From positions 1-64,000 of the forward strand of contig JAITML010000076.1 in NCBI GenBank assembly GCA_031277395.1: DNA of 64,000 bases, in the 5' to 3' direction. Below the pieces are notes generated by a model. The model made no database searches, was not told the DNA's origin, and saw only the letters and a program-made list of their open reading frames with translations. The position numbers were made by a program, and so were the translations under genes. Origin of the DNA: Methylobacillus sp. (GTDB lineage Bacteria; Pseudomonadota; Gammaproteobacteria; Burkholderiales; Methylophilaceae). This document shows positions 1 to 64,000 of this stretch, one piece after another; within the stretch, counting starts at the first letter, position 1, and each line of letters opens with the position of its first letter.

Positions 1-293
1 TAGTCAAGGATAGCTGTTGCATTCCGAAAATTCAGGCTGAACCCGGACCCGGAAACTATTTTTCCGGGAAAGTAAGTGGCAGGAGCAAATTTCCAGCCTT
101 TTTGATTTTTAATGACCCAGGCGCGTAGCTGATCATATTGGGGAGAATTGCGCTCCAATGTACAAGTCACTCCCCCATCAGCGGAATATATATAGAGGGT
201 GAGGTTGGACATATCCAAGCGTTCCACCGGAAAATCACTATCGCACCCCGCAAGGCAAAGGGCAGCGAACATCAATGGGGCGAATTTAATCAT
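1..293 (-). CDS. Putative lipoprotein, 5' part only (runs off the window)
   Basis: The frame opens with ATG at 293 and stays open to base 1 (97 codons seen). The product begins MIKFAPLMFAALCLAGCDSD, a short n-region and hydrophobic stretch ending in the lipobox LAGC, so Cys17 should be lipidated and the protein anchored to a membrane from the periplasmic side. Asp at +2 would favour inner-membrane retention under the E. coli Lol rule. The rest is a mixed soluble sequence with one further Cys and no family I recognise. An AGGT lies about 8 bases before the ATG. It lies downstream of glyQ on the same strand, where glyS would normally be. Function unknown; the lipoprotein call is fairly secure. 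Confidence 0.6.
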   Translation of the reverse strand, partial: MIKFAPLMFAALCLAGCDSDFPVERLDMSNLTLYIYSADGGVTCTLERNSPQYDQLRAWVIKNQKGWKFAPATYFPGKIVSGSGFSLNFRNATAILD

Positions 294-354
294 ATGCCAT
301 ACCTAATTATGCTTTTCAGAGGAATCAATTTCTTTGGCACAGGATTCCTTTGTG

Positions 355-468
355 TTACTCAACAGGATTGAACATCGGGTTCAGGTTTTTGCCAGTAGGC
401 AAACGCTTCATGCCCAGCGCGAGCGTTGCCGCAATCGGCATGGCGACATGCGTGAGTATCGTGGACAT
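355..468 (-). pseudogene. Truncated 5' remnant of a YdjM/DUF457-like membrane hydrolase gene
   Basis: Five bases after the glyQ stop an ATG opens a 37-codon frame ending in TAA. The first 24 residues (MSTILTHVAMPIAATLALGM plus KRLP) resemble the start of YdjM/DUF457 membrane-bound metal-dependent hydrolases, which usually begin M-P-T-I-x-[TS]-H-x-A-x-P and run to about 150-350 residues. Here the likeness stops after about 24 residues and a stop follows, so this reads as a decayed remnant rather than a whole gene. A genuine small protein cannot be excluded. The family assignment rests on a short motif remembered from the family, not on a search. Confidence 0.35.
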
Positions 469-473
469 CGCGC

Positions 474-1382
<909 letters not shown>

Positions 1383-1565
1383 TAATAGGATCGCTGTCGT
1401 TTGCGAAAAGGCTTTGATTCTACTTGGTTTTGAATGTCCGTAAAAGCGCAATGCCTTTGGAGACTCCCCATCCATATAGCGTGTGTGCAGAGACCAAGGC
1501 TTTCCGTTGGCATTGGGGAGAGCGTAATGGGGGAGCCGAGGTTGAGGCGAGGGATTTGTTTTCTT

Positions 1566-1893
1566 CCCTTCTGCCGCGCTGAGCAGCGCAGTCAAGACGG
1601 GGGATGTCGGCTCGCAACTGTTTGAGCCTTGGCAACGCGGCAGACCGCACGAACCCGGGATGCGACTGCCGCGAGAGGTTCGTGCAGAAGCTCCGTGGGC
1701 ACGCAAAAGAAAGTATCTCGCCTATCGGGGCGAGACCCGACTAAAGCAAGGTTGTTTGCTGTGATGCTCGCTTATTCTTCGGCAGGCTCGGGACGCGAAT
1801 ACCCCCTCTCCCCCACCCCTCTCCCACAAGGGGCGAGGGGCTTCCTCACACGATGGTATCGACCCTCGCTACGCTCTCCCTCAAGGGCGAGGG
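1566..1893. repeat. Mosaic intergenic repeat, copy A
   Basis: The gap between glyQ and lnt holds three modules found again near 43.2-43.6 kb and, in part, near 44.9-45.1 kb. Module 1 (1566-1638) matches 43286-43358 over 73 bases with a single difference by eye. Module 2 (1699-1754) carries GTATCTCGCC and GGGGCGAGACCCGACTA; it is the right half of a hairpin that is complete in copy B. Module 3 (1802-1845, with a second partial unit at 1871-1893) is a C-rich CCCTCTCC tract followed by GGGGCGAGGGGCTTCC. No convincing gene is seen here. The nature of the element is unknown; it behaves like a dispersed non-coding repeat. Confidence 0.8.
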
Positions 1894-1908
1894 GCTACGG
1901 GCAAGACT

Positions 1909-3399
1909 CTACTCGTTCTTTTCCCGCCTCCACAAAATCCCGAACGCCAGAAAAATCAATCCCACTATTGGCCAATTGCCCCAGCGCGCATAAGGCGTGG
2001 CGCCGGTGTAGCCTTGCGCTTGTCCGGTCAGTGCGGTGGTGGTGAAGTGAGGAGCTTGGGCAAGAACTTCGCCATTCGGCGCGATAATCGCCGTGGCGCC
2101 GGTGTTGGTCGCGCGCAGCATCATGCGCGCCGTTTCCAGCGCGCGTGTTTGTGAAATCTGCAAATGCTGATGCGCGGCGAGTGAGTGACCGTACCATGCG
2201 TCATTGCTTGCGTTGACGAGCAGCGTCGCTTCCGGCAACTGTCGGATGATTTCCTCGCCGAACACATCCTCGTAGCAAATGTTCAGCGCGACTTGCTGCC
2301 CCGCAATCGTCATCGGTTTTTGATCGGTAGCCCCGGAGGAGAGATCAGACAACGGGATATGCAGCAGATCGCGGTAAATCCAGCCGAGCGCGGATTTGAG
2401 CGGAATAAATTCGCCGAACGGCACGAGATGCGATTTACTGTATTTCTGTTCGGGCGCGATACCAAGGCTGAACATGCTGTTGAAATATTCGTCGCCGATT
2501 TTTTCCGGCGCGCCCACGAGTGTGTCGCCGCCAAAAGTTTTTGCGGGCGTGGCCAGCAATTCGCGATAATTCTGCGGAACCTCATGCCACAACAGCGGCA
2601 GCGCGGTTTCCGGCAGCACCACGAGTTGCGCGGGATGTTGCCGCGCGAGGTTGAGATAAGTCCGCAGCGCGTGATCGATATTTTCCGGCTGCCACTTCAT
2701 GTCCTGCGAAATATTGCCCTGCAACAAACTCACGCTGATGGGCGCGCCAACCGGCTCGCTCCATGCTGCAAATTTCATCGCGCCGCCACCGACCCAGATC
2801 ACCAGCATCGCAAACAGCAACCATCCACGCTGCGCTCTGCGCGCCCCGGACACGAACAACATCGCGATCAGCGCCGCCATTGCCGCCGCCGCAAGCGAAA
2901 CGCCAAACACACCCGCAACCGGCGCCCAGCCCGCCAATCCGCTGTACGGCACCTGCGAATAACCCAGCGTCATCCACGGAAAGCCCGTGAATATCCAGCT
3001 GAGTACCCATTCAAACAACACCCACGCGAACGGAAGCGCCCACATGCGATACCGCGAAAAGCACGCGCCCACCCACCCCGTCGCGGCCGGAAACAATGCG
3101 AGAAACGCGCAAAATGCGCCTGTGGCGAACGCCGCGAGTATGGCCGGCATTCCCCCGAAATCGTGCAGGCTGACGTAAATCCACGAAACCCCTGCGCCGA
3201 ATAATCCCAATCCGTAAAACCAGCCGAGCAAAAACCCGCGTCGCGGCGTATCCGCTTTGCATAACAGCAAAAACAAACCCGCCAAAGTCAAAATCGGAAC
3301 GGGATAAAGATAAAAAGGCGCATAGCCGAATACCGCCAATGCGCCCAAAAGCAAGGCGGCGCAGCGTTGGCGAAACGGGGTGACGAGCAGGTTGGGCAT
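1909..3399 (-). CDS. lnt: Apolipoprotein N-acyltransferase
   Basis: Lnt transfers an acyl chain from phospholipid to the free amine of the lipid-modified N-terminal Cys of lipoproteins, the last maturation step, at the periplasmic face of the inner membrane. The 496 residues show about six hydrophobic segments in the first 210 positions, then a nitrilase-type domain. The expected catalytic triad is present: Glu264 in VVLPETALP, Lys322 in YSKSHLVPFGEF and Cys375 in ALNICYEDVF. It closes the minus-strand run panB-panC-panD-lnt, 50 bases after panD. The lipoprotein genes in this window (the one at 1-293 and the sco gene at 39.5-40.1 kb) are potential clients. Confidence 0.96.
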   Translation of the reverse strand: MPNLLVTPFRQRCAALLLGALAVFGYAPFYLYPVPILTLAGLFLLLCKADTPRRGFLLGWFYGLGLFGAGVSWIYVSLHDFGGMPAILAAFATGAFCAFLALFPAATGWVGACFSRYRMWALPFAWVLFEWVLSWIFTGFPWMTLGYSQVPYSGLAGWAPVAGVFGVSLAAAAMAALIAMLFVSGARRAQRGWLLFAMLVIWVGGGAMKFAAWSEPVGAPISVSLLQGNISQDMKWQPENIDHALRTYLNLARQHPAQLVVLPETALPLLWHEVPQNYRELLATPAKTFGGDTLVGAPEKIGDEYFNSMFSLGIAPEQKYSKSHLVPFGEFIPLKSALGWIYRDLLHIPLSDLSSGATDQKPMTIAGQQVALNICYEDVFGEEIIRQLPEATLLVNASNDAWYGHSLAAHQHLQISQTRALETARMMLRATNTGATAIIAPNGEVLAQAPHFTTTALTGQAQGYTGATPYARWGNWPIVGLIFLAFGILWRREKNE

Positions 3400-3449
3400 G
3401 ACTTGTGTTTTGAGAAGACTCTCTACGCCTCTCCGCCCTGTCGGGCTGG

Positions 3450-3830
3450 TCAGGCGACTTGTACCGGAATCCCGCGCCGTTTGTCCTTGATGCGATTCAT
3501 TGCATCGACGTAGACCAGTTCCGGCTGGAATTTTTCGAGTTCGATTTCGTTATAGACCGCGTAGGTGGCGATGATGAGGATGTCGCCGGGCGCGGCTTTG
3601 CGGGCGGCGGCGCCGTTAACGGAGATGATGCCGGAATTGCGTTGCGCGCGGATGGCGTAGGTTGTGAAACGCTCGCCGTTGTTGACGTTGTAAAGCTCAA
3701 TCTGTTGATATTCGCGAATATCAGCCGCCTCCAGCAGCGCTTCGTCGATCGCGCAGGAACCCTCATAGTCCAGCTCCGAATGCGTGACGCGCACTCGGTG
3801 CAGCTTGGATTTGAGCATGGTTCTTTGCAT
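3450..3830 (-). CDS. panD: Aspartate 1-decarboxylase proenzyme
   Basis: PanD decarboxylates L-aspartate to beta-alanine for pantothenate and CoA synthesis. It is made as a zymogen that cleaves itself between Gly24 and Ser25, leaving a pyruvoyl group on the new N-terminus. Starting at the ATG at 3830, the product begins [13 protein letters not shown] and the motif YEGSCAID places Gly-Ser exactly at 24-25 as in the E. coli enzyme, which supports this start over the next Met. Length 126 is typical. Lies 29 bases after panC on the same strand, so all three pan genes of this pathway branch are together. Confidence 0.96.
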
Positions 3831-3859
3831 GGGTCTTTCCGGTCAATTGGGGACACGCA

Positions 3860-4690
3860 TTATAGCGCAAACTCGATATTGTCGATGAGGCGGGTTTTGC
3901 CGAGACGGGCTGCGCCCAGCGCGATCAATTCACGTTCATGCGACTCTGGCGGCAACAGCGTGTTCGCGCTGCGGATGGCGATGTAGTCGACGATCCAGCC
4001 AAGCTGCGTGAGGTATTGCTCGGTCTGCGTTTCGATTGCGGCGAAATCATGTTGCCCGCTTTGCGCGGCTTGCACGACTTGCAGCAGGGCGCGATGCAGA
4101 CGCGGCGCTTCGAGGCGCTCCGCCGGATTGAGATAGGCATTGCGCGAGCTCATCGCGAGCCCGTCGCTTTCACGCACGGTTTCGCCGCCGATGATCGTGA
4201 TGGGCAGATTCAGTTGCTGCGCCATCGCGCGCAAAATGAACAATTGCTGAAAATCCTTTTTGCCGAAAACGGCGACGGTGGGGCGCACCAGATTAAACAG
4301 TTTCAACACCACGGTCGCCACGCCACGAAAATGGCCGGGGCGCATCGCGCCGCAGAGTTGATCGGCGATGGGCGGCGGCTCAACCATGATCTGCTGCGGC
4401 GCCGGATACATCTCTTCGACGGTCGGCATGAATACGACATCGGCTCCGGCCGTTTCCAGCTTCGCACAATCCTGTTCCGGCGTGCGCGGATAACTCGCCA
4501 AATCCTCATTCACACCAAATTGCAGCGGGTTCACGAATATGCTCACGACCACGCAAGACGCATGTTCACGCGCAATTTTCACGAGTTGCAAATGACCATC
4601 GTGCAGATTGCCCATGGTCGGCACAAAGGCAATGCCGGTTTCACGCGCGAGGCGGTTGCGCAATTCGGTGATGGAGCGGAGGATTTCCAT
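3860..4690 (-). CDS. panC: Pantothenate synthetase (pantoate--beta-alanine ligase)
   Basis: PanC joins pantoate and beta-alanine with ATP hydrolysis to AMP and pyrophosphate. The 276-residue product has the nucleotidyl-transferase fold signatures: the PTMGNLHDGHLQLV block (residues 24-37) with His30 and His33, and a downstream AMSSRNAYLNPAER segment corresponding to the KMSKS-like loop. It takes pantoate derived from the PanB product and beta-alanine from PanD; both genes flank it. It is 18 bases downstream of panB, consistent with one transcript. Confidence 0.96.
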   Translation of the reverse strand: MEILRSITELRNRLARETGIAFVPTMGNLHDGHLQLVKIAREHASCVVVSIFVNPLQFGVNEDLASYPRTPEQDCAKLETAGADVVFMPTVEEMYPAPQQIMVEPPPIADQLCGAMRPGHFRGVATVVLKLFNLVRPTVAVFGKKDFQQLFILRAMAQQLNLPITIIGGETVRESDGLAMSSRNAYLNPAERLEAPRLHRALLQVVQAAQSGQHDFAAIETQTEQYLTQLGWIVDYIAIRSANTLLPPESHERELIALGAARLGKTRLIDNIEFAL

Positions 4691-4708
4691 GATTTAAAAA
4701 TTATTGAT

Positions 4709-5485
4709 TTAAAAACTATGCTCTGCCGTTGGGAACGTGCCGTTTTTCACCGCGCGAACGTAATTGGAAACGGCCATCTGTATGCTGTCCGCACCCGCCA
4801 TGAAATTGCGCACGAAGCGCGGCGACTTGCCCGGATAAATTCCCAGCATGTCGTGCAGCACGAGCACCTGCCCGTTGCAGCTCGGGCCTGCGCCTATGCC
4901 TATGGTCATCATGCTGGTTTCGTGACTGATGCGCGCGGCAAGCGCGGCGGGAACCATTTCCAGCACCAGCATTGCAGCGCCCGCCCATTCCAGCGCGATG
5001 GCGTCATCGAGGATTTTGCGCGCGCTTTCCGCATCACGACCCTGCACTTTGTAGCCGCCCAGTTCATGCACCGATTGCGGCGTGAAACCGAGGTGGGCGC
5101 ATACGGGAATGCCGTTTCCCACAAGCAGGCGCACAGCATCGGTCTTGTTGCCTTCAAGTTTCACCATATGCGCGCCGACTTCCACCAATGCGCGCGCGCT
5201 GTTGAGCGCGAGTGCAGGCGTGGCATCGCTGCCATAGGGAAGATCGGCGACGATGTAGCACTGCTTCGCGCCTGCGGAGACAAGTCGCGTGTGATACACC
5301 ATATCGGTCAGCGTCACGCCCAGCGTGTCTTTCGCGCCTTGCAACGCCATGCCGAGTGAATCACCGACCAGCAGCACATCCATTCCGGCGTTTTCGCACA
5401 GCGTTGCGAAGCTCGCGTCGTAGCATGTCAGCACGGCGATTTTTTCGCCGCGTGTTTTCATCGCAAGCAAATCGGCGAGCTTCAT
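4709..5485 (-). CDS. panB: 3-methyl-2-oxobutanoate hydroxymethyltransferase
   Basis: PanB adds a hydroxymethyl group from 5,10-methylene-tetrahydrofolate to alpha-ketoisovalerate, giving ketopantoate. The 258-residue product starts MKLADLLAMKTRGEKIAVLT and carries the metal-binding VGDSLGM segment and the conserved TIGIGAG loop near residue 195. The start ATG overlaps the stop of the kinase gene upstream by four bases (ATGA), which suggests translational coupling. The folate dependence of PanB fits its presence next to folK. Confidence 0.96.
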   Translation of the reverse strand: MKLADLLAMKTRGEKIAVLTCYDASFATLCENAGMDVLLVGDSLGMALQGAKDTLGVTLTDMVYHTRLVSAGAKQCYIVADLPYGSDATPALALNSARALVEVGAHMVKLEGNKTDAVRLLVGNGIPVCAHLGFTPQSVHELGGYKVQGRDAESARKILDDAIALEWAGAAMLVLEMVPAALAARISHETSMMTIGIGAGPSCNGQVLVLHDMLGIYPGKSPRFVRNFMAGADSIQMAVSNYVRAVKNGTFPTAEHSF

Positions 5486-6132
5486 GCGTCCAGCCTCGGA
5501 TTGAAATATTCGCGGCGGCCGCGCATCGCGAGTATGCGTTCCAGCAAAAGATCGAGCGCGTCCTCGCTGTCGATGACATTGAGATTGTCGTTGTTGACGA
5601 TGAGCAGTGGCGCGGTGTCGTAGTGGTGGAAAAAATCGCTGTAACTTTCCGCGAGGCGCGCGAGATAATCGCGGCTGATTTCATGCTCGTAGGGAACATT
5701 GCGTTGCTCGATGCGTTTCACCAATGTATCCACGGGCGTTTGCAGATAGATCACAAGGTCGGGTGTGGTGGTTTGCAATTGCAGATGCTCATAAATCTGG
5801 CGATAAAGCGCATATTCCTCGTCGCCGAGATTGAGCCGCGCGAACAGCGGGTCTTTTTCGAGAAAAAAATCCGCGACAGTGGCCTGATTGAACAAGTCGC
5901 GCTGACTCAGTTCACGCACCTGCTCCGCGCGCTGGAACAGAAAAAACAATTGCGTCGGCAAGGCATAGCGTTGCTGGTCCTGATAAAAACGCGGCAAAAA
6001 TGGATTCGCGCCCGCGTTTTCAAGCAGCAGATCAAGCGGAAAACGATCCGCGAGCAGGTGCGCGAGCGTGGTTTTGCCGCTGCCTATGGGGCCTTCGATG
6101 ACAATGTAAGGATAGCGCTCGATGAGGCTCAT
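5482..6132 (-). CDS. Deoxynucleoside kinase family protein
   Basis: The 216 residues begin MSLIERYPYIVIEGPIGSGK; GPIGSGKTT (14-22) is a P-loop. A DRFPLDLLLENAGANPFLP segment and later EQRNVPYEHEISRDYLARL match the deoxyadenosine/deoxyguanosine kinase group, which phosphorylates salvaged deoxynucleosides with ATP. It lies between folK and panB and overlaps both by four bases, an arrangement common in betaproteobacteria even though no metabolic link to folate or CoA is established. Substrate choice (dG, dA or dC) cannot be read from the sequence. Confidence 0.88.
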   Translation of the reverse strand: MSLIERYPYIVIEGPIGSGKTTLAHLLADRFPLDLLLENAGANPFLPRFYQDQQRYALPTQLFFLFQRAEQVRELSQRDLFNQATVADFFLEKDPLFARLNLGDEEYALYRQIYEHLQLQTTTPDLVIYLQTPVDTLVKRIEQRNVPYEHEISRDYLARLAESYSDFFHHYDTAPLLIVNNDNLNVIDSEDALDLLLERILAMRGRREYFNPRLDA

Positions 6133-6614
6133 GCAGCCATCCTGCGCACATTTTGGTCGGGCAATTTTTTGAGCAACGCATGCACCGCACCATGACCGGG
6201 AATTTCAAGATCGGGCGCGATCTCCGCGAGCGGAAACAACACAAAACCGCGCTCGTGCATGCGCGGATGCGGCAGCGTGAGTTGCGGGGAATTTATTTCG
6301 AGATCGTCGTACATCAGCAAATCCAGATCGAGTACGCGCGGCGCATTGGGAAAGCTGCGCTCGCGTCCATGCGCGTTTTCCAGCGCGAACAGCGCAGCAA
6401 GCAGTGCGGACGCTTGCAGTTCCGTGCGGACTTCAGCGACCGCGTTCACAAAATCCGGCTGATCGGCGTAACCCACGGGCGCGGTGCGATACAGCGCCGA
6501 TTGCGCTACAAGTTGCGTTTGCGGCAGATTGTTCAACTCCGCAAACGCACGCAACACCTGCTGTTCGGGATCTTGCAGATTGCTGCCGATGGCAATGTAG
6601 GCGCGATGGCTCAT
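6129..6614 (-). CDS. folK: 2-amino-4-hydroxy-6-hydroxymethyldihydropteridine pyrophosphokinase
   Basis: HPPK transfers pyrophosphate from ATP to 6-hydroxymethyl-7,8-dihydropterin in folate synthesis. The 161-residue product starts MSHRAYIAIGSNL, has the RTAPVGYADQPDFVNAV block and the metal- and substrate-binding RVLDLDLLMYDD and LPHPRMHERGFVLFPL blocks, all family hallmarks. It overlaps pcnB upstream and the kinase gene downstream by four bases each. Confidence 0.96.
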   Translation of the reverse strand: MSHRAYIAIGSNLQDPEQQVLRAFAELNNLPQTQLVAQSALYRTAPVGYADQPDFVNAVAEVRTELQASALLAALFALENAHGRERSFPNAPRVLDLDLLMYDDLEINSPQLTLPHPRMHERGFVLFPLAEIAPDLEIPGHGAVHALLKKLPDQNVRRMAA

Positions 6615-7987
6615 GTTTGCTGCGCCGCCGTTTCGTCGACGGGAGATGCGGAAGCCGGACGGCGCGAACGGCGACGGCGGCGTTTTTTGGTACCGCCGCT
6701 ATCGAGTACCAGCATTGCGGCGCGTTGTTCGGTATCGGCGGCGGCGAACGCATCCCACCATTCCACAAGCTCCATCGGCAACTCGCCCGACTGGCAGCGC
6801 AACAGCAGAAAATCATATCCGGCGCGGAAACGCGGATTTTCCAGCAGACGATAAGGCCGCTGTCCCGAACGTTGCTCAAAGCGCGGCTGGATGGCCCAGA
6901 TTTCCTTCATCATCACGCTGAAACGCTTGGTGATTGCGAGTTTTTCGGCCTGAATGTCGGAGATCTCATGCATCGCCTGTGCAAGCGCGGGCAACGGACG
7001 TTCGCCGTTCGCCTGCAATTTTTGCCACAGCGCCAATACCTCGTGCCACAGCAGCGCGGCGAATAAAAACGCGGGCGAAACCGGTTTGTCAGCCAGCACG
7101 CGCTCATCCGTGCTGCGCAATGCTAATGTCACAAACCGCTCGCCCAGCGGCTGCTCCAGCACCACATCCAGCATCGGCAGCAGCCCGTAATGCAGACCGT
7201 GCTCGCGCAAGGCATGCGCGCTTTCCATCGCGTGGCCGGAAAGAAAAAGCTTGAGCATTTCATCAAACAAACGCGCGGGCGGAACATCGTGCAGCAACTC
7301 GGCCAATTCGGGAATCGGCGCTTCGGTCGCGGGGTCGAGCTTCAGCCCAAGCTTGGCGGAAAGCCGCACCGCGCGCAACATGCGCACCGGGTCTTCGCGG
7401 TAGCGTGTTTGCGGCGAACCTATGATGCGCAACACGCCCGCCTTGAGATCGGGCAAGCCGTTAGTGAAATCGAGTACCTCCTCGGTGCCGGGATCGTAAT
7501 ACAGCGCGTTCGCGCTGAAATCGCGGCGCACCGCGTCCTCCTCGTGCGTGCCAAACACGTTGTCGCGCAAAATGCGTCCGCTGTCGGCCACTGTCGCATC
7601 GTCGTCGGCATCGAGATGGCTGCCGCGAAACGTGGAGACCTCTATGGTTTCCTGCCCGTGCATCACATGCACAATCCGAAAACGACGCCCGATGATGCGC
7701 GAACGACGAAACAGCCGCCGCACCTCTTCCGGCGTGGCATCGGTTGCCACGTCAAAATCCTTGGGGACGCGCTTCAAAATCAAATCCCGTACCGCGCCGC
7801 CGACCACAAATGCCGCAAACCCGGCCTTTTGCAGCCCCTCGACAGTTCTCAGCGCCGCCGGGCTGATGGCATTGCGCGCGATACCGTGGACGCGGCGCGG
7901 ATAACGATGCGCCTCATGCGGTGAAGCTGAAGCCTGCCCGCCTTTCGGTTTGTCTTTAAAGACACGTTGCAGCAGTTTTTTTATCAT
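6611..7987 (-). CDS. pcnB: Poly(A) polymerase I
   Basis: PcnB adds 3' A-tails to RNAs and so marks them for decay. The 458 residues show the class II nucleotidyl-transferase head: VVGGAVRDLI (61-70) and the catalytic DFD (77-79), then the RRSRIIGRRFRIVHV segment that separates poly(A) polymerases from CCA-adding enzymes. The C-terminus is strongly basic (GGTKKRRRRRSRRP), as expected for RNA binding by this group. It is the first gene of the minus-strand run down to lnt, so its upstream region should hold the main promoter. Confidence 0.93.
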   Translation of the reverse strand: MIKKLLQRVFKDKPKGGQASASPHEAHRYPRRVHGIARNAISPAALRTVEGLQKAGFAAFVVGGAVRDLILKRVPKDFDVATDATPEEVRRLFRRSRIIGRRFRIVHVMHGQETIEVSTFRGSHLDADDDATVADSGRILRDNVFGTHEEDAVRRDFSANALYYDPGTEEVLDFTNGLPDLKAGVLRIIGSPQTRYREDPVRMLRAVRLSAKLGLKLDPATEAPIPELAELLHDVPPARLFDEMLKLFLSGHAMESAHALREHGLHYGLLPMLDVVLEQPLGERFVTLALRSTDERVLADKPVSPAFLFAALLWHEVLALWQKLQANGERPLPALAQAMHEISDIQAEKLAITKRFSVMMKEIWAIQPRFEQRSGQRPYRLLENPRFRAGYDFLLLRCQSGELPMELVEWWDAFAAADTEQRAAMLVLDSGGTKKRRRRRSRRPASASPVDETAAQQT

Positions 7988-8046
7988 GGAACCATGCGTG
8001 TGGGACTAACGGCGGAATTATAACGCATGGCGGGAGAGCCCAAGTA

Positions 8047-8089
8047 AAACACCGCCCGCCCCGGATCTGTCGCGGGGTGAGCGGTGTTT
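8047..8089 (-). terminator. Hairpin between cupin gene and pcnB
   Basis: AAACACCGC (8047-8055) pairs with GCGGTGTTT (8081-8089), and inside it CCCCG (8059-8063) pairs with CGGGG (8073-8077). On the minus strand the hairpin is followed by TTT. It may be a second terminator after the cupin gene or a structure in the pcnB leader; the sequence alone does not decide. Confidence 0.45.
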
Positions 8090-8103
8090 CGCCTGGAGCA
8101 AAC

Positions 8104-8135
8104 AAAAACGCCGCCCTCCCTCGGGGAAGGCGGCG
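8104..8135 (-). terminator. Rho-independent terminator of the cupin gene
   Basis: On the minus strand, 19 bases after the cupin stop, CGCCGCCTTCCC pairs with GGGAGGGCGGCG (one wobble pair) across a 3-base loop and runs into TTTTTG. This is a classic intrinsic terminator. Confidence 0.8.
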
Positions 8136-8153
8136 CTTGATTTGAGCCGTGAT

Positions 8154-8510
8154 TTACAGCGGTTTGCGTTGCCCGACAAAGAAACCGAGGGCGCCGTGCG
8201 GAGTGCTGAAGATGATGTGATCGCCATCAGCGAAATAGAGCGCGTCACCGGCCTTGGCAACAAACTTCTTGCCGGTTTTGACTTCGGTCAGGTGAAATTC
8301 GCCTTCAACGACGAGCTTCATTTCTTCATAATCATAGGTGTAGTCCAGAGGATTGCCTGCATCCAGACGGAAAAAGCCCGCGCACAGCGGCTGATTTTTG
8401 TTGGCCGCGCTGGCAAGTTCGGATACAAAAACGTCGCCCAGAAATGCGCCCACACCGGGGATATTCAGGTTTGGCGGATCCTCGTGACGTGCTTGATGTT
8501 TGACTTTCAT
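8154..8510 (-). CDS. Cupin-domain protein, EutQ-like
   Basis: A 118-residue protein with one small beta-barrel cupin. The block DYTYDYEEMKLVVEGEFHLT (about 55-74) and AKAGDALYFADGDHIIFSTP (about 84-103) match cupin motifs 1 and 2, of the EutQ/DUF861 type; the usual metal-binding His residues are largely replaced by Glu, Tyr and Asp, so metal binding is uncertain. It stands alone, with its own terminator, and is divergent from the Fae-homologue gene at 8700. The shared upstream region could link their expression. Substrate unknown. Confidence 0.7.
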   Translation of the reverse strand: MKVKHQARHEDPPNLNIPGVGAFLGDVFVSELASAANKNQPLCAGFFRLDAGNPLDYTYDYEEMKLVVEGEFHLTEVKTGKKFVAKAGDALYFADGDHIIFSTPHGALGFFVGQRKPL

Positions 8511-8654
8511 TTCCTTCTCCTAAAAGTTGAGTTGAGTAACGCAAAATCGCGACTTCCATTAAATCGCCGTGGGCAGGCGCAGACAATTACACCTAAGGCG
8601 TACTCAATAAGAAGGACTTTTGCCCGGATGCGGGTGGTCAATTTTGTATAACAC

Positions 8655-8673
8655 AAGTAATATATTGTTACTT
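8655..8673. promoter_or_regulatory. Inverted repeat upstream of the fae-like gene
   Basis: AAGTAA (8655-8660) and TTACTT (8668-8673) form a perfect inverted repeat with a 7-base AT spacer, 27 bases before the start codon in the divergent cupin/fae intergenic region. It is placed where an operator could act. No regulator is identified. Confidence 0.3.
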
Positions 8674-8699
8674 TTATTCACACAGATGGAGATACGAAA

Positions 8700-9248
8700 A
8701 TGAGCGACAAAATTTATATGCGCGTGGGTGAAGCCCTGGTTGCAGGCGGCCCGCCCGGAACGGCTGCAGAACCGGAAGTAGCCATCGGCGACATGAGCGG
8801 CCCCATGGGCACGGCATTTGCCACGCTGCTCGGCGATCAGGTCAAAGGACATACGCGCGTGCTGGCGATCATGAATACCGATGTGATGGTACGCCCGGCG
8901 ACCATCATGGTCAGCAAAGTGACCGTGAACGACAGCCGCTATACCAATATCCTCATGGGTACGGTGCAGGCCGCGATTGCCAACGGCGTGCTCGACGCGG
9001 TGCGTAACGGCGACATTCCCAAGGAAAAAGCCAATGACCTCGGCATCATCGTATCGGTCTGGCTCAACCCCATCGTCGTGGATCAGAAGGATCTGGATCA
9101 CAAGATACTGTTCAACATCCACCGCGAAGCCACCGCCAAAGCCATCGCCAAAGCCATGCGCAACGAGCCGAGCATTGATTGGCTGCTTGAGAATCAGGAA
9201 AAGACGGTGCACAAGTACTATCAGATGGGGTTGGATGGCAAGCTTTAA
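8700..9248 (+). CDS. Formaldehyde-activating enzyme (Fae) homologue
   Basis: True Fae condenses formaldehyde with tetrahydromethanopterin. This 182-residue product matches the family along its length: VGEALVAGGPPG at the start, GTAFATLLGDQVKGHTRVLA, TIMVSKVTVNDSRYTNILMG, and IPKEKANDLGIIVSVWLNP. In the first block, however, the position that I align with the catalytic His17 of Methylorubrum Fae holds Glu (AAEPEVAIGD instead of AHIDLIIG), so the classical reaction is in doubt; divergent Fae paralogues are known and mostly uncharacterised. Its stop overlaps the start of the N-formylglutamate amidohydrolase gene (TAATG), implying coupled translation. I leave the symbol blank because of the missing residue. 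Confidence 0.85.
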   Translation: MSDKIYMRVGEALVAGGPPGTAAEPEVAIGDMSGPMGTAFATLLGDQVKGHTRVLAIMNTDVMVRPATIMVSKVTVNDSRYTNILMGTVQAAIANGVLDAVRNGDIPKEKANDLGIIVSVWLNPIVVDQKDLDHKILFNIHREATAKAIAKAMRNEPSIDWLLENQEKTVHKYYQMGLDGKL

Positions 9249-10078
9249 TGCTGACCCGCCCACCTACTTTCCATCTACGGCGGGGCAATGCCCCGCTGCT
9301 CATCTCCATCCCGCACGGCGGAACGCTGGTGCCGGAATGGTTGCGTGCGCGCTTGTCGCCGGAAGCGGCCAGCCTGCCCGACACGGATTGGTGTCTCGAT
9401 CAGCTCTATGATTTTGCGCATGAACTGGATGCCACTCTTATCGCGGCGACCTACACGCGCTATGTGGTTGATCTCAATCGCCCGCCCGACAACGCCAGCC
9501 TCTACCCCGGCCAGCACACCACCGGGCTGTGTCCCACCGAAACCTTCGACGGCCATCCGCTCTATGCCGACGGCAACGCGCCGCGCCCGGAAGATATGGC
9601 TGACCTCATGGCCGAATACTGGCATCCCTATCACCGCGCGCTGGGTGACGAACTGGAGCGCCTCAAATCCGCACATGGTCGCGTCGCACTGTGGGACGCG
9701 CACTCCATCCGCTCCCGGCTCCCCCGCCTGTTCGACGGAGAATTGCCCTGCTTCAACATCGGTACCGCCAACCACGCCACCTGCCCCCCGGAAATTACCG
9801 ACTCCATCGTCAAACGCGCGGAGCAAAGCGGCTATTCCTGGATACTCAACGGTCGTTTTAAAGGCGGCTACATCACACGCCACTACGGCAACCCCGCCGC
9901 AGGCATTTTCGCCATCCAGATGGAAATCGCCCAACGCGCCTACATGCGCGAATCTTCAAATCCGGCACAATACGATGGCGAAATAGCTGCACATTTGCGC
10001 GAACATTTGCGCGTTATGCTGGAAGATTTGATCATTCAGGTTGGGGCATTCGGTGCGCGCGGCGCGAAAACACCCTGA
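9248..10078 (+). CDS. hutG: N-formylglutamate amidohydrolase
   Basis: The 276-residue product resembles the HutG/FGase family, zinc enzymes that split N-formylglutamate to glutamate and formate. Family marks are LLISIPHGGTLVPEWLRARL (metal His in IPHGG), TRYVVDLNRPPDN and VALWDAHSIRSRLPRLFDGE. The frame starts with the ATG that overlaps the fae-like stop by one base. No other histidine-degradation gene lies nearby, so it is unlikely to be part of a hut pathway here; its partner suggests one-carbon chemistry releasing formate instead. That link is inference. Confidence 0.85.
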   Translation: MLTRPPTFHLRRGNAPLLISIPHGGTLVPEWLRARLSPEAASLPDTDWCLDQLYDFAHELDATLIAATYTRYVVDLNRPPDNASLYPGQHTTGLCPTETFDGHPLYADGNAPRPEDMADLMAEYWHPYHRALGDELERLKSAHGRVALWDAHSIRSRLPRLFDGELPCFNIGTANHATCPPEITDSIVKRAEQSGYSWILNGRFKGGYITRHYGNPAAGIFAIQMEIAQRAYMRESSNPAQYDGEIAAHLREHLRVMLEDLIIQVGAFGARGAKTP

Positions 10079-10190
10079 CCCTGACTGACTAACTTCATTA
10101 ATCACACTCCAACTGCCGTTTATCATTTTTAGAGCGCCATCTATCGTCTAATGGATGCAAGTCTGCCTAGGCTGCGACATCATTAACGGG

Positions 10191-10802
10191 ATGAGCTATA
10201 TATCCACCATAGTCTGGCAACGTCCATTTTCGACAACCCGCGGCTTTACCATGATCGAGCTGATGGTCGCGCTCGTAATACTGGTTGTTCTTGCGGCGAT
10301 TGCCATCCCGGCATTTGGCAACTTTGTCAAAAATACGCGGATTTATACTGTCTCCAGTGAAATCCAGACGACGTTGAGTTACACGCGCTCCGAGGCGATC
10401 ACGCGGCGGGTTCCAGTGAGCGTGTGCCCCAGCATAGATGAAACCAGTTGCAGCAGTAAATGGGAAAATCTAGGCGGTCATACGGGCGCAAATGTGGGAT
10501 TGCTGGTATTCATCGACAGCGGCACTGCCGGAACACGAGATGGCGCGGATCAAGTTCTGAAATATATACAGATTACCGACCCGAATCTGGAAATTACTGC
10601 CTCAAACGATTTTTCAAGCAGCGATCCCGTCAAGGCTTATGTGCAGTACAAGTCCTCCGGTCAGTCCGACCTTGCCTTCACAAGCACTCTGCTGATTTGC
10701 GATGATCGTAAAGAGAGCTACCGGAGCGGTGACTACGGACGCTTGATCACAGCCTACATGACTGGCCGTACCGAGATTCTCGCCGACCAGCATTGCAGCT
10801 AA
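10191..10802 (+). CDS. fimT: Type IV pilus minor pilin, FimT/FimU (GspH) family
   Basis: A 203-residue prepilin (start MSYISTIV chosen at 10191; an in-frame ATG at 10155 would add 12 residues with no better ribosome site). The prepilin peptidase site is RGFTMIELMVALVILVVLAA, cleavage after Gly, with Glu at +5. Downstream is the GspH/FimT head with TSLS-like QTTLSYTRSEAITRRVPVSV. It opens the order fimT-pilV-pilW-pilX-pilY1-(small)-pilE, the same as in Pseudomonas aeruginosa, where these proteins prime pilus assembly. PilV follows after a short gap. Confidence 0.88.
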   Translation: MSYISTIVWQRPFSTTRGFTMIELMVALVILVVLAAIAIPAFGNFVKNTRIYTVSSEIQTTLSYTRSEAITRRVPVSVCPSIDETSCSSKWENLGGHTGANVGLLVFIDSGTAGTRDGADQVLKYIQITDPNLEITASNDFSSSDPVKAYVQYKSSGQSDLAFTSTLLICDDRKESYRSGDYGRLITAYMTGRTEILADQHCS

Positions 10803-10819
10803 TTACCATGAGGACATCC

Positions 10820-11305
10820 ATGAAACCTGCGATTCAGTTTTCCGCCAACCGCCGCCGAGTGCATGGTCTGACACTCATTGAAGTGCTGGTCACCATCGCC
10901 ATTGTGGCGTTCGGTTTGCTGGGTCTGGCCGGGCTGCTCGCCAAAAGTACCGTTATGGCTGGAACTTTATACATGCGAAGCACCGTCACCGAACGAATTT
11001 ACTCCTTTGCTGATCGCATGCGTTTGAATATGAAAGGCGTAAACGCCGGGGACTACAATAATCTGACGGCTCCTCCTGACCCGGCTCCTGACTGCCGAGG
11101 CCTCCCCTCCCCTTGTAATATCGCGCTAATGGACTACATCCAGTGGTCGCAGGAGCTGAAACAATCATTGCCCGGCGGCAAAGGCACCATCATCAAAACG
11201 GCTTCGACCAGCCCCGATGTATACACCATCACCGTCACCTGGATCAACCCGAGACTACCAGAGGGGCAGCAAGATCAACAGTACAAGCTCGACACAAAAC
11301 CATGA
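10820..11305 (+). CDS. pilV: Type IV pilus minor pilin PilV
   Basis: 161 residues. Of three possible starts (TTG 10793, ATG 10808, ATG 10820) the last has GAGG seven bases upstream. The leader ends RVHGLTLIEVLVTIAIVAFG with cleavage after Gly and Glu at +5, followed by the GLLGLAGLLA segment typical of PilV. It would form part of the minor-pilin tip complex. The stop codon overlaps the pilW start (ATGA at 11302-11305). Confidence 0.87.
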   Translation: MKPAIQFSANRRRVHGLTLIEVLVTIAIVAFGLLGLAGLLAKSTVMAGTLYMRSTVTERIYSFADRMRLNMKGVNAGDYNNLTAPPDPAPDCRGLPSPCNIALMDYIQWSQELKQSLPGGKGTIIKTASTSPDVYTITVTWINPRLPEGQQDQQYKLDTKP

Positions 11306-12396
11306 AAAAAAATATCCACAAAAAAAACAGACGACAATTCGGCGTGACACTCATCGAATTGATGGTCTCGGTCGCTATCAGCCTGTTTTTGATCGCCGTA
11401 ATCGGCGGTGCCTATATCACCGCCAGGAACGTCTTCGCCTCCACTGCCGCCGCGAGCGGCATGGACGAAAATGTTCGCGTCGCCTTCAGCATGATAGGTA
11501 CTAGCATACGTCAAGCCAGCTTCAATGGTTGCGCCGGCGTGACCGGCACGGTTAAAGGTGACACGCGCGGCGCGAACTATTACGGCAGCAATTGGTATCA
11601 GGACTTTACCAAACCGGTGCAAAGCAACAGTGCACCCGGCCTCAACAATCTTCCCACAGGGAAGATTGGAGACATGTTGACACTTATCGGCGTTGATCCC
11701 ACGCGCGAAGCCAGCGTGGTTAGCGACGAGGACGGCATCATCCAAACCGGCACTCATGATTTCAATGAGGGAGACGTTCTGCTGGCAATGACAACAGATT
11801 GCAGCCTGAACAGTTATTTCGTCATGACGAACGACGGCTCCAACACTACCATCCCTCATAAATCTTCCGGCACCAACGACTCGCATAATTGCAACGCTGA
11901 TCTAGGCATTAATTGTGCCGAAGGAGGGTCATCAACACCCTACGGTCATTTAGCGCGCGGCGCGCTGATTTTACCCGTGGTAGCCAATGCTTATTTCATC
12001 GCCGACTCGGCATCAGCTAATAAGGGTAAGTCACTGTGGCGGCGTACTTACGGCGTGAAAGGAAACAGCGGGAAGGCAGTATGGTCAGGCGATGGGCAAG
12101 ATGAGGAATTGATCAACGGTGTGGAAAATATGGCGCTCGAATTTGGGATTGACTCCGATGGTGATCGTTCGATTGACGGTTATGCAACGCTTGGTGATGT
12201 GACCGACTGGAATAAGGTTTTGGCCGTACGTATTCACCTGCTGATTGCCACTTTGCCTGATGCAGGAACGCGCTCCATTAGATCGACTAATTACAGACCC
12301 ATTGACCCCGATCACCCGATATTCACGCCGCCCACCGATAACCGTATTTATCGCGAATACACTTCTATTTTTGCGCTACGCAACCGAATCTTGTGA
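11302..12396 (+). CDS. pilW: Type IV pilus minor pilin PilW
   Basis: 364 residues starting MKKNIHKKNRRQFGVTLIEL: a very basic leader, cleavage after Gly in QFGVTLIELMVSVAISLFLI, Glu at +5. The open frame extends back to 11143 but that part is pilV in another frame. The large head (about 330 residues), with MDENVRVAFSMIGTSIRQAS after the helix, is usual for PilW. It overlaps pilV by four bases and pilX by four, so the minor pilins are likely translated in step. Confidence 0.87.
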   Translation: MKKNIHKKNRRQFGVTLIELMVSVAISLFLIAVIGGAYITARNVFASTAAASGMDENVRVAFSMIGTSIRQASFNGCAGVTGTVKGDTRGANYYGSNWYQDFTKPVQSNSAPGLNNLPTGKIGDMLTLIGVDPTREASVVSDEDGIIQTGTHDFNEGDVLLAMTTDCSLNSYFVMTNDGSNTTIPHKSSGTNDSHNCNADLGINCAEGGSSTPYGHLARGALILPVVANAYFIADSASANKGKSLWRRTYGVKGNSGKAVWSGDGQDEELINGVENMALEFGIDSDGDRSIDGYATLGDVTDWNKVLAVRIHLLIATLPDAGTRSIRSTNYRPIDPDHPIFTPPTDNRIYREYTSIFALRNRIL

Positions 12397-13040
12397 AATT
12401 GCACATAAACATGAACACGCTTATTGTTTCACAACGCTATCGTCACACCGGCTTTTCGCTGCTCACTGCGATGGTTTTTTTGATCATGCTTACCCTGCTG
12501 GCAGTGGTGGCGATCCGGAGCACCATCACTCAGGAACGTATGATAAGCAATACGCAGGACTGGAATCTCGCCTTCCAATCTGCCGAGGCCGCGCTGCGTG
12601 ATGCCCAGGCGGAGATTATCGCGGGAACGCGCACTGGTGTTGATGACGTCAATTTTACTAACGACTGCAAAGGCAGCAGCGGCGTCCTTCCCACCTCTGC
12701 CGGGCTGTGCCGACCCAGCGAGAGCGGCACCCCTGTTTGGAAAGATGCTGCGCCTGCCAATGACCCCTGGTGGGGGGCGAGCGGAGCATCAGCCGTGAGT
12801 ACACAATACGGAGCTGTCACCGGTACCCAGCCCATGGTTGGCGTAATACGCCAGCCGCGCTACATGATCGAATACTTGGGGGACATGGGCAACAGCAGTC
12901 TGGTGATGTCCCAAGGGTATACAGCCCCCTTACCCACCCATCAAGGTTATCGCATCACTGCGGTCGGATTCGGGAAAATTCTCAACGATAATGACGCGCC
13001 TGCATCACGGGTCATGCTGCAAAGCGTGTTTGAGCGCTGA
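12393..13040 (+). CDS. pilX: Type IV pilus assembly protein PilX
   Basis: 215 residues from a GTG at 12393 that overlaps the pilW stop; ATG 12411 is an alternative. The N-terminal region HTGFSLLTAMVFLIMLTLLA lacks Glu at +5, as is common for PilX/GspK-type tip pilins, followed by RSTITQERMISNTQDWNLAF and AEAALRDAQ, which are strong PilX marks. It ends three bases before the pilY1 start. Confidence 0.85.
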   Translation: MKLHINMNTLIVSQRYRHTGFSLLTAMVFLIMLTLLAVVAIRSTITQERMISNTQDWNLAFQSAEAALRDAQAEIIAGTRTGVDDVNFTNDCKGSSGVLPTSAGLCRPSESGTPVWKDAAPANDPWWGASGASAVSTQYGAVTGTQPMVGVIRQPRYMIEYLGDMGNSSLVMSQGYTAPLPTHQGYRITAVGFGKILNDNDAPASRVMLQSVFER

Positions 13041-13043
13041 TCC

Positions 13044-15305
13044 ATGCCGACCAATCTTGACTGCATGCTGAAATTATTAAGGAGGCTCAAAATACGCTCG
13101 AAGCCCAAATTACTGCTCAAGCGTTTCCTCTGCACTGCGCTGATTTTCGCACTAGCCTTTCAAGGCATGACCTCGTTGATTGCGCAAGCGGTCACCCTGA
13201 CCCAGCGGAATCTCACACAAGCGCCATTGTCCACAGCCATTAACACCAATGTGTTAATGGTGATGAATGTTCCCAACAGTATGGATCAGACGCCCAGTGG
13301 CGATCCCTCGTGGTCGGGCAACTCCGACAATAAAGCACATATTGCACGCTCACCCGTGAAAAATATGATCACCAATTATGGCAGTCAGGGTTTGCTGGCA
13401 TTCACGTTTGCAGACGCTACAACCGGCAAGCTGGCGAATACCCCTCAATGGGATGCAGCCAGCAAGATTCCTGCCTATCCGAGCCGCAAGCTGGCGACCT
13501 ACGAGCCGAATAAAAAGACAGGAGTGGCCTGGGCCTGGAGCAATATTCAGGGAACAGATGGATTGGGTGAGGCGTTGCAGAAGGATACCAATGCTGCGGA
13601 AGCGCAAAAACTGCTCAACTACCTCGCCGGTGATGCCAGCAACGAAGGCACGACCAGCGGAACATACCGGCCCCGGGCAAAAAAACTGGCCGATATTGTC
13701 AACTCAGCGCCGGTTTATGTGGGCCAGCCGAAATCGGGATACAAAAACGCAATAGAGCCTACATGCAATCTTGCAACCGCGCCGACAGCCTGTTACAGCA
13801 ATTTCGTCAGCACAAATAGCAGCCGCACAGGCATGGTGTATGTGGGCGCCAATGATGGCTTCCTGCACGCCTTTGATGCCAGCTCGGGTATCGAGCAGTG
13901 GGCCTATATGCCATCGGCATTGTTCCCGGCGATCAAGCAACTGACCGCCCAGAACTACACCCACCATTTCTATGTCGATGGCAACCCGGTTCCGGCGGAT
14001 GCGTTTATCAAAACGCCCAACGACAGCACCACAAAATGGCGTACTGTTCTGGTCGGCGGCTTGAATGCAGGCGGAAAAGGCATCTACGCACTGGACGTAA
14101 ATTCACCGACCGGCGCTGCTGAGTCGCACGTAATGTGGGAATTCGGCAACCATCAAACCGGTAACAGTGCTGAAAACACGCTCACTCAGAATTACGATCA
14201 GGACATGGGCTACAGTTTCAGCCAGCCTTCCGTCGTCAAAACCGCGAACGGCAAATGGGTGGCCATTTTCGGCAATGGCTACAACAATACCGACAACAGC
14301 GATGGGCACGCCAGCACCTCGGGGAATGCGGTGTTGTATGTCGTCGATCTCGAAACCGGGGTATTGATGGCCAAGCTGGATACCGGGGTTGGCTACGCTG
14401 CGGATCCCGCAGGCAAACCGAATGGCCTTTCTACTCCTGCCGTGGTGGATATGAACAGGGATAATATTGCTGACTATGTCTATGCAGGCGACTTGCAGGG
14501 CAATATGTGGCGATTTGATCTGACTGATACAAACGCGAGCAATTGGAAGGTTGCTTATGGTTGCGGAGCTGCCAATGATGAATCCGCGCCCGCTGGTTGC
14601 GGTAACACTACAGCCAATCCGGCGGCTCAGCCGACAAACACACCCAAACCACTGTTTACCGCCAAGACCGAGAGCGGAGGCATGCAGTCCATTACGACGA
14701 TGCCGCAGGTGGGCCGTCACCCGAGTGGAAATGGATATCTCGTCTTTTTCGGCACCGGCAAGTATTTTGAAACGGGCGACAACATATTGAATACCACCAG
14801 AAACAGTTTCTACGGTGTTTGGGACAAGGGAATCGCCATAGCCAATGGACGCAACGATCTGCAAAAGCAGGAGGTGACCGATGTCCACACCGCCGGAACT
14901 CCCCCGGATACTTTCCGTTATATTTCTTCCAACACGGTAACCAGTACCTCCTATGGCTGGTATCTGGATCTGCCTGAAGATTATGAGCGGCTTGTCACCA
15001 ATCCGGTGCTGGATGATACACGTATCATGTTCTCAACCTGGGTTCCCGCAGGTGACTGCGAAAACGGCGGCACGGGCTGGTTCATGGCGTTGAATATGGC
15101 AACCGGATCTTACGGCGGAGCCTTCATCAAAGACACCACCGCAGGCGGCATGCAGATAATGCAAGGCATGCCTTCCTCGCCTACCATCCTGCGTGGTGGG
15201 TACAAGGATACAGCCGTCATAGGAGCCGGCGGCCAAATTGTCGCCGTCGATTTGACTAAGGGCGGAGGCAATCGCCGGATTTCGTGGCGCGATTTGATGA
15301 TGTAA
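13044..15305 (+). CDS. pilY1: Type IV pilus tip protein PilY1, short form
   Basis: 753 residues, against about 1000-1300 for most PilY1 proteins. After a basic leader and hydrophobic segment (to about residue 50) comes TAINTNVLMVMNVPNSMDQT, which resembles the first strand of the usual von Willebrand-A-like part (NVLLLLDNSGSM) but lacks the DxSxS metal site; the rest of that domain is mostly missing. The C-terminal beta-propeller is intact: GMVYVGANDGFLHAFDA, and the calcium loop DMNRDNIADYVYAGDLQGN (about 469-487). PilY1 sits at the pilus tip and controls extension, adhesion and calcium-dependent retraction. Followed by a small secreted protein gene and pilE. Confidence 0.9.
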   Translation: MPTNLDCMLKLLRRLKIRSKPKLLLKRFLCTALIFALAFQGMTSLIAQAVTLTQRNLTQAPLSTAINTNVLMVMNVPNSMDQTPSGDPSWSGNSDNKAHIARSPVKNMITNYGSQGLLAFTFADATTGKLANTPQWDAASKIPAYPSRKLATYEPNKKTGVAWAWSNIQGTDGLGEALQKDTNAAEAQKLLNYLAGDASNEGTTSGTYRPRAKKLADIVNSAPVYVGQPKSGYKNAIEPTCNLATAPTACYSNFVSTNSSRTGMVYVGANDGFLHAFDASSGIEQWAYMPSALFPAIKQLTAQNYTHHFYVDGNPVPADAFIKTPNDSTTKWRTVLVGGLNAGGKGIYALDVNSPTGAAESHVMWEFGNHQTGNSAENTLTQNYDQDMGYSFSQPSVVKTANGKWVAIFGNGYNNTDNSDGHASTSGNAVLYVVDLETGVLMAKLDTGVGYAADPAGKPNGLSTPAVVDMNRDNIADYVYAGDLQGNMWRFDLTDTNASNWKVAYGCGAANDESAPAGCGNTTANPAAQPTNTPKPLFTAKTESGGMQSITTMPQVGRHPSGNGYLVFFGTGKYFETGDNILNTTRNSFYGVWDKGIAIANGRNDLQKQEVTDVHTAGTPPDTFRYISSNTVTSTSYGWYLDLPEDYERLVTNPVLDDTRIMFSTWVPAGDCENGGTGWFMALNMATGSYGGAFIKDTTAGGMQIMQGMPSSPTILRGGYKDTAVIGAGGQIVAVDLTKGGGNRRISWRDLMM

Positions 15306-15330
15306 AACTGATCACCAAACAGGAGAAATC

Positions 15331-15597
15331 ATGCAAAAAATATTTCGATTATTGATATCGGGCGCAGCTTTGGGTATTGCAGTTACCGCTTATGCTGTAG
15401 ACCCGCCTCCACCGATGAAATTGGAGATTGTGAAACCGACAGCCGCTCCGGAATCGACAACTACAGAAACCTCGGGACAGCCGGATTCATCAACGACAAC
15501 AGGGCAGGATGCATCGAAAAAAACCGGCAACACGAGTTATCAGGACGGAAAATCCAAAAAACCCGATAGCGGGAAGCAGACGCCCAATGCGAAATAA
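15331..15597 (+). CDS. Small secreted protein in the pilY2 position
   Basis: 88 residues with a signal peptide (MQKIFRLLISGAALGIAVTA, cut near AYA) and a low-complexity tail rich in Thr, Ser, Lys, Pro and Gln. There is a GGAG ribosome site at 15321-15324. In Pseudomonas the slot between pilY1 and pilE holds pilY2, also a small exported protein, but I see no clear sequence likeness. Its last 11 bases overlap the pilE start in another frame. Function unknown; a pilus role is suggested by position only. Confidence 0.7.
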   Translation: MQKIFRLLISGAALGIAVTAYAVDPPPPMKLEIVKPTAAPESTTTETSGQPDSSTTTGQDASKKTGNTSYQDGKSKKPDSGKQTPNAK

Positions 15598-16009
15598 AGC
15601 GCGTGGCTTCACGTTGATGGAAGTGATGACCGTAGTTGTGATCGTCGGCATCCTCGCTGCCATCGCGCTGCCCACATATTCAAACTACACCCGCCGCGCG
15701 CATCGCACTGATGCGATGCGAATGTTGATGGAAGCGTCCTCGGCAATGGAACGATATTTTAGCCAAAATCAGACGTATGCTGTAAGTACGATTGCAAGCG
15801 TATATCCTGCTGCCGCATCACCGGAGTGGAAGTACTACATCCTAAGTTGGGGCTCTGCAGCACCTACGGCCACAAGCTACACGCTTAAAGCCACCCCCAT
15901 AGACTCTCAAGTCGGCGATGAGTGCGGAAGCTTCACTCTGAATCATCTGTCAGTTCGTGACGTAACTGGTGGCACCCTCAGTCGTCAGGATTGCTGGAAA
16001 ATGAACTAA
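15587..16009 (+). CDS. pilE: Type IV pilin, PilE-like
   Basis: 140 residues starting MRNKARGFTLMEVMTVVVIV: cleavage after Gly7, Phe at +1, Glu at +5, then GILAAIALPTYSNYTRRAHR. A short head ends with two Cys (DECGSF and SRQDCWKMN) that frame the disulfide loop. The size and loop match the minor PilE class that ends the pilin operon in P. aeruginosa rather than the longer major pilin. Start overlaps the preceding gene by 11 bases. Confidence 0.87.
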   Translation: MRNKARGFTLMEVMTVVVIVGILAAIALPTYSNYTRRAHRTDAMRMLMEASSAMERYFSQNQTYAVSTIASVYPAAASPEWKYYILSWGSAAPTATSYTLKATPIDSQVGDECGSFTLNHLSVRDVTGGTLSRQDCWKMN

Positions 16010-16670
16010 ACCAGCGGCAGTTTTTGGAATTACCCTGTTCGTTATCCGAAAATTCCACCGCCAGGAGCAATGAGGCTTTGTATTGGTATTATTCATCTGA
16101 CACAACACGGAAAAGTTTATCCATACCGATCTACCGGCTTATAAAACCGCAGAATTTAGAGCAACAGTAATATTCAGGCGACGTCGGCGAGGATCTGACT
16201 TCTAGGGAGATCGTTGGTCCAGAAGCTGTCCCACGCAACTGCGCGGGTATCTTTCTTTGCACTATTTGCATGCGGAGGAAAGCGGAAGAAAACACCTAGC
16301 TAAACAATCATGTATTGGTAAATAGTACTCGGCCTGCTCATAAATCAAACCATTGCATCATGGTATTGAAAATATGGTCGTAGCTCTCCACACTTATGAG
16401 GACGGTTATGAGTCAGGAATTGGAACGCCTACACATGACCATAACCAGAGAATTAGAGCATGATTTGCGCTCGTGAATGCCTTACTACTTGGCAAGTTAT
16501 TAAAGCAATCTCTATTGGGCACGCTGGATCAGAGCACTTGCCTGACCTCAGAAAAGGTGCTGATGAAGGCGGAACCTTTACGCATTTGTACAGCTTGGTG
16601 ACATATTGGCTGAAGCTTTGTCTCTCATCAAGACCGAGCAGTCTTGCACACTCGTTTCCCAGCTTTCAGG
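16010..16670. other. Long intergenic stretch with gene debris
   Basis: About 660 bases between pilE and the HTH gene without a convincing intact gene. On the minus strand a frame of about 40 codons without a start, ending at 16179, encodes a plausible C-terminal tail (..DTRAVAWDSFWTNDLP..). On the plus strand a 22-codon frame (16408-16476, MSQELERLHMTITRELEHDL plus two) has AGGA seven bases upstream. Both look like remnants; neither could be assigned. The base composition is more AT-rich than the neighbouring pilin genes. Confidence 0.4.
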
Positions 16671-16710
16671 TATAATTAATTTACTAACTATTTTTATTTT
16701 TTAGTAAATT
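16671..16710 (+). promoter_or_regulatory. -10 hexamer and inverted-repeat operator of the HTH gene
   Basis: TATAAT at 16671-16676 is a consensus -10 box (no well-spaced -35 box is seen; TTGCAC at 16644 is 21 bases away). Overlapping the expected start of transcription, AATTTACTAA (16678-16687) and TTAGTAAATT (16701-16710) form a perfect 10-base inverted repeat with a 13-base spacer. The position, 18 bases before the start codon of a helix-turn-helix gene, suggests autorepression. Confidence 0.65.
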
Positions 16711-16727
16711 TTAAAAGGGGTCATCTC

Positions 16728-17684
16728 GTGATCAGTAATGCTCTTGTACAGCTCGCATTGGATTTGCTCGCCTGCAGCCAAAAGGAACTCGCGCTTCAGC
16801 TCGGGGTTTCGCCCACACAGATCAGCAAATGGAAAAAGGGGGAACACATGTCTGAAGAAATGGCAGACAAGCTGCGCCTGCTCACCGAAATTGGAGACTT
16901 GAACCCGGAATTTGTCGTTGTGACCGGCTCTGTCGCAGCTGCCACAAAGTGGAGCAAGCTCATCAAACTACTTGCTGATTATGCACATGATGCAGCCGAG
17001 ACAGGATACGACACAGCTCCGCTGACAGAATACAAGGAAGAGCTACCTTGGCAGACCTTCTATACGTTACTGCAGATGGGGGTTCAACTCCCGCAAGCAT
17101 TTCCGGCAGAGTTAGATATCGACTATGACGCAGGGGAACACGCCGAAGCCTTGTGGCATCTGGTTGATGACAACCCATATGCCTCTCTGATCTACTCAAT
17201 CTACAAGTCCTTGACTGATGTATGGGGATTCTATGCTGCTTATGTGTACCCCCTAGTCTTTGACGATGAACTGGATGTATACGGAGAAGTGGGTGGTGAC
17301 ATCGACTCTTATCTAATGGATCTGGCTGCGGCAAAGCTCCAAGAAGCTCCCGCGATTGCACTGAACTTCGCACAATTCCGATGGGAAACGATGAAAAATT
17401 ATGAAAAGTGGTTGGGGGTCGTCAAAGAAAAGGCCTTCCGTGCAGGCGTTCCTCTCGGTGCAGAACTCCTCAACATGGTCTATGACTCCACTGATGAGCT
17501 AGGTCAAGAGGCTGAGGCAGAGAGCTTGGGCTTCAACAAAAGGCGATTGCACCCTGACATCTACATGAATGAACTTCTGACAGGGATGCGGGTGATTCAC
17601 CAAGTATTGCCGACGATCCTCAAGAAGCTCGGAATCGAGGAAGAGTTCCAGCTCGATACGTCCGAGCTACGCTTGGGTGACTAA
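16728..17684 (+). CDS. HTH (XRE-type) DNA-binding protein with a large unknown C-terminal domain
   Basis: 318 residues from a GTG at 16728, with AAGGGG 8 bases upstream. Residues about 8-55 form a Cro/C1-type helix-turn-helix (QKELALQLGVSPTQISKWKK). The remaining 260 residues are acidic and rich in Trp, Tyr and Leu, with helices such as LLADYAHDAAETGYDT and a C-terminal VLPTILKKLGIEEEF; I recognise no domain. It stands alone with a palindromic site over its own promoter. A role in defence, stress or silencing of an acquired island is possible but not shown. Confidence 0.7.
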   Translation: MISNALVQLALDLLACSQKELALQLGVSPTQISKWKKGEHMSEEMADKLRLLTEIGDLNPEFVVVTGSVAAATKWSKLIKLLADYAHDAAETGYDTAPLTEYKEELPWQTFYTLLQMGVQLPQAFPAELDIDYDAGEHAEALWHLVDDNPYASLIYSIYKSLTDVWGFYAAYVYPLVFDDELDVYGEVGGDIDSYLMDLAAAKLQEAPAIALNFAQFRWETMKNYEKWLGVVKEKAFRAGVPLGAELLNMVYDSTDELGQEAEAESLGFNKRRLHPDIYMNELLTGMRVIHQVLPTILKKLGIEEEFQLDTSELRLGD

Positions 17685-17797
17685 AGTCCTGTTAGGGCGC
17701 GTTCATGCTTGGTAATACGCAAGAAACTTCTGAGTTGATTAAGCTTGCGCGCCGTGCGCGGGTTTTTGACATTATCGGGGCGTGATTGCCCGGTGAG

Positions 17798-17938
17798 CTA
17801 TTTGTAGGGCTTTGCGTTCCAACGAGGAACCAGCACACCCATATCGTTCCGGTGTTTCGGAGCTCCGACAACATACTTGGAGGGCTTCATCTCCAGAATT
17901 TCAAAGAGAATTTCTTCTGGATAAATGGTGGCTGGCAT
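17798..17938 (-). CDS. Small hypothetical protein (46 residues)
   Basis: An ATG at 17938 (an in-frame ATG at 17947 adds three residues) opens MPATIYPEEILFEILEMKPS and ends WNAKPYK at a TAG. Codon use and composition look protein-like and the minus-strand direction matches higA just upstream of it, but no ribosome site is evident. It may be a real small gene or the tail of a decayed one. No family recognised. Confidence 0.35.
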   Translation of the reverse strand: MPATIYPEEILFEILEMKPSKYVVGAPKHRNDMGVLVPRWNAKPYK

Positions 17939-17995
17939 AATAAGCATTCTGTTGTGTTTGTGAACCAAGTACAACAAACATCATAATTTGCCCGA

Positions 17996-18313
17996 CTATG
18001 CGGCAATCGCCTCCGCTTTGATTGGTTTTATACCCGTCAGCTTTTCGGCTTTCTGTTCAACCTCCCAAAGATCAACGGCTTGTTGCATACGTAACCAGCT
18101 TTCCGGCGTAGTATTGAGCAGCCGTGCAACACGCACCGCCATTTCCGGCGACATACCGCGTTTTTCATGCAGCAGTTCGGAAACAGACAGCCGGGACACG
18201 CCAAGCCGTTTTGCAAATTCTGTTTGTGTCATTTCAAGCGCAGGCAGAACATCCTCACGCAAAGTTTCGCCAGGGTGTGTTGGTCTACGCTCGGGATTTC
18301 GTAGCGTCCTCAT
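17996..18313 (-). CDS. higA: HigA-type antitoxin
   Basis: 105 residues: RRPTHPGETLREDVLPALEM then a helix-turn-helix (TQTEFAKRLGVSRLSVSELL) and NTTPESWLRMQQAVDLWE, the standard HigA (VapI-like) pattern. It should neutralise the toxin encoded upstream and, with it, repress the shared promoter. The start overlaps the toxin stop (TGATG). Toxin-before-antitoxin order is the rule for higBA. Confidence 0.92.
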   Translation of the reverse strand: MRTLRNPERRPTHPGETLREDVLPALEMTQTEFAKRLGVSRLSVSELLHEKRGMSPEMAVRVARLLNTTPESWLRMQQAVDLWEVEQKAEKLTGIKPIKAEAIAA

Positions 18314-18591
18314 CAGTGGTAATCCTCCAAATTAACGTCCGTTGCATCTTCCCCGTCAAACTGGAAAGTAATTCGCCAATTTCCTGTAACCGTCACGGAA
18401 TAAGTCCCTTGGCGTGTACCTGATAACTTGTGAAATTTATATCCCGGAATATTCATGTCTTCCGGTTTTACAGCGGCATCTAACCGGTCAAGCATCCGCT
18501 CGACTCTTGCCTCACTCTTGGCGATTATTCCGCGATGATCTCCGTGTTTGAAGAACCTCTCAAGCCCTTTATGTCCGAATGTACGTATCAT
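18313..18591 (-). CDS. higB: HigB-type (RelE superfamily) mRNA-interferase toxin
   Basis: 92 residues. The start MIRTFGHKGLERFFKHGDHR, the middle LDAAVKPEDMNIPGYKFHKL and the end NWRITFQFDGEDATDVNLED are diagnostic of HigB/RelE-like toxins that cut mRNA on the ribosome. Arg in NWRITF is the usual active-site residue. First gene of the pair; promoter just upstream. Confidence 0.93.
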   Translation of the reverse strand: MIRTFGHKGLERFFKHGDHRGIIAKSEARVERMLDRLDAAVKPEDMNIPGYKFHKLSGTRQGTYSVTVTGNWRITFQFDGEDATDVNLEDYH

Positions 18592-18616
18592 TTGATAGTG
18601 TAATTATCTTCTTTTC

Positions 18617-18644
18617 ATTGTAATGTATATGATATCATAGTCAA
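18617..18644 (-). promoter_or_regulatory. higBA promoter with embedded palindrome
   Basis: On the minus strand TTGACT (-35, 18639-18644) and TACAAT (-10, 18617-18622) are 16 bases apart. The spacer contains the perfect palindrome ATGATATCAT (18629-18638), well placed as the operator for HigA/HigBA autorepression. Confidence 0.7.
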
Positions 18645-18757
18645 GCGGGTTTTACGAGCGGGATTATTTCAGCCCCAATCTACAACTTGTCCAGATAGTC
18701 CACCGATAGCTGCATCTATCGGTGATACGGGCTTTCGATACTTCTTGAAACTGGTAA

Positions 18758-18833
<76 letters not shown>

Positions 18834-18906
18834 AAAAACACAAGAAAATAGAGCCTGAATTATACTTGCAAACCTTCATGTATAAAACCGACAGGGCGCG
18901 GGAATA

Positions 18907-20964
18907 ATGAAAAATCTTTTGGGCAAGCTGGTCTGGGTCATCGTGGCTGTGGCAGGCGCGGCGGCGGTTGGAGGCATTGCGATTAATCGCGGGGAGAGCA
19001 TCAATGCGCTGTGGTTCATCACGGCGGCGGTGTGCGTATATGCGATTGCCTACCGCTTTTATGCGGCCTGGATCGCGGCCAAAGTGCTGGTCATTGACGA
19101 GACGCGGGCGACGCCGGCTGAGCGATTTGATAACGGGCGCGACTTTGTTCCCACCAACAAATGGATAGTGTTCGGCCATCATTTCGCAGCGATTGCGGGG
19201 CCGGGGCCACTGGTGGGGCCGACCCTGGCGGCGCAGTTTGGTTATCTGCCGGGTACCTTGTGGATATTGATCGGCGGCGTGCTGGGCGGATGCGTGCAGG
19301 ATATGGTCACGCTGTTTTTCTCGATGCGACGTGACGGACGCAGCCTTGGCCAAATGGCGCGTGATGAGTTAGGGCCAATAGGCGGCGTGGCGGCGATGGT
19401 CGGAACGCTTGCAATCATGATTATCCTCATCGCGGTGCTGGGGCTGGTGGTCGTCAACGCGATGAAACACAGCCCGTGGGCGACTTCCACCGTGGCGGCA
19501 ACAATACCCATCGCGATGATCGTCGGATTTTATATGCGCAGCATCCGTCCCGGCCGCGTGCTGGAAGGCTCGGCGCTGGGCGTGATATTGCTGTTGCTGG
19601 CGGTGGCAGGCGGTGGTTGGGTGGATCACCATCCCGCGTTGCGCGCAATTTTCGATCACGAAGGTTTGGCGCTTGCATGGTGCGTGATTATTTACGGTTT
19701 CGCTGCGGCAATTCTGCCGGTGTGGTTGCTGCTCGCGCCGCGTGATTATCTTTCCACATTCATGAAACTGGGTACCGTGATACTGCTTGCGATTGCGATT
19801 GCCGTAATGCAACCGCAAGTGAAAATGCCTGCGCTCACGCAGTTTATCGACGGTACCGGGCCCATCTTCGGCGGCAGTTTGTTTCCCTTTGTGTTCATCA
19901 CGATTGCATGCGGCGCGATTTCCGGTTTTCACGCGCTCATCGCTTCCGGCACCACGCCCAAGCTGCTCGCCAGTGAACGTCACATTCGCATGGTCGGTTA
20001 CGGCGGCATGGCGCTGGAATCCTTTGTCGCCATCATGGCGCTGGTCGCGGCGACGGTGCTTGATCCCGGCGTGTATTTCGCGATCAACAGTCCGGCGGGC
20101 ATCGTCGGCGCAGAAGCGGCGCAAGCCGTAGCGACAATTTCCGCATGGGGATTTCCGGTGACAGTGGAACAAATGGAAACGCTCGCGCGACAAATGGGTG
20201 AGGCCACATTGTTCGCGCGCACGGGTGGCGCGCCGTCGCTCGCAGTCGGCATGGCCAGTATTTTCGGCAGCGCGTTCGGCAACGGTTTGCTCGCGCTGTG
20301 GTATCACTTTGCGATCATGTTCGAGGCGGTGTTCATCCTCACCACACTGGATGCCGGCACGCGCGTCGGACGCTTTATGTTGCAGGACATGCTGGGCAAC
20401 ATATTCCCCAAACTCGGGCGCACTTCCTGGACACCATCGGTAATTTTGACCAGCGCGATCATCGTTGGTCTGTGGGGCTATTTTCTCTACATTGGCGTGA
20501 TTGATCCCAACGGCGGCGTGAATCTTTTGTGGCCGCTGTTCGGCATTTCCAACCAGTTGCTCGCGGCGATCGCACTGTGCGTCGCAACCGGCATTCTCAT
20601 CAAATCCGGAAAACTCAAACACATCTGGATCACCGGCCTGCCGCTGGTATGGCTGATCGTTGTAACCACCACGGCATCGTGGCAAAAGATTTTCAGTGAT
20701 GATGTGCGCGTCGGCTTTCTCGCCGCCGCGCAGGACAAGGCGGCAAAACTCGCGGCAGGCACGCTGTCGCCGGGTGATGTCGAAGTCGCGAAGCAACTGA
20801 TCTTCAATCTGCATCTCGATGCCGCGCTCACGGCTTTTTTCGTGCTCACGTTATGGATTATCGTATTCGACATGCTGCGCGTAAGCGCGCGTCATCTCGC
20901 AGGCAAGCCAGTGTTGCCGCTGACGGAATCGCCGTATATTCCGAGCAAATTGGCGGGAATCTGA
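18907..20964 (+). CDS. cstA: Carbon starvation protein A (peptide/pyruvate transporter family)
   Basis: 685 residues and many membrane helices. Signature segments: RATPAERFDNGRDFVPTNKW, VFGHHFAAIAGPGPLVGPTL and GGCVQDMVTLFFSMRRDGRS. CstA/BtsT proteins take up pyruvate or peptides in starved cells. The usual small partner (YbdD/YjiX) is not adjacent here but three genes down, at 23158, after a DUF898 gene and an M48 peptidase gene on the same strand, which suggests one transcription unit of four genes. Confidence 0.95.
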   Translation: MKNLLGKLVWVIVAVAGAAAVGGIAINRGESINALWFITAAVCVYAIAYRFYAAWIAAKVLVIDETRATPAERFDNGRDFVPTNKWIVFGHHFAAIAGPGPLVGPTLAAQFGYLPGTLWILIGGVLGGCVQDMVTLFFSMRRDGRSLGQMARDELGPIGGVAAMVGTLAIMIILIAVLGLVVVNAMKHSPWATSTVAATIPIAMIVGFYMRSIRPGRVLEGSALGVILLLLAVAGGGWVDHHPALRAIFDHEGLALAWCVIIYGFAAAILPVWLLLAPRDYLSTFMKLGTVILLAIAIAVMQPQVKMPALTQFIDGTGPIFGGSLFPFVFITIACGAISGFHALIASGTTPKLLASERHIRMVGYGGMALESFVAIMALVAATVLDPGVYFAINSPAGIVGAEAAQAVATISAWGFPVTVEQMETLARQMGEATLFARTGGAPSLAVGMASIFGSAFGNGLLALWYHFAIMFEAVFILTTLDAGTRVGRFMLQDMLGNIFPKLGRTSWTPSVILTSAIIVGLWGYFLYIGVIDPNGGVNLLWPLFGISNQLLAAIALCVATGILIKSGKLKHIWITGLPLVWLIVVTTTASWQKIFSDDVRVGFLAAAQDKAAKLAAGTLSPGDVEVAKQLIFNLHLDAALTAFFVLTLWIIVFDMLRVSARHLAGKPVLPLTESPYIPSKLAGI

Positions 20965-21022
20965 GCGCGCCCGATTCGGGAACATACATTACAATAGTAT
21001 CGTCAGTAAAAAGGGAGGCATC

Positions 21023-22147
21023 ATGGAGCAGGAACCACAAGAACAACCAGTACCATCGGTACAGCCGGAACAACCGGCGCAACCGGAATCACGGCACGAG
21101 CCGGTTGTATTCAGCGGAACCGGCGCGGAATATTTCCGCATCTGGATCGTCAATCTGTGCCTGAGCATCATCACGCTCGGTATTTATTCGGCTTGGGCGA
21201 AAGTGCGGCGTCTGAAATATTTTTACCAGCACACTTCCGTCGCAGGCGCGAATTTTGATTTTCACGGCAATCCGCTGGCGATATTGAAAGGCCGCATCAT
21301 TGCGGTCATTTTGTTCGGGCTTTATGCTGCGGCGGGCGAAGCTTACCGCATCCACCCCATACTGCTTCTTCTGGGGCCGCTGATCTTTTTGCTCATCATG
21401 TCCATCATGCCCTGGCTGGTGGTGCGCTCGCTGCGCTTCCGTCTCGGCAACACCAGTCATCGCGGGCTGCGTTTTTCATTCCACGGAAAAACCGGCGAAG
21501 CCTATATCTATTTCATGCTGATGCCGCTCGCATCCGTGTTTACGATGTATTTGCTGTGGCCGCTGGCGAAACAGTTGATCTGCAAATATGTCGCCACCAA
21601 CAGCGAATACGGCAACGAGCGTTTCGGCTTTCATGCCGGAGCGGGTGATTTTTATCCGCCTTACCTCATTGCGTTCGCCGGTTTCATCGGCATCATGGTT
21701 CTGGCCATCATCCTGATGGCCATTATCCTGGGCATCGGCGTGGGACTGGGCGGCTCCGACTCACCGATGGCGGCAGTGGCCAGCGTCATGGCAGTCGTTG
21801 TCATTTTCGCCGGGTATATCGGCGGCTTGCTGCTGATCTACCCCTTCCTCACCGCTCGCTTGCAGAACATCATATGGAGTAACACCACGGTCGGCCCTGT
21901 CGCGTTTGAGAGCCATGTGCGCGCCCGCCGTCTGGCCTGGATCATGTTCAGCAACATCGCGCTGATTCTCGTCACGTTCGGCCTGTACAAACCGTTCGCC
22001 GACATCCGTTTCGCGCGTTACCGGCTGGAAAGCGGAACCATGCTGGTGCATGGCGATATCGACCAATTCGTCGCGGGCGCGCAAACCACCGCGGGCGCGG
22101 CAGGCGAGGAAATCGCCGATATTTTCGACTTCGATATTTCGCTTTGA
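21023..22147 (+). CDS. DUF898 (YjgN-like) membrane protein
   Basis: 374 residues. A Pro/Gln-rich N-terminal tail (PQEQPVPSVQPEQPAQPES) precedes repeats of the DUF898 motif: YFRIWIVNLCLSIITLGIYS then AWAKVRRLKYFY, with later copies (NTTVGPVAFESHVRARRLAW, LYKPFADIRFARYR). About six membrane helices. The start at 21023 has GGGAGGC six bases upstream. It is paired with a membrane M48 peptidase whose start follows the stop by one base, a common coupling for this family. Function unknown; a role in envelope protein quality control is an inference from the partner. Confidence 0.85.
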   Translation: MEQEPQEQPVPSVQPEQPAQPESRHEPVVFSGTGAEYFRIWIVNLCLSIITLGIYSAWAKVRRLKYFYQHTSVAGANFDFHGNPLAILKGRIIAVILFGLYAAAGEAYRIHPILLLLGPLIFLLIMSIMPWLVVRSLRFRLGNTSHRGLRFSFHGKTGEAYIYFMLMPLASVFTMYLLWPLAKQLICKYVATNSEYGNERFGFHAGAGDFYPPYLIAFAGFIGIMVLAIILMAIILGIGVGLGGSDSPMAAVASVMAVVVIFAGYIGGLLLIYPFLTARLQNIIWSNTTVGPVAFESHVRARRLAWIMFSNIALILVTFGLYKPFADIRFARYRLESGTMLVHGDIDQFVAGAQTTAGAAGEEIADIFDFDISL

Positions 22148-22148
22148 T

Positions 22149-23174
22149 ATGGCACTGACCGGTTTTTATTTCGACGGACACAGCGCGCGACGCTATGCGG
22201 TGACCTTGGAGACGCGCGACGGTGTACTGCACATCGGCGGTGATGTGACGCGCAGCGATGCGCTCGTCGCCGTGGATATTCCGTCGCCGCTCGGCCATAC
22301 TCCCCGGCAGATTTTATTCACGGACGGCGCGCATTGCGAGGTAGCCGATCATGCCGGATTCGATGCGATGTTCCAGCCTACGCAGCGCGGCTTGTCGCTG
22401 GTCGCGCATCTGGAAGCACGCTGGACTTATGTACTCGCGGCGCTTGCAACCACCGTGGCAATATTCGGTGCCGGCTACGTCTGGGGCTTGCCATATGCGG
22501 CTGAAAAAGTGGCGGAGCGCATTCCTGAACACATGCTGGTGTCGCTGGATAACAAGACCATAGCAACGCTCGACGAGCAAGAGGTGCTGCAACCAACCAA
22601 GCTCAGTCAGGCGCGACAGAATGCGCTCATCAGCCGCCTGCGAGCGATGAAATGGCCACAAGGCGCAATCATGCCCGGCCATGTGTATTTCCGCAGCGCG
22701 CCGGATATCGGGCCGAATGCTTTCGCGCTGCCCGGCGGTAGCGTGATTTTGCTGGACGAGCTGGTCAATCTCTCCGACAACGACGAACAAATCTTTGCCG
22801 TGCTCGCGCACGAAATGGGGCACGTCGCTGAACACCATGCCGTGCGCAACATGCTGCAAGCCTCGGCAGTCGGCCTCGTAATGACGTGGTATGTCGGCGA
22901 CATCAGCACACTGCTCGCCGCCGCGCCGACCGCGCTCCTGTCAGCGAGCTATTCACGCGATTTTGAACGCCGCGCGGACGAATTCTCCGCACGCACGCTG
23001 AAGCTCAATAACATCTCGACAGCACGACTTGGCGAATTGTTGCTCAAACTGGAAGCCGCTTACGCCGACAACAAGGATGCAAGACCCGAATGGCTGGATT
23101 ACCTTTCCACGCACCCCAATACCGACGAGCGTGTGCGCAACACCCAGGACAACAGTGATGCCGATGAAAAATAA
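22149..23174 (+). CDS. Membrane-anchored M48 family metallopeptidase
   Basis: 341 residues. An N-terminal soluble part (1-90) resembles the DUF7092-type region seen in this peptidase group, then one membrane helix (about 93-112), then the peptidase with zinc site HEMGH (221-225) and the third ligand in DFERRADEFSA. The end LSTHPNTDERVRNTQ is the usual M48 tail. ATG at 22149 is one base after the DUF898 stop. It likely degrades membrane or periplasmic proteins. Confidence 0.88.
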   Translation: MALTGFYFDGHSARRYAVTLETRDGVLHIGGDVTRSDALVAVDIPSPLGHTPRQILFTDGAHCEVADHAGFDAMFQPTQRGLSLVAHLEARWTYVLAALATTVAIFGAGYVWGLPYAAEKVAERIPEHMLVSLDNKTIATLDEQEVLQPTKLSQARQNALISRLRAMKWPQGAIMPGHVYFRSAPDIGPNAFALPGGSVILLDELVNLSDNDEQIFAVLAHEMGHVAEHHAVRNMLQASAVGLVMTWYVGDISTLLAAAPTALLSASYSRDFERRADEFSARTLKLNNISTARLGELLLKLEAAYADNKDARPEWLDYLSTHPNTDERVRNTQDNSDADEK

Positions 23175-23346
23175 TTTCCTGATCCGCGCCTGGCGGGGAC
23201 TGCGCCGCCTTTCCGGCGACGATGCTTACGAGCGTTATCTCGCGCACCATGCGGAGCACCATCCCGATGAGCCGTTGTTGTCGCGTGAGGAATTTTTCAA
23301 GCAGTGGCAGAACAGCAAGTGGCAGGGTGTGAAACGCTGTTGCTGA
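23158..23346 (+). CDS. YbdD/YjiX family protein (CstA partner)
   Basis: 62 residues ending KWQGVKRCC. The pattern AYERYLAHHAEHHPDEPLLS-REEFF and the C-terminal Cys-Cys match the YbdD/YjiX family, small cytoplasmic proteins coded next to cstA/btsT and needed for their full activity. ATG at 23158 has CAGGAC seven bases upstream and lies inside the end of the peptidase gene; 23164 is an alternative start. Its separation from cstA by two genes is unusual. Confidence 0.85.
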   Translation: MPMKNNFLIRAWRGLRRLSGDDAYERYLAHHAEHHPDEPLLSREEFFKQWQNSKWQGVKRCC

Positions 23347-23377
23347 TTCCTTTTTCTGCATCCTTCGCCAGTAGTTA

Positions 23378-23383
23378 TATAAT
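23378..23383 (+). promoter_or_regulatory. -10 hexamer upstream of the MFS transporter gene
   Basis: TATAAT about 50 bases before the start of the transporter gene in the only sizeable gap on this strand; a GAGGAG ribosome site follows at 23421. No clear -35 box. Confidence 0.4.
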
Positions 23384-23434
23384 TCAGAAAAAATAACGGG
23401 GAAGCATCGCCGAATATTATGAGGAGAAAAGTAT

Positions 23435-24796
23435 ATGCCGGGGTTTTTTTCAAAGGAACGCACCACCGCAGGCCATCGTTACAACCGCTGGCTTATCCCC
23501 CCTGCGGCGCTGGCAGTACATTTGTGCATAGGGCAGGTTTACGCATTCAGCGTATTCAATGATCCGCTGACCCGGTTGATCGGGGTAAGCGCGTCTGCTC
23601 CGGAAGATTGGAAACTCAGCACCGTGGGCTGGATTTACAGCCTCGCCATCGTTTTTCTCGGACTTTCCGCCGCCTTTGGCGGCAAGTGGCTGGAAAGAGT
23701 CGGCCCGCGCCGCACCATGTTTACCGCCGCCTGCTGCTTTGGCAGTGGCTTTATTTTGTCTGCGATCGGCGTGTATTTTCATCAGATCTGGCTGCTTTAT
23801 CTCGGCTACGGCGTGCTTGGCGGCTGCGGCTTGGGATTGGGATACGTCTCACCAGTTTCCACACTCATCAAATGGTTCCCTGATCGGCGCGGCATGGCGA
23901 CCGGCATGGCGATCATGGGGTTTGGCGGCGGGGCGATGATAGGCTCGCCGCTGGGAGTCACGCTCATGAAGCATTTTTCGAGCGACACCGGCGTGGGCGT
24001 GATGGAAACGTTTGTGGTCATGGGCGTGGTCTATTTCATTTCCATGGTCATCGGCTCACTGGCGATCCGCATCCCGCCACCCGACTGGAAACCGGAAGGC
24101 TGGACGCCGCCGACCGTGACCAAAAAGATGGTGACCACGCGCCATGTGCATATCGATCAGGCGCTTAAAACGCCGCAGTTTTATCTGCTGTGGGCCATCC
24201 TCTGCCTCAACGTGACGGCGGGCATCGGCATCCTCGGGCAGGCGTCGGTGATGATACAGGAGATGTTCAAGGGAGCGATCACGCCGGAAGCGGCGGCGGG
24301 TTTTGTCGGACTGCTGTCGCTGTTCAACATGGCGGGACGCTTTATATGGTCGTCGGCCTCGGATTTCTTCGGGCGCAAAAACACGTATTTCCTGTTTTTC
24401 GCGCTTGGCACTTTTCTCTATTCCATATTGCCGACCTTGAGCGGTCAGGGCAATATCGTGCTGTTCATCGCAGCATCGGCGGTGATTCTGAGCATGTACG
24501 GCGGCGGCTTCTCGACGATTCCTGCTTATCTCGCCGACATCTTCGGCACCCGCTACGTCGGCGGCATCCACGGCCGTCTGCTGACAGCGTGGGCAACCGC
24601 AGGCGTGCTGGGGCCTGTGCTGGTCAACTACATTCGCGAATTCCAGATTGACCACGGTGTCGCCAAGGCGGACGCCTACACCACCACGCTCTACATTATG
24701 GCCGGATTGCTCACGCTGGGTTTTGTGTGCAATCTGCTGATGAAGGCCGTCCATGAGCGGCACTACATGAAACACGACGAGATTGAGGAAGCATGA
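23435..24796 (+). CDS. OFA-family MFS transporter (oxalate/formate antiporter-like)
   Basis: 453 residues, 12 predicted membrane helices. Segments YNRWLIPPAALAVHLCIGQV-YAFSVF, GPRRTMFTAACCFGSGF and GLGYVSPVSTLIKWFPDRRG are typical of the OFA group. Members move oxalate, formate, lactate or other small acids; substrate cannot be read here. A 42-residue single-helix protein gene follows one base after the stop, a known companion in this group. GAGGAG ribosome site seven bases upstream. Confidence 0.9.
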   Translation: MPGFFSKERTTAGHRYNRWLIPPAALAVHLCIGQVYAFSVFNDPLTRLIGVSASAPEDWKLSTVGWIYSLAIVFLGLSAAFGGKWLERVGPRRTMFTAACCFGSGFILSAIGVYFHQIWLLYLGYGVLGGCGLGLGYVSPVSTLIKWFPDRRGMATGMAIMGFGGGAMIGSPLGVTLMKHFSSDTGVGVMETFVVMGVVYFISMVIGSLAIRIPPPDWKPEGWTPPTVTKKMVTTRHVHIDQALKTPQFYLLWAILCLNVTAGIGILGQASVMIQEMFKGAITPEAAAGFVGLLSLFNMAGRFIWSSASDFFGRKNTYFLFFALGTFLYSILPTLSGQGNIVLFIAASAVILSMYGGGFSTIPAYLADIFGTRYVGGIHGRLLTAWATAGVLGPVLVNYIREFQIDHGVAKADAYTTTLYIMAGLLTLGFVCNLLMKAVHERHYMKHDEIEEA

Positions 24797-24797
24797 T

Positions 24798-24926
24798 ATG
24801 AGCACGGAAAATGAAAAAACCGAAAATCATGCAGTACTGCTGGTGCTGTTCTGGGCGTATGTGCTGATCCCGCTTGGATGGGGTATTTACCAGACCTTCA
24901 AAAAAGCAATGGCGCTTTTTGTCTGA
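24798..24926 (+). CDS. MFS transporter small subunit (single-helix protein)
   Basis: 42 residues: a charged start (MSTENEKTENHAV), one helix LLVLFWAYVLIPLGWGIYQT and a short KKAMALFV tail. AGGAAG lies 9 bases before the ATG. Its direct position after an OFA transporter and the WAYVxIPLxWGxxxT pattern match small subunits described next to such transporters. Probably stabilises or modulates the transporter. Confidence 0.75.
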   Translation: MSTENEKTENHAVLLVLFWAYVLIPLGWGIYQTFKKAMALFV

Positions 24927-24929
24927 CGC

Positions 24930-25505
24930 ATGAGTGCTGTCTCACTCCTGCCGCGCGAACTGATTGCGCTGGCATTGCTGTTGATATCAAGCGTCGCGAA
25001 CGCTGCCGAACCGCAGTTGCAAACGGAGGCCGACAACGCGCATGTGATCGTGATGTTCACGCCCGGTGATGACATCGCCGGGCACATCATTCAGGCAATT
25101 CGTCAGGCGCGCAAACAGATTCTGGTGCAGGCATTTTCATTCACGCACGACGGTATCGCCAAGGCGCTCATCGAGGCGCATAACCGCGGTATCGAGGTCG
25201 AACTCATCGCAGACAAGGGTCAGACTGAAGCGCTGCGTTACGGTCAGGTACCGGGCATCGCGCGCGGCGGTGTGCCGGTATGGCTGGACGGCGATCATCA
25301 GGCCGCGCACAACAAGGTGATCGTGATTGACGCGGATACAAAAAATGCGCTCGTCATCACCGGCTCGTACAATTTTACCCGTGCAGCCCAGGGGAAAAAC
25401 GCGGAGAATAGCGTCTTCATCAGCGGCGACGATGCGCTGGTTCGACAATACGCCGCGAACTGGCAACGACATCTGGCGCATTCAAAACCGCTGGTTTTGC
25501 ATTAG
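24930..25505 (+). CDS. Exported phospholipase D-family nuclease (Nuc-like)
   Basis: 191 residues with a signal peptide (cut near ANAAEP). One HKD motif, His127-Asn-Lys129 with Asp134 (HNKVIVID), followed by [19 protein letters not shown], is the pattern of the Nuc endonuclease group, which acts as a dimer on DNA. Likely periplasmic. It starts three bases after the small subunit gene and is followed by ribH 8 bases later, so it may share transcripts with both. Confidence 0.85.
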
Positions 25506-25513
25506 GAATATTT

Positions 25514-25963
25514 ATGAAAGAAATCAAACCCGATTTTGACGGCAAAAATATGCGCATCGGCATCGTGCTCTCGCGCTTCAACAAGGAAGTCGGCGACGGC
25601 TTGCTGAGCGCGTGCGTGAACGAACTGCGCAAGCTCGGCGTGGCGGATGAGAATGTGGTTCTCGCCACCGTGCCCGGCGCGCTGGAGTCGCCCTTCATTC
25701 TCAAAAAAATGGCAACCAGCGAAAAGTTTGACGCGCTGATTGCATTGGGCGCCGTCATACGCGGCGACACCTATCATTTTGAAGTCGTCTCCAACGAATC
25801 CGCGCGCGGCATCAGCGATGTGCAACGCGAAACCGGCGTGCCGGTCGCCAATGCGATTCTCACCACGGACAACGACGATCAGGCGCTGGTGCGCATGGCG
25901 GTCAAGGGCGCGGAAGCCGCTTCCGTCGCAATCGAAATGGCCAACCTGCTGAAATCGCTATGA
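25514..25963 (+). CDS. ribH: 6,7-dimethyl-8-ribityllumazine synthase
   Basis: 149 residues. RibH condenses a ribityl-aminouracil with a four-carbon phosphate in riboflavin synthesis, usually as a 60-mer capsid. Marks: [50 protein letters not shown], and [17 protein letters not shown]. The next gene, nusB, starts inside the stop (ATGA), the common ribH-nusB pairing. Confidence 0.96.
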
Positions 25964-26445
25964 GCGAAAAACCCGCGCCCAAGCCCGCGCAAAATCGTCG
26001 CAAATCGCGCGAACTCGCGCTTAAAGGGTTGTACAGTCTGTTCATCGGCAAAGGCGATCTGCATGATATTGTGGAAAGCCTCAAGGAAGACGAAGACTAC
26101 GCGCACGCCGACATTGAGTATTTTCAGGATCTGCTCAACGGCGCCGCGCAACACGGGGCGGAGCTGGACGCGCAAATCGCGCCGCTGCTGGATCGCGACA
26201 TCACCGAACTCAGCCCGATTGAACACGCCATTCTCTGCATCGCCGCATTCGAGCTCGTGCATGACGCGAGCATTCCTTATCGCGTCGCCATCAACGAAGG
26301 TGTTGAGCTCGCCAAACGCTACGGCGGCACGGACGGCTATAAATACGTCAATGGTGTGCTGGACAAGCTTGCCACCGTCGCACGACCGAACGAGGCGAAA
26401 CGCAGCCCGATAAAACGCGGCGCACCACGTCCCCCGCGCGCGTGA
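25960..26445 (+). CDS. nusB: Transcription antitermination factor NusB
   Basis: 161 residues. Basic N-terminal [20 protein letters not shown], then [20 protein letters not shown] and [20 protein letters not shown], followed by [12 protein letters not shown]. NusB binds boxA RNA with NusE and keeps RNA polymerase reading rRNA operons. Overlaps ribH by four bases. Basic, Pro-rich tail of about 20 residues. Confidence 0.96.
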
Positions 26446-26585
26446 TTTCGTTATTCATATCAATGATATGGAGCCGAATACGTACTTTCTGACAAAATTC
26501 GGAAAATTCCCTCATTCACAACAGCAAATTTTTCGTATCCATGTCATAATTTGCTACCACCACTACTGAATAATAATGTTTCGTC

Positions 26586-27071
26586 ATGCTAATAACACGC
26601 ACCAGTCAATACGCTGTGCAGTCGTTGATTTACATTGCGACACAGAATCAAGGCCTGCCCATTTTGAGTCGCGAAATGGCCGAGAAGCTGCACGTCCCGG
26701 CCGCCTATCTCGCGAAAATCATGCAGATGCTGTGCAAAGGCGGACTCGTAACCTCGTATCGCGGACGCTTCGGCGGATTTTGCCTGCGCGAAGAACCGAA
26801 GAAAATCGACCTCATGCGCATCCTGCTCATCACCGAGGGGCCGGAATTCACCAAGGACTGCCTGCTCGGCCTGAAAGAGTGCAGCGATGCCACCGCCTGC
26901 CCCATGCATAACCGATGGAAACCCATCAAGCAGGAAGTTATCACCATGCTCACCGAGCAAACCCTCGCCATGCTCAGCGAAGCCGTGCTGACGGGCAAAT
27001 ACCGGCTGACTGACATCCCGCACAACCTCATGCCGGACAGCACGAGCATCCCGATACACGACGCCTCTTGA
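26586..27071 (+). CDS. Rrf2-family transcription regulator, probably Fe-S sensing
   Basis: 161 residues with the winged-helix start MLITRTSQYAVQSLIYIATQ, recognition region HVPAAYLAKIMQMLCKGGLV, and three Cys spaced Cys92-x6-Cys99-x5-Cys105, close to the cluster ligands of IscR/NsrR. That spacing suggests an Fe-S cofactor sensing oxygen, NO or cluster status. It is monocistronic. About 120 bases upstream, CATATCAATGATATG (26456-26470) is a perfect palindrome with one central base that could be an operator. Target genes are not evident; the oxidase operons in this window are plausible ones. Confidence 0.85.
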   Translation: MLITRTSQYAVQSLIYIATQNQGLPILSREMAEKLHVPAAYLAKIMQMLCKGGLVTSYRGRFGGFCLREEPKKIDLMRILLITEGPEFTKDCLLGLKECSDATACPMHNRWKPIKQEVITMLTEQTLAMLSEAVLTGKYRLTDIPHNLMPDSTSIPIHDAS

Positions 27072-27125
27072 AAAAGTACTCCCTGCCACGCAACAGTGAA
27101 TCGGGAGGAATGACGGCAACAGACT

Positions 27126-27719
27126 TTATGGAGCGCAGCTTGTTTGCTTGTATGCGCTTCCCCAGGAATAGCAGGTTTTTATCGGCGCATAAGGTTTCGG
27201 ATCAAGTGGCGTGAGCTCGACATCGCCTTCCATATTCTCCGGCGCGTCAAACAACCCAAAAAAGCCTGTACGGGCTTGTACCTTTCCTTTGTAAAACACA
27301 TAGTCCACAGTGGTTCCCGGCTTCACACGGCAAAAGTAGCCAACGCCTCCCTGCAGACATTCGATACCACCCTTTGCTTGTATCCCCGCATACTCATCCG
27401 AAAGGAAGCGACGCAGCTCATCAACGGATATTTTATTAATATTTTTGTCATCAAGATTCTTGTTGTCGTAAATCGACAGAGTCCAGCGCGCCAAGTCAGC
27501 CCTGGATTCTTCGTCCATCCCGGCAGGGTTGGCATTCGGTGCCCGCTCTATTGCGATCACTATGCCTGATGCTCCGGCCTTGGCGCCACCGGTGTCTTTC
27601 CCCCAGGTCAGGCGGTAGCGGCCTTCCCACGCGTCGCCTGTCGTCGGTGCTGCCATCGCGCACAATGGCAGCCAAACAGCAAGCGCGGAAAATAAAAGCA
27701 GACAACGGGTAATGTTCAT
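27126..27719 (-). CDS. Exported protein of unknown function
   Basis: 197 residues from the ATG at 27719 (an in-frame start at 27764 would add 15 residues ahead of the signal peptide). The signal MNITRCLLLFSALAVWLPLC is cut near AMAA. The mature part has four Cys (IECLQ, FCRVK, TCYSW, SCAP), likely two disulfides, and no family I recognise. Stands alone between two plus-strand genes. Confidence 0.65.
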   Translation of the reverse strand: MNITRCLLLFSALAVWLPLCAMAAPTTGDAWEGRYRLTWGKDTGGAKAGASGIVIAIERAPNANPAGMDEESRADLARWTLSIYDNKNLDDKNINKISVDELRRFLSDEYAGIQAKGGIECLQGGVGYFCRVKPGTTVDYVFYKGKVQARTGFFGLFDAPENMEGDVELTPLDPKPYAPIKTCYSWGSAYKQTSCAP

Positions 27720-27869
27720 TTTTGTGAGCCTGTCGGAAAAGGGTTTTCTTCGTAAAAGCGGCAACTGGATAATACTACATCGTTACGCAACAGAGAGCGT
27801 CTCACACCCCAAGACGCGCCGCCCCGATCAAGGTAAAATCCTGAAATCAAAACTCAAACGGAAACCACC

Positions 27870-29099
27870 ATGCCCGTCAATCTTCATGCCCCTTCCCAAG
27901 GCGACCTCCGCGCCGTTCGTGGCGTCAGGCTCGGCATTGCAGAGGCAAATATTCGCAAGGCTCAGCGCAAGGATCTGCTGGTGATGCAGCTTGCGCCGGG
28001 CAGCCGCGTGGCGGGAGTGTTCACGCAAAATCAGTTTTGCGCGGCGCCTGTGGTGGTGTGCAAGGAACATCTGGCGGCGAAAAATGAAATCCGCGCACTG
28101 GTGGTAAATACCGGAAATGCAAATGCGGGAACCGGCGAAGAAGGCATGCGGCGCGCGCGGGAAACTTGCAGGAAAGTTGCGGAGTTACTGGACTGCGATG
28201 CGAAACAAATTCTTCCGTTTTCGACCGGCGTGATTATGGAACCGTTACCGATAGAGCGCATCGTCGCGGGATTGCCGACGTGCGTGGACAATCTCGAGGA
28301 AGACAACTGGCTCAACGCCGCGCAAGCAATCATGACGACCGATATTGTCGCCAAAGGCGTTTCGCGCACAGCGCGAATCGGCGGCAAAGAGATCACGATT
28401 ACCGGCATTGCCAAAGGCTCCGGCATGATACATCCCAACATGGCAACCATGCTGGGCTATATCGCCACGGATGCGGCGGTCAGTCAGCAGGCGCTCAGCG
28501 CGATGATATGCCATGCGGTCAATCGCTCGTTCAATTGCATCACGGTCGATGGCGATACCTCGACCAACGATGCGCTGATACTCATCGCGACCGGGCAGGC
28601 GGACAACGCGGAAATCGCGGATGAAAAAAGCGCCGATTACGCGGCATTGCGCGATGCCGTAACCGAAGTCGCGATGCTGCTCGCGCAAGCCATCGTGCGA
28701 GACGGCGAAGGCGCGACCAAATTCATGACGCTCGACATTCAGGGCGGGCGCGACGAAGCCGAATGTCGCAAAATCGGTTATGCCATCGCGCATTCGCCGC
28801 TCATCAAAACCGCATTTTTCGCATCCGACCCCAATCTTGGTCGCATCCTCGCAGCGATCGGTTATGCGGGCGTGGATAGTCTCGATGTCAATCGCATCAA
28901 ACTGTATTTGGGCGATGTACTCGTGGCGGAAAACGGCGGACGCGCGCCAAGCTATCAGGAAAGCGACGGTCAGCGCGTGATGAAGGAAGCGGAAATCACC
29001 GTGCGCGTTGAACTCGGGCGCGGCGCGGCGCAAGCAACGGTGTGGACGTGCGACCTCTCCTACGACTACGTCAAAATCAACGCGGATTATCGTACCTGA
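27870..29099 (+). CDS. argJ: Glutamate N-acetyltransferase / amino-acid N-acetyltransferase
   Basis: 409 residues. ArgJ recycles the acetyl group from N-acetylornithine to glutamate in arginine synthesis. It cuts itself before Thr193 in [14 protein letters not shown]; the new Thr is the nucleophile. [13 protein letters not shown] and the C-terminal [17 protein letters not shown] are further family marks. Whether it also uses acetyl-CoA cannot be told. The next gene starts at its stop (TGATG). Confidence 0.95.
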
Positions 29100-29968
29100 T
29101 GGCGCACGATCTCGAAAAACTGATCTCGCGCGCGGAAAATTTGCTTGACCGCATCGAGCATCTGCTGCCCGCGCCGCCGCCACAAATCGACTGGTCGGCG
29201 CACGCCTACCGCTGGCGGCGTCAGCAGGGACGCGGACATTTGCAATCGGTGCAGCATCCGCATCGCATACATCTTTCCGATCTGCGCGAAATTGATGCGC
29301 AAAAGCGGCAGTTGGTCGCCAACACACGCCAATTTTTGTGCGGCTTGCCGTGCAACAACGTACTGCTCACAGGCACGCGCGGCACGGGGAAATCCTCGCT
29401 GTTCAAGGCGCTTCTGACCGATTTTGCCGATGACGGTTTGCGACTCGTGGAAGTCGATAAATCCGACCTGGTTGATCTGCCCGACCTCACTGAGTTGCTG
29501 CGGAATCGCCCGGAGCGTTTTCTGATTTTTTGCGACGACCTTTCCTTCGATGCGGATGAGCCCGGCTACAAGGCGCTCAAGGTGGCGCTCGACGGTTCGG
29601 TATCCGCCGCCGCCGACAATATGCTGATCTGCGCGACTTCCAATCGCCGTCATCTCATGCCCGAGTTCATGCGCGAAAATCTGGAAACGCAGTATGTCGG
29701 TGACGAGATACATCCCGGCGAAACCACGGAAGAAAAAATTTCACTCTCCGAACGTTTCGGTCTTTGGCTCACGTTTTACCCTTTCGATCAGCGAGCCTAT
29801 CTCGGCATCGTGCGTCACTGGCTCGCGCATTTCAGCATCAAGCGCGTCACGCCAAAACTGCGGCAGGAAGCGCTGCAATTCGCGCTGCAACGCGGCTCGC
29901 GCAGCGGGCGTGTGGCTTGGCAGTTCGCGCGCGACTGGGCGGGAAAGCAGGCGCTGCGCGGTTCATGA
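29099..29968 (+). CDS. DUF815-family AAA ATPase
   Basis: 289 residues. Walker A GTRGTGKSS (92-100), Walker B LIFCDDLSF, sensor region LICATSNRRHLMPE, and a C-terminal FALQRGSRSGRVAWQFARDW. The family is widespread between argJ and mutT in betaproteobacteria; its role is unknown. ATG at 29099 overlaps the argJ stop. Confidence 0.88.
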   Translation: MAHDLEKLISRAENLLDRIEHLLPAPPPQIDWSAHAYRWRRQQGRGHLQSVQHPHRIHLSDLREIDAQKRQLVANTRQFLCGLPCNNVLLTGTRGTGKSSLFKALLTDFADDGLRLVEVDKSDLVDLPDLTELLRNRPERFLIFCDDLSFDADEPGYKALKVALDGSVSAAADNMLICATSNRRHLMPEFMRENLETQYVGDEIHPGETTEEKISLSERFGLWLTFYPFDQRAYLGIVRHWLAHFSIKRVTPKLRQEALQFALQRGSRSGRVAWQFARDWAGKQALRGS

Positions 29969-30903
29969 GCAAGCCTTATGTGGAAGCCGCCGTCGCGGTG
30001 CTGCGCCGCCCGGATGGTCAAGTTCTGCTCGGACAACGCCCTGCCGGCAAACCGTGGGCGGGCTGGTGGGAATTCCCCGGAGGTAAAATCGAATCGGGCG
30101 AAACACCGCTGCACGCGCTGCAACGCGAGCTGCATGAGGAATTGGGCATAGAAGCCGAAGTCGTACATCCGTGGCTGACACGGATGTTTGAGTACCCCGA
30201 GCGCATCGTCAAACTGCGTTTTTTTGTAATCCCGCAATGGCATGGCGAACCGCACGGGCGCGAAGGCCAGCAGTTGTCGTGGCAGCTTCCGGCCAATGTC
30301 AAAGTCGCGCCCCTGCTCCCGGCCAATGCGCCGATTATGGATGCGCTCAATCTGCCGCCGGTTTACGCGATCACCAATTTGCATGAGATGGGACACAAGC
30401 AATTTTTCGCCGCGTTGCAACAGACACTGACGCACGGCGTGCGCTTGATACAGGTGCGCGAAAAACAGTTGTCGGCGGATGAGCAGCAAAATTTTTGCGC
30501 CGAAGTCATCGCGCACACGCGACCGCATGGCGCGCGTGTGCTGTTGAATGGCGATATTGCAATGGCGCGGCGCGTGGACGCGGATGGCGTACATCTGTCC
30601 TCCGCGCATTTGGCCGCGCTGCCCGAGCGACCGCACGATATGCTCTGCGCTGCGTCCTGCCACACTCCGCAGGAGTTGGCGCAGGCAGAAAAACTGGCCT
30701 GTGATTTTGTTGTGCTTTCGCCGGTAATGACTACCAAAAGTCACCCGGACGTACCGTCACTGGGCTGGGAAAATTTTCGCGCCATGATCGCAGACTATTC
30801 GCTGCCGGTTTACGCGCTCGGCGGCATGCGCGCCGAGTTGCTGCAAACCGTATGGCGCAACGGCGCGCACGGCATCGCGATGCAGAGAGCAATATGGGAA
30901 TGA
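29965..30903 (+). CDS. Nudix hydrolase fused to a thiamine-phosphate-synthase-like domain
   Basis: 312 residues. The N-terminal half is MutT-like with the full Nudix box (residues 40-62: GKIESGETPLHALQRELHEE then LGI), expected to hydrolyse oxidised nucleotides. The C-terminal half (about 130-312) has the ThiE/TenI barrel blocks LIQVREKQLSADEQQ, VDADGVHLSSAHL, FVVLSPVMTTKSHPD and YALGGM. In place of the NDR motif of ThiE it has NGD, so thiamine phosphate synthesis is unlikely. This fusion is a known family in proteobacteria. Starts inside the upstream stop (ATGA). Confidence 0.9.
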   Translation: MSKPYVEAAVAVLRRPDGQVLLGQRPAGKPWAGWWEFPGGKIESGETPLHALQRELHEELGIEAEVVHPWLTRMFEYPERIVKLRFFVIPQWHGEPHGREGQQLSWQLPANVKVAPLLPANAPIMDALNLPPVYAITNLHEMGHKQFFAALQQTLTHGVRLIQVREKQLSADEQQNFCAEVIAHTRPHGARVLLNGDIAMARRVDADGVHLSSAHLAALPERPHDMLCAASCHTPQELAQAEKLACDFVVLSPVMTTKSHPDVPSLGWENFRAMIADYSLPVYALGGMRAELLQTVWRNGAHGIAMQRAIWE

Positions 30904-31328
30904 TGACCATCATCAAAAAACATGGTTGGTGGGTAGCGATGGTAATGTTGATCGCGCTGGTCGCGGCGTTCGCATGGATTCGGTTTTATGAAACACCGAA
31001 CGAAGAAATCACGCTCGCGCCCTGCGCGGATATTGTTGCCGGATGCGCCCTGCCCGTTTCCGGCGGCAGCGCGCGCTTCGACCGGCAGCCCGAAACCATG
31101 CAGCCTTTCCGCATCACCGTGATCTGGCCGGGCGTATCGCAAGTCCACGCCAGCTTCCAGATGGACGGGATGGAAATGGGCTTCAACCGCTACAAACTCA
31201 TCGCGGCGGAAGCGGGAACGTGGCGGGGCGAAGTCACGCTTCCAGCCTGCATTCGGAGTCGCAAGGACTGGCAAATGATTCTGGAAGCCGATGGCAGGAA
31301 GATCGCGATGCCGTTCACCAGCCACTGA
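30894..31328 (+). CDS. Membrane-anchored protein of unknown function
   Basis: 144 residues from the ATG at 30894, which overlaps the end of the Nudix gene. One N-terminal helix (WWVAMVMLIALVAAFAWIRF), then about 110 residues outside the membrane with two Cys (APCADIVAGCALP) and a third further on, and VHASFQMDGMEMGFNRYKL, a Met-rich strand. It converges on ccoI. A beta-sandwich fold like FixH or copper chaperones is conceivable but unproven. Confidence 0.65.
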   Translation: MGMMTIIKKHGWWVAMVMLIALVAAFAWIRFYETPNEEITLAPCADIVAGCALPVSGGSARFDRQPETMQPFRITVIWPGVSQVHASFQMDGMEMGFNRYKLIAAEAGTWRGEVTLPACIRSRKDWQMILEADGRKIAMPFTSH

Positions 31329-31339
31329 TTCGGAAAAAC

Positions 31340-33757
31340 TTACCGCAGTCTCAACGCATTCAACACCACGATCAACGAGCTCATGGACATTCCAAGCGCG
31401 GCGAGCCATGGAGAAATAAGGCCGACGGCGGCAAAGGGGATGGCGAGAAGATTGTAAGCGAGCGACCAGCCAAAATTTTGTTTGATGACGCTCATGCAGA
31501 AGCGGGCGGTACCAGCAGCATGGTCGATTTCCAGCAGGTTTTCAGTGAGCAGCACAACGTCACCGCTCGCACGCGCCATTTGCGTGCCGCTGCCCATCGC
31601 AATGGAAACAGAGGCGCCCGCGAGCACGGGAGCATCGTTGATGCCATCGCCGACCATCGCAACGACGGTTCCGCCCGCCTGCATTTTTTCCAGGACTTCC
31701 AATTTCTGTTCGGGGGCAAGATCGGCTTGCCAGTCATCGATGCCCAGCACATGTGCATGATATTCGACGGCAGCGGCCGCATCGCCGCTCAGAATGGAAA
31801 TGCGCACGCCGCGTTTGTGCAACGCGCTTATCATTTCAATGGCGTTAGGGCGCAGCATGTCGGCGAGCACAAAGCCGGCGAGTACGCGCTCATTGTCGCT
31901 CAGCCAGACCACTGTCGCACCGGGGATGATTTCATCGTCAGCCAACCGGCATCGCTCCGCGAGCACGGAATTGACGGCGGCGTTGCCGAGCCGATAGCGC
32001 GTGCCGTTGATGGTGCCGGCTACGCCTTTGCCGGGGAGATTTTCACTGTTGCTCACGCTCGGTAATGCGCGACCTGCGACGGCCTGCAAAAAACTTTGCG
32101 CGAGCGGATGTTCCGAAACTTGTTCCAGGCTCGCAGCGAGCAGCAGGCAGTCATCGGCGGAAACGTCGCTCATCGTGATTGTGCGCTGAAGCACGGGCTT
32201 GCCGAGTGTGAGTGTGCCGGTTTTATCAAATACGAAATGCGTCACACGCGAGAGCGTTTCGAGCGCGTGTCCGCGTGTGAGCAGCACGCCGCGTTTGACA
32301 AGATGCGAACCGGCAGCGGCGAAGGCAGCGGGCGCGGCAAGCGACAATGCGCACGGACAACTGATGACGAGCACGGCAAGCACGATTTCAAACGCTTTGG
32401 CGGGACTATGCAACCACCAGTACCAGCCGATGACGATCACAAGCGCGAGCAAAGCATAGGTAAACCAGCCCGCAAGCCGGTCAGCAAGCTGCGCGAGATG
32501 CGGCTTTTGCGCCTGCGCCCTGTCGAGCAAACGCGCGATACCGGCCAGCACGGTTTGCTCGCCCACGCTGGTCACTGTTATCAGCAACGGACTTTCGTAG
32601 TTGATGCTGCCTGCATACACGCGATCACCAAGCGCCTTGGGCAACGGGCGGCTCTCGCCGGTAAGCAGTGATTCATCGGCGCTGCTCTCACCTTCGGAAA
32701 CCACGCCATCTGCCGCGATGGTTTCGCCGGGCTTGGCGAGTATGGTGTCGCCGACAGCGAGATCGTGCACGGGAATCAACTCATGCTGCTGGTCAGCATT
32801 GACGCGCGTCGCCATCGCAGGCACGAGCCGCAGCAGATTTTCCGCAGCCTCAACCGATTTCTCGCGCGCACCCTGTTCGAGAAAACGCGCGCCCAGCAGG
32901 AAAAGCACAAGCATGGTGATGGTATCGTAATAGACCACGCCCTGCCCCTGCATCGTGACCCAAACGCTGCCGAAAAATCCGGTGAGCAGACCCAGCGTGA
33001 TCGGCGTGTCCATGTTGACCTGCCGCTGCTTGAGCGCGCGCCATGCAGAGCGGTAGAAGGGCAATGCGGAATAAAAAATCGCGGGCGCGGTGAGCAGCAG
33101 GCTGAACCAGCTCAGTAATTGTTTCGTCGCGAATTCCATTCCCTGCACCGCGCCTGCGTAGAGCGCGACGGCGAGCATCATCACCTGACCGGCGGAGATG
33201 CCCGCGACGGCAATGCGGCGAATGTCAATCTTGCGGCGCGCCTGCCGCCGCTCTTCCTGCTGTTGCGCGTTGAACGGGTGCGCCTGATAACCGATCCTGC
33301 GAATTTCAGCAAGGATCGCGGAGAGTTTGATTTGCGATTCATCCCAACTGATGCGCGCGCGGTGCGAGGCATAATTGACGCTGACTTCGCTCACACCGGG
33401 AATTTGTTTGAGATGGCGTTCGTTGAGCCAGATGCAGGCGGCGCAGGTGATGCCTTCCAGCACAAGCGAGGCTTGCTTGAGGTGATCTTCGTTCTCGACC
33501 ACAAAACTTTTTTGCACTTCGGGATGATCGTAGAGATCGAGCTTGCGCAAGTCCTCCGGCACCAATTCCTCGGCGCTGTTCGGCATTTCGGTGCGGTAGC
33601 GATAGTAGTCTTCCAGCCCGCTTGCGACGATGGATTCCGCGACGGCCTGGCAGCCGTGGCAGCACATTTCGTGATCTTCACCGAGAATGACCGCATGAAA
33701 TCCACCCGCCTCGGGGACGGGCAAACCGCAATGGTAACAGGCGGAATCCGCGCTCAT
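31340..33757 (-). CDS. ccoI: Copper-exporting P1B-type ATPase for cbb3 oxidase assembly
   Basis: 805 residues. N-terminal Cys pairs CYHC and CCHGC (7-36), a heavy-metal domain with CAAC (105-108), eight helices, TGES (366-369), the metal site CPC (467-469), phosphorylation site DKTGT (511-515) and a GDGINDAP hinge. The doubled Cys N-terminus and position after ccoH mark it as CcoI/FixI, which delivers copper across the inner membrane for the CuB centre, not for copper resistance. No ccoS follows. Start at 33757, 9 bases after ccoH stop. Confidence 0.94.
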   Translation of the reverse strand: MSADSACYHCGLPVPEAGGFHAVILGEDHEMCCHGCQAVAESIVASGLEDYYRYRTEMPNSAEELVPEDLRKLDLYDHPEVQKSFVVENEDHLKQASLVLEGITCAACIWLNERHLKQIPGVSEVSVNYASHRARISWDESQIKLSAILAEIRRIGYQAHPFNAQQQEERRQARRKIDIRRIAVAGISAGQVMMLAVALYAGAVQGMEFATKQLLSWFSLLLTAPAIFYSALPFYRSAWRALKQRQVNMDTPITLGLLTGFFGSVWVTMQGQGVVYYDTITMLVLFLLGARFLEQGAREKSVEAAENLLRLVPAMATRVNADQQHELIPVHDLAVGDTILAKPGETIAADGVVSEGESSADESLLTGESRPLPKALGDRVYAGSINYESPLLITVTSVGEQTVLAGIARLLDRAQAQKPHLAQLADRLAGWFTYALLALVIVIGWYWWLHSPAKAFEIVLAVLVISCPCALSLAAPAAFAAAGSHLVKRGVLLTRGHALETLSRVTHFVFDKTGTLTLGKPVLQRTITMSDVSADDCLLLAASLEQVSEHPLAQSFLQAVAGRALPSVSNSENLPGKGVAGTINGTRYRLGNAAVNSVLAERCRLADDEIIPGATVVWLSDNERVLAGFVLADMLRPNAIEMISALHKRGVRISILSGDAAAAVEYHAHVLGIDDWQADLAPEQKLEVLEKMQAGGTVVAMVGDGINDAPVLAGASVSIAMGSGTQMARASGDVVLLTENLLEIDHAAGTARFCMSVIKQNFGWSLAYNLLAIPFAAVGLISPWLAALGMSMSSLIVVLNALRLR

Positions 33758-33766
33758 TGCGAACGC

Positions 33767-34552
33767 TTAATTCTTGTCAGGCTCGGCCACCAGCAACGCC
33801 TGCTTGGTGTGGTAAGTGTCCTGTCCCCGCGCGATGTGCAGTTCAACCAGCCATTTGCCTTCGTCATCAAGCTGCACATCGGTTTTGTAAACGCCCGGTT
33901 CCGCCGCCTGCAGTTGCATCATCCGGTCGTCGCGGCTGTTCGCCATGCGCCAGAAACCGAGCATGACATTATCCGCAACAACAGGCTGGCCTTGCGCATC
34001 CCTGACCGTGAGCGTGAGCGCCTGACGCGCGCCTGCCTTGATGCCGCGCAGCCCCTGCAAGTCAACCTGCCAGTTCAGTTTGCGCTGCGCTTCCACCTGC
34101 GCCTGATGGTCACCGTAAAGTTTGTTGTTGTCATGCGGGACAGAGCCGGGAAAGGCCGTATGCACGGTCGTCTCGCCCGCGTCGGGAAAGGTCAGCTTCG
34201 CGAGCCAATCGGGCATGCCGTATTTGGCAACCGAAAGAAAAGCTGCATTAAGCAGCGCCAGCACGATAAAAAAAGCAATGATGAGCTTGGGGGCCCAGTG
34301 CATTTTTTCTTTTCTGCCGGAGGCGATGCTGAATACGGCCAACACCGCCGCGGTCATGATGAACACGACAAAATGAATCGCGAGTACATCGCCACCGAAG
34401 CTGTCGTTGAAGATAAAGGCGATATAGCCGCCAAACGGCAGCAGTCCGGCGAGCGTTGCGCTCCAGTAGCTTGAGAGCCGGAATCGGCGCGCGATCAAAA
34501 AAATCAGCACGACAGCAATCATGCCGCCGAACAGGGTTTCGGTCATCGTCAT
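33767..34552 (-). CDS. ccoH: FixH/CcoH-family cbb3 oxidase assembly protein
   Basis: 261 residues, longer than the usual 150-200. Three helices lie in the first 120 residues, then the FixH domain: YGMPDWLAKLTFPDAG, a QVEAQRKLNWQVDLQGLRG segment, and VYKTDVQLDDEGKWLVELHI. CcoH stabilises the CcoNOQP complex during assembly. The extra N-terminal membrane part is unlike classic FixH (one helix). Between ccoG and ccoI on the same strand. Confidence 0.82.
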   Translation of the reverse strand: MTMTETLFGGMIAVVLIFLIARRFRLSSYWSATLAGLLPFGGYIAFIFNDSFGGDVLAIHFVVFIMTAAVLAVFSIASGRKEKMHWAPKLIIAFFIVLALLNAAFLSVAKYGMPDWLAKLTFPDAGETTVHTAFPGSVPHDNNKLYGDHQAQVEAQRKLNWQVDLQGLRGIKAGARQALTLTVRDAQGQPVVADNVMLGFWRMANSRDDRMMQLQAAEPGVYKTDVQLDDEGKWLVELHIARGQDTYHTKQALLVAEPDKN

Positions 34553-34580
34553 CTTGTTAATCCATCAGGGCGTGTTTACA

Positions 34581-36020
34581 TTAATCGCCGACAAAACTCG
34601 CCTTGCGCGCGACGGGTTCAGCACCGTCGATCTGCGGCGTCACGACAAATTCAAATTCATGCGTATCGCGGGCAATCTCCGGAGGAAGATCAATCTTGAC
34701 ATTGAACTTCAACGCCTTGCCCGGACGCACACGCAACTCCGTCACTGCGCCGAGATCGAGCGCGCTTTCGGGAATGCCGCGTACCGTCAACAGATACGTC
34801 ACTTCCTGCTCGGTTTTGTTGACAATGTGAACCTGATAGCGGTCACGCACCGCACCGTTTTCCAGCCTCACAAACAGCGGCTGCCGCACCTGCTCGATAC
34901 GCACCTCGGTGTCCTTGCGCGTGCCGATATTGTAGATGAGCAGGCCTACCATGAGTGACAGCGCAACTGCGTAACCCAGCACCTTGAGGCGACGCCATGC
35001 AAGGCGCGGCGGATGCGGGTTTTCGCTTTCCATATTGCGTTCCGAATCATAACGGATAAGGCCGCGCGGATAACCGACCGAATCCATGATGTTGTTGCAG
35101 GCATCTATGCACAGCGCACAGGAAATGCACTGGTATTGCAAGCCATTGCGTATGTCGATACCAACCGGGCAAACCTGCACGCAGAATCCGCAGTCTATGC
35201 AATCGCCATGACCTTGCGCCTGACGTTCTTCGCGTGTCTTGAGGTCGGCCTTGGGCAATGCGCGACCGGCTGTACCTTCACCGCGCCGCGTGTCATAGCT
35301 GATAACCAGCGTATCCGGCTCATACATCACGCCCTGAAAACGGGCATAGGGACAAATAAAAGTGCAGATTTGCTCACGCGCGAGCGCGCCCGCGACGTAA
35401 GTCGTGGCAGTCAGTACAGCAATGGTGACGTAAGCTGCCCGATTCGCCTCGCCGGTGAAAAGATCATGCAGCAGTTCCGGCGCATAAGTGTAATAGGCGG
35501 CGAAGGTGAATCCGGTCCAGCAGGCAATCAACAGCATGAGCAAATGTGATGAGCCGATCTTGAGGATTTTCTCCGCGTTCCATGGCTGTTTATAGAGCCG
35601 CATGCGCGCCGGACGCTCACCTTGTATCATGTGTTCGACCAGCATGAACATGTCGGTCCACAGCGTCTGGAAACAGAAGAAGCCGCACCACGCACGACCT
35701 ATCAGCCCGGTGGCGAAAAACAAAAACGTGGCCGCGATAAACAGCAGCATCGCGAGCCAGATGATGTCCTGCGGAAAAACCACCAGATTGAAAATGAAAA
35801 ATTTTCTGGAAACCAGATCAAACAGAATGGCCTGGTCGGCTGCGCTGGCGCGATGCCAGGGCACCCACGGCAACGCGAAATAAACGGCGTATGCCAGCAC
35901 CAGCACGCCGGTTTTGAAACTGCGAAACTTGCCCCGCACCGAACGCACAAAAATCGGAATACGTTTTTGATACAGATGATCTTCGGTTTCGGTTTCCTGT
36001 GCTTGACCCATATTTTCCAT
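34581..36020 (-). CDS. ccoG: Cytochrome c oxidase accessory protein CcoG (RdxA/FixG)
   Basis: 479 residues. Five helices and two ferredoxin-type 4Fe-4S motifs: CIDCGFCVQVCPVGID and CISCALCIDACN. The C-terminal Ig-like domain ends VARKASFVGD. CcoG reduces copper during cbb3 maturation. Follows ccoP after a hairpin-containing gap. Confidence 0.95.
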   Translation of the reverse strand: MENMGQAQETETEDHLYQKRIPIFVRSVRGKFRSFKTGVLVLAYAVYFALPWVPWHRASAADQAILFDLVSRKFFIFNLVVFPQDIIWLAMLLFIAATFLFFATGLIGRAWCGFFCFQTLWTDMFMLVEHMIQGERPARMRLYKQPWNAEKILKIGSSHLLMLLIACWTGFTFAAYYTYAPELLHDLFTGEANRAAYVTIAVLTATTYVAGALAREQICTFICPYARFQGVMYEPDTLVISYDTRRGEGTAGRALPKADLKTREERQAQGHGDCIDCGFCVQVCPVGIDIRNGLQYQCISCALCIDACNNIMDSVGYPRGLIRYDSERNMESENPHPPRLAWRRLKVLGYAVALSLMVGLLIYNIGTRKDTEVRIEQVRQPLFVRLENGAVRDRYQVHIVNKTEQEVTYLLTVRGIPESALDLGAVTELRVRPGKALKFNVKIDLPPEIARDTHEFEFVVTPQIDGAEPVARKASFVGD

Positions 36021-36046
36021 CCGGTTATTCGGAACTTCAAAATGAA

Positions 36047-36076
36047 GAAAGGCTCACGCCTGCGCGCGAGCCTTTC
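36047..36076 (-). terminator. Hairpin between ccoP and ccoG
   Basis: GAAAGGCTC (36047-36055) and GAGCCTTTC (36068-36076) pair around a GC-rich interior. On the minus strand only a weak T-rich run follows (TTCATTTTG). It sits exactly between structural and assembly genes, so partial termination or an mRNA-processing site would lower ccoGHI expression. Confidence 0.55.
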
Positions 36077-36097
36077 TCTCAGCTTGCTGCAAGCTGC

Positions 36098-37072
36098 TTA
36101 CTGGCCGCCGCCCAAGGTGTCGTGGACATAGACCGTCAATAATTTGATCTGTTCCGGCTTGAGACGGGTGCCCCATTTCGGCATCGCTTCAACGTGATTG
36201 AAACCGCCGGTGATCGCCGTATGCAGCACTCCCACCTTGCCCGCCTCATCAGCTTGCCCCGACACATCCACCCACTGCCAGATCTTGTCGGTCAGGTTGA
36301 GGCCGCCCATGGACGGAACACCCTTGCCATCCGCGCCGTGGCAGGTAATGCAGCCACCTTCGCCCGGGTTGTGGAATATCTCGTCACCGAGTTTTGCGGC
36401 ATCGGCGTTGTGCGGCTCACCGGAGAGGCTCAACACATAGTTGGCCACGTTGGTGATCTGCTCGTCCGTCAGGGAACCTGCCAAACCTTTCGCCGGCATG
36501 AAGCCCGTGCGACCGCCGGTGATGGTGGTGCTGATTTCCTCGTAAGTACCGCCCCATTGCCAATAGTCATCGGCGAGATTGGGCGCGAAGAATCCGCTCT
36601 GGTTTGTCTGCGGGTTGCCCGCTTCATGACCTGCGCCGCCGACCTGGTGGCACGCCGCACAGTTGTCGGAGAACAGCGTCTTGCCCGCAGCGTTCACAAA
36701 CTGCATGAGATCAGGGTTTTTCGCAATGTCGTCATAAGATGTCGCGGCGACCTTGTCGAACCACTCCTTCTGCTTGCCTTCGGCGGCATTGGTATCGGCC
36801 ATCAACTGGGCGCGCGTGCTCCAGTGCGTGGTCTTCTCCACTTGCTGACCGTCCTTGGTGGTGGCCACGTACTTGACGGAGTTCACCCCCGGAACACCCT
36901 TGGTATAAGAGCTGCCGAGAGGCCAAGCCGGGTACATCAGCCAATAGACCACCGAGAAGATGATAGTGAGATAGAATCCCCACAGCCACCATCTCGGCAA
37001 CGGATTGGTGTATTCCTTCAGGTCATCATCCCAAACGTGACCGGTCGTTTGATTGCTGCTTTGTTGCGCCAT
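36098..37072 (-). CDS. ccoP: cbb3-type cytochrome c oxidase subunit III (diheme)
   Basis: 324 residues. One helix (about 29-50), then two c-type heme sites: CAACH (138-142) and CITCH (241-245). CcoP passes electrons from soluble cytochrome c to CcoO and CcoN. Met ligands are likely in GFMPAKG and AMPKWG. Directly after ccoQ (2-base gap). Confidence 0.95.
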   Translation of the reverse strand: MAQQSSNQTTGHVWDDDLKEYTNPLPRWWLWGFYLTIIFSVVYWLMYPAWPLGSSYTKGVPGVNSVKYVATTKDGQQVEKTTHWSTRAQLMADTNAAEGKQKEWFDKVAATSYDDIAKNPDLMQFVNAAGKTLFSDNCAACHQVGGAGHEAGNPQTNQSGFFAPNLADDYWQWGGTYEEISTTITGGRTGFMPAKGLAGSLTDEQITNVANYVLSLSGEPHNADAAKLGDEIFHNPGEGGCITCHGADGKGVPSMGGLNLTDKIWQWVDVSGQADEAGKVGVLHTAITGGFNHVEAMPKWGTRLKPEQIKLLTVYVHDTLGGGQ

Positions 37073-37074
37073 GA

Positions 37075-37257
37075 TTATTTTCCCTTCGCATCCTGATGTT
37101 CGTCGAGGAACGGTATGTCCTTGTAGCTTTCGAGTCTCTGGCTGCGTCTGTCGCTACCGAAAACGTAGAACAGAACCGCACAGAACACGGTGAAGAAAAT
37201 CACCAGCGCCAGAGGCTTTGTGTTCTCAAAGTGCGTAAACCACATCAACCATTCCAT
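37075..37257 (-). CDS. ccoQ: cbb3-type cytochrome c oxidase subunit CcoQ
   Basis: 60 residues with one helix (PLALVIFFTVFCAVLFYVFG) and the basic SDRRSQRLESYKDIPF tail typical of CcoQ. It stabilises CcoP in the complex. Lies between ccoO and ccoP. Confidence 0.92.
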   Translation of the reverse strand: MEWLMWFTHFENTKPLALVIFFTVFCAVLFYVFGSDRRSQRLESYKDIPFLDEHQDAKGK

Positions 37258-37269
37258 GTCCTGTTTCTC

Positions 37270-38019
37270 CTAGCGGAATGTGGCGAAATAGTCGTCATCG
37301 AACTGCTTGAAGTCGACCATCGTGCCCAGAACCTGCAGATAAGCCACCATGGCATCCATTTCGGTAACGTCGGCCTTGTTGCCGTCGTAGTTACCGGTCT
37401 GTGCCTGTTCCTTCAGGTTGGCTTCCGCATCCTCGATACGCAGAGTCTTGGCAACCTCTTCGCCGAAAGTCTGCACATTGCGCTGATACTCTTCCTCGCC
37501 GCTTGAGTACGGCACACCGACCGTGCGCAACGCCTTCATGCGCGCCGCGATGTCGGAGGTATCCAGCGGATCCATCAGCCACGGATAATTCGGCATGACT
37601 GATCCTTCCACCACCTTGCGCGGATCTTTCAGATGCTTCACGTGCCAGTCGTTGGAGTATTTGCCGCCTACGCGCGCCAGATCGGGTCCGGTACGCTTGG
37701 AGCCCCACTGGAACGGATGGTCGTACTTGGACTCCGCCGCCAGCGAGTAGTGGCCGTAACGCAGCGCTTCATCGCGGAACGGACGGACCATCTGCGAGTG
37801 GCAAAGGTAGCAACCTTCGCGGATGTAGATATCGCGTCCCCGCTGCTCCAGCGGAGTGTAGGGACGCACCATTTCCTTGCCATCCGCCGTCTTGACCACT
37901 TCCACCGTATCCTTGATAAAGAACAGCGGAACGATCTCGACCAGGCCACCGATACTGATGGCCAGCAGAATCAACACCAGCATCAGGCCGATATTGCGTT
38001 CAATCTTGTCGTGTTTCAT
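37270..38019 (-). CDS. ccoO: cbb3-type cytochrome c oxidase subunit II (monoheme)
   Basis: 249 residues, one N-terminal helix, heme c site CYLCH (70-74) followed by [18 protein letters not shown], and MPNYPWLMD with the likely Met ligand. Periplasmic electron carrier of the oxidase. Lies 25 bases after the ccoN stop. Confidence 0.96.
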
Positions 38020-38044
38020 GTTAATCCCAACCTCTCTCTATCCG

Positions 38045-39457
38045 TTAAGCCACGGCTCTGGTATTGCCAGAGCGGATAGTCACGGCCATGTTGTAGCACA
38101 TGACGACCATGCCAAGCAGGAACACCGTCCCACCCAGCGCGCGGAACACATAGTACGGATGCATCTCGATCACGGTCTCGATGAAGCCGTACTGCAGATT
38201 GCCGAAGTCATCGAATGCGCGCCACATGAGGCCTTGCATGATGCCGGAAATCCACATCGGCACGATGTACAGCAGGATGCCGATGGTCGCGAGCCAGAAG
38301 TGCACGTTGATAAGCTTCTCGCTGAAGATTTTCGTGTTCCACAGACGCGGGATCAGGTGATACAGCGCGCCGAAGGAGATCATCGCCACCCAGCCCAGCG
38401 CGCCGGAGTGCACGTGGCCGACCGTCCAGTCGGTGTAGTGCGACAGCGCGTTCACATCTTTCAGCGACATCATCGGGCCTTCAAAGGTGGACATGCCGTA
38501 GAAAGACAGGGACACGATCATGAAGCGGATGATAGGGTCGGTACGCAGCTTGTCCCATGCGCCCGAGAGCGTCATGATGCCGTTGATCATGCCGCCCCAG
38601 GAAGGCAGCAACAGCATGATGGAGAAGGTCGCGGCCAGCGTGGAAGTCCAGTCCGGAATCGCAGTCCAGTGCAGGTGGTGCGTACCCGCCCACATGTAGA
38701 GGAAGATCAGCGCCCAGAAGTGGATGATGGACAGCCGGTAGGAATAGATCGGACGACCGGCCTGTTTCGGCACGAAGTAGTACATCATGCCCAGGAACGC
38801 GGCGGTCAGGAAGAAGCCCACGGCGTTGTGACCATACCACCATTGCGTCATCGCATCCTGCGCGCCCGAGAACAGGCTGTAGGAACCGGTTGCGCTGAAC
38901 GGCACGGCCAGGTTGTTGAAGATGTGCAACAGCGCCGTTGCCAGAATGAAGGCGAGATAGAACCAGTTCGCCACATAGATATGCGGCTCCTTGCGCTTCA
39001 TCACCGTGCCGATATAAACGACGGCGTAGGAAACCCACACCACGGCGATCAGGATATCAACCGGCCAGGCCATTTCCGCATACTCGCGCCCCTGGCTGAG
39101 ACCCAGCACATGCCCCAGCGCGGCCAGCACGATGATGAGCTGCCAGCCCCAGAACGTGAAACTGGCCAGACCGCCGGCAAACAAGCGCGTCTGGCAGGTA
39201 CGTTGCACGATGTAATAGGAGGTGGCGAACAGCGCGCTGCCGCCAAAGCCGAAGATCACGGCGCCGGTATGTACCGGGCGCAAGCGGCCAAACGTGATAT
39301 ACGGAAGATCCAGATTCAAGAACGGATACGCCAACTCGGAAGCGATATACACCCCGACCAGCATACCAACCACGCCCCAGACCAGCGTCATGATAGTGAA
39401 CTTGCGAACAATATCGTAATTGTATTGCCCGCCAGTCACGACATTCGTCGTAGCCAT
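38045..39457 (-). CDS. ccoN: cbb3-type cytochrome c oxidase catalytic subunit
   Basis: 470 residues from the ATG at 39457, which has GAGGAG eight bases upstream; an earlier in-frame start at 39505 lacks one. Twelve helices hold the low-spin heme b and the heme b3-CuB site: [35 protein letters not shown] and the [17 protein letters not shown] block are CcoN marks. It reduces oxygen with high affinity and pumps protons. First structural gene after sco. Confidence 0.96.
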
Positions 39458-39511
39458 TAACTTTCTCCTCAAAAGTACAAACCCAAAAACTGTCCGATAC
39501 CACAAAACCTG

Positions 39512-40138
39512 TTACATTAACTGTTCCAGGTCGTGGGCAATGTCCTGCGGCTTCTGCCCGTGTCCGATATACACCCTGAGCGCCCCCTCTTTATCGAACA
39601 CGTAAGCGCCTGCGCTGTGGTCTATGGTATATCCACCCTTGCCATCCGGCTCCTTGCGGTAATACACCTTGAAGCTTTTCGCCACCTGCTCCGTCATCGC
39701 CGCATCGCCATACAGACCAATGAAGCTTTCATCAAACGACGGCACATATTGCGCCAGCAATTCCTGTGTATCCCGTTCCGGATCCAGCGTCACGAACAGA
39801 ACCTGAACCTGCGTGCGATCCTCTTTCAACAGTCGCAGCGCCTTCGCCAAATCATCCATGGTGGTCGGGCAAACATCCGGGCAATGCGTGTAACCGAAAA
39901 ACAGCACCACCACCTTGCCCCGGAAATCCGCCAGCTTCCTGGGGTTTCCGTGGTGATCCACAAGCGCGAGCGGATCACCGAACTGCGCGCCGCTGATATC
40001 CGTTCCGGCAAACTCCTCCTGCTTTCCACAGGCCGCCAAAACCAGAACCAGCAACACCCACCACCAGCCTCGACCCCTTGCCGTCTCATGCAACGAACCG
40101 TTTTTTCCCCCACCGAGGCACATACTGCGTATTGTCAT
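39512..40138 (-). CDS. Sco1/SenC-type copper chaperone lipoprotein
   Basis: 208 residues from the ATG at 40138; an ATG at 40183 lies in the hairpin of the ompW terminator and is rejected. The lipobox LAAC (Cys37) implies a membrane anchor. The thioredoxin-like domain has the copper site Cys-x3-Cys in YTHCPDVCPTT and the distal His in YTIDHSAGAY. It is upstream of ccoN in the same direction, so it probably inserts copper into the cbb3 oxidase; a TTG start nearer the hydrophobic stretch is also possible. Confidence 0.9.
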   Translation of the reverse strand: MTIRSMCLGGGKNGSLHETARGRGWWWVLLVLVLAACGKQEEFAGTDISGAQFGDPLALVDHHGNPRKLADFRGKVVVLFFGYTHCPDVCPTTMDDLAKALRLLKEDRTQVQVLFVTLDPERDTQELLAQYVPSFDESFIGLYGDAAMTEQVAKSFKVYYRKEPDGKGGYTIDHSAGAYVFDKEGALRVYIGHGQKPQDIAHDLEQLM

Positions 40139-40146
40139 CTTGCCGA

Positions 40147-40186
40147 TAAAAAACCCCCTCCTCCGTTCGGAAGAGAGGGTCAAGCT
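40147..40186 (-). terminator. Rho-independent terminator after ompW
   Basis: On the minus strand CCCTCTCTTCCG pairs with CGGAGGAGGG (small bulge) over an AA loop and runs into GGTTTTTT. It separates ompW from the sco-cco operon. Confidence 0.7.
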
Positions 40187-40237
40187 ATCAGGGACTAAAA
40201 TGCGGCATTTTTACAATCCCGTCAGACCAAGCCCCGA

Positions 40238-40945
40238 TCAAAACTTCTTGCCGAAACCAACGGAGATAACCCACGGATCGATATCCAGATCGTCGATCTT
40301 GCGGTAACCAGCACCACCAACATTCATCTTCACATCGGTATTCATCCAGATCTTCTTGACGTCAGCATTGACCAGCCAGCCATCCTTGAAGTTGACATCA
40401 AAACCGGCTTGCAACGCGGGACCCCAGCTATCACGCTCAATGCGAATCGGTGCGTTTGCAGCGTCCAGCTTCAGTTTTTTGTCCATGAACAGGGTGTAGT
40501 TGATCCCTGCGCCCACATACGGGTCAAAGACTTGATCCGGACGGAAGTGCCACTGCACGGTCAAGGTCGGCGGCAAAGCGTTAACCGAGCCCAAGTTGTG
40601 TTTACCCGGCACCAATTGTCCAACATTGCCATTCTTGTGAATCTTGACATCATGGCGTGTTCCAACGGCCAGAATCAGTTCCAGCGCGATGTTCTTGGTC
40701 ACGTAATAGGAAAAGTCGATTTCGGGTATCGTGTTGCTCTCAACTGCAAGCTCCGCACCCTGATTCAAAACGGAGTTGGGAGCACCACCACCCCAAGCAT
40801 TATTGGTTTTCTTGCCCAAGCTACTATCTTCGTCAGCCTGAATATGCGTTGCGCGCAGGCGCACCACGAAATCACCTTCCTCGGCCATGGCAAAGGCAGG
40901 CGCGAAGGCGGAAGCGATCAAAACTGCCAGTAAAGTCTTTTTCAT
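40238..40945 (-). CDS. ompW: OmpW-family outer membrane protein
   Basis: 235 residues with signal peptide (MKKTLLAVLIASAFAPAFAM, cut near AMA). Beta-barrel pattern of alternating residues, DFVVRLRATHIQADEDS near the start, VFDPYVGAGINYTLF and the final aromatic SVGFGKKF. OmpW forms an eight-stranded barrel for small hydrophobic compounds and is often induced without oxygen. Own terminator downstream; AT-rich upstream region with no clear FNR site. Confidence 0.92.
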   Translation of the reverse strand: MKKTLLAVLIASAFAPAFAMAEEGDFVVRLRATHIQADEDSSLGKKTNNAWGGGAPNSVLNQGAELAVESNTIPEIDFSYYVTKNIALELILAVGTRHDVKIHKNGNVGQLVPGKHNLGSVNALPPTLTVQWHFRPDQVFDPYVGAGINYTLFMDKKLKLDAANAPIRIERDSWGPALQAGFDVNFKDGWLVNADVKKIWMNTDVKMNVGGAGYRKIDDLDIDPWVISVGFGKKF

Positions 40946-41064
40946 TTAAAACCCCTTGTCTATATACAAAACAAATTAAAAAATAAATTAAGGACATCCA
41001 TATCTTTAATTGGCATTTTACTCAAGGCTCGATGAATTTCAATTTGTTTTTGGCGCTTTCCACT

Positions 41065-41952
41065 TTAAATGACAAAACTGTCGTTTTTTTGCAACAGCTC
41101 GCCAAGATCAAAACCGTGGATAGCGCACTTTTTGCCAGCCAATGCTACTCCCCGCCACAGCGCGGCTTCCGGAGAATCCCCTCTGACGAGCGCATCCAGC
41201 AATCCGGCATTAAAGGTATCGCCGGCTCCCAGAGTATCCACCACCGTTTCCGGCGGAACTGCGGGAACATGCTTGATCGCTCCATCCGGGGCGCAGCCGT
41301 AAGCACCGGCCTCGCCCCAGCCCAACGTCAAAACAGCACGTGGTGCCCTGCTTCGCATCCAGTCCAGAAACGCGACCGGCTCCGTAAATCGGGAGTGCAA
41401 AGCAAAGTTGCGGGAGTAGATTAGCATATCCGCGAGGGAATAGAGAACCTCCATACCCTCGCGCGGCTTTTCGATTTCAAGCGATATTCGGGTTGCGGGC
41501 GCACGCTCCCGAAATTGCTGAATTGCCTGTGCTATCACCGCCACATTGCGGCACTCGAAGTGCACAATATCCCAGACCGCCGGGTCGATTATCTGAAAAT
41601 GCTCAAGCGTCAGTTCCGGCAAATCACGGTAGTGCACTATGCTGCGATTCGCGCCGCTCAAATAAATGGACGAAGTCGGCGGTCGGCCCGCAAGGCGCGG
41701 GCAGGCAGCATAGGCCACACCGTGCACATGGAAATCGTGCGTGATCACCGACGTTTCCGCCGCATCCGCCAGCGTCCCGAAAAATTCCACTTCATGCCCA
41801 AGCTGACTCAACACCACCGCCGTGTTTGCCGCATTTCCACCTCGGCAAATACGCAGCGATTGCGCGCGCATCTCCTCATCCGCGTCGGGGGAATGATCCA
41901 GCTCGAACACCAGATCAAGCGTTGCCGTACCTACCAGTAAAATGCGCGCCAT
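41065..41952 (-). CDS. PfkB-family sugar kinase (ketohexokinase-like)
   Basis: 295 residues from the ATG at 41952. RGGNAANTAVVLSQLGHEVE near the start is the substrate-side glycine pair, and DTLGAGDTFNAGLLDAL near the end is the catalytic Asp/anion hole. Overall pattern is like ketohexokinase or related PfkB kinases. Substrate not determined. Divergent from ilvE. Confidence 0.85.
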   Translation of the reverse strand: MARILLVGTATLDLVFELDHSPDADEEMRAQSLRICRGGNAANTAVVLSQLGHEVEFFGTLADAAETSVITHDFHVHGVAYAACPRLAGRPPTSSIYLSGANRSIVHYRDLPELTLEHFQIIDPAVWDIVHFECRNVAVIAQAIQQFRERAPATRISLEIEKPREGMEVLYSLADMLIYSRNFALHSRFTEPVAFLDWMRSRAPRAVLTLGWGEAGAYGCAPDGAIKHVPAVPPETVVDTLGAGDTFNAGLLDALVRGDSPEAALWRGVALAGKKCAIHGFDLGELLQKNDSFVI

Positions 41953-41980
41953 GTTTATATCGTCCTTGTTCAACTCTCGC

Positions 41981-41986
41981 TATAAT
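41981..41986 (+). promoter_or_regulatory. -10 hexamer of ilvE
   Basis: TATAAT 29 bases before the ilvE start in the divergent 62-base region; no good -35 box at 17 bases. Confidence 0.4.
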
Positions 41987-42014
41987 TAAAGCTTTTACGC
42001 TTCGGAGATACAAG

Positions 42015-42944
42015 ATGGCTATGGCCACAATGGCCGACCGCGACGGTCTGATTTGGTATGACGGCAAAATGGTGCCGTGGCGCGAGGCCACCACGCATGT
42101 GCTGACCCACACTTTGCACTATGGCATGGGCGTATTCGAGGGCGTGCGCGCCTATGAATCCGAAGGCGGCGCGGCAATTTTCCGTTTGCAGGAACACACC
42201 AACCGTCTGTTTGATTCCGCCCACATCATGGGCATGAAAATTCCTTTTTCCAAAGAGGAAATCAACGCCGCGCAACGCGCCGCCGTGCGCGAAAACAATC
42301 TGCCTTCGGCCTATATCCGCCCCATGGTGTTTTACGGCAGCGAAGCGATGGGCTTGCGCGCCACCGGACTCAAGGTGCACGTCATCGTCGCCGCCTGGAG
42401 TTGGGGCGCGTACATGGGCAAAGAGGCGCTGGAGCAAGGCATCAAGGTGCGCACTTCCAGCTTCACGCGCCATCATGTAAACATCACCATGACACGCGCC
42501 AAAGCCAACGGCCCTTACTTCAATTCCATGCTGGCTTTGCAGGAAGCCCTGTCCGGCGGCGCCGATGAGGCGCTCATGCTGGACGCGCAAGGCTATGTCG
42601 CGGAAGGTTCCGGCGAAAATGTATTCGTGGTGAAAGACAATGTGATCTACACACCGGCGCTGACCGCCTGCCTGAACGGCATCACGCGCAACACCATCAT
42701 CACGCTGGCCGCTGAACTGGGCTACGAGGTGCGGGAAAAACTGCTGACGCGCGACGAAGTGTATATCGCTGACGAAGCCTTCTTCACCGGCACCGCCGCG
42801 GAAGTCACGCCGATACGCGAACTGGACGGCCGCATCATAGGCGCAGGGCATCGCGGCCCAATCACCGCCAAGCTGCAGCAAGCATATTTCGACGCCGTCA
42901 TGGGTCGCCTCGCGCAACACCGCGCTTGGCTCACGCCGGTATAA
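42015..42944 (+). CDS. ilvE: Branched-chain-amino-acid aminotransferase
   Basis: 309 residues. Fold-type IV PLP enzyme that makes Val, Leu and Ile from their keto acids. Marks: HYGMGVFEGVRAYESEGG, the PLP lysine in RAKANGPYFNSML, GYVAEGSGENVFVV and GITRNTIITLA. The start MAMATMADRDG was chosen at 42015; the frame is open further upstream but that part runs antisense to the kinase gene. A zinc-finger gene follows 11 bases later. Confidence 0.95.
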   Translation: MAMATMADRDGLIWYDGKMVPWREATTHVLTHTLHYGMGVFEGVRAYESEGGAAIFRLQEHTNRLFDSAHIMGMKIPFSKEEINAAQRAAVRENNLPSAYIRPMVFYGSEAMGLRATGLKVHVIVAAWSWGAYMGKEALEQGIKVRTSSFTRHHVNITMTRAKANGPYFNSMLALQEALSGGADEALMLDAQGYVAEGSGENVFVVKDNVIYTPALTACLNGITRNTIITLAAELGYEVREKLLTRDEVYIADEAFFTGTAAEVTPIRELDGRIIGAGHRGPITAKLQQAYFDAVMGRLAQHRAWLTPV

Positions 42945-42955
42945 AGGGGCATATC

Positions 42956-43147
42956 ATGGCAAACGAAACTCGCGAAATCGAAATCACCGCAAAGGACTTG
43001 CCCTTGCACTGTCCCACCAATGAAACCGCGCTGTGGTGTTCCCACCCGCGCGTCTTCCTCGACCTCGCCGACACCGGTCGCGCGATGTGCCCTTACTGCG
43101 GCACACGGTATCGGTTAAAGGCGGGAGAGATGGCGCAGCATCACTGA
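42956..43147 (+). CDS. Small zinc-finger (zf-CHCC) protein
   Basis: 63 residues. Ligands are Cys and His in WCSHPRVFLDL and the pair in MCPYCGTRYRL, the zf-CHCC pattern also found in the mitochondrial complex I protein NDUFS6. GGGG ribosome site about 6 bases upstream. It commonly follows ilvE in betaproteobacteria; role unknown. Confidence 0.85.
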   Translation: MANETREIEITAKDLPLHCPTNETALWCSHPRVFLDLADTGRAMCPYCGTRYRLKAGEMAQHH

Positions 43148-43195
43148 TCTCTGTTCCTGCGAGAAAGCAATGTAATCCTCCCTGCCACGTAACGG

Positions 43196-43645
43196 AGGGC
43201 AAGCCCCTCGCCCTGAATGGGAGAGGGGTTGGGGAGAGGGTGCTAAACAAAAAACGCGCGCACAGCGCACAACCCGCTTTTCAGTCCCTTCTGCCGCGCC
43301 GAGCAGCGCAGTCAAGACGGGGGATGTCGGCTCGCAACTGTTTGAGCCTTGGCAACGCCAAGGCGAGTTTTGCGAGACGCCCGGCTTGATGAGCAGCGCA
43401 GGGAAGCGCGCAGCGCCGCGGAAGCAGGGTGCTCTTTTCTTTGGATACTTTCTTTTGAGCACGCAAAAGAAAGTATCACGCCCGTCGGGGCGAGACCCGA
43501 CTAGCAAGGTTGCTTTGGCGAGATGTTTGCTCAGCCTTAAACAAGATTCGAGGCTAACGCCCCCTCTCCCCCACCCCTCTCCCGCAAGGGGCGAGGGGCT
43601 TCCACGCGCGGATGGTTGAAGGAGAGGGGCTTTACATTCCCGCCC
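43196..43645. repeat. Mosaic intergenic repeat, copy B (most complete)
   Basis: Order: an inverted module 3 (AAGCCCCTCGCCC at 43200 onward), module 1 (43286-43358), a near-perfect hairpin and module 2 (43444-43512), then direct module 3 (43561-43602) with CACGCGCGGATGGTT and AGAGGGGCTTTACATT. The hairpin GATACTTTCTTTTG (43444-43457) / CAAAAGAAAGTATC (43464-43477) is a perfect 14-base stem over loop AGCACG. Short open frames in it are not credible genes. Module 1 is shared with copy A, the end of module 3 with copy C. Confidence 0.85.
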
Positions 43646-43697
43646 TTTCTGATCGCCGGAATTGGCGGACGGGCACAGAATATAGCCCAAGTTATTT

Positions 43698-44384
43698 TTA
43701 TGGTGGTAAGTCGCAAGTCGATTGCTGTAGACGTGCCATTGCATCAAACCACTGCCGTTCGGAGATGATGGTTAGGCTCGCGCCGCGCCCTTGGTAATGG
43801 GTCGCCTTTTCGATTTTTCGACCGTATGTGGTGTGCGCCCAGCTTGGCTCGATCATACTGCCGATCACGAGGTAGTTGAGTTTTTTGCTAACCGTATCGG
43901 CTGGGATGCCGCCAAGATTGGTCACGGCTTTTTCACAGGCGGCACGGGTGCCGTACATAAAGTTTCCAGTAAAGCAAAATGTCATACCGGGGAAGGTGAT
44001 GGCCGGGTTGGAGTCAATTGGCAGGGCTGGGGCTTCCGGCGCTGCCGAGCCGGTAGTGCCGAAGTGGTTGCCGGTAAGTTCCTGCAGTGTAGAGAGCAAC
44101 ACTTGTCGCTCCTCTTTTGTGATTACACCATCTGCGAGAATGTTATCGATTTTGGCTGTGATGGCGCTGCCCGGCCAGCATTCTGCGACCTGTGGGTTTT
44201 CAGCAATCCATGTGCGAAGGTAAGCGATCTCCTGATCGTTGATATTTTTGTCGGCAATCAAGCCGCTACAGATGCCGAGTAATGTTTGCATTGCTCGGGT
44301 ATCGATGCGTTGTTGCATTGCCATATGCGCGGCAATGGATAGTTTGGGAAAATCTGCATCATACTGATTTTTTGTTGTCATCAA
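43698..44384 (-). CDS. BRCT-domain protein with N-terminal TerB-like helical region
   Basis: 228 residues. Residues about 28-110 (LLGICSGLIADKNINDQEIA ... ITKEERQVLLSTLQELTG) look like a small helical TerB-like domain. Residues about 130-220 form a BRCT domain of the bacterial ligase type: FPGMTFCFTGNF, CEKAVTNLGGIPADTVSKKL, NYLVIGS, TIISERQWFDAM. BRCT domains bind DNA ends or partner proteins. The gene overlaps the upstream unknown gene by 26 bases. It lies between two mosaic repeats and has more AT than its neighbours, suggesting acquisition. Confidence 0.8.
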   Translation of the reverse strand: MMTTKNQYDADFPKLSIAAHMAMQQRIDTRAMQTLLGICSGLIADKNINDQEIAYLRTWIAENPQVAECWPGSAITAKIDNILADGVITKEERQVLLSTLQELTGNHFGTTGSAAPEAPALPIDSNPAITFPGMTFCFTGNFMYGTRAACEKAVTNLGGIPADTVSKKLNYLVIGSMIEPSWAHTTYGRKIEKATHYQGRGASLTIISERQWFDAMARLQQSTCDLPP

Positions 44385-44748
44385 AAAGTTTTCGCGTGTC
44401 GGAAGTGAAGTGAACCGTTATGCCGTAGCGCGAACAGATGAGCGGCGGCACGTTATTGGTGTCAATATTCAAGTCGTCTCCGCGTAGCCCTTGCCACATG
44501 GCTAGATAGTGCAGGCTTCCGGTTTTGACGCCCGCCTTAATTGCGCGATCAACACCGCCACGATAGGGCAAGATGGGAAGTTCCCCAGCCTGCGCCGCGC
44601 TAACAAGGTCGGCGCGGCTGCCCCTAAGTGCGATACCAGCTTGCCATGCGTTTATGATGCCGCCATCCGGGCCATTGATGCGCACATTGTAGTCGCGCGA
44701 CACGGGTGGAGGATTGGCAAATGATTCACGGAGCAGCATGTTAATCAA
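44359..44748 (-). CDS. Hypothetical protein, partner of the BRCT gene
   Basis: 129 residues (start 44748; in-frame ATG at 44739 possible). Basic and acidic residues are balanced; RINGPDGGIINAWQAGIALR and LPILPYRGGVDRAIKAGVKT are striking but unassigned. The 3' end overlaps the BRCT gene by 26 bases, implying coupled translation. Not recognised; no signal peptide or membrane helix. Confidence 0.6.
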   Translation of the reverse strand: MINMLLRESFANPPPVSRDYNVRINGPDGGIINAWQAGIALRGSRADLVSAAQAGELPILPYRGGVDRAIKAGVKTGSLHYLAMWQGLRGDDLNIDTNNVPPLICSRYGITVHFTSDTRKLFDDNKKSV

Positions 44749-44904
44749 ATTTCAACGGGAGTTGTGTTTGAGGATAATACACGTTGTTTATGTAATGAGG
44801 CTTCGCTTTTTCTTTTTTTCTGCGGCGTTCCAAGAAGCCATGCTTTTGCCGTGGCTAATAGCAGCGCGCGTTTTTCAGCATCCAACAAGTTTTGAAAGTA
44901 ACCC

Positions 44905-45079
44905 GACAAGATATCTCGCCCGTCGGGGCGAGACCCGACTAAAGCAAGGTGGCTTTGCTGGGATGTGTACTCAGCCTTCGACTGGATCAAAACAAACGGT
45001 TTTTATCACCCTCTCCCCAACCCCTCTCCCATTCAGGGCGAGGGGCTTCCACGCGCGGATGGTTCAAGGGAGAGGGGCT
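44905..45079. repeat. Mosaic intergenic repeat, copy C
   Basis: Module 2 at 44911-44965 (TCTCGCCCGTCGGGGCGAGA, an 8-base stem with a GTCG loop, then CCCGACTAAAGCAAGG) and module 3 at 45009-45092 (CCCTCTCCCCAACCCCTCTC ... CACGCGCGGATGGTTCAAGG). Module 1 and the 14-base hairpin are missing. It abuts the 3' end of murI, and its last bases (GGCTTTACATT) enter that end. Confidence 0.8.
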
Positions 45080-45862
45080 TTACATTTTCTCCACTGCGGC
45101 TTCTCCCCACAACTTTCCCACAACTTCACGCCCCAACACCGCATCACCGCTCGTCCAGAAACGCACGCTTCCCGGCATGGTCGCAGGTGACAATAATCCC
45201 GCTTCCGCAACGCGTCGCCGTACTTGTTGCGCGACGGCAGCGCCGGTGTCTATGAGTGCGATGTTTTCTCCCGCAAGCTCGCGGATCAGCGGCTTTAAAA
45301 ACGGATAGTGCGTGCAGCCGAGCACCAGCGTGTCCGCGCCTTGTTCCAGTAACGGTTGCAAATAGCCGTTCAACAGATTGCGCGTGGCTGTAGTCGCCAG
45401 TTCGCCGCGCTCGACGCATTCGACCAAGCCCGGACAGCCTTGCGTCACGACGCGCACGTTCTGGCCGTAATTTTCAAGCAGGGCGGCAAAGCGGGCGCTT
45501 TGCAGGGTTCCCGTGGTGGCGAGCACACCGACCACGCCACTTTTGGTCGCGGTGACGGCGGGTTTGACGGCGGGTTCCATGCCAATAACCGGAATTGCAT
45601 AGCGCTCGCGCAGCATGGCAATCGCGGCAGCGGTGGCCGTGTTGCAGGCGACGACCAACGCCTTGGCATCATGCGCAATCAAGAATTCCGAAAGCGCCGA
45701 CGCGCGTGCGCAAATTTCTTCCGTGCTTTTGCCTCCGTAAGGCGCGTGGGCGGAATCGGCAATGTAGAGCAGATGTTCGCACGGCAACTCGGTGCGGATG
45801 TGATGCAGTACCGACAAACCGCCGACACCGGAATCAAACACGCCTATGGGAGAAGAATTCAT
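45080..45862 (-). CDS. murI: Glutamate racemase
   Basis: 260 residues. MurI makes D-glutamate for peptidoglycan. Marks: [20 protein letters not shown], first catalytic Cys in [12 protein letters not shown], second in [11 protein letters not shown]. The C-terminal region ([13 protein letters not shown]) runs into repeat copy C, so the last residues may be altered. The start overlaps the queA stop by four bases. Confidence 0.95.
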
Positions 45863-46896
45863 GCGCGTATTTTACGGCGTGTTATGAGCATGGCATCCCC
45901 GTAACTGAAAAAACGGTAGCGTTGCTCAACCGCATGACGATAAGCTGCAAGCACATGCTCGCGCCCCGCAAACGCCGATACCAGCATGAGTAACGTGGTA
46001 CGCGGCAGATGGAAATTGGTGAGCAGTTTGTCCACAAGTTTGAAGCGATAACCCGGTGTGATGAAAATATCGGTGTCGCCGCAATCTGCCGATAATTCGC
46101 CTTTTTGCGCGGCGCTTTCGAGCGCGCGCAACGCCGTCGTTCCCACCGCGATGATGTTGCCACCACGCGCTTGCGTAGCGCGTATGGCATCGACTGTTGC
46201 TTGCGGAATTTCGTACCATTCATTATGCATTTTATGTTCGCGGATATTTTCCGTGCGCACAGGCTGGAATGTACCCGCGCCCACGTGCAACGTGACAAAG
46301 GCTTTTTCCACTCCGTTTTCCACGAGCGCCTGCATCACTTCATCATCGAAATGCAGCCCCGCTGTGGGCGCGGCGACTGCGCCGGATACCCGTGCGTAAA
46401 CAGTCTGATAGCGTTCCTCGTCTGCCGTATCGGCTGCATGGGAAATATAGGGCGGCAGCGGCAATTTGCCATGCTGTTCCAGCAATTCGGGCAGCGTTGT
46501 GTCGCCCAAAAATTTCAGTTCAAACAAATCCGCCTGCCGACCCGTCACTTCGGCCTCGATTTTTTCTTCCAGCACCAGCCGCGTTCCCGGCTTGGGCGCA
46601 TTGGAGGCTCGCGCGTGCGCAAGCGCGCGATGTTCATCCAGTATGCGTTCCACCAGAATTTCCAGCTTGCCGCCGCTGGCTTTGATGCCGTTAAGACGCG
46701 CCTTGATGACGCGGGTATCGTTGAAAATCAGCAGGTCTCCCGGCGTAAGCAGTGCGGGCAGATCGCGGAACAGACAATCCTGCGTCGCGCCGGAGTTGCC
46801 GTCGAGGCAAAGCAGACGGCTGCCGCTGCGCTTTTCCGCAGGGAATTGCGCGATCAACTCGGCGGGCAAGGCAAAATCGAAATCACTGGTACGCAT
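45859..46896 (-). CDS. queA: S-adenosylmethionine:tRNA ribosyltransferase-isomerase
   Basis: 345 residues from the ATG at 46896 ([20 protein letters not shown]). The frame is open upstream to 47040 across the tRNA-Leu gene, which is ignored. QueA transfers ribose from SAM to 7-aminomethyl-7-deazaguanine in tRNA, giving epoxyqueuosine. Marks: [66 protein letters not shown]. Confidence 0.95.
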
Positions 46897-46942
46897 GAAA
46901 CTCCATGAATAATTCGCTATAATAGCGGGCTCTTTTTCCCTG

Positions 46943-47029
46943 GCCGGGATGGCGGAATCGGTAGACGCAGCGGATTCAAAATCCGCCGCTGGTAACAGTG
47001 TGGGGGTTCGAGTCCCCCTCCCGGCACCA
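46943..47029 (+). tRNA. tRNA-Leu (anticodon CAA)
   Basis: An 87-base class II tRNA with long variable arm. Acceptor GCCGGGA pairs with TCCCGGC; anticodon stem GCGGA/TCCGC around TTCAAAA (CAA, reads TTG); T-loop GTTCGAGT; CCA is encoded. Confidence 0.96.
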
Positions 47030-47280
47030 TGTATGCGCAATCGCGCATTTTTTCAATCTTGCATTCTAACCCAGGCGTTCCAGGAACCTCCGCATCCGCC
47101 CATCTTTGCCGCGCTGCCAAAGCCGCCGCATCTCAATCAGGACAAGTTAATCCTTTTATCTTCAGCCACTTAGCTTGTCATCAAAATATCTTTGTGCTAC
47201 TTTGTGCTCCGTCTGCGGCAGTTTGTCGCAGTTGTACAACAAACAATAATGTAACGCGCACGTTTGCAGGAGGAAGATCG

Positions 47281-47754
47281 GTGGCGACATCGATTGTAGA
47301 TTACAAGGTAGTGGCAAGACCCAATCACTCCATGTCCCGCAAGGAGACATTTCGAGTCATAGCGGTACTCGCAATCTTTTCCCTGTCGATCGCAACTGCG
47401 TTCAGCCTGCTCGGCGCATGGCTGGTTTTTCCGTTCGCGGGATTGGAGTTGCTTGCGTTGGCGTATGCCTTTCATATTGTCCTGTGTCATGCGGATGACT
47501 ATGAAAGCATCACCATCTCGGGTGACCGTCTGGCAATAGAAAAACAGCATTATAAAAGTACAAGTCAGGTTGTTTTGAACCGCTATTGGGCGCAGGTTGT
47601 TTTAAAAGAAACGCCCGGCGGAGAGCATCGTTTGTGGCTGCGGTCGCATGACAAAGAGTTTGAAGTTGGCAGATTCATGAGTGATCGGCAACGATTGGTC
47701 GTGGCGAGCCAGTTGAAAATGCGTACCGGAGCGGTTTACCAAGGCGCGATATAG
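47281..47754 (+). CDS. DUF2244-family membrane protein
   Basis: 157 residues from a GTG at 47281 with a strong AGGAGG ribosome site; the frame is open upstream to 47029 but without coding signs. Two helices (VIAVLAIFSLSIATAFSLLG and WLVFPFAGLELLALAYAFHI) then DDYESITISGDRLAIEKQHY and the basic loop. DUF2244 genes commonly lie directly before ctaC, as here (9-base gap), so an oxidase-related role is likely but unproven. Confidence 0.85.
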   Translation: MATSIVDYKVVARPNHSMSRKETFRVIAVLAIFSLSIATAFSLLGAWLVFPFAGLELLALAYAFHIVLCHADDYESITISGDRLAIEKQHYKSTSQVVLNRYWAQVVLKETPGGEHRLWLRSHDKEFEVGRFMSDRQRLVVASQLKMRTGAVYQGAI

Positions 47755-47763
47755 GGAGTGAGA

Positions 47764-48933
47764 ATGGTATTTCGATTTCTGCAAAAAATTGGGATGGTGT
47801 TGATGCTGGCTGCATGGTCTTTCGCCGCGCATGCCGAGTATGCCTGGAATTTTCCCAAACCCGTCACGCCCATGGCGGCGGATACGCTGCATGTGCACAA
47901 CAAATTCATGATCATCATCATGGTGATCTTTGTGGTGGTGCTGGGCATCATGATCTACTCGATCTACAAGCATCGCAAAAGCAAAGGTCATCAACCGGCC
48001 AGCTTCACCGGCCCCAGCACCAAGGCGCAGGTTTTCTGGACGCTGGTGCCGTTCGCCATTCTGCTCTACATTGACTTCATCCTCATGGGCATCCCGGCAT
48101 ATCACAGCGTTTTGCTCATGCAGGACACCAAGAATGACGCGGAAATGGTCATCAAGGTCACCGGCAGCCAGTGGCGCTGGCAGTATGAATACATGGATGG
48201 CGAAGCGAAGGGCATCAAATTTGTGAGCAATCTCACCACGCCGCAGGAACAAATAGAGAATGCCGCAGACAAGGGTGAGCACTATCTGCTGGAAGTGGAT
48301 AATCCGCTCGTGCTGCCAACCGACAAGAAAGTCCGCATCCTGCTGACTGCCAATGACGTGATTCATACCTGGTGGGTTCCCGCCTTTGGCTCCGCGCGTG
48401 ACGCCATTCCCGGTTTTCTGCGTGAAACCTGGGTGAAGATCGAGGAGCCCGGCACCTATCGCGGCCAGTGCAAGGAATTGTGCGGCAAGGGTCACGGCTT
48501 TATGCCGGTTGTGGTGGAAGCCAAACCGGAGGCGGAATACAATGCCTGGGTTGCCGAACAGCACGCCAAGATGAGCGCCGCTTCCGCCGATGCAGGCAAG
48601 GAATGGACAAAGGAAGAATTGATGACCCAGGGTGAGGCCGTGTACAAAGCGAATTGCGCGGTTTGTCACCAGGCGGACGGCAAGGGACTTCCGCCTACAT
48701 TCCCGCCGCTCGCGGACAGCAAGATCGTCAACTCGCCCAACTTTGATGCCGAGGGCAAGCTGATGACGGACAGTCATGTGGATCGTGTATTCAACGGCAA
48801 AAACATGATGCCCGCCTGGAAGGGCACGTTGAGCGATTCCGACATCGCTGCCGTCGTGACTTACGAGCGCAATGCTTTTGGAAATCATATGGATGATCTG
48901 GTACAACCTTCCCAGATCAAGGCTCTGCGCTAA
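47764..48933 (+). CDS. ctaC: Cytochrome c oxidase subunit II with fused cytochrome c (caa3 type)
   Basis: 389 residues. Signal peptide (cut near AHA), two helices, then the CuA cupredoxin domain: QWRWQYEY and the CuA loop CKELCGKGHGFM (Cys-x3-Cys-x3-His and Met). Residues about 290-389 are a class I cytochrome c with CAVCH and the Met ligand in NMMPAWKG. The ATG at 47764 follows GGGAG. Electrons go from periplasmic c-cytochromes through the fused heme to CuA and subunit I. Confidence 0.95.
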   Translation: MVFRFLQKIGMVLMLAAWSFAAHAEYAWNFPKPVTPMAADTLHVHNKFMIIIMVIFVVVLGIMIYSIYKHRKSKGHQPASFTGPSTKAQVFWTLVPFAILLYIDFILMGIPAYHSVLLMQDTKNDAEMVIKVTGSQWRWQYEYMDGEAKGIKFVSNLTTPQEQIENAADKGEHYLLEVDNPLVLPTDKKVRILLTANDVIHTWWVPAFGSARDAIPGFLRETWVKIEEPGTYRGQCKELCGKGHGFMPVVVEAKPEAEYNAWVAEQHAKMSAASADAGKEWTKEELMTQGEAVYKANCAVCHQADGKGLPPTFPPLADSKIVNSPNFDAEGKLMTDSHVDRVFNGKNMMPAWKGTLSDSDIAAVVTYERNAFGNHMDDLVQPSQIKALR

Positions 48934-48954
48934 TTCGGATTCAAGGAGACTTAC

Positions 48955-50553
48955 ATGAGCACCGCAACCGCAACACATCATCAGGACGATCACCACGCCG
49001 AACACCCCACGGGCATTATGCGCTGGTTGACCACCACCAATCACAAGGACATCGGTACGATGTACCTGACGTTCTCGCTCATCATGTTCCTCTTGGGCGG
49101 CCTCCTGATTCTCGCCGTCCGCGCCGAACTGTTCCAGCCAGGGATGCAGGTGATGCAGCCGGAATTTTTCAACCAGTTGATAGGCGTGCATGCGCTGATC
49201 ATGATTTTCGCGGCGCTCATGCCTGCTGCGACCGGCTTCGCCAACTGGATGTTGCCGCTGCAACTGGGCGCACCCGACATGGCGCTGCCACGCCTCAACA
49301 ACTGGGGCTTCTGGCTGCTGCCACCCGCCGCGATACTGCTGCTGGCTCCGTTCGTGCTCGCGCTGCTCGGCATCGGTGATGGCGCAGTTGCGACCGGCTG
49401 GACATTTTACGCGCCGCTGTCCGTACAGGGCGGCATAGGTACAGACTTCGCGATCTTCTCGGTTCACCTGCTGGGTATTTCCTCGGTGATGGGTTCCATC
49501 AATGTGCTGGTCACCATTTTCAATATGCGCGCGCCCGGCATGACGCTTATGAAAATGCCGATCTTCGCATGGGGCTGGATGATTACCGCCTTCCTGCTGA
49601 TCGCCACGATCCCCGTGCTCGCAGGCGGCGTAACCATGCTGCTGACTGATCGCCACTTCGGCACGCACTTCTTCGACGCGGCCGGTGGCGGCGACCCGAT
49701 TCTGTTCCAGCACCTGTTCTGGTTCTTCGGTCACCCCGAGGTCTATATCGTTCTGCTGCCGGTTTGGGGTCTGATACCGCACATTCTGACCACTTTCTCG
49801 CGCAAGCCGACCTACGGTTACAAGGCGCAAGTCTATAGCTTCTGGGCGATCGGCATCCTGTCGGTTGTGGTCTGGGCGCACCACTTTTTCACCGTTGGCT
49901 TGCCTACACCCGCGCTGCTCTATTTCATGTACAGCACGATGTCGATCTCGCTGCCGCTCGCGGTATTGTTCTTCTGCTGGATCGCGACCATGTGGAGAGG
50001 CTCGATGACCTTTGAAACGCCGATGTTGTTCACCGTCGGCTGGATCATATTATTCGGCATCGGCGGATTGACCGGCCTCGTGCTCGCGGATGTCGCGGCG
50101 GACGCGCAATATCACCACTCTTATTTCGTGGTAGCGCACTTCCACTACACGCTGTTCGCAGGCGGCATCATGGGCATCATGGCCGGGGTTTATTACTGGC
50201 TGCCGAAGATGACCGGCCACATGTACAACGAAAAACTCGGCAAGCTGCATTTCTGGCTAACCACGATTGCGTTCAACGTGACGTTCATCCCGCAATTCTT
50301 CCTGGGTCTGGCCGGCATGCCGCGCCGCATCCCGGATTACGCGCTGCAATTCTCGGAGTTCAACATGATCTCCACGGTAGGCGCGTTCGTGCTGGGTCTG
50401 TCGCAACTGATCTTTGTTTATAACGTCATCCGCACTGTGCGCGGTGGCGAAAAAGCGACCGACAAGGTATGGGAAAGCTCGGTGGGACTGGAATGGACGC
50501 TGCCTTCGCCGCCGCCGTACCACAGCTTCAGCGAGCAGCCGGTCATCAAGTAA
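48955..50553 (+). CDS. ctaD: Cytochrome c oxidase subunit I (aa3/caa3, heme-copper type A1)
   Basis: 532 residues, 12 helices. Heme a ligand in IGVHALIMIF; CuB ligands and the Tyr cross-link in FFGHPEVYIVLLP and WAHHFFTVG; heme a3 ligand pair in VVAHFHYTLFAGG. Glu in HPEVYI places it in the A1 group with the D-channel. AAGGAG ribosome site upstream. Followed by the small protein and ctaG. Confidence 0.97.
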   Translation: MSTATATHHQDDHHAEHPTGIMRWLTTTNHKDIGTMYLTFSLIMFLLGGLLILAVRAELFQPGMQVMQPEFFNQLIGVHALIMIFAALMPAATGFANWMLPLQLGAPDMALPRLNNWGFWLLPPAAILLLAPFVLALLGIGDGAVATGWTFYAPLSVQGGIGTDFAIFSVHLLGISSVMGSINVLVTIFNMRAPGMTLMKMPIFAWGWMITAFLLIATIPVLAGGVTMLLTDRHFGTHFFDAAGGGDPILFQHLFWFFGHPEVYIVLLPVWGLIPHILTTFSRKPTYGYKAQVYSFWAIGILSVVVWAHHFFTVGLPTPALLYFMYSTMSISLPLAVLFFCWIATMWRGSMTFETPMLFTVGWIILFGIGGLTGLVLADVAADAQYHHSYFVVAHFHYTLFAGGIMGIMAGVYYWLPKMTGHMYNEKLGKLHFWLTTIAFNVTFIPQFFLGLAGMPRRIPDYALQFSEFNMISTVGAFVLGLSQLIFVYNVIRTVRGGEKATDKVWESSVGLEWTLPSPPPYHSFSEQPVIK

Positions 50554-50598
50554 TGCAACCCGACCCGGCCCCTGCGCCGGGTCATTTGTGGAAACATC

Positions 50599-50712
50599 AT
50601 GAGTCAGGAAAGTAGTGAGAAAAAGCGCCGCAACATACGTATCGGGTTGATGCTGGGCGTGTTTGTTGCGTTATGGTATGTAGTCGCGATACTCGTGATG
50701 GCAAAATCCTGA
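50599..50712 (+). CDS. Cytochrome oxidase small assembly protein (37 residues)
   Basis: Encodes MSQESSEKKRRNIRIGLMLG followed by a single helix (VFVALWYVVAILVMAKS). Basic at the N-terminus, one membrane pass. The TGA overlaps the ctaG start (TGATG). Small single-helix proteins in this slot between ctaD and ctaG are known in betaproteobacteria as putative assembly factors. Easy to miss because of its length. Confidence 0.75.
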   Translation: MSQESSEKKRRNIRIGLMLGVFVALWYVVAILVMAKS

Positions 50713-51257
50713 TGGATGCACAACAACGCGCGGCGGCCAACAGGCGGCTGGTGTGGAAATTGATGGGTTTGGTGGCGCTGGCGATTGCGTTTGCATTCGC
50801 GCTGGTGCCGTTGTACAACGTGTTTTGCGATCTGACGGGGCTGAACGGGAAAACCGAAAGCCTGCCGGTTGAGGTGCAAAGCACGATGAAAGTGGATGAG
50901 TCGCGCTGGGTGAATGTGGAGTTCACCAGCAGCGTGATGCCGGGCTTGGCATGGAATTTTTACCCGAAGGAAAGCAGCATGAGAGTGCGCCCGGGTGAAA
51001 TCATGCTGGCGCTGTTTGAGGCGAAAAACATGACCAACGAAACCGTCGTCGGTCGTGCGGTGCCCAGTGTCAGCCCGTCACAGGCGACGTTCTACTTCAA
51101 AAAGATTGAATGTTTCTGTTTTCAGGAGCAGGCGCTGAAAACGGGCGAGGTGAAGGAGATGCCGTTGCGGTTTTACGTCAGCCCCGACCTGCCGAAAGAT
51201 ATCGGCACCATCACCTTGTCGTATGCGTTTTATCACGTCGCTTCGGCGACAAATTAG
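50712..51257 (+). CDS. ctaG: Cytochrome c oxidase assembly protein CtaG (Cox11)
   Basis: 181 residues. One N-terminal helix (LMGLVALAIAFAFALVPLYN), then the periplasmic copper-binding beta-domain with the invariant IECFCFQEQ pair. It inserts CuB into subunit I. ATG at 50712 overlaps the small-protein stop. Confidence 0.95.
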   Translation: MDAQQRAAANRRLVWKLMGLVALAIAFAFALVPLYNVFCDLTGLNGKTESLPVEVQSTMKVDESRWVNVEFTSSVMPGLAWNFYPKESSMRVRPGEIMLALFEAKNMTNETVVGRAVPSVSPSQATFYFKKIECFCFQEQALKTGEVKEMPLRFYVSPDLPKDIGTITLSYAFYHVASATN

Positions 51258-51326
51258 GGAGAGTCGCGTGTTTTGCGCGGCAAGTTAAAGTAACAGCACA
51301 TTAAAGCACCGTAGAGGAGTTTTTGT

Positions 51327-52208
51327 ATGACCACACAGACACATGAAGGCCACTACTTTGTGCCCAACCCCAGCATTTATCCGGTCATTCTTTCGACCAG
51401 TCTCTTGCTGTTGGCGGGCGGCTTCATCTTCAATATCAATGGTCACGATGCCGGCAAATGGTCAATGCTGGTGGGATTTTTGGGCATTTTGTATGTGCTG
51501 TTCGGCTGGTTCGGCAAAGTCATCGGTGAAAGCGAAGGCGGCATGTACAAGAAATGGGAAGACCGCTCCTTCCGCATCGGCATGATTGTTTTCATCGCCT
51601 CCGAAGTCGCCTTTTTCGCCGCGTTCTTCGGCGCACTGTTTTACATGCGCGTGATCTCGGTGCCGGAACTCGGCGGATTTGATTCCGAGTTCACCCCGTA
51701 TCCGGGCTATGCCGGTGACTGGCCAACCGCCGGCCCCGGTGGCGCTACCGTGCACGGCGCCTACACCCCGGCCAATTTCACGCCCATGGGCGCATGGGGC
51801 ATTCCGGCCATCAACACGCTTATCCTGCTCACCTCGGGCGTGACCGTCACCTGGGCGCACTGGGGTCTGCTCAAGAACAACCGCAAGCAACTCATCGCAG
51901 GGCTCGCGATGACGGTGGCGCTGGGCGTCGCCTTTTTGTGCCTGCAAGCTTATGAATATCACCACGCTTATCAGGAACTCGGCCTGACCCTCGGTAGCGG
52001 CGCCTACGGCGCGACCTTCTTCATGCTGACCGGTTTTCACGGTTTTCACGTGACGCTGGGTACCATCATGCTGATTGTTATTCTGCTGCGCAGCATAAAA
52101 GGGCATTTCAAGTCCGATCACCACTTCGGTTTTGAAGGCGTAGCCTGGTACTGGCACTTTGTGGATGTGGTCTGGCTGCTGCTGTTCGTACTGGTTTACT
52201 GGCTGTGA
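51327..52208 (+). CDS. ctaE: Cytochrome c oxidase subunit III
   Basis: 293 residues, seven helices; GLLKNNRKQLIAGLAMTVAL, FFMLTGFHGFHVTLGTIMLI and the end YWHFVDVVWLLLFVLVYWL are family marks. GAGGAG ribosome site. It closes the structural operon, followed by a terminator 7 bases after the stop. Confidence 0.96.
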   Translation: MTTQTHEGHYFVPNPSIYPVILSTSLLLLAGGFIFNINGHDAGKWSMLVGFLGILYVLFGWFGKVIGESEGGMYKKWEDRSFRIGMIVFIASEVAFFAAFFGALFYMRVISVPELGGFDSEFTPYPGYAGDWPTAGPGGATVHGAYTPANFTPMGAWGIPAINTLILLTSGVTVTWAHWGLLKNNRKQLIAGLAMTVALGVAFLCLQAYEYHHAYQELGLTLGSGAYGATFFMLTGFHGFHVTLGTIMLIVILLRSIKGHFKSDHHFGFEGVAWYWHFVDVVWLLLFVLVYWL

Positions 52209-52214
52209 CAAATA

Positions 52215-52244
52215 AAAAGCGGCATCCTCACGGATGCCGCTTTT
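52215..52244. terminator. Bidirectional Rho-independent terminator
   Basis: AAAAGCGGCATCC (52215-52227) and GGATGCCGCTTTT (52232-52244) form a perfect 13-base stem over TCAC. With A- and T-runs on both sides it serves ctaE and the convergent DUF2909 gene. Confidence 0.9.
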
Positions 52245-52259
52245 CGTCAAAAAAATCCA

Positions 52260-52460
52260 TCACTGCGGTTGCCCGATAATGCCCAGGTAATAACCGATCA
52301 TCAGCAGCAGAAACAACCCGAGGGACAAGGAGATGCGCAGGGTTAACGCTTTCACGGTGCGCTTGCCCTCGCCTTTATCCTTGATGAGATAAAACAGCGC
52401 GGAAAACAGACTGCCGACGATGACCAGCAGTACGATGACGATGAAAATTTTCAGCAACAT
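52260..52460 (-). CDS. Twin-helix membrane protein (DUF2909)
   Basis: 66 residues with two helices (IFIVIVLLVIVGSLFSALFY and SLSLGLFLLLMIGYYLGII) joined by the basic IKDKGEGKRTVKALTLRIS loop. It is convergent with ctaE and divergent from surf1, a common arrangement in this group. Function unknown. Confidence 0.85.
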   Translation of the reverse strand: MLLKIFIVIVLLVIVGSLFSALFYLIKDKGEGKRTVKALTLRISLSLGLFLLLMIGYYLGIIGQPQ

Positions 52461-52517
52461 AACGGCCTCCGCGTTTGATATTGCGTTCGATTATGAAACG
52501 CTCCTTGGTATAAATCA

Positions 52518-53234
52518 ATGAAATATCATTTCCAACCTCGCCTCCTGCCCGCACTCACCGCGTTGCTCTGCGCCGCGCTGTTTGTGCGGCTGGGTTTGTG
52601 GCAACAGCACAAGGCCGAGGCCAAGCAAACATTGCAGGCGCAGCTTGACAGTCACATGAAGGAAGCGCCAGTAGCCTTGCCGGACACCATTGCCGATGCG
52701 GAGGCATGGCGCTACCGCAATGTGCGCGTGCGCGGCAGCTACGAAACGCATTACCAGATTCTGCTCGACAATCAGGTAGACGACGAACGAGCCGGTTACC
52801 ATGTGGTGACGCCCCTGCATATTGAAGGCACGGAGCGCCGCATACTCGTGGATCGCGGCTGGATTCCGGCACCCGTGCTGCACAGCGATATTCCGGTAAT
52901 AGAAACGCCGGGTGAGCCGCTGGAAATCACCGGCAATCTGTGGCTGCCGTCCGACAAGATTTACACGCTGGAATCGCCGACTCCTGCCGCCGGCTGGCAA
53001 AAAGTCTGGCAGAACATGGATATGAAACGCTACCGCCAAGCCGTGCCGTTTGAGTTGCATCCTCTCGTCATCCGCCTCGCGCCGGACAGCGACGCAGGCG
53101 GCTTCACGCGCAACTGGCCACGGCCTGCCGAACGCATGGAAATGAATTGGGGCTACGCTTACCAATGGTATGGTTTTGCTGTAGCCGCAATCGCGATCTG
53201 GCTGTTTTTGAGCTTCAGGAAAGTCGAGGCGTAA
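52518..53234 (+). CDS. SURF1-family cytochrome oxidase assembly protein
   Basis: 238 residues with one helix at each end; between them RNVRVRGSYETHYQILLDNQ, GYHVVTPL and RRILVDRGWIPAP. SURF1 assists heme A delivery to subunit I. The final helix is followed by FLSFRKVEA. Next gene starts directly after its stop. Confidence 0.93.
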   Translation: MKYHFQPRLLPALTALLCAALFVRLGLWQQHKAEAKQTLQAQLDSHMKEAPVALPDTIADAEAWRYRNVRVRGSYETHYQILLDNQVDDERAGYHVVTPLHIEGTERRILVDRGWIPAPVLHSDIPVIETPGEPLEITGNLWLPSDKIYTLESPTPAAGWQKVWQNMDMKRYRQAVPFELHPLVIRLAPDSDAGGFTRNWPRPAERMEMNWGYAYQWYGFAVAAIAIWLFLSFRKVEA

Positions 53235-53834
53235 ATGGCCGGCACCACGCAACAACGCAAAGGCCGTCGCATGTTGCTCATCATGCTCGTGCTGTTTTTG
53301 CTGCCGCTGCTCGTGGTGCTGATCATGGTTGGTCTCGACTATCGCCCGGGCGGCGAAAGCCACGGCGAATTGGTGAAACCGCCCAGAGCATTACTGGCGC
53401 CCGCGCTAACTGACTGGCAAGGCAGGGATTTCTCCGCCGAACAGTGGAAGGACAAATGGCATCTGGTCGTGATCGCAAACGAAACATGCGATGCGGATTG
53501 CCAGCAGCGCGTGTATCTTGTGCGCCAGGTTCACGTCATGCTCAACAAGGAAATGAGTCGCGCGCAGCGCGTGCTGATCGTACCGGATACCGCAGATCGC
53601 GCCGCCCTTGAAACACTGCAGCAGAAATATCCCGATCTCGTCATTCTCACGGGAGCCGATGCGGCAAATCTCGCGCAACAATTTGATCTGCCCGATCAAC
53701 CTGCCGCTACCGCCGGGCGCGTGTACATCGTCGATCCGCTCGGCAATCTCATGATGAGCTACCCGGCAGGCTTTGATCCCCGAGGTTTGCAAAAAGACAT
53801 GACCCGGCTTTTGAATTATTCGTGGGTGGGATGA
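53235..53834 (+). CDS. Membrane-anchored Sco-like thioredoxin-fold protein
   Basis: 199 residues. One helix (RRMLLIMLVLFLLPLLVVLI), then a thioredoxin-like domain with Cys-x3-Cys in ANETCDADCQQRVY, VLIVPDTADRAALETL and GRVYIVDPLGNLMMSYPAGF. The distal His of Sco proteins is not evident where expected, so it may act as a thiol reductant rather than a full copper chaperone. Sits between surf1 and ctaA in the oxidase-biogenesis cluster. Confidence 0.8.
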   Translation: MAGTTQQRKGRRMLLIMLVLFLLPLLVVLIMVGLDYRPGGESHGELVKPPRALLAPALTDWQGRDFSAEQWKDKWHLVVIANETCDADCQQRVYLVRQVHVMLNKEMSRAQRVLIVPDTADRAALETLQQKYPDLVILTGADAANLAQQFDLPDQPAATAGRVYIVDPLGNLMMSYPAGFDPRGLQKDMTRLLNYSWVG

Positions 53835-54820
53835 TGAAAATCTTCGACCGCCTGCTGTTGATCGCCACCGTGCTGACTTTCTGCGTGATCGTGCTGGGCG
53901 CGTATGTGCGCCTGTCGGACGCGGGGTTGGGCTGCCCGGATTGGCCGGGCTGCTACGGCCATCTCAGCGTGCCGCAGGCTGAAGCCGCGCTGGCGCATTC
54001 CCCGGATGCGCCGCTGGAATCGCACAAAGCCTGGAAGGAAATGGTGCATCGCTATTTCGCCGGAACATTGGGACTGCTGCTGCTGGTGATGTGCATCGTC
54101 GCATGGAGCAAGCGCCGGAAATTCCATGCCCCCGTCGCGCTGCCCACGTTGCTGCTGCTCGTGGTGGGCTTGCAGGCGGCGCTGGGCATGTGGACAGTCA
54201 CGCTGTTGCTGAAACCTGCCATTGTGAGCGCCCACTTGCTCGGCGGCATGACGACTCTGGCATTGCTGGCATGGCTCGCGCATCGACGCTTCGGCAGCTT
54301 TCCCTCCCGATTCGGCGGCAATTACAACGCGCTCAAGCCGTGGGCGCGGCTGGGGCTGATCATACTCGCGATTCAGATCTTCCTCGGCGGCTGGACCAGC
54401 TCCAATTACGCCGCGCTGGCCTGCGCAGATTTCCCGCTGTGCCAGGGCGCATTGCTGCCACCCACGGATTTCGCCAACGCTTTTCACATGATTCGCGAAC
54501 TCGGCCAGACCGCCGATGGCGCGCAAATTCCGTTCGCTGCGCTGACGGCCATACACTGGATGCACCGCCTCGGCGCGCTCGTTACCCTGCTCTATCTTGG
54601 CTGGCTGGCGGCGCGCACCACACGCACGCCGGGGCTGGGCGAACTGGGTGGATTCATCGTTATTTTGCTGTTGCTGCAAATCAGCCTGGGCATCAGTAAT
54701 GTATTATTCAGCCTGCCGCTGCCGGTCGCCGTCGCGCACAATGCGGTCGCGGCTTTGTTGCTGGTTTCATTGGTGGTATTAAACTCGAAAACGACCGCAA
54801 GGTCAGGGAGACAGACATGA
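53831..54820 (+). CDS. ctaA: Heme A synthase (Cox15)
   Basis: 329 residues, eight helices. [20 protein letters not shown] is the Cox15 signature; also [33 protein letters not shown] and [12 protein letters not shown] with heme His. It oxidises the methyl group of heme O to make heme A. Start overlaps the Sco-like stop; alternative ATG three bases on. Overlaps ctaB by four bases. Confidence 0.94.
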
Positions 54821-55743
54821 GCGCAATCGTCGCAATCCGATTCCAACGCCTACGCATCAGCTTTCAAAGCTTTTTCCTGATGTGCAAACCACGCGTGACC
54901 GCGCTGATCGTGTTCACGGCGATGATAGGCATGTTCCTCGCCACGCCGGGCATGGTGCCGCTTGATCTGTTGCTCAACGCCACCATAGGCATCGCACTCG
55001 CCTCCGGCGCGGCGGCGGCATTCAACTGCCTCATCGAACAGAAAATCGACGCGCGCATGGCGCGCACGCGCGCGCGACCCCTGCCTACGGGGCAGGTTTC
55101 CTCGGCGCAAACCGCGGTATTCGCCACACTGGTCGGGGCGCTCGGTCTCGCCATTTTGTATTTCAACGTCAACCCGCTGACGATGTGGCTCACTTTCGCG
55201 ACTTTCCTCGGCTATGCGGTCATCTATACCATCTTCCTCAAGCCCGCGACGCCGCTCAATATCGTCATCGGCGGCGCATCCGGCGCAATGCCGCCGGTAC
55301 TGGGCTGGGCCGCGGTCAACAATGTCGTTTCGCCCGAGGCGCTGATTTTGTTCCTGATTATTTTTGCATGGACGCCGCCACATTTCTGGGCGCTGGCGCT
55401 GTATCGTCGCGAGGAATACGCCCAATCCGGTCTGCCCATGCTGCCGGTCACTCACGGTGAGCAATTCACGCGGCTGCACATACTGCTCTACACCATCGTT
55501 CTTGTCGCCGTGACGCTCATGCCGTTCGGCAGCGGCATGAGCAGCTGGATCTATCTCGCCATTTCCGGCGCGCTCAATGCGGTTTTCATGGCTTATGTAA
55601 TCGGGCTTTATCGCAACTACAGCGACGACCTCGCCAAGCGCACCTTCCGCTATTCGATTCTGTATCTGACCCTGCTTTTCGTCGCGCTGTTGCTGGATCA
55701 CTATTTGCTGCCCATGCCGATGCTGGGCGGCCCGGGTGTTTGA
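54817..55743 (+). CDS. ctaB: Protoheme IX farnesyltransferase (heme O synthase)
   Basis: 308 residues, UbiA-type membrane prenyltransferase. First Asp-rich motif in [20 protein letters not shown], then [20 protein letters not shown] and [19 protein letters not shown]. It farnesylates heme B to heme O, the substrate of CtaA. Confidence 0.95.
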
Positions 55744-55784
55744 CTCACCTTGAAGCATGGCGGCGAGAGTGACCGCTCGCAAAC

Positions 55785-55810
55785 AAAACGGCTGCCAAGG
55801 CAGCCGTTTT
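55785..55810. terminator. Bidirectional Rho-independent terminator
   Basis: AAAACGGCTGCC (55785-55796) pairs with GGCAGCCGTTTT (55799-55810) over AA. It ends ctaB and the convergent DUF4124 gene. Confidence 0.9.
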
Positions 55811-55821
55811 TCATATTGAAG

Positions 55822-56382
55822 TCAGTGGCGGGAAGGTCTGGACGAGTTGCCGCCTCCATGTGGTTTGCCCGGCGGCCCCGGATTTGGAGGCGCTGCCTGC
55901 TGGCAACTGCGATCCCCCACATAACCGATCACGCATGGCTGGCTGGGGCGTATAGTCACTCCCGTGGAGCCATTATTATTGTACGGTCGCCGCCCTCCAT
56001 AACCTGTTCCATATCCATAAATCGGCACATACGCTGACGAAACCGCGCGTTCGGCCTCCGCCGCCGCAAGCTCCCGCTGACGCGCTTCCTCCGCCGCCAT
56101 CAGTTGCCGCGCCTCCTCCGTGCGCACTTTCTCCTGCTCAAGCCGCTTCTGGTCGTGATAGCGATTTTCCTCCTGCATGCGGGTCAACTGATCGCGCGCG
56201 CGCTGCTCATCTTCCGCCGAAACCGGCGGTGCTTCCTCCACCGTGCCGACCTGCTTCTGCTTCGCCGCGCAGGGCTCATCCTGATACACGATCCGCTGTT
56301 TGGCATCCTTGCACTTGTAAATCTCGGCCGAAGCCGCCAGCGGAACCATGCCCAACAACAATGCAATCACCAGTTTGCTCAT
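55822..56382 (-). CDS. DUF4124-domain exported protein
   Basis: 186 residues with signal peptide (cut near ASA) and the DUF4124 block EIYKCKDAKQRIVYQDEPCA. A central charged coiled-coil (about 55-110: QLTRMQEENRYHDQKRLEQE) and a Gly/Pro/Asn/Ser-rich tail with one Cys pair follow. Periplasmic or outer envelope, function unknown. Confidence 0.85.
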   Translation of the reverse strand: MSKLVIALLLGMVPLAASAEIYKCKDAKQRIVYQDEPCAAKQKQVGTVEEAPPVSAEDEQRARDQLTRMQEENRYHDQKRLEQEKVRTEEARQLMAAEEARQRELAAAEAERAVSSAYVPIYGYGTGYGGRRPYNNNGSTGVTIRPSQPCVIGYVGDRSCQQAAPPNPGPPGKPHGGGNSSRPSRH

Positions 56383-56468
56383 GGAACATCCCCGATTCTG
56401 CTACACAGACAAAACTACAAAGGTTTATTTAAAGCTTAAATGCGACGATGCGCAAGCGTTGTGGAAAT

Positions 56469-56543
56469 TGGTGGGTTGGGAGGGGATCGAACCCTCGACC
56501 AACGGATTAAAAGTCCGCTGCTCTACCGCTGAGCTACCAACCC
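56469..56543 (-). tRNA. tRNA-Lys (anticodon TTT)
   Basis: A 75-base cloverleaf with CCA encoded. Acceptor GGGTTGG pairs with CCAACCC; D-arm GCTC/GAGC; anticodon loop CTTTTAA (TTT); T-loop GTTCGAT. Confidence 0.95.
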
Positions 56544-56601
56544 GGAGGGAACGCGAGGCTTCCCGGAAGGGGCGCCATTATCGCGGAAAGTGGCGTTGCG
56601 G

Positions 56602-57954
56602 TCAACGCAAACCGGGGAAGCGGCCTTGCATCGTGCGCATGAATTTGCCCATGCCGCCCTTGGAAAACATTTTCATCATTTTTTGCATATCCTCAAATTG
56701 GGTGAGCATGCGATTGACTTCCTGCACTTGCACACCTGCACCGGCAGCGATACGACGTTTGCGCGAGGCTTTGAGCAGCTCCGGCTTGCGGCGTTCCAGC
56801 GGGGTCATGGAGTTGATGATGCCTTCGATGCGGCGCAACGCTTTTTCGCCGACTTCGGGGTTGACCTTGTTGGTCATGTTGGCGAGTTGCGCGGGCATTT
56901 TATCCATGAGCGCGCCCATGCCGCCCATTTTGCGCATTTGCAGCATCTGGTTTTTGAAATCTTCCAGATCAAAACTCTTGCCCGACTTGACCTTGTCAGC
57001 GAGTTTTTTCGCTTCGTCGATATCGACATTTTTTTGCGCCTGCTCGATGAGGCTCAGCACATCGCCCATGCCGAGCACGCGCGAGGCCATGCGCTCGGGA
57101 TGGAAAGGTTCGAGGCCGTCAACCTTTTCGCTCACGCCGATGAATTTGATCGGGCGGCCGGTGATGTGACGCACTGAAAGCGCTGCGCCGCCACGCGCAT
57201 CGCCATCCAGCTTGGTGAGCACCACGCCGGTGAGTGGCAGCGCTTCGTTGAAGGCGCGCGCGGTGTTGACCGCGTCCTGCCCCTGCATCGCATCGACCAC
57301 GAATAGCGTTTCGACGGGATTGAGCGCGGCGTGCAGATGCTTGATTTCCGTCATCATCGCCTCGTCAATCGCAAGGCGGCCGGCGGTATCGAAAATCAGC
57401 ACATCATGGAAATGACGACGCGCATGGTCAAGCGCGTTGCGGGCGATTTCTTCCGGCTTTTGATTGACGCTGGAATCGAAAAAATCAATATCGAGCTGGC
57501 TCGCCAGGGTACGCAACTGCTCAATTGCGGCAGGGCGGTAAATATCGGCGCTCACCAGCAGCACTTTCTTTTTCTGCTCCTTGAGCAGACGCGCGAGCTT
57601 GGCGGCAGTCGTGGTTTTGCCAGCGCCTTGCAAACCGGCCATGAGAATGATCGCGGGGGGAACGGCGGCAAGATTGAGGCCAACATTTTGCTCGCCCATG
57701 AGCTTGGTCAGCTCTTCGTGCACAATCTGAATCACTGCCTGGCCCGGCGTGAGGCTTTGCAGCACTTCACGACCCTGGGCGCGTTCCTTGACGTGGGCAA
57801 TGAAATCCTTGACCACGGGCAGCGCCACGTCGGCTTCGAGCAGCGCCATGCGCACTTCGCGCAGCGCGTCCTGGATATTTTCTTCAGTCAGTCGCGCGTG
57901 TCCGCGCAGGGTTTTGACGACTTGTTGCAGTCGTCCGGTCAGATTTTCAAGCAT
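56602..57954 (-). CDS. ffh: Signal recognition particle protein
   Basis: 450 residues. N domain, then the GTPase with GLQGAGKTTTAAKLARLL, DTAGRLAIDEAMM and TKLDGDARGGAAL, then the Met-rich M domain (MLQMRKMGGMGALMDKMPAQ) that binds 4.5S RNA and signal sequences. It targets membrane proteins co-translationally. Divergent from the CcsA-like gene. Confidence 0.96.
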   Translation of the reverse strand: MLENLTGRLQQVVKTLRGHARLTEENIQDALREVRMALLEADVALPVVKDFIAHVKERAQGREVLQSLTPGQAVIQIVHEELTKLMGEQNVGLNLAAVPPAIILMAGLQGAGKTTTAAKLARLLKEQKKKVLLVSADIYRPAAIEQLRTLASQLDIDFFDSSVNQKPEEIARNALDHARRHFHDVLIFDTAGRLAIDEAMMTEIKHLHAALNPVETLFVVDAMQGQDAVNTARAFNEALPLTGVVLTKLDGDARGGAALSVRHITGRPIKFIGVSEKVDGLEPFHPERMASRVLGMGDVLSLIEQAQKNVDIDEAKKLADKVKSGKSFDLEDFKNQMLQMRKMGGMGALMDKMPAQLANMTNKVNPEVGEKALRRIEGIINSMTPLERRKPELLKASRKRRIAAGAGVQVQEVNRMLTQFEDMQKMMKMFSKGGMGKFMRTMQGRFPGLR

Positions 57955-58013
57955 GGGTTATTCGCCGTCGGCGCTGTGATATAGTTGAAGCAATCTTGGA
58001 ATTCTAACCGAAG

Positions 58014-58817
58014 ATGGACTTACTCCCCAATTTAATCGTGGCCGGTTTTTACGCAGCGGTCGCGTTTGATTTCTGGCGCAGCGGAAAAACCGACTTGCCG
58101 CGCAATCACGCGCCCTGGCATCAGGTCGCCATCGGCATCGGCCTGTTGCTGCACGGCATCCTGCTTTCCAAATCGCTATTCGTCGGCGGGTTGAATCTCG
58201 GCCTCACCAATGCGCTTTCCGCGATTTTCTGGCTGACCGTGCTGATCTACTGGATCGCCGCTCTCAAACACGAGCTGCACAGCTTGCAGGCATTTGTGCT
58301 GCCGCCCGCCGCCGTATTCGTGCTGTTGCAAGGCCTCTTTCCCGAAACGCATCTCGTGGCTTACGCCGACAGACCTGCTTTTGTGTGGCATCTCGTGATT
58401 TCGATGCTGGCCTACAGCCTGCTCACCTTCGCCGCCTTGCACGCGCTGCTCATGGCCATCGCCGAACGCAGCCTGCATCGCAAGCCGACATTGCTCCGCC
58501 TGCCCGGGTTTCCTCCGCTGCTGCCTATGGAAAAACTGTTGTTCCGTATCATCACGCTGGGCTTCGCGTTGCTGACACTGACGCTCATCAGCGGCATCGT
58601 ATTTTCGGAAGAACTATTCCATCAGGCGCTGCGTTTCAACCACAAAAATGTCTTCGCGCTCATTTCCTGGGCAATTTTCGGCGCGCTGCTTATCGGTCGC
58701 TATCAACATGGCTGGCGCGGCAAAAAAGCCATCCGCTGGACACTCAGTGGATTTGCCCTGCTGTTGCTCGCCTACGTCGGCAGCAAATTTGTGCTTGAAA
58801 TTATTCTGGGACGCTGA
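58014..58817 (+). CDS. CcsA/YpjD-type cytochrome c assembly membrane protein
   Basis: 267 residues, eight helices. AYADRPAFVWHLVISMLAYS, FAALHALLMAIAE and RFNHKNVFALISWAIFGALL hold the likely heme-binding His residues, though no WWD-type tryptophan-rich loop is obvious. The family is found next to ffh in most betaproteobacteria; its relation to true heme export is unproven. Confidence 0.85.
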   Translation: MDLLPNLIVAGFYAAVAFDFWRSGKTDLPRNHAPWHQVAIGIGLLLHGILLSKSLFVGGLNLGLTNALSAIFWLTVLIYWIAALKHELHSLQAFVLPPAAVFVLLQGLFPETHLVAYADRPAFVWHLVISMLAYSLLTFAALHALLMAIAERSLHRKPTLLRLPGFPPLLPMEKLLFRIITLGFALLTLTLISGIVFSEELFHQALRFNHKNVFALISWAIFGALLIGRYQHGWRGKKAIRWTLSGFALLLLAYVGSKFVLEIILGR

Positions 58818-58878
58818 ACCATCTACCTCGAATAAAGTCGTATTCCCCTCAAACCATGACAAGGCTCTGACCCCCGTG

Positions 58879-59628
58879 ATGCGCAATTTTCTTCCTCTCG
58901 TTTTTTTGATTGTTATGGCTGCTCCGGCAAGCGCTGAGTCGGAAAAAATCAACCCCGGGCAATATGTCAGCGATGGCAGTTACGGCTCGCTCGTGATTCA
59001 AAAAGATAAAGAGGGCAAGCTGACATTCGATATCGAATCTGTTGGCGGAAACTGCCATATGTGCGGCGTTTCCGGCGTGATTGTAGATGGTGTCGGGCGC
59101 GCCGACGACGGTACGGACGAAGAAGATTCAAAATGTCTTATCTCCTTCTCGGCCAAAAACTCAGAGATTGCCGTCGAGCCGATTACCGGGGAAAAATGTC
59201 GTTACTACTGCGGCGCCAGGGCTTCCTTTGATGGAACCTACTCCATTCCTCCGACCGCCTGCACACGCGCAAACCGTCAAGCGCAACGCGATCGTTTCCT
59301 TGTCCTGTATCAGTCCCGTCAATACTCGCAGGCGGCAGACATGCTTGAAAGCCTCATAACCCAGTGCCAAAAATTCATGGGCTGGATCGAGATCGATAAA
59401 GTGCGTAGCGATCTGGCTTTGGCGCAGTACCACAACCATCAACCCGAGCAATGTCTCAAAACCCTGAACGACACGCTGGTGGCAGAAGTTGAAGATGAGG
59501 AAGAGCTCAAGTCCGGGGAGAAGGATGTCTATCTGCCGCCATGCGATTTCGACAATTACATCGCAACAGCAAAGACCATCTGGTTTAACAAGGCGCTTTG
59601 CACCAGCGCCAAACAAAAATTGGAATAA
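58879..59628 (+). CDS. Cys-rich exported protein of unknown function
   Basis: 249 residues from the ATG at 58879, with a signal peptide (cut near ASA). Eleven Cys in the mature part: CHMC, CLISF, CRYYC, ACTRA, QCQKF, QCLKT, PCDFD, LCTSA, probably disulfides. The second half (about 135-235) looks helical and repeat-like (YSQAADMLESLITQCQKFMG, LALAQYHNHQPEQCLKTLND), like a tetratricopeptide hairpin pair. No family recognised. Confidence 0.7.
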   Translation: MRNFLPLVFLIVMAAPASAESEKINPGQYVSDGSYGSLVIQKDKEGKLTFDIESVGGNCHMCGVSGVIVDGVGRADDGTDEEDSKCLISFSAKNSEIAVEPITGEKCRYYCGARASFDGTYSIPPTACTRANRQAQRDRFLVLYQSRQYSQAADMLESLITQCQKFMGWIEIDKVRSDLALAQYHNHQPEQCLKTLNDTLVAEVEDEEELKSGEKDVYLPPCDFDNYIATAKTIWFNKALCTSAKQKLE

Positions 59629-59643
59629 GCCGCCCCGGCCTGC

Positions 59644-60321
59644 TCAATCCCGCAAGCTGATAATCGGCCATTGCACCTCTTCAGCGTAGGCGCGCAATGT
59701 TGGGTCGGGATCCACGGCGACCGGGTGCGTTACCTCTTTGAGGAGCGGCAGATCGTTCATGGAATCGCTGTAAAACCATGTCTCCTCGAAATCCGAAAAA
59801 CTCTGCCCGCGCGCTTGCAGCCACTCGTTTAGGCGCGTGACTTTGCCTTCCTGAAAACTGGGCGTGCCGACGGCGCGACCGGTAAATTCACCGTTGATTT
59901 CTTCCGGATCGGAACCGATCAGATTTTCGATGCCAAATTCGCGTGCGATGGGTCTGGTCACGAAAGAGTTGGTGGCAGTGATAATCACCATCAAATCCCC
60001 GGCTTGGCGATGTTTTTCCACGAGCGCCCTGGCTTTGGGCGTCATCATGCCGCGAATTTTTTCCTGCATGTATTTTGCGTGCCACGCATCGAGTTGTTTG
60101 CGCGGGTATTGCGACAACGGTTTCAACTGAAATTCAAGAAAGGCGTGAATGTCCAGTTTGCCTTTTTTGTAGTCATCGTAGAATCCGGCGTTGCGTGCCT
60201 GATGCGTGTGCCTGTCCAATACGCTTTGTGAAATAAGGAATTCCGCCCATTCATAATCGCTGTCTCCGGCCAGCAGGGTGTTGTCGAGATCAAACAAGGC
60301 TAAACGCAAGTTGTGCTCCAA
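59644..60321 (-). CDS. HAD-superfamily phosphatase, SerB/CicA-like (subfamily IB)
   Basis: 225 residues. Catalytic Asp in LALFDLDNTLLAGDSDYEW, second motif in MVIITATNSFVTRPIA, and YSDSMNDLPLLKEV for Mg. Cap domain between. Similar proteins hydrolyse phosphoserine or related phosphomonoesters. Same strand as leuA, separated by a hairpin. Confidence 0.88.
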   Translation of the reverse strand: MEHNLRLALFDLDNTLLAGDSDYEWAEFLISQSVLDRHTHQARNAGFYDDYKKGKLDIHAFLEFQLKPLSQYPRKQLDAWHAKYMQEKIRGMMTPKARALVEKHRQAGDLMVIITATNSFVTRPIAREFGIENLIGSDPEEINGEFTGRAVGTPSFQEGKVTRLNEWLQARGQSFSDFEETWFYSDSMNDLPLLKEVTHPVAVDPDPTLRAYAEEVQWPIISLRD

Positions 60322-60344
60322 AAAATTATTTTCAAATCATTCCG

Positions 60345-60371
60345 ACCCTCTCCCGCATGGCAGGAGAGGGT
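60345..60371. terminator. Hairpin between leuA and the HAD gene
   Basis: ACCCTCTCC (60345-60353) pairs with GGAGAGGGT (60363-60371). It resembles the C-rich module of the mosaic repeats and lies 16 bases after the leuA stop; it may end leuA transcription though no T-run follows on the minus strand. Confidence 0.5.
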
Positions 60372-60386
60372 GAATCGCAACGCATC

Positions 60387-61919
60387 TCACAACTGCGGAT
60401 GCGCGCGTTCCATGCCGGAATAAAGTTTATTGAGGCCGTTCAGATAAGCCTTGGCTGAGGCGATGACAATGTCGGTATCCGCGCCCTGGCCGTTGACGAT
60501 GCGACCACCTCTGGACAGACGCACGGTGACTTCGCCTTGCGCATCGGTGCCGGTGGTGATGTTGTTGACCGAGTACAACAGCAATTCCACGCCGCTTTTG
60601 GCGATCTGCTCTATTGCCTTGAACGCAGCATCAACCGGGCCTCCGCCATCGGCTTCGGCGCTCTGCTCCGCGCCGTTATCCAGCACCGTCACGCGCGCGT
60701 GCGGTGTTTCGCCGGTTTGCGAGCAGACATTGAGATAGACCAGTTTGTAGTTTTCGCTCGCCTCATTGACGATTTCATCACTCACCAGCGCTTGCAGATC
60801 CTCATCAAAAATTTCCGATTTTTTGTCGGCCAAATCCTTGAAGCGCGCGAAGGCGGCATTAAGCGCGTCCTCACCTTCGAGTTCGATGCCAATCTCCTTG
60901 AGGCGCGTGCGGAAGGCGTTGCGACCCGAGAGTTTGCCGAGCGTGAGTTTGTTCGCATTCCAGCCCACGTCTTCCGCGCGCATGATCTCGTAGGTTTCGC
61001 GATGCTTGAGCACGCCATCCTGATGAATGCCGGACTCATGCGCGAACGCATTTGCGCCAACAATGGCCTTGTTCGGCTGCACCGGGTAGCCGGTGATTGA
61101 TGAGACCAATCGCGAAGTCGCGACGATCTGCGTGGTGTCGATGCGGCAATCGCAGTTGAACACGTCCTTGCGCGTTTTGACCGCCATCACGATTTCCTCC
61201 AGCGAAGCATTGCCCGCGCGTTCGCCGAGGCCGTTGATGGTGCATTCGACCTGACGCGCGCCGTTCATCACCGCAGCGAGCGAGTTGGCAACCGCCATGC
61301 CCAAGTCGTTGTGGCAATGCGTGGACCAGATCACCTTGCCGGAATTGGGCACGCGTTCGAGCAACTGCCTGATGCGCTCACCCCACAACTGCGGAATGGA
61401 ATAACCCACGGTATCCGGCACATTGATGGTTTTTGCGCCCGCCTGTATCACCGCATCGAACACGCGTACGAGAAAATCCATGTCGGAACGCACCGCATCT
61501 TCGGCGGAAAATTCCACGTCGTCGGTATATTCCAGCGCCCACTTCACCGCTTGCACGGCGCGCTCAGCCACTTGATCGGGCGTCATGCGCAATTTGTTTT
61601 CCATGTGTATCGGGCTGGTCGCGATAAAGGTGTGGATGCGCCCTTTTTTTGCCGGCTTGATCGCCTCACCCGCGCGACGCACATCATTCTCGTTGGCGCG
61701 AGCGAGCGAGCATACGGTGGAGTCCTTGATGATTTCGGCGATGGCCTTGATCGCCTCGAAATCGCCCGGACTGGCCGCCGCAAACCCGGCTTCGATCACG
61801 TCCACACCCAACTTTTCCAGTTGACGCGCAATGCGGATTTTTTCTTCCCTGGTCATCGCCGCGCCGGGGCTTTGCTCGCCATCGCGCAAGGTGGTATCAA
61901 AAATTATCAATTTCTGCAT
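60387..61919 (-). CDS. leuA: 2-isopropylmalate synthase
   Basis: 510 residues. It condenses acetyl-CoA and alpha-ketoisovalerate, the first leucine step. Marks: [67 protein letters not shown]; the C-terminal regulatory domain (leucine feedback) ends RAHPQL. ATG at 61919 has GGAG 8 bases upstream, better than 61931. Its substrate is shared with panB at 5 kb. Confidence 0.95.
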
Positions 61920-62050
61920 GTCATGCTCCATTCATTCTTTTGGAAGCGGATTTGCATCAACGCCTCCGCGAGGCCGCAACCTCGCACATTTTAACCGCGC
62001 GGCGGAAATACCGCGCACTTTATAGGTAAAGCAAATTCGGGATTGGATTA

Positions 62051-62134
62051 TCAGCGCGCGACGCGCAGCAGCAGGCCGGCCAGCAAAAGGCCAAAGTGCG
62101 GAAGTGACAAGATGTTGTAGCGATTGAAAAACAT
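62051..62134 (-). CDS. Possible small membrane protein (27 residues)
   Basis: An ATG at 62134 opens MFFNRYNILSLPHFGLLLAG and ends LLLRVAR at TGA: a short basic-hydrophobic peptide with one possible helix. It lies in the 395-base gap between leuA and the unknown gene at 62315, with no clear ribosome site. Speculative; no family. Confidence 0.25.
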   Translation of the reverse strand: MFFNRYNILSLPHFGLLLAGLLLRVAR

Positions 62135-62314
62135 GGGCAGGACTATAGCGGGTTTTTGCCGTAGATGCAATAAACCCGGGCGCATCGGTTTACTGGCGAA
62201 CGCCTCTGGCCTAAGATACGGAGAGAAATCCGCATCGGCGAGTCGAACAGAAACCGGCTGCTGGAATTAAGCGTCATCAATTAGTCAATCAGAGGTTTCA
62301 CTTGGGAGAAAATC

Positions 62315-62755
62315 ATGGCAGAAGCAAGAGAAGTTGATGCGGAAACGATGGACGATATCGTTCACTATGAGCAAAAAGGGCTGGAATTTCTCGGCATTGG
62401 CGCGGATATGCCACCGGCGGAAATTGTACGCGTCATTACCGAACGGGTACGTGAGCTGAAAGCGGAAAACCGCTCACTGGACAAGGACGATACCCTCGCG
62501 CTTGGCTGTCTGCTCGGGCGGCAATATATCCGTGGTTTTGGCTGGCACTGGGCCGAAGTGGTCTGGGACTTTAACGAAGAGGACAGCGCCATCGGCGTGC
62601 TGCCTCAGGATAATTCCCTGTTCATCAACCCGATGTGGTGGATGAGCGATACACTCGAAACCAGGACCTCGACCAATTTCATGCTCAATTACAACATGGT
62701 GGCGGCAAACAACATCCCGGCGGCGCAACCGGACGAGGCCGTGGGATTTCACTGA
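62315..62755 (+). CDS. Hypothetical protein
   Basis: 146 residues with a GGGAG ribosome site. Acidic and aromatic: GCLLGRQYIRGFGWHWAEVV, WDFNEEDSAIGVLPQDNSLF, NPMWWMSDTLETRTSTNFML. Similar to DUF3806-like proteins by impression only. No signal or membrane segment. Its stop overlaps the start of the MreB-like gene (TGATG). Confidence 0.7.
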   Translation: MAEAREVDAETMDDIVHYEQKGLEFLGIGADMPPAEIVRVITERVRELKAENRSLDKDDTLALGCLLGRQYIRGFGWHWAEVVWDFNEEDSAIGVLPQDNSLFINPMWWMSDTLETRTSTNFMLNYNMVAANNIPAAQPDEAVGFH

Positions 62756-63243
62756 TGGTCGCCATGCTCTCCGTGCTCCAGCCCGTCATCTACATCCAGA
62801 TTTCGCCCAACCGTCTCACGCTCAAGAATCTCAAAACCGGCGAGACTATTGCCGAGATACCCGAAGTAGCGATCAGCGCACCGCCCAAGCGCCGCGTTCT
62901 CGCAGTCGGCCCTCAAGCAAGACAGGCTGCCAAGGCTTCACCGGGCGCGGAAGTGGTCAATCCCTTTGCGCATCCGCGCACGTTGATCTCGGATTTCACT
63001 GCCGCCGAAATGCTCGTCAAGCATCAGGTGCGCCGCATTCTCGGCAACTCCATCTTTTTCCTTGCGCCGCGCATCGTCATCCATCCACTCGGGTCGCCGG
63101 AAGGCGGTTTCACCCAGATCGAACACCGGGCAATCCACGAATTGGCGATCTCAGCCGGAGCATCAGCCGCATGGATACGAACCGGCCACCCGTTGACCGA
63201 CGACGAGATAACTCAGGTAGTGACCGGCAAACTGGAGCCGTGA
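62755..63243 (+). CDS. Short MreB-like (actin-fold) protein
   Basis: 162 residues against about 345 for MreB. It contains IYIQISPNRLTLKNLKTGET (strand pair of subdomain IA), VLAVGPQARQAAKASPGAEV, the PFAHPRTLISDFTAAEMLVK block that matches MreB NGVIADFxxTExMLK, and HELAISAGASAAWIRTGHPL. The second half of the actin fold, with the ATPase phosphate-2 and adenosine motifs, is absent. Translationally coupled to the preceding gene. Either a degraded mreB paralogue or a specialised short form. Confidence 0.65.
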   Translation: MVAMLSVLQPVIYIQISPNRLTLKNLKTGETIAEIPEVAISAPPKRRVLAVGPQARQAAKASPGAEVVNPFAHPRTLISDFTAAEMLVKHQVRRILGNSIFFLAPRIVIHPLGSPEGGFTQIEHRAIHELAISAGASAAWIRTGHPLTDDEITQVVTGKLEP

Positions 63244-63300
63244 AAATAATGCACGTCGATTGAATGCACGTGCCCGGCCGGATGATGCGGCATACGCAAA

Positions 63301-63828
63301 TCAATGAGGATGGTAGAGCGTGTATAAGTTGCTTTCTTCATGCTCGATGCGCATCGCCAGCAAGGTGCCGACCGCACCGTATTCTTCGATGAATGTATCG
63401 ACGTTGTCGGTCGTAACCGTCGTACTCTGGTAGCGGCGCACAAACTCAACCACGCCGCGCGCGATCTTGTTCATTTCGCTCCGGAAGCCGCGAATAAGGG
63501 CAAGGTTCTCGTGATCATCGGCCATGGATTGCTCAAGATACACATAAAAACGCACGTTCTCGATGAGCAGATGAGCATCAAGGCGGGTTTTGAACGCAAG
63601 CAAGGCATGCGGAATCTTGGTATAAACCCCGGCGCGCACATCGTCGCCAAGTGCTTTGTACATCGCAACAAGCTGTTTGTGGTCTTCCCGGAGATTGCCA
63701 ACCAACTCGGGATCATAACGGATGGAACGGGTGGACGACTGGGAAGTGTCAGATGATGCCCTTTGTGGAGCGGGCTGGTGTGCCGCAGCGGTTTTCTTTC
63801 CCTTGAACCATTTGCTGAAAATTTTCAT
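63301..63828 (-). CDS. Hemerythrin-like domain protein
   Basis: 175 residues. Basic N-terminus with a Ser/Gln/Thr-rich linker (1-38), then a four-helix bundle with DHKQLVAMYKAL, ARFDAHLLIENVRFY-like H-x3-E and H in LLAMRIEHEESNLYTLYH, consistent with a diiron O2/NO-binding site. Ribosome site GGAGAGAGA. It may sense or scavenge oxygen or NO. TATAAT for it lies at 63893-63898. Confidence 0.78.
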   Translation of the reverse strand: MKIFSKWFKGKKTAAAHQPAPQRASSDTSQSSTRSIRYDPELVGNLREDHKQLVAMYKALGDDVRAGVYTKIPHALLAFKTRLDAHLLIENVRFYVYLEQSMADDHENLALIRGFRSEMNKIARGVVEFVRRYQSTTVTTDNVDTFIEEYGAVGTLLAMRIEHEESNLYTLYHPH

Positions 63829-63841
63829 GGCCTATCTCTCT

Positions 63842-63937
63842 CCTGAATTGGCGATAGCAGAAAATAACCTTTCTTGTTATATGTGTATAGTAATTATAAT
63901 CCATTTCGAGACTCTAAAATCCAGAGGCCAATTCAGG
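63842..63937. promoter_or_regulatory. Long-range 11-base inverted repeat around the hemerythrin promoter
   Basis: CCTGAATTGGC (63842-63852) and GCCAATTCAGG (63927-63937) are perfect inverted copies 74 bases apart. Between them lies the minus-strand -10 box TATAAT (63893-63898). This may be a paired operator or the ends of a 96-base miniature element; no duplication of flanking bases is seen. Confidence 0.5.
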
Positions 63938-63943
63938 TAACGG

Positions 63944-64000
63944 CTATTTTGGCCTGCGCAGCTTGCCGAACGCCCAGACTACATAGCCCGACAAACCATA
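63944..64000 (-). CDS. pssA: 3' end of probable phosphatidylserine synthase gene
   Basis: Only the last 18 codons are in the window, reading YGLSGYVVWAFGKLRRPK then TAG. The SGYVVW-x-x-G-x-LR pattern resembles the last helix and basic tail of CDP-diacylglycerol--serine O-phosphatidyltransferase. The pssA gene upstream of leuA is the usual order in betaproteobacteria (ilvC-pssA-leuA), which supports the call. Too short to be sure. Confidence 0.45.
   Translation of the reverse strand, partial: YGLSGYVVWAFGKLRRPK

Follow-up and report, generated by a model that had tools for sequence, protein, structure and literature searches.

Fae paralogues and the N-methylglutamate pathway

In the N-methylglutamate pathway, glutamate serves as a carrier, to which methylamine is joined by GmaS and MgsABC. 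The resulting N-methylglutamate is oxidized to an iminium by the MgdABCD complex, which has flavin and folate-binding domains, and the C1 unit is then passed to H4F or lost as formaldehyde. How this C1 unit is released and oxidized is posed as an open question in published work on Methyloversatilis universalis (PMC5023235). In that organism, Fae3 was up 11.7-fold on methylamine versus methanol and was put forward in that study as a candidate mover of C1 units from the N-methylglutamate pathway; deletion of fae3 left growth on methylamine unaffected (PMC5023235). A fae3 from Methylotuvimicrobium (M. alcaliphilum), which is of the same class by name only, fails to complement a delta-fae strain and does not relieve its methanol sensitivity (PMC11748545). 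In methylotrophs, the paralogues Fae2 and Fae3 are orphans: the literature examined reports no growth phenotype for deletion strains and assigns neither protein a function.

Here we describe a fae3 gene that is coupled to hutG, a pairing that is absent from the published Fae3 accounts examined. Our survey of the open literature, with most subscription journals outside it, found formylglutamate mentioned together with neither Fae nor N-methylglutamate. The families and the pathway are already known, and it is their association that is new.

The fae3-hutG locus

The pair lies in a window of 64,000 nucleotides, the whole stretch of DNA analyzed, from a Methylobacillus sp. (GCA_031277395.1, contig JAITML010000076.1, here C66). 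A sequence-only reading had described a Fae homologue coupled through a TAATG overlap to an N-formylglutamate amidohydrolase, and both reading frames and the junction are as described, by profile searches and by the sequence itself (Table 1). The full junction reads TTTAATG, with the last A of the fae3 TAA doubling as the first base of the hutG ATG. Equal production of the two proteins, which that reading expected from the overlap, is not general: relatives have gaps of 33-41 bp, a HutD-like gene between the two, or convergent genes.

Table 1. Features of the fae3-hutG locus in the window
Feature	Position	Strand	Evidence
EutQ-like small cupin gene, 118 aa, divergent from fae3	8154..8510	-	PF06249 EutQ 35.5 bits
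fae3 (Fae-fold protein, Fae3 class, 182 aa)	8700..9248	+	PF08714 198.9 bits, E 6e-59
Glu24 codon, replaces catalytic His of Fae	8769..8771	+	phmmer and MAFFT alignments
TAATG, overlap of fae3 stop and hutG start	9246..9250	+	Sequence
hutG (N-formylglutamate deformylase/amidohydrolase family, 276 aa)	9248..10078	+	TIGR02017 357.3 bits, cut-off 278.75; PF05013 252 bits

Directly 3' of hutG, on the same strand, is a run of genes resembling type IV pilus minor pilins (10155-15305). Some of these are GspH/FimT-like by Pfam; the remainder, up to a PilY1-like protein at the end, were recognized by eye only.

The missing catalytic His is a class property

The product of fae3 scores 130.5 bits against TIGR03126 (cut-off 118). 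Its best PDB match is 1y5y, the canonical Fae of Methylorubrum/Methylobacterium extorquens, and its AlphaFold model (pLDDT 88.9) has the same fold as 1y60 in Foldseek (TM 0.84/0.90). Lys73, Gln90, and Asp99 are conserved with the M. extorquens enzyme, and Lys73 and Gln90 are also common to the window protein and canonical Fae in a MAFFT alignment. Relative to canonical Fae, however, the window protein has insertions around residues 125-138, a longer C-terminus, and a Glu in place of the catalytic His. This His, part of the AHID motif and presumably the His17 of the literature numbering, is absent although both the family profile and the fold identify the protein as a Fae. The sequence-only reading had placed Glu at this position by eye, and the alignment was right: Glu24 lies opposite the His both in phmmer against 1y5y and in MAFFT with the canonical Fae of the same genome, and no His was found there.

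What the same reading treated as a peculiarity of this gene marks the whole of an already named class, Fae3, described from Methyloversatilis, Methylophilaceae, and methanotrophs. Among the best 80 homologues in our genome collection (78-90% identity), Glu24, Pro25, and Glu26 are present in 80 of 80, and 90 of the 182 positions show little or no variation. These homologues come from Beta- and Gammaproteobacteria, with a few bins labelled otherwise, and include that of M. universalis EHg5 (L109), to which the window protein is 80% identical and with which it shares the class residues, Glu24 included. Since every one of the 80 has Glu24, a loss specific to this gene is ruled out and, as judged from the alignment, the missing His is a property of the Fae3 class under strong constraint and not decay. 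Identity to the Fae3 of other Methylophilaceae is 77-90%; within its own genome, the window protein is 43% identical to a Fae2-like copy and 29-32% identical to the canonical copies.

Fae copies in the genome and across genomes

The window genome (G000; 2.14 Mb, 99.99% complete) encodes four Fae homologues. Two canonical copies, in tandem on C28, carry the His, and the same contig has methenyl-H4MPT cyclohydrolase (mch). The sequence-only reading had remarked that no H4MPT-pathway or histidine-degradation gene lies in the window; we saw nothing against this, but the remark misleads as far as H4MPT is concerned because the genome has mch and both canonical Fae genes on another contig. A further copy, on C80, has Met at the position of the catalytic His, and its class is widely distributed, as reported for Fae2 (PMC4109929): almost every one of the terrestrial Methylophilaceae sampled has a copy of the Fae2-like class. 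The Fae3 class is in 66 of 187 Methylophilaceae genomes, a patchy spread like that reported (PMC4109929), and fae3 is widespread without hutG.

The tandem canonical genes (L001:771-2025, C28) encode proteins of 179 aa and, with an N-terminal extension, 213 aa, and adjoin HisA-like (hutD-unrelated) and truncated-globin-like genes, named by eye. Many bins from marine Gammaproteobacteria, and others that carry the label Legionellales or Rickettsiales, also encode Fae3 proteins of about 80% identity (L056-L114, e.g., L062, L075, L093, and L112). In these bins the gene is solitary, and no common neighbors of fae3 were found in Gammaproteobacteria.

Conservation of the fae3-hutG pair

Our search of the 187 Methylophilaceae genomes for HutG found 21 intact copies and one fragment. 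All 21 genomes with an intact hutG have fae3, and in 20 of them the two genes are adjacent, with a gap of 2-879 bp; in the remaining genome they are on different contigs. The pair is therefore conserved and not a random juxtaposition. Among its carriers is a cultured relative, Novimethylophilus kurashikiensis (L035). The genes are codirectional, with fae3 first, in g1, g18, g14, and g20, and convergent in genus g7. In three genomes of the codirectional set a HutD-like gene lies between them; we found no paper in the open literature on what HutD binds and thus put no weight on it. Close homologues of the EutQ-like cupin (>50% identity) are found in 27 of the 187 genomes, including all 21 with an intact hutG, and the gene is adjacent in g1 and in many, not all, g7 genomes.

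The single fragment, interrupted by an internal stop, neighbors an mgd cluster in a genome that has no fae3 (G032:C10:45664-46020; L170, G032:C10:38000-52000). In this one genome, G032, hutG has decayed where fae3 is missing.

HutG has two origins and no histidine pathway

The HutG of the window keeps all of the approximately 47 positions that are invariant in an alignment of the 21 HutGs, including H23, D75, N77, R78, H129, H152, K205, and E226. Like the HutG of histidine utilization, with which it shares a family (TIGR02017) and the family-invariant residues, it scores above the equivalog cut-off, as does a g7 copy (336 bits, cut-off 279). Unlike that enzyme, it has no histidine pathway around it: urocanase was found neither in the window genome nor in any of the 187 Methylophilaceae genomes, and the neighbors are fae3 and, in relatives, mgd. 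In contrast to 0/187 here, urocanase is present in 24 of 34 hutG genomes of other families of the order. The urocanase result rules out histidine degradation as the role of these genes. Of the outside relatives, those closest to the g7 HutGs adjoin the formiminoglutamate deiminase gene hutF of the histidine pathway, so the ancestral job of HutG was probably in that pathway, with the gene later re-used. This is a warning for annotation: genes named hutG in methylotrophs need not serve histidine degradation.

In a tree of 50 HutG sequences, the Methylophilaceae HutGs form two separate clades, one codirectional with fae3 and the other convergent. A single clade, and with it a single origin, is rejected (p-AU 0.0017). 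The window HutG is divergent: its end branch is 1.01, and none of the HutGs sampled exceeds 56% identity to it. By this tree, hutG was acquired next to fae3 twice, from separate lineages. A functional link is better supported by two acquisitions that both came to lie next to fae3 than it would be by a single inherited operon and, together with the adjacency in 20 of 21 genomes, the two acquisitions rule out chance neighbors.

The pair tracks the N-methylglutamate pathway

The mgd clusters were identified by their SoxB-, SoxD-, SoxA-like, and GCV_T subunits and by type III glutamine synthetase, GATase, GlxC-like, and FMN glutamate-synthase-like genes. N-methylglutamate clusters (gmaS, mgsABC, and mgdABCD) are complete in the window genome, where mgdA, B, C, and D are with gmaS and the mgs genes on C78, and likewise in relatives; the clusters also include an XRE-cupin regulator and a GNAT. 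In g7, g14, and g20, the neighbors of fae3-hutG are mgdA (SoxB-like), mgdB (SoxD), mgdC (SoxA-like), mgdD, and type III glutamine synthetase; mgs genes come next. In 17 genomes mgdB is 1.6-2.8 kb from hutG. In the window genome itself the pair is on C66 and not adjacent to mgd, and in a second genome of the same genus (G001) mgd is 54 kb from the pair. Three genomes (G008, G028, and G090) have fae3 without hutG 1.4-3.1 kb from mgdB.

The association also holds by presence and absence. The gene mgdB is in 22 of 22 hutG genomes, compared to 55 of 187 overall (Fisher 6e-14), and among genomes with fae3 it is in 21 of 21 with hutG versus 17 of 45 without (Fisher 3e-7); both values ignore the relatedness of the genomes and so overstate the independent evidence. 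Evidence for the link that is more independent comes from the two acquisitions and from the occurrence in five genera. However, hutG is missing from 33 of the 55 genomes with SoxD and is therefore not essential.

Proposed role and alternatives

We consider it very probable that the fae3-hutG pair is tied to the N-methylglutamate pathway. Our preferred reading, which we hold to be probable though well short of secure, is that the pair is an accessory module of methylamine oxidation via N-methylglutamate, with HutG freeing glutamate and formate from N-formylglutamate. It is most likely that N-formylglutamate would arise by over-oxidation of some of the carbinolamine/iminium or of a formaldehyde-glutamate adduct; as a dead end, it would tie up the glutamate carrier until HutG split it. 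The family and the residues kept make this chemistry somewhat the likelier one for HutG here, and where its substrate would arise in the pathway we infer from the gene neighborhood. The role of Fae3 is more tentative: with its Fae fold, conserved Lys and Gln, and, in place of the His, Glu as an altered acid/base residue, it might handle formaldehyde or iminium units, most likely by binding them near MgdABCD or by speeding their exchange, and the loading of H4MPT would fall to this genome's canonical Fae copies. The value of this reading is that, with a conserved partner whose chemistry and pathway are both defined, it turns the function of Fae3 into a precise hypothesis and says which metabolite to seek. 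The pair also bears on the question of how the N-methylglutamate C1 unit is released and oxidized (PMC5023235).

The sequence-only reading had suggested a small disposal route for formaldehyde or formyl groups that ends in formate. Formate as the end product is plausible, but the context is the N-methylglutamate route and not generic disposal; the mgd genes, being on another contig (C78), could not inform that reading. A generic version, in which Fae3 takes formaldehyde from any source and HutG clears N-formyl amino acids made under formaldehyde stress, is unlikely. It would fit the retention of the Fae fold and the conserved Lys and Gln in Fae3, and fae3 is common in H4MPT-pathway genomes, with mch in 23 of 26 fae3 genomes tested and not found in 3. 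However, hutG is confined to genomes with mgd, usually beside it, and is in none of the 28 fae3 methylotroph genomes without mgd. The failure of M. alcaliphilum fae3 to relieve delta-fae methanol sensitivity (PMC11748545) also argues against it.

Less likely still is that N-formylglutamate is a true intermediate, such that N-methylglutamate is oxidized on the glutamate carrier, HutG releases the formate, and Fae3 steers the iminium. If true, methylamine carbon would reach formate without free formaldehyde or a pterin. About equally doubtful is a different substrate for HutG, i.e., another formyl or amide compound, such as formyl gamma-glutamylmethylamide or a glutamate-tailed carrier. The divergence of the window copy is consistent with this, since a changed setting may bring a changed substrate, but the equivalog scores of both the window and g7 copies, the family-invariant residues, and the HutD-like gene, otherwise of histidine-utilization operons, that accompanies hutG in some genomes all point to N-formylglutamate. 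Finally, hutG is patchy and acquired, and with the hutF-adjoining relatives of the g7 copies this could suggest a scavenger of external N-formylglutamate that by chance shares a variable island with fae3 and mgd, but such a lack of any functional tie is the least probable reading given two origins and two orientations beside the same neighbor and the persistence of fae3 with hutG where mgd has moved away (G000 and G001).

N-methylglutamate loci in other taxa

Among hutG genomes of other families, SoxD is in 6 of 34 and in none of them near hutG, so no hutG-mgd link was seen outside the Methylophilaceae. The N-methylglutamate clusters of Paraburkholderia and Acidithiobacillus have purU, which encodes a formyl-H4F deformylase, directly upstream of mgdA (L208:11068-11931 and L209:11129-11989; Paraburkholderia and Acidithiobacillus caldus plasmids), whereas the Methylophilaceae described here have fae3 and hutG near mgd instead. 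A formate-releasing hydrolase thus recurs in such loci.
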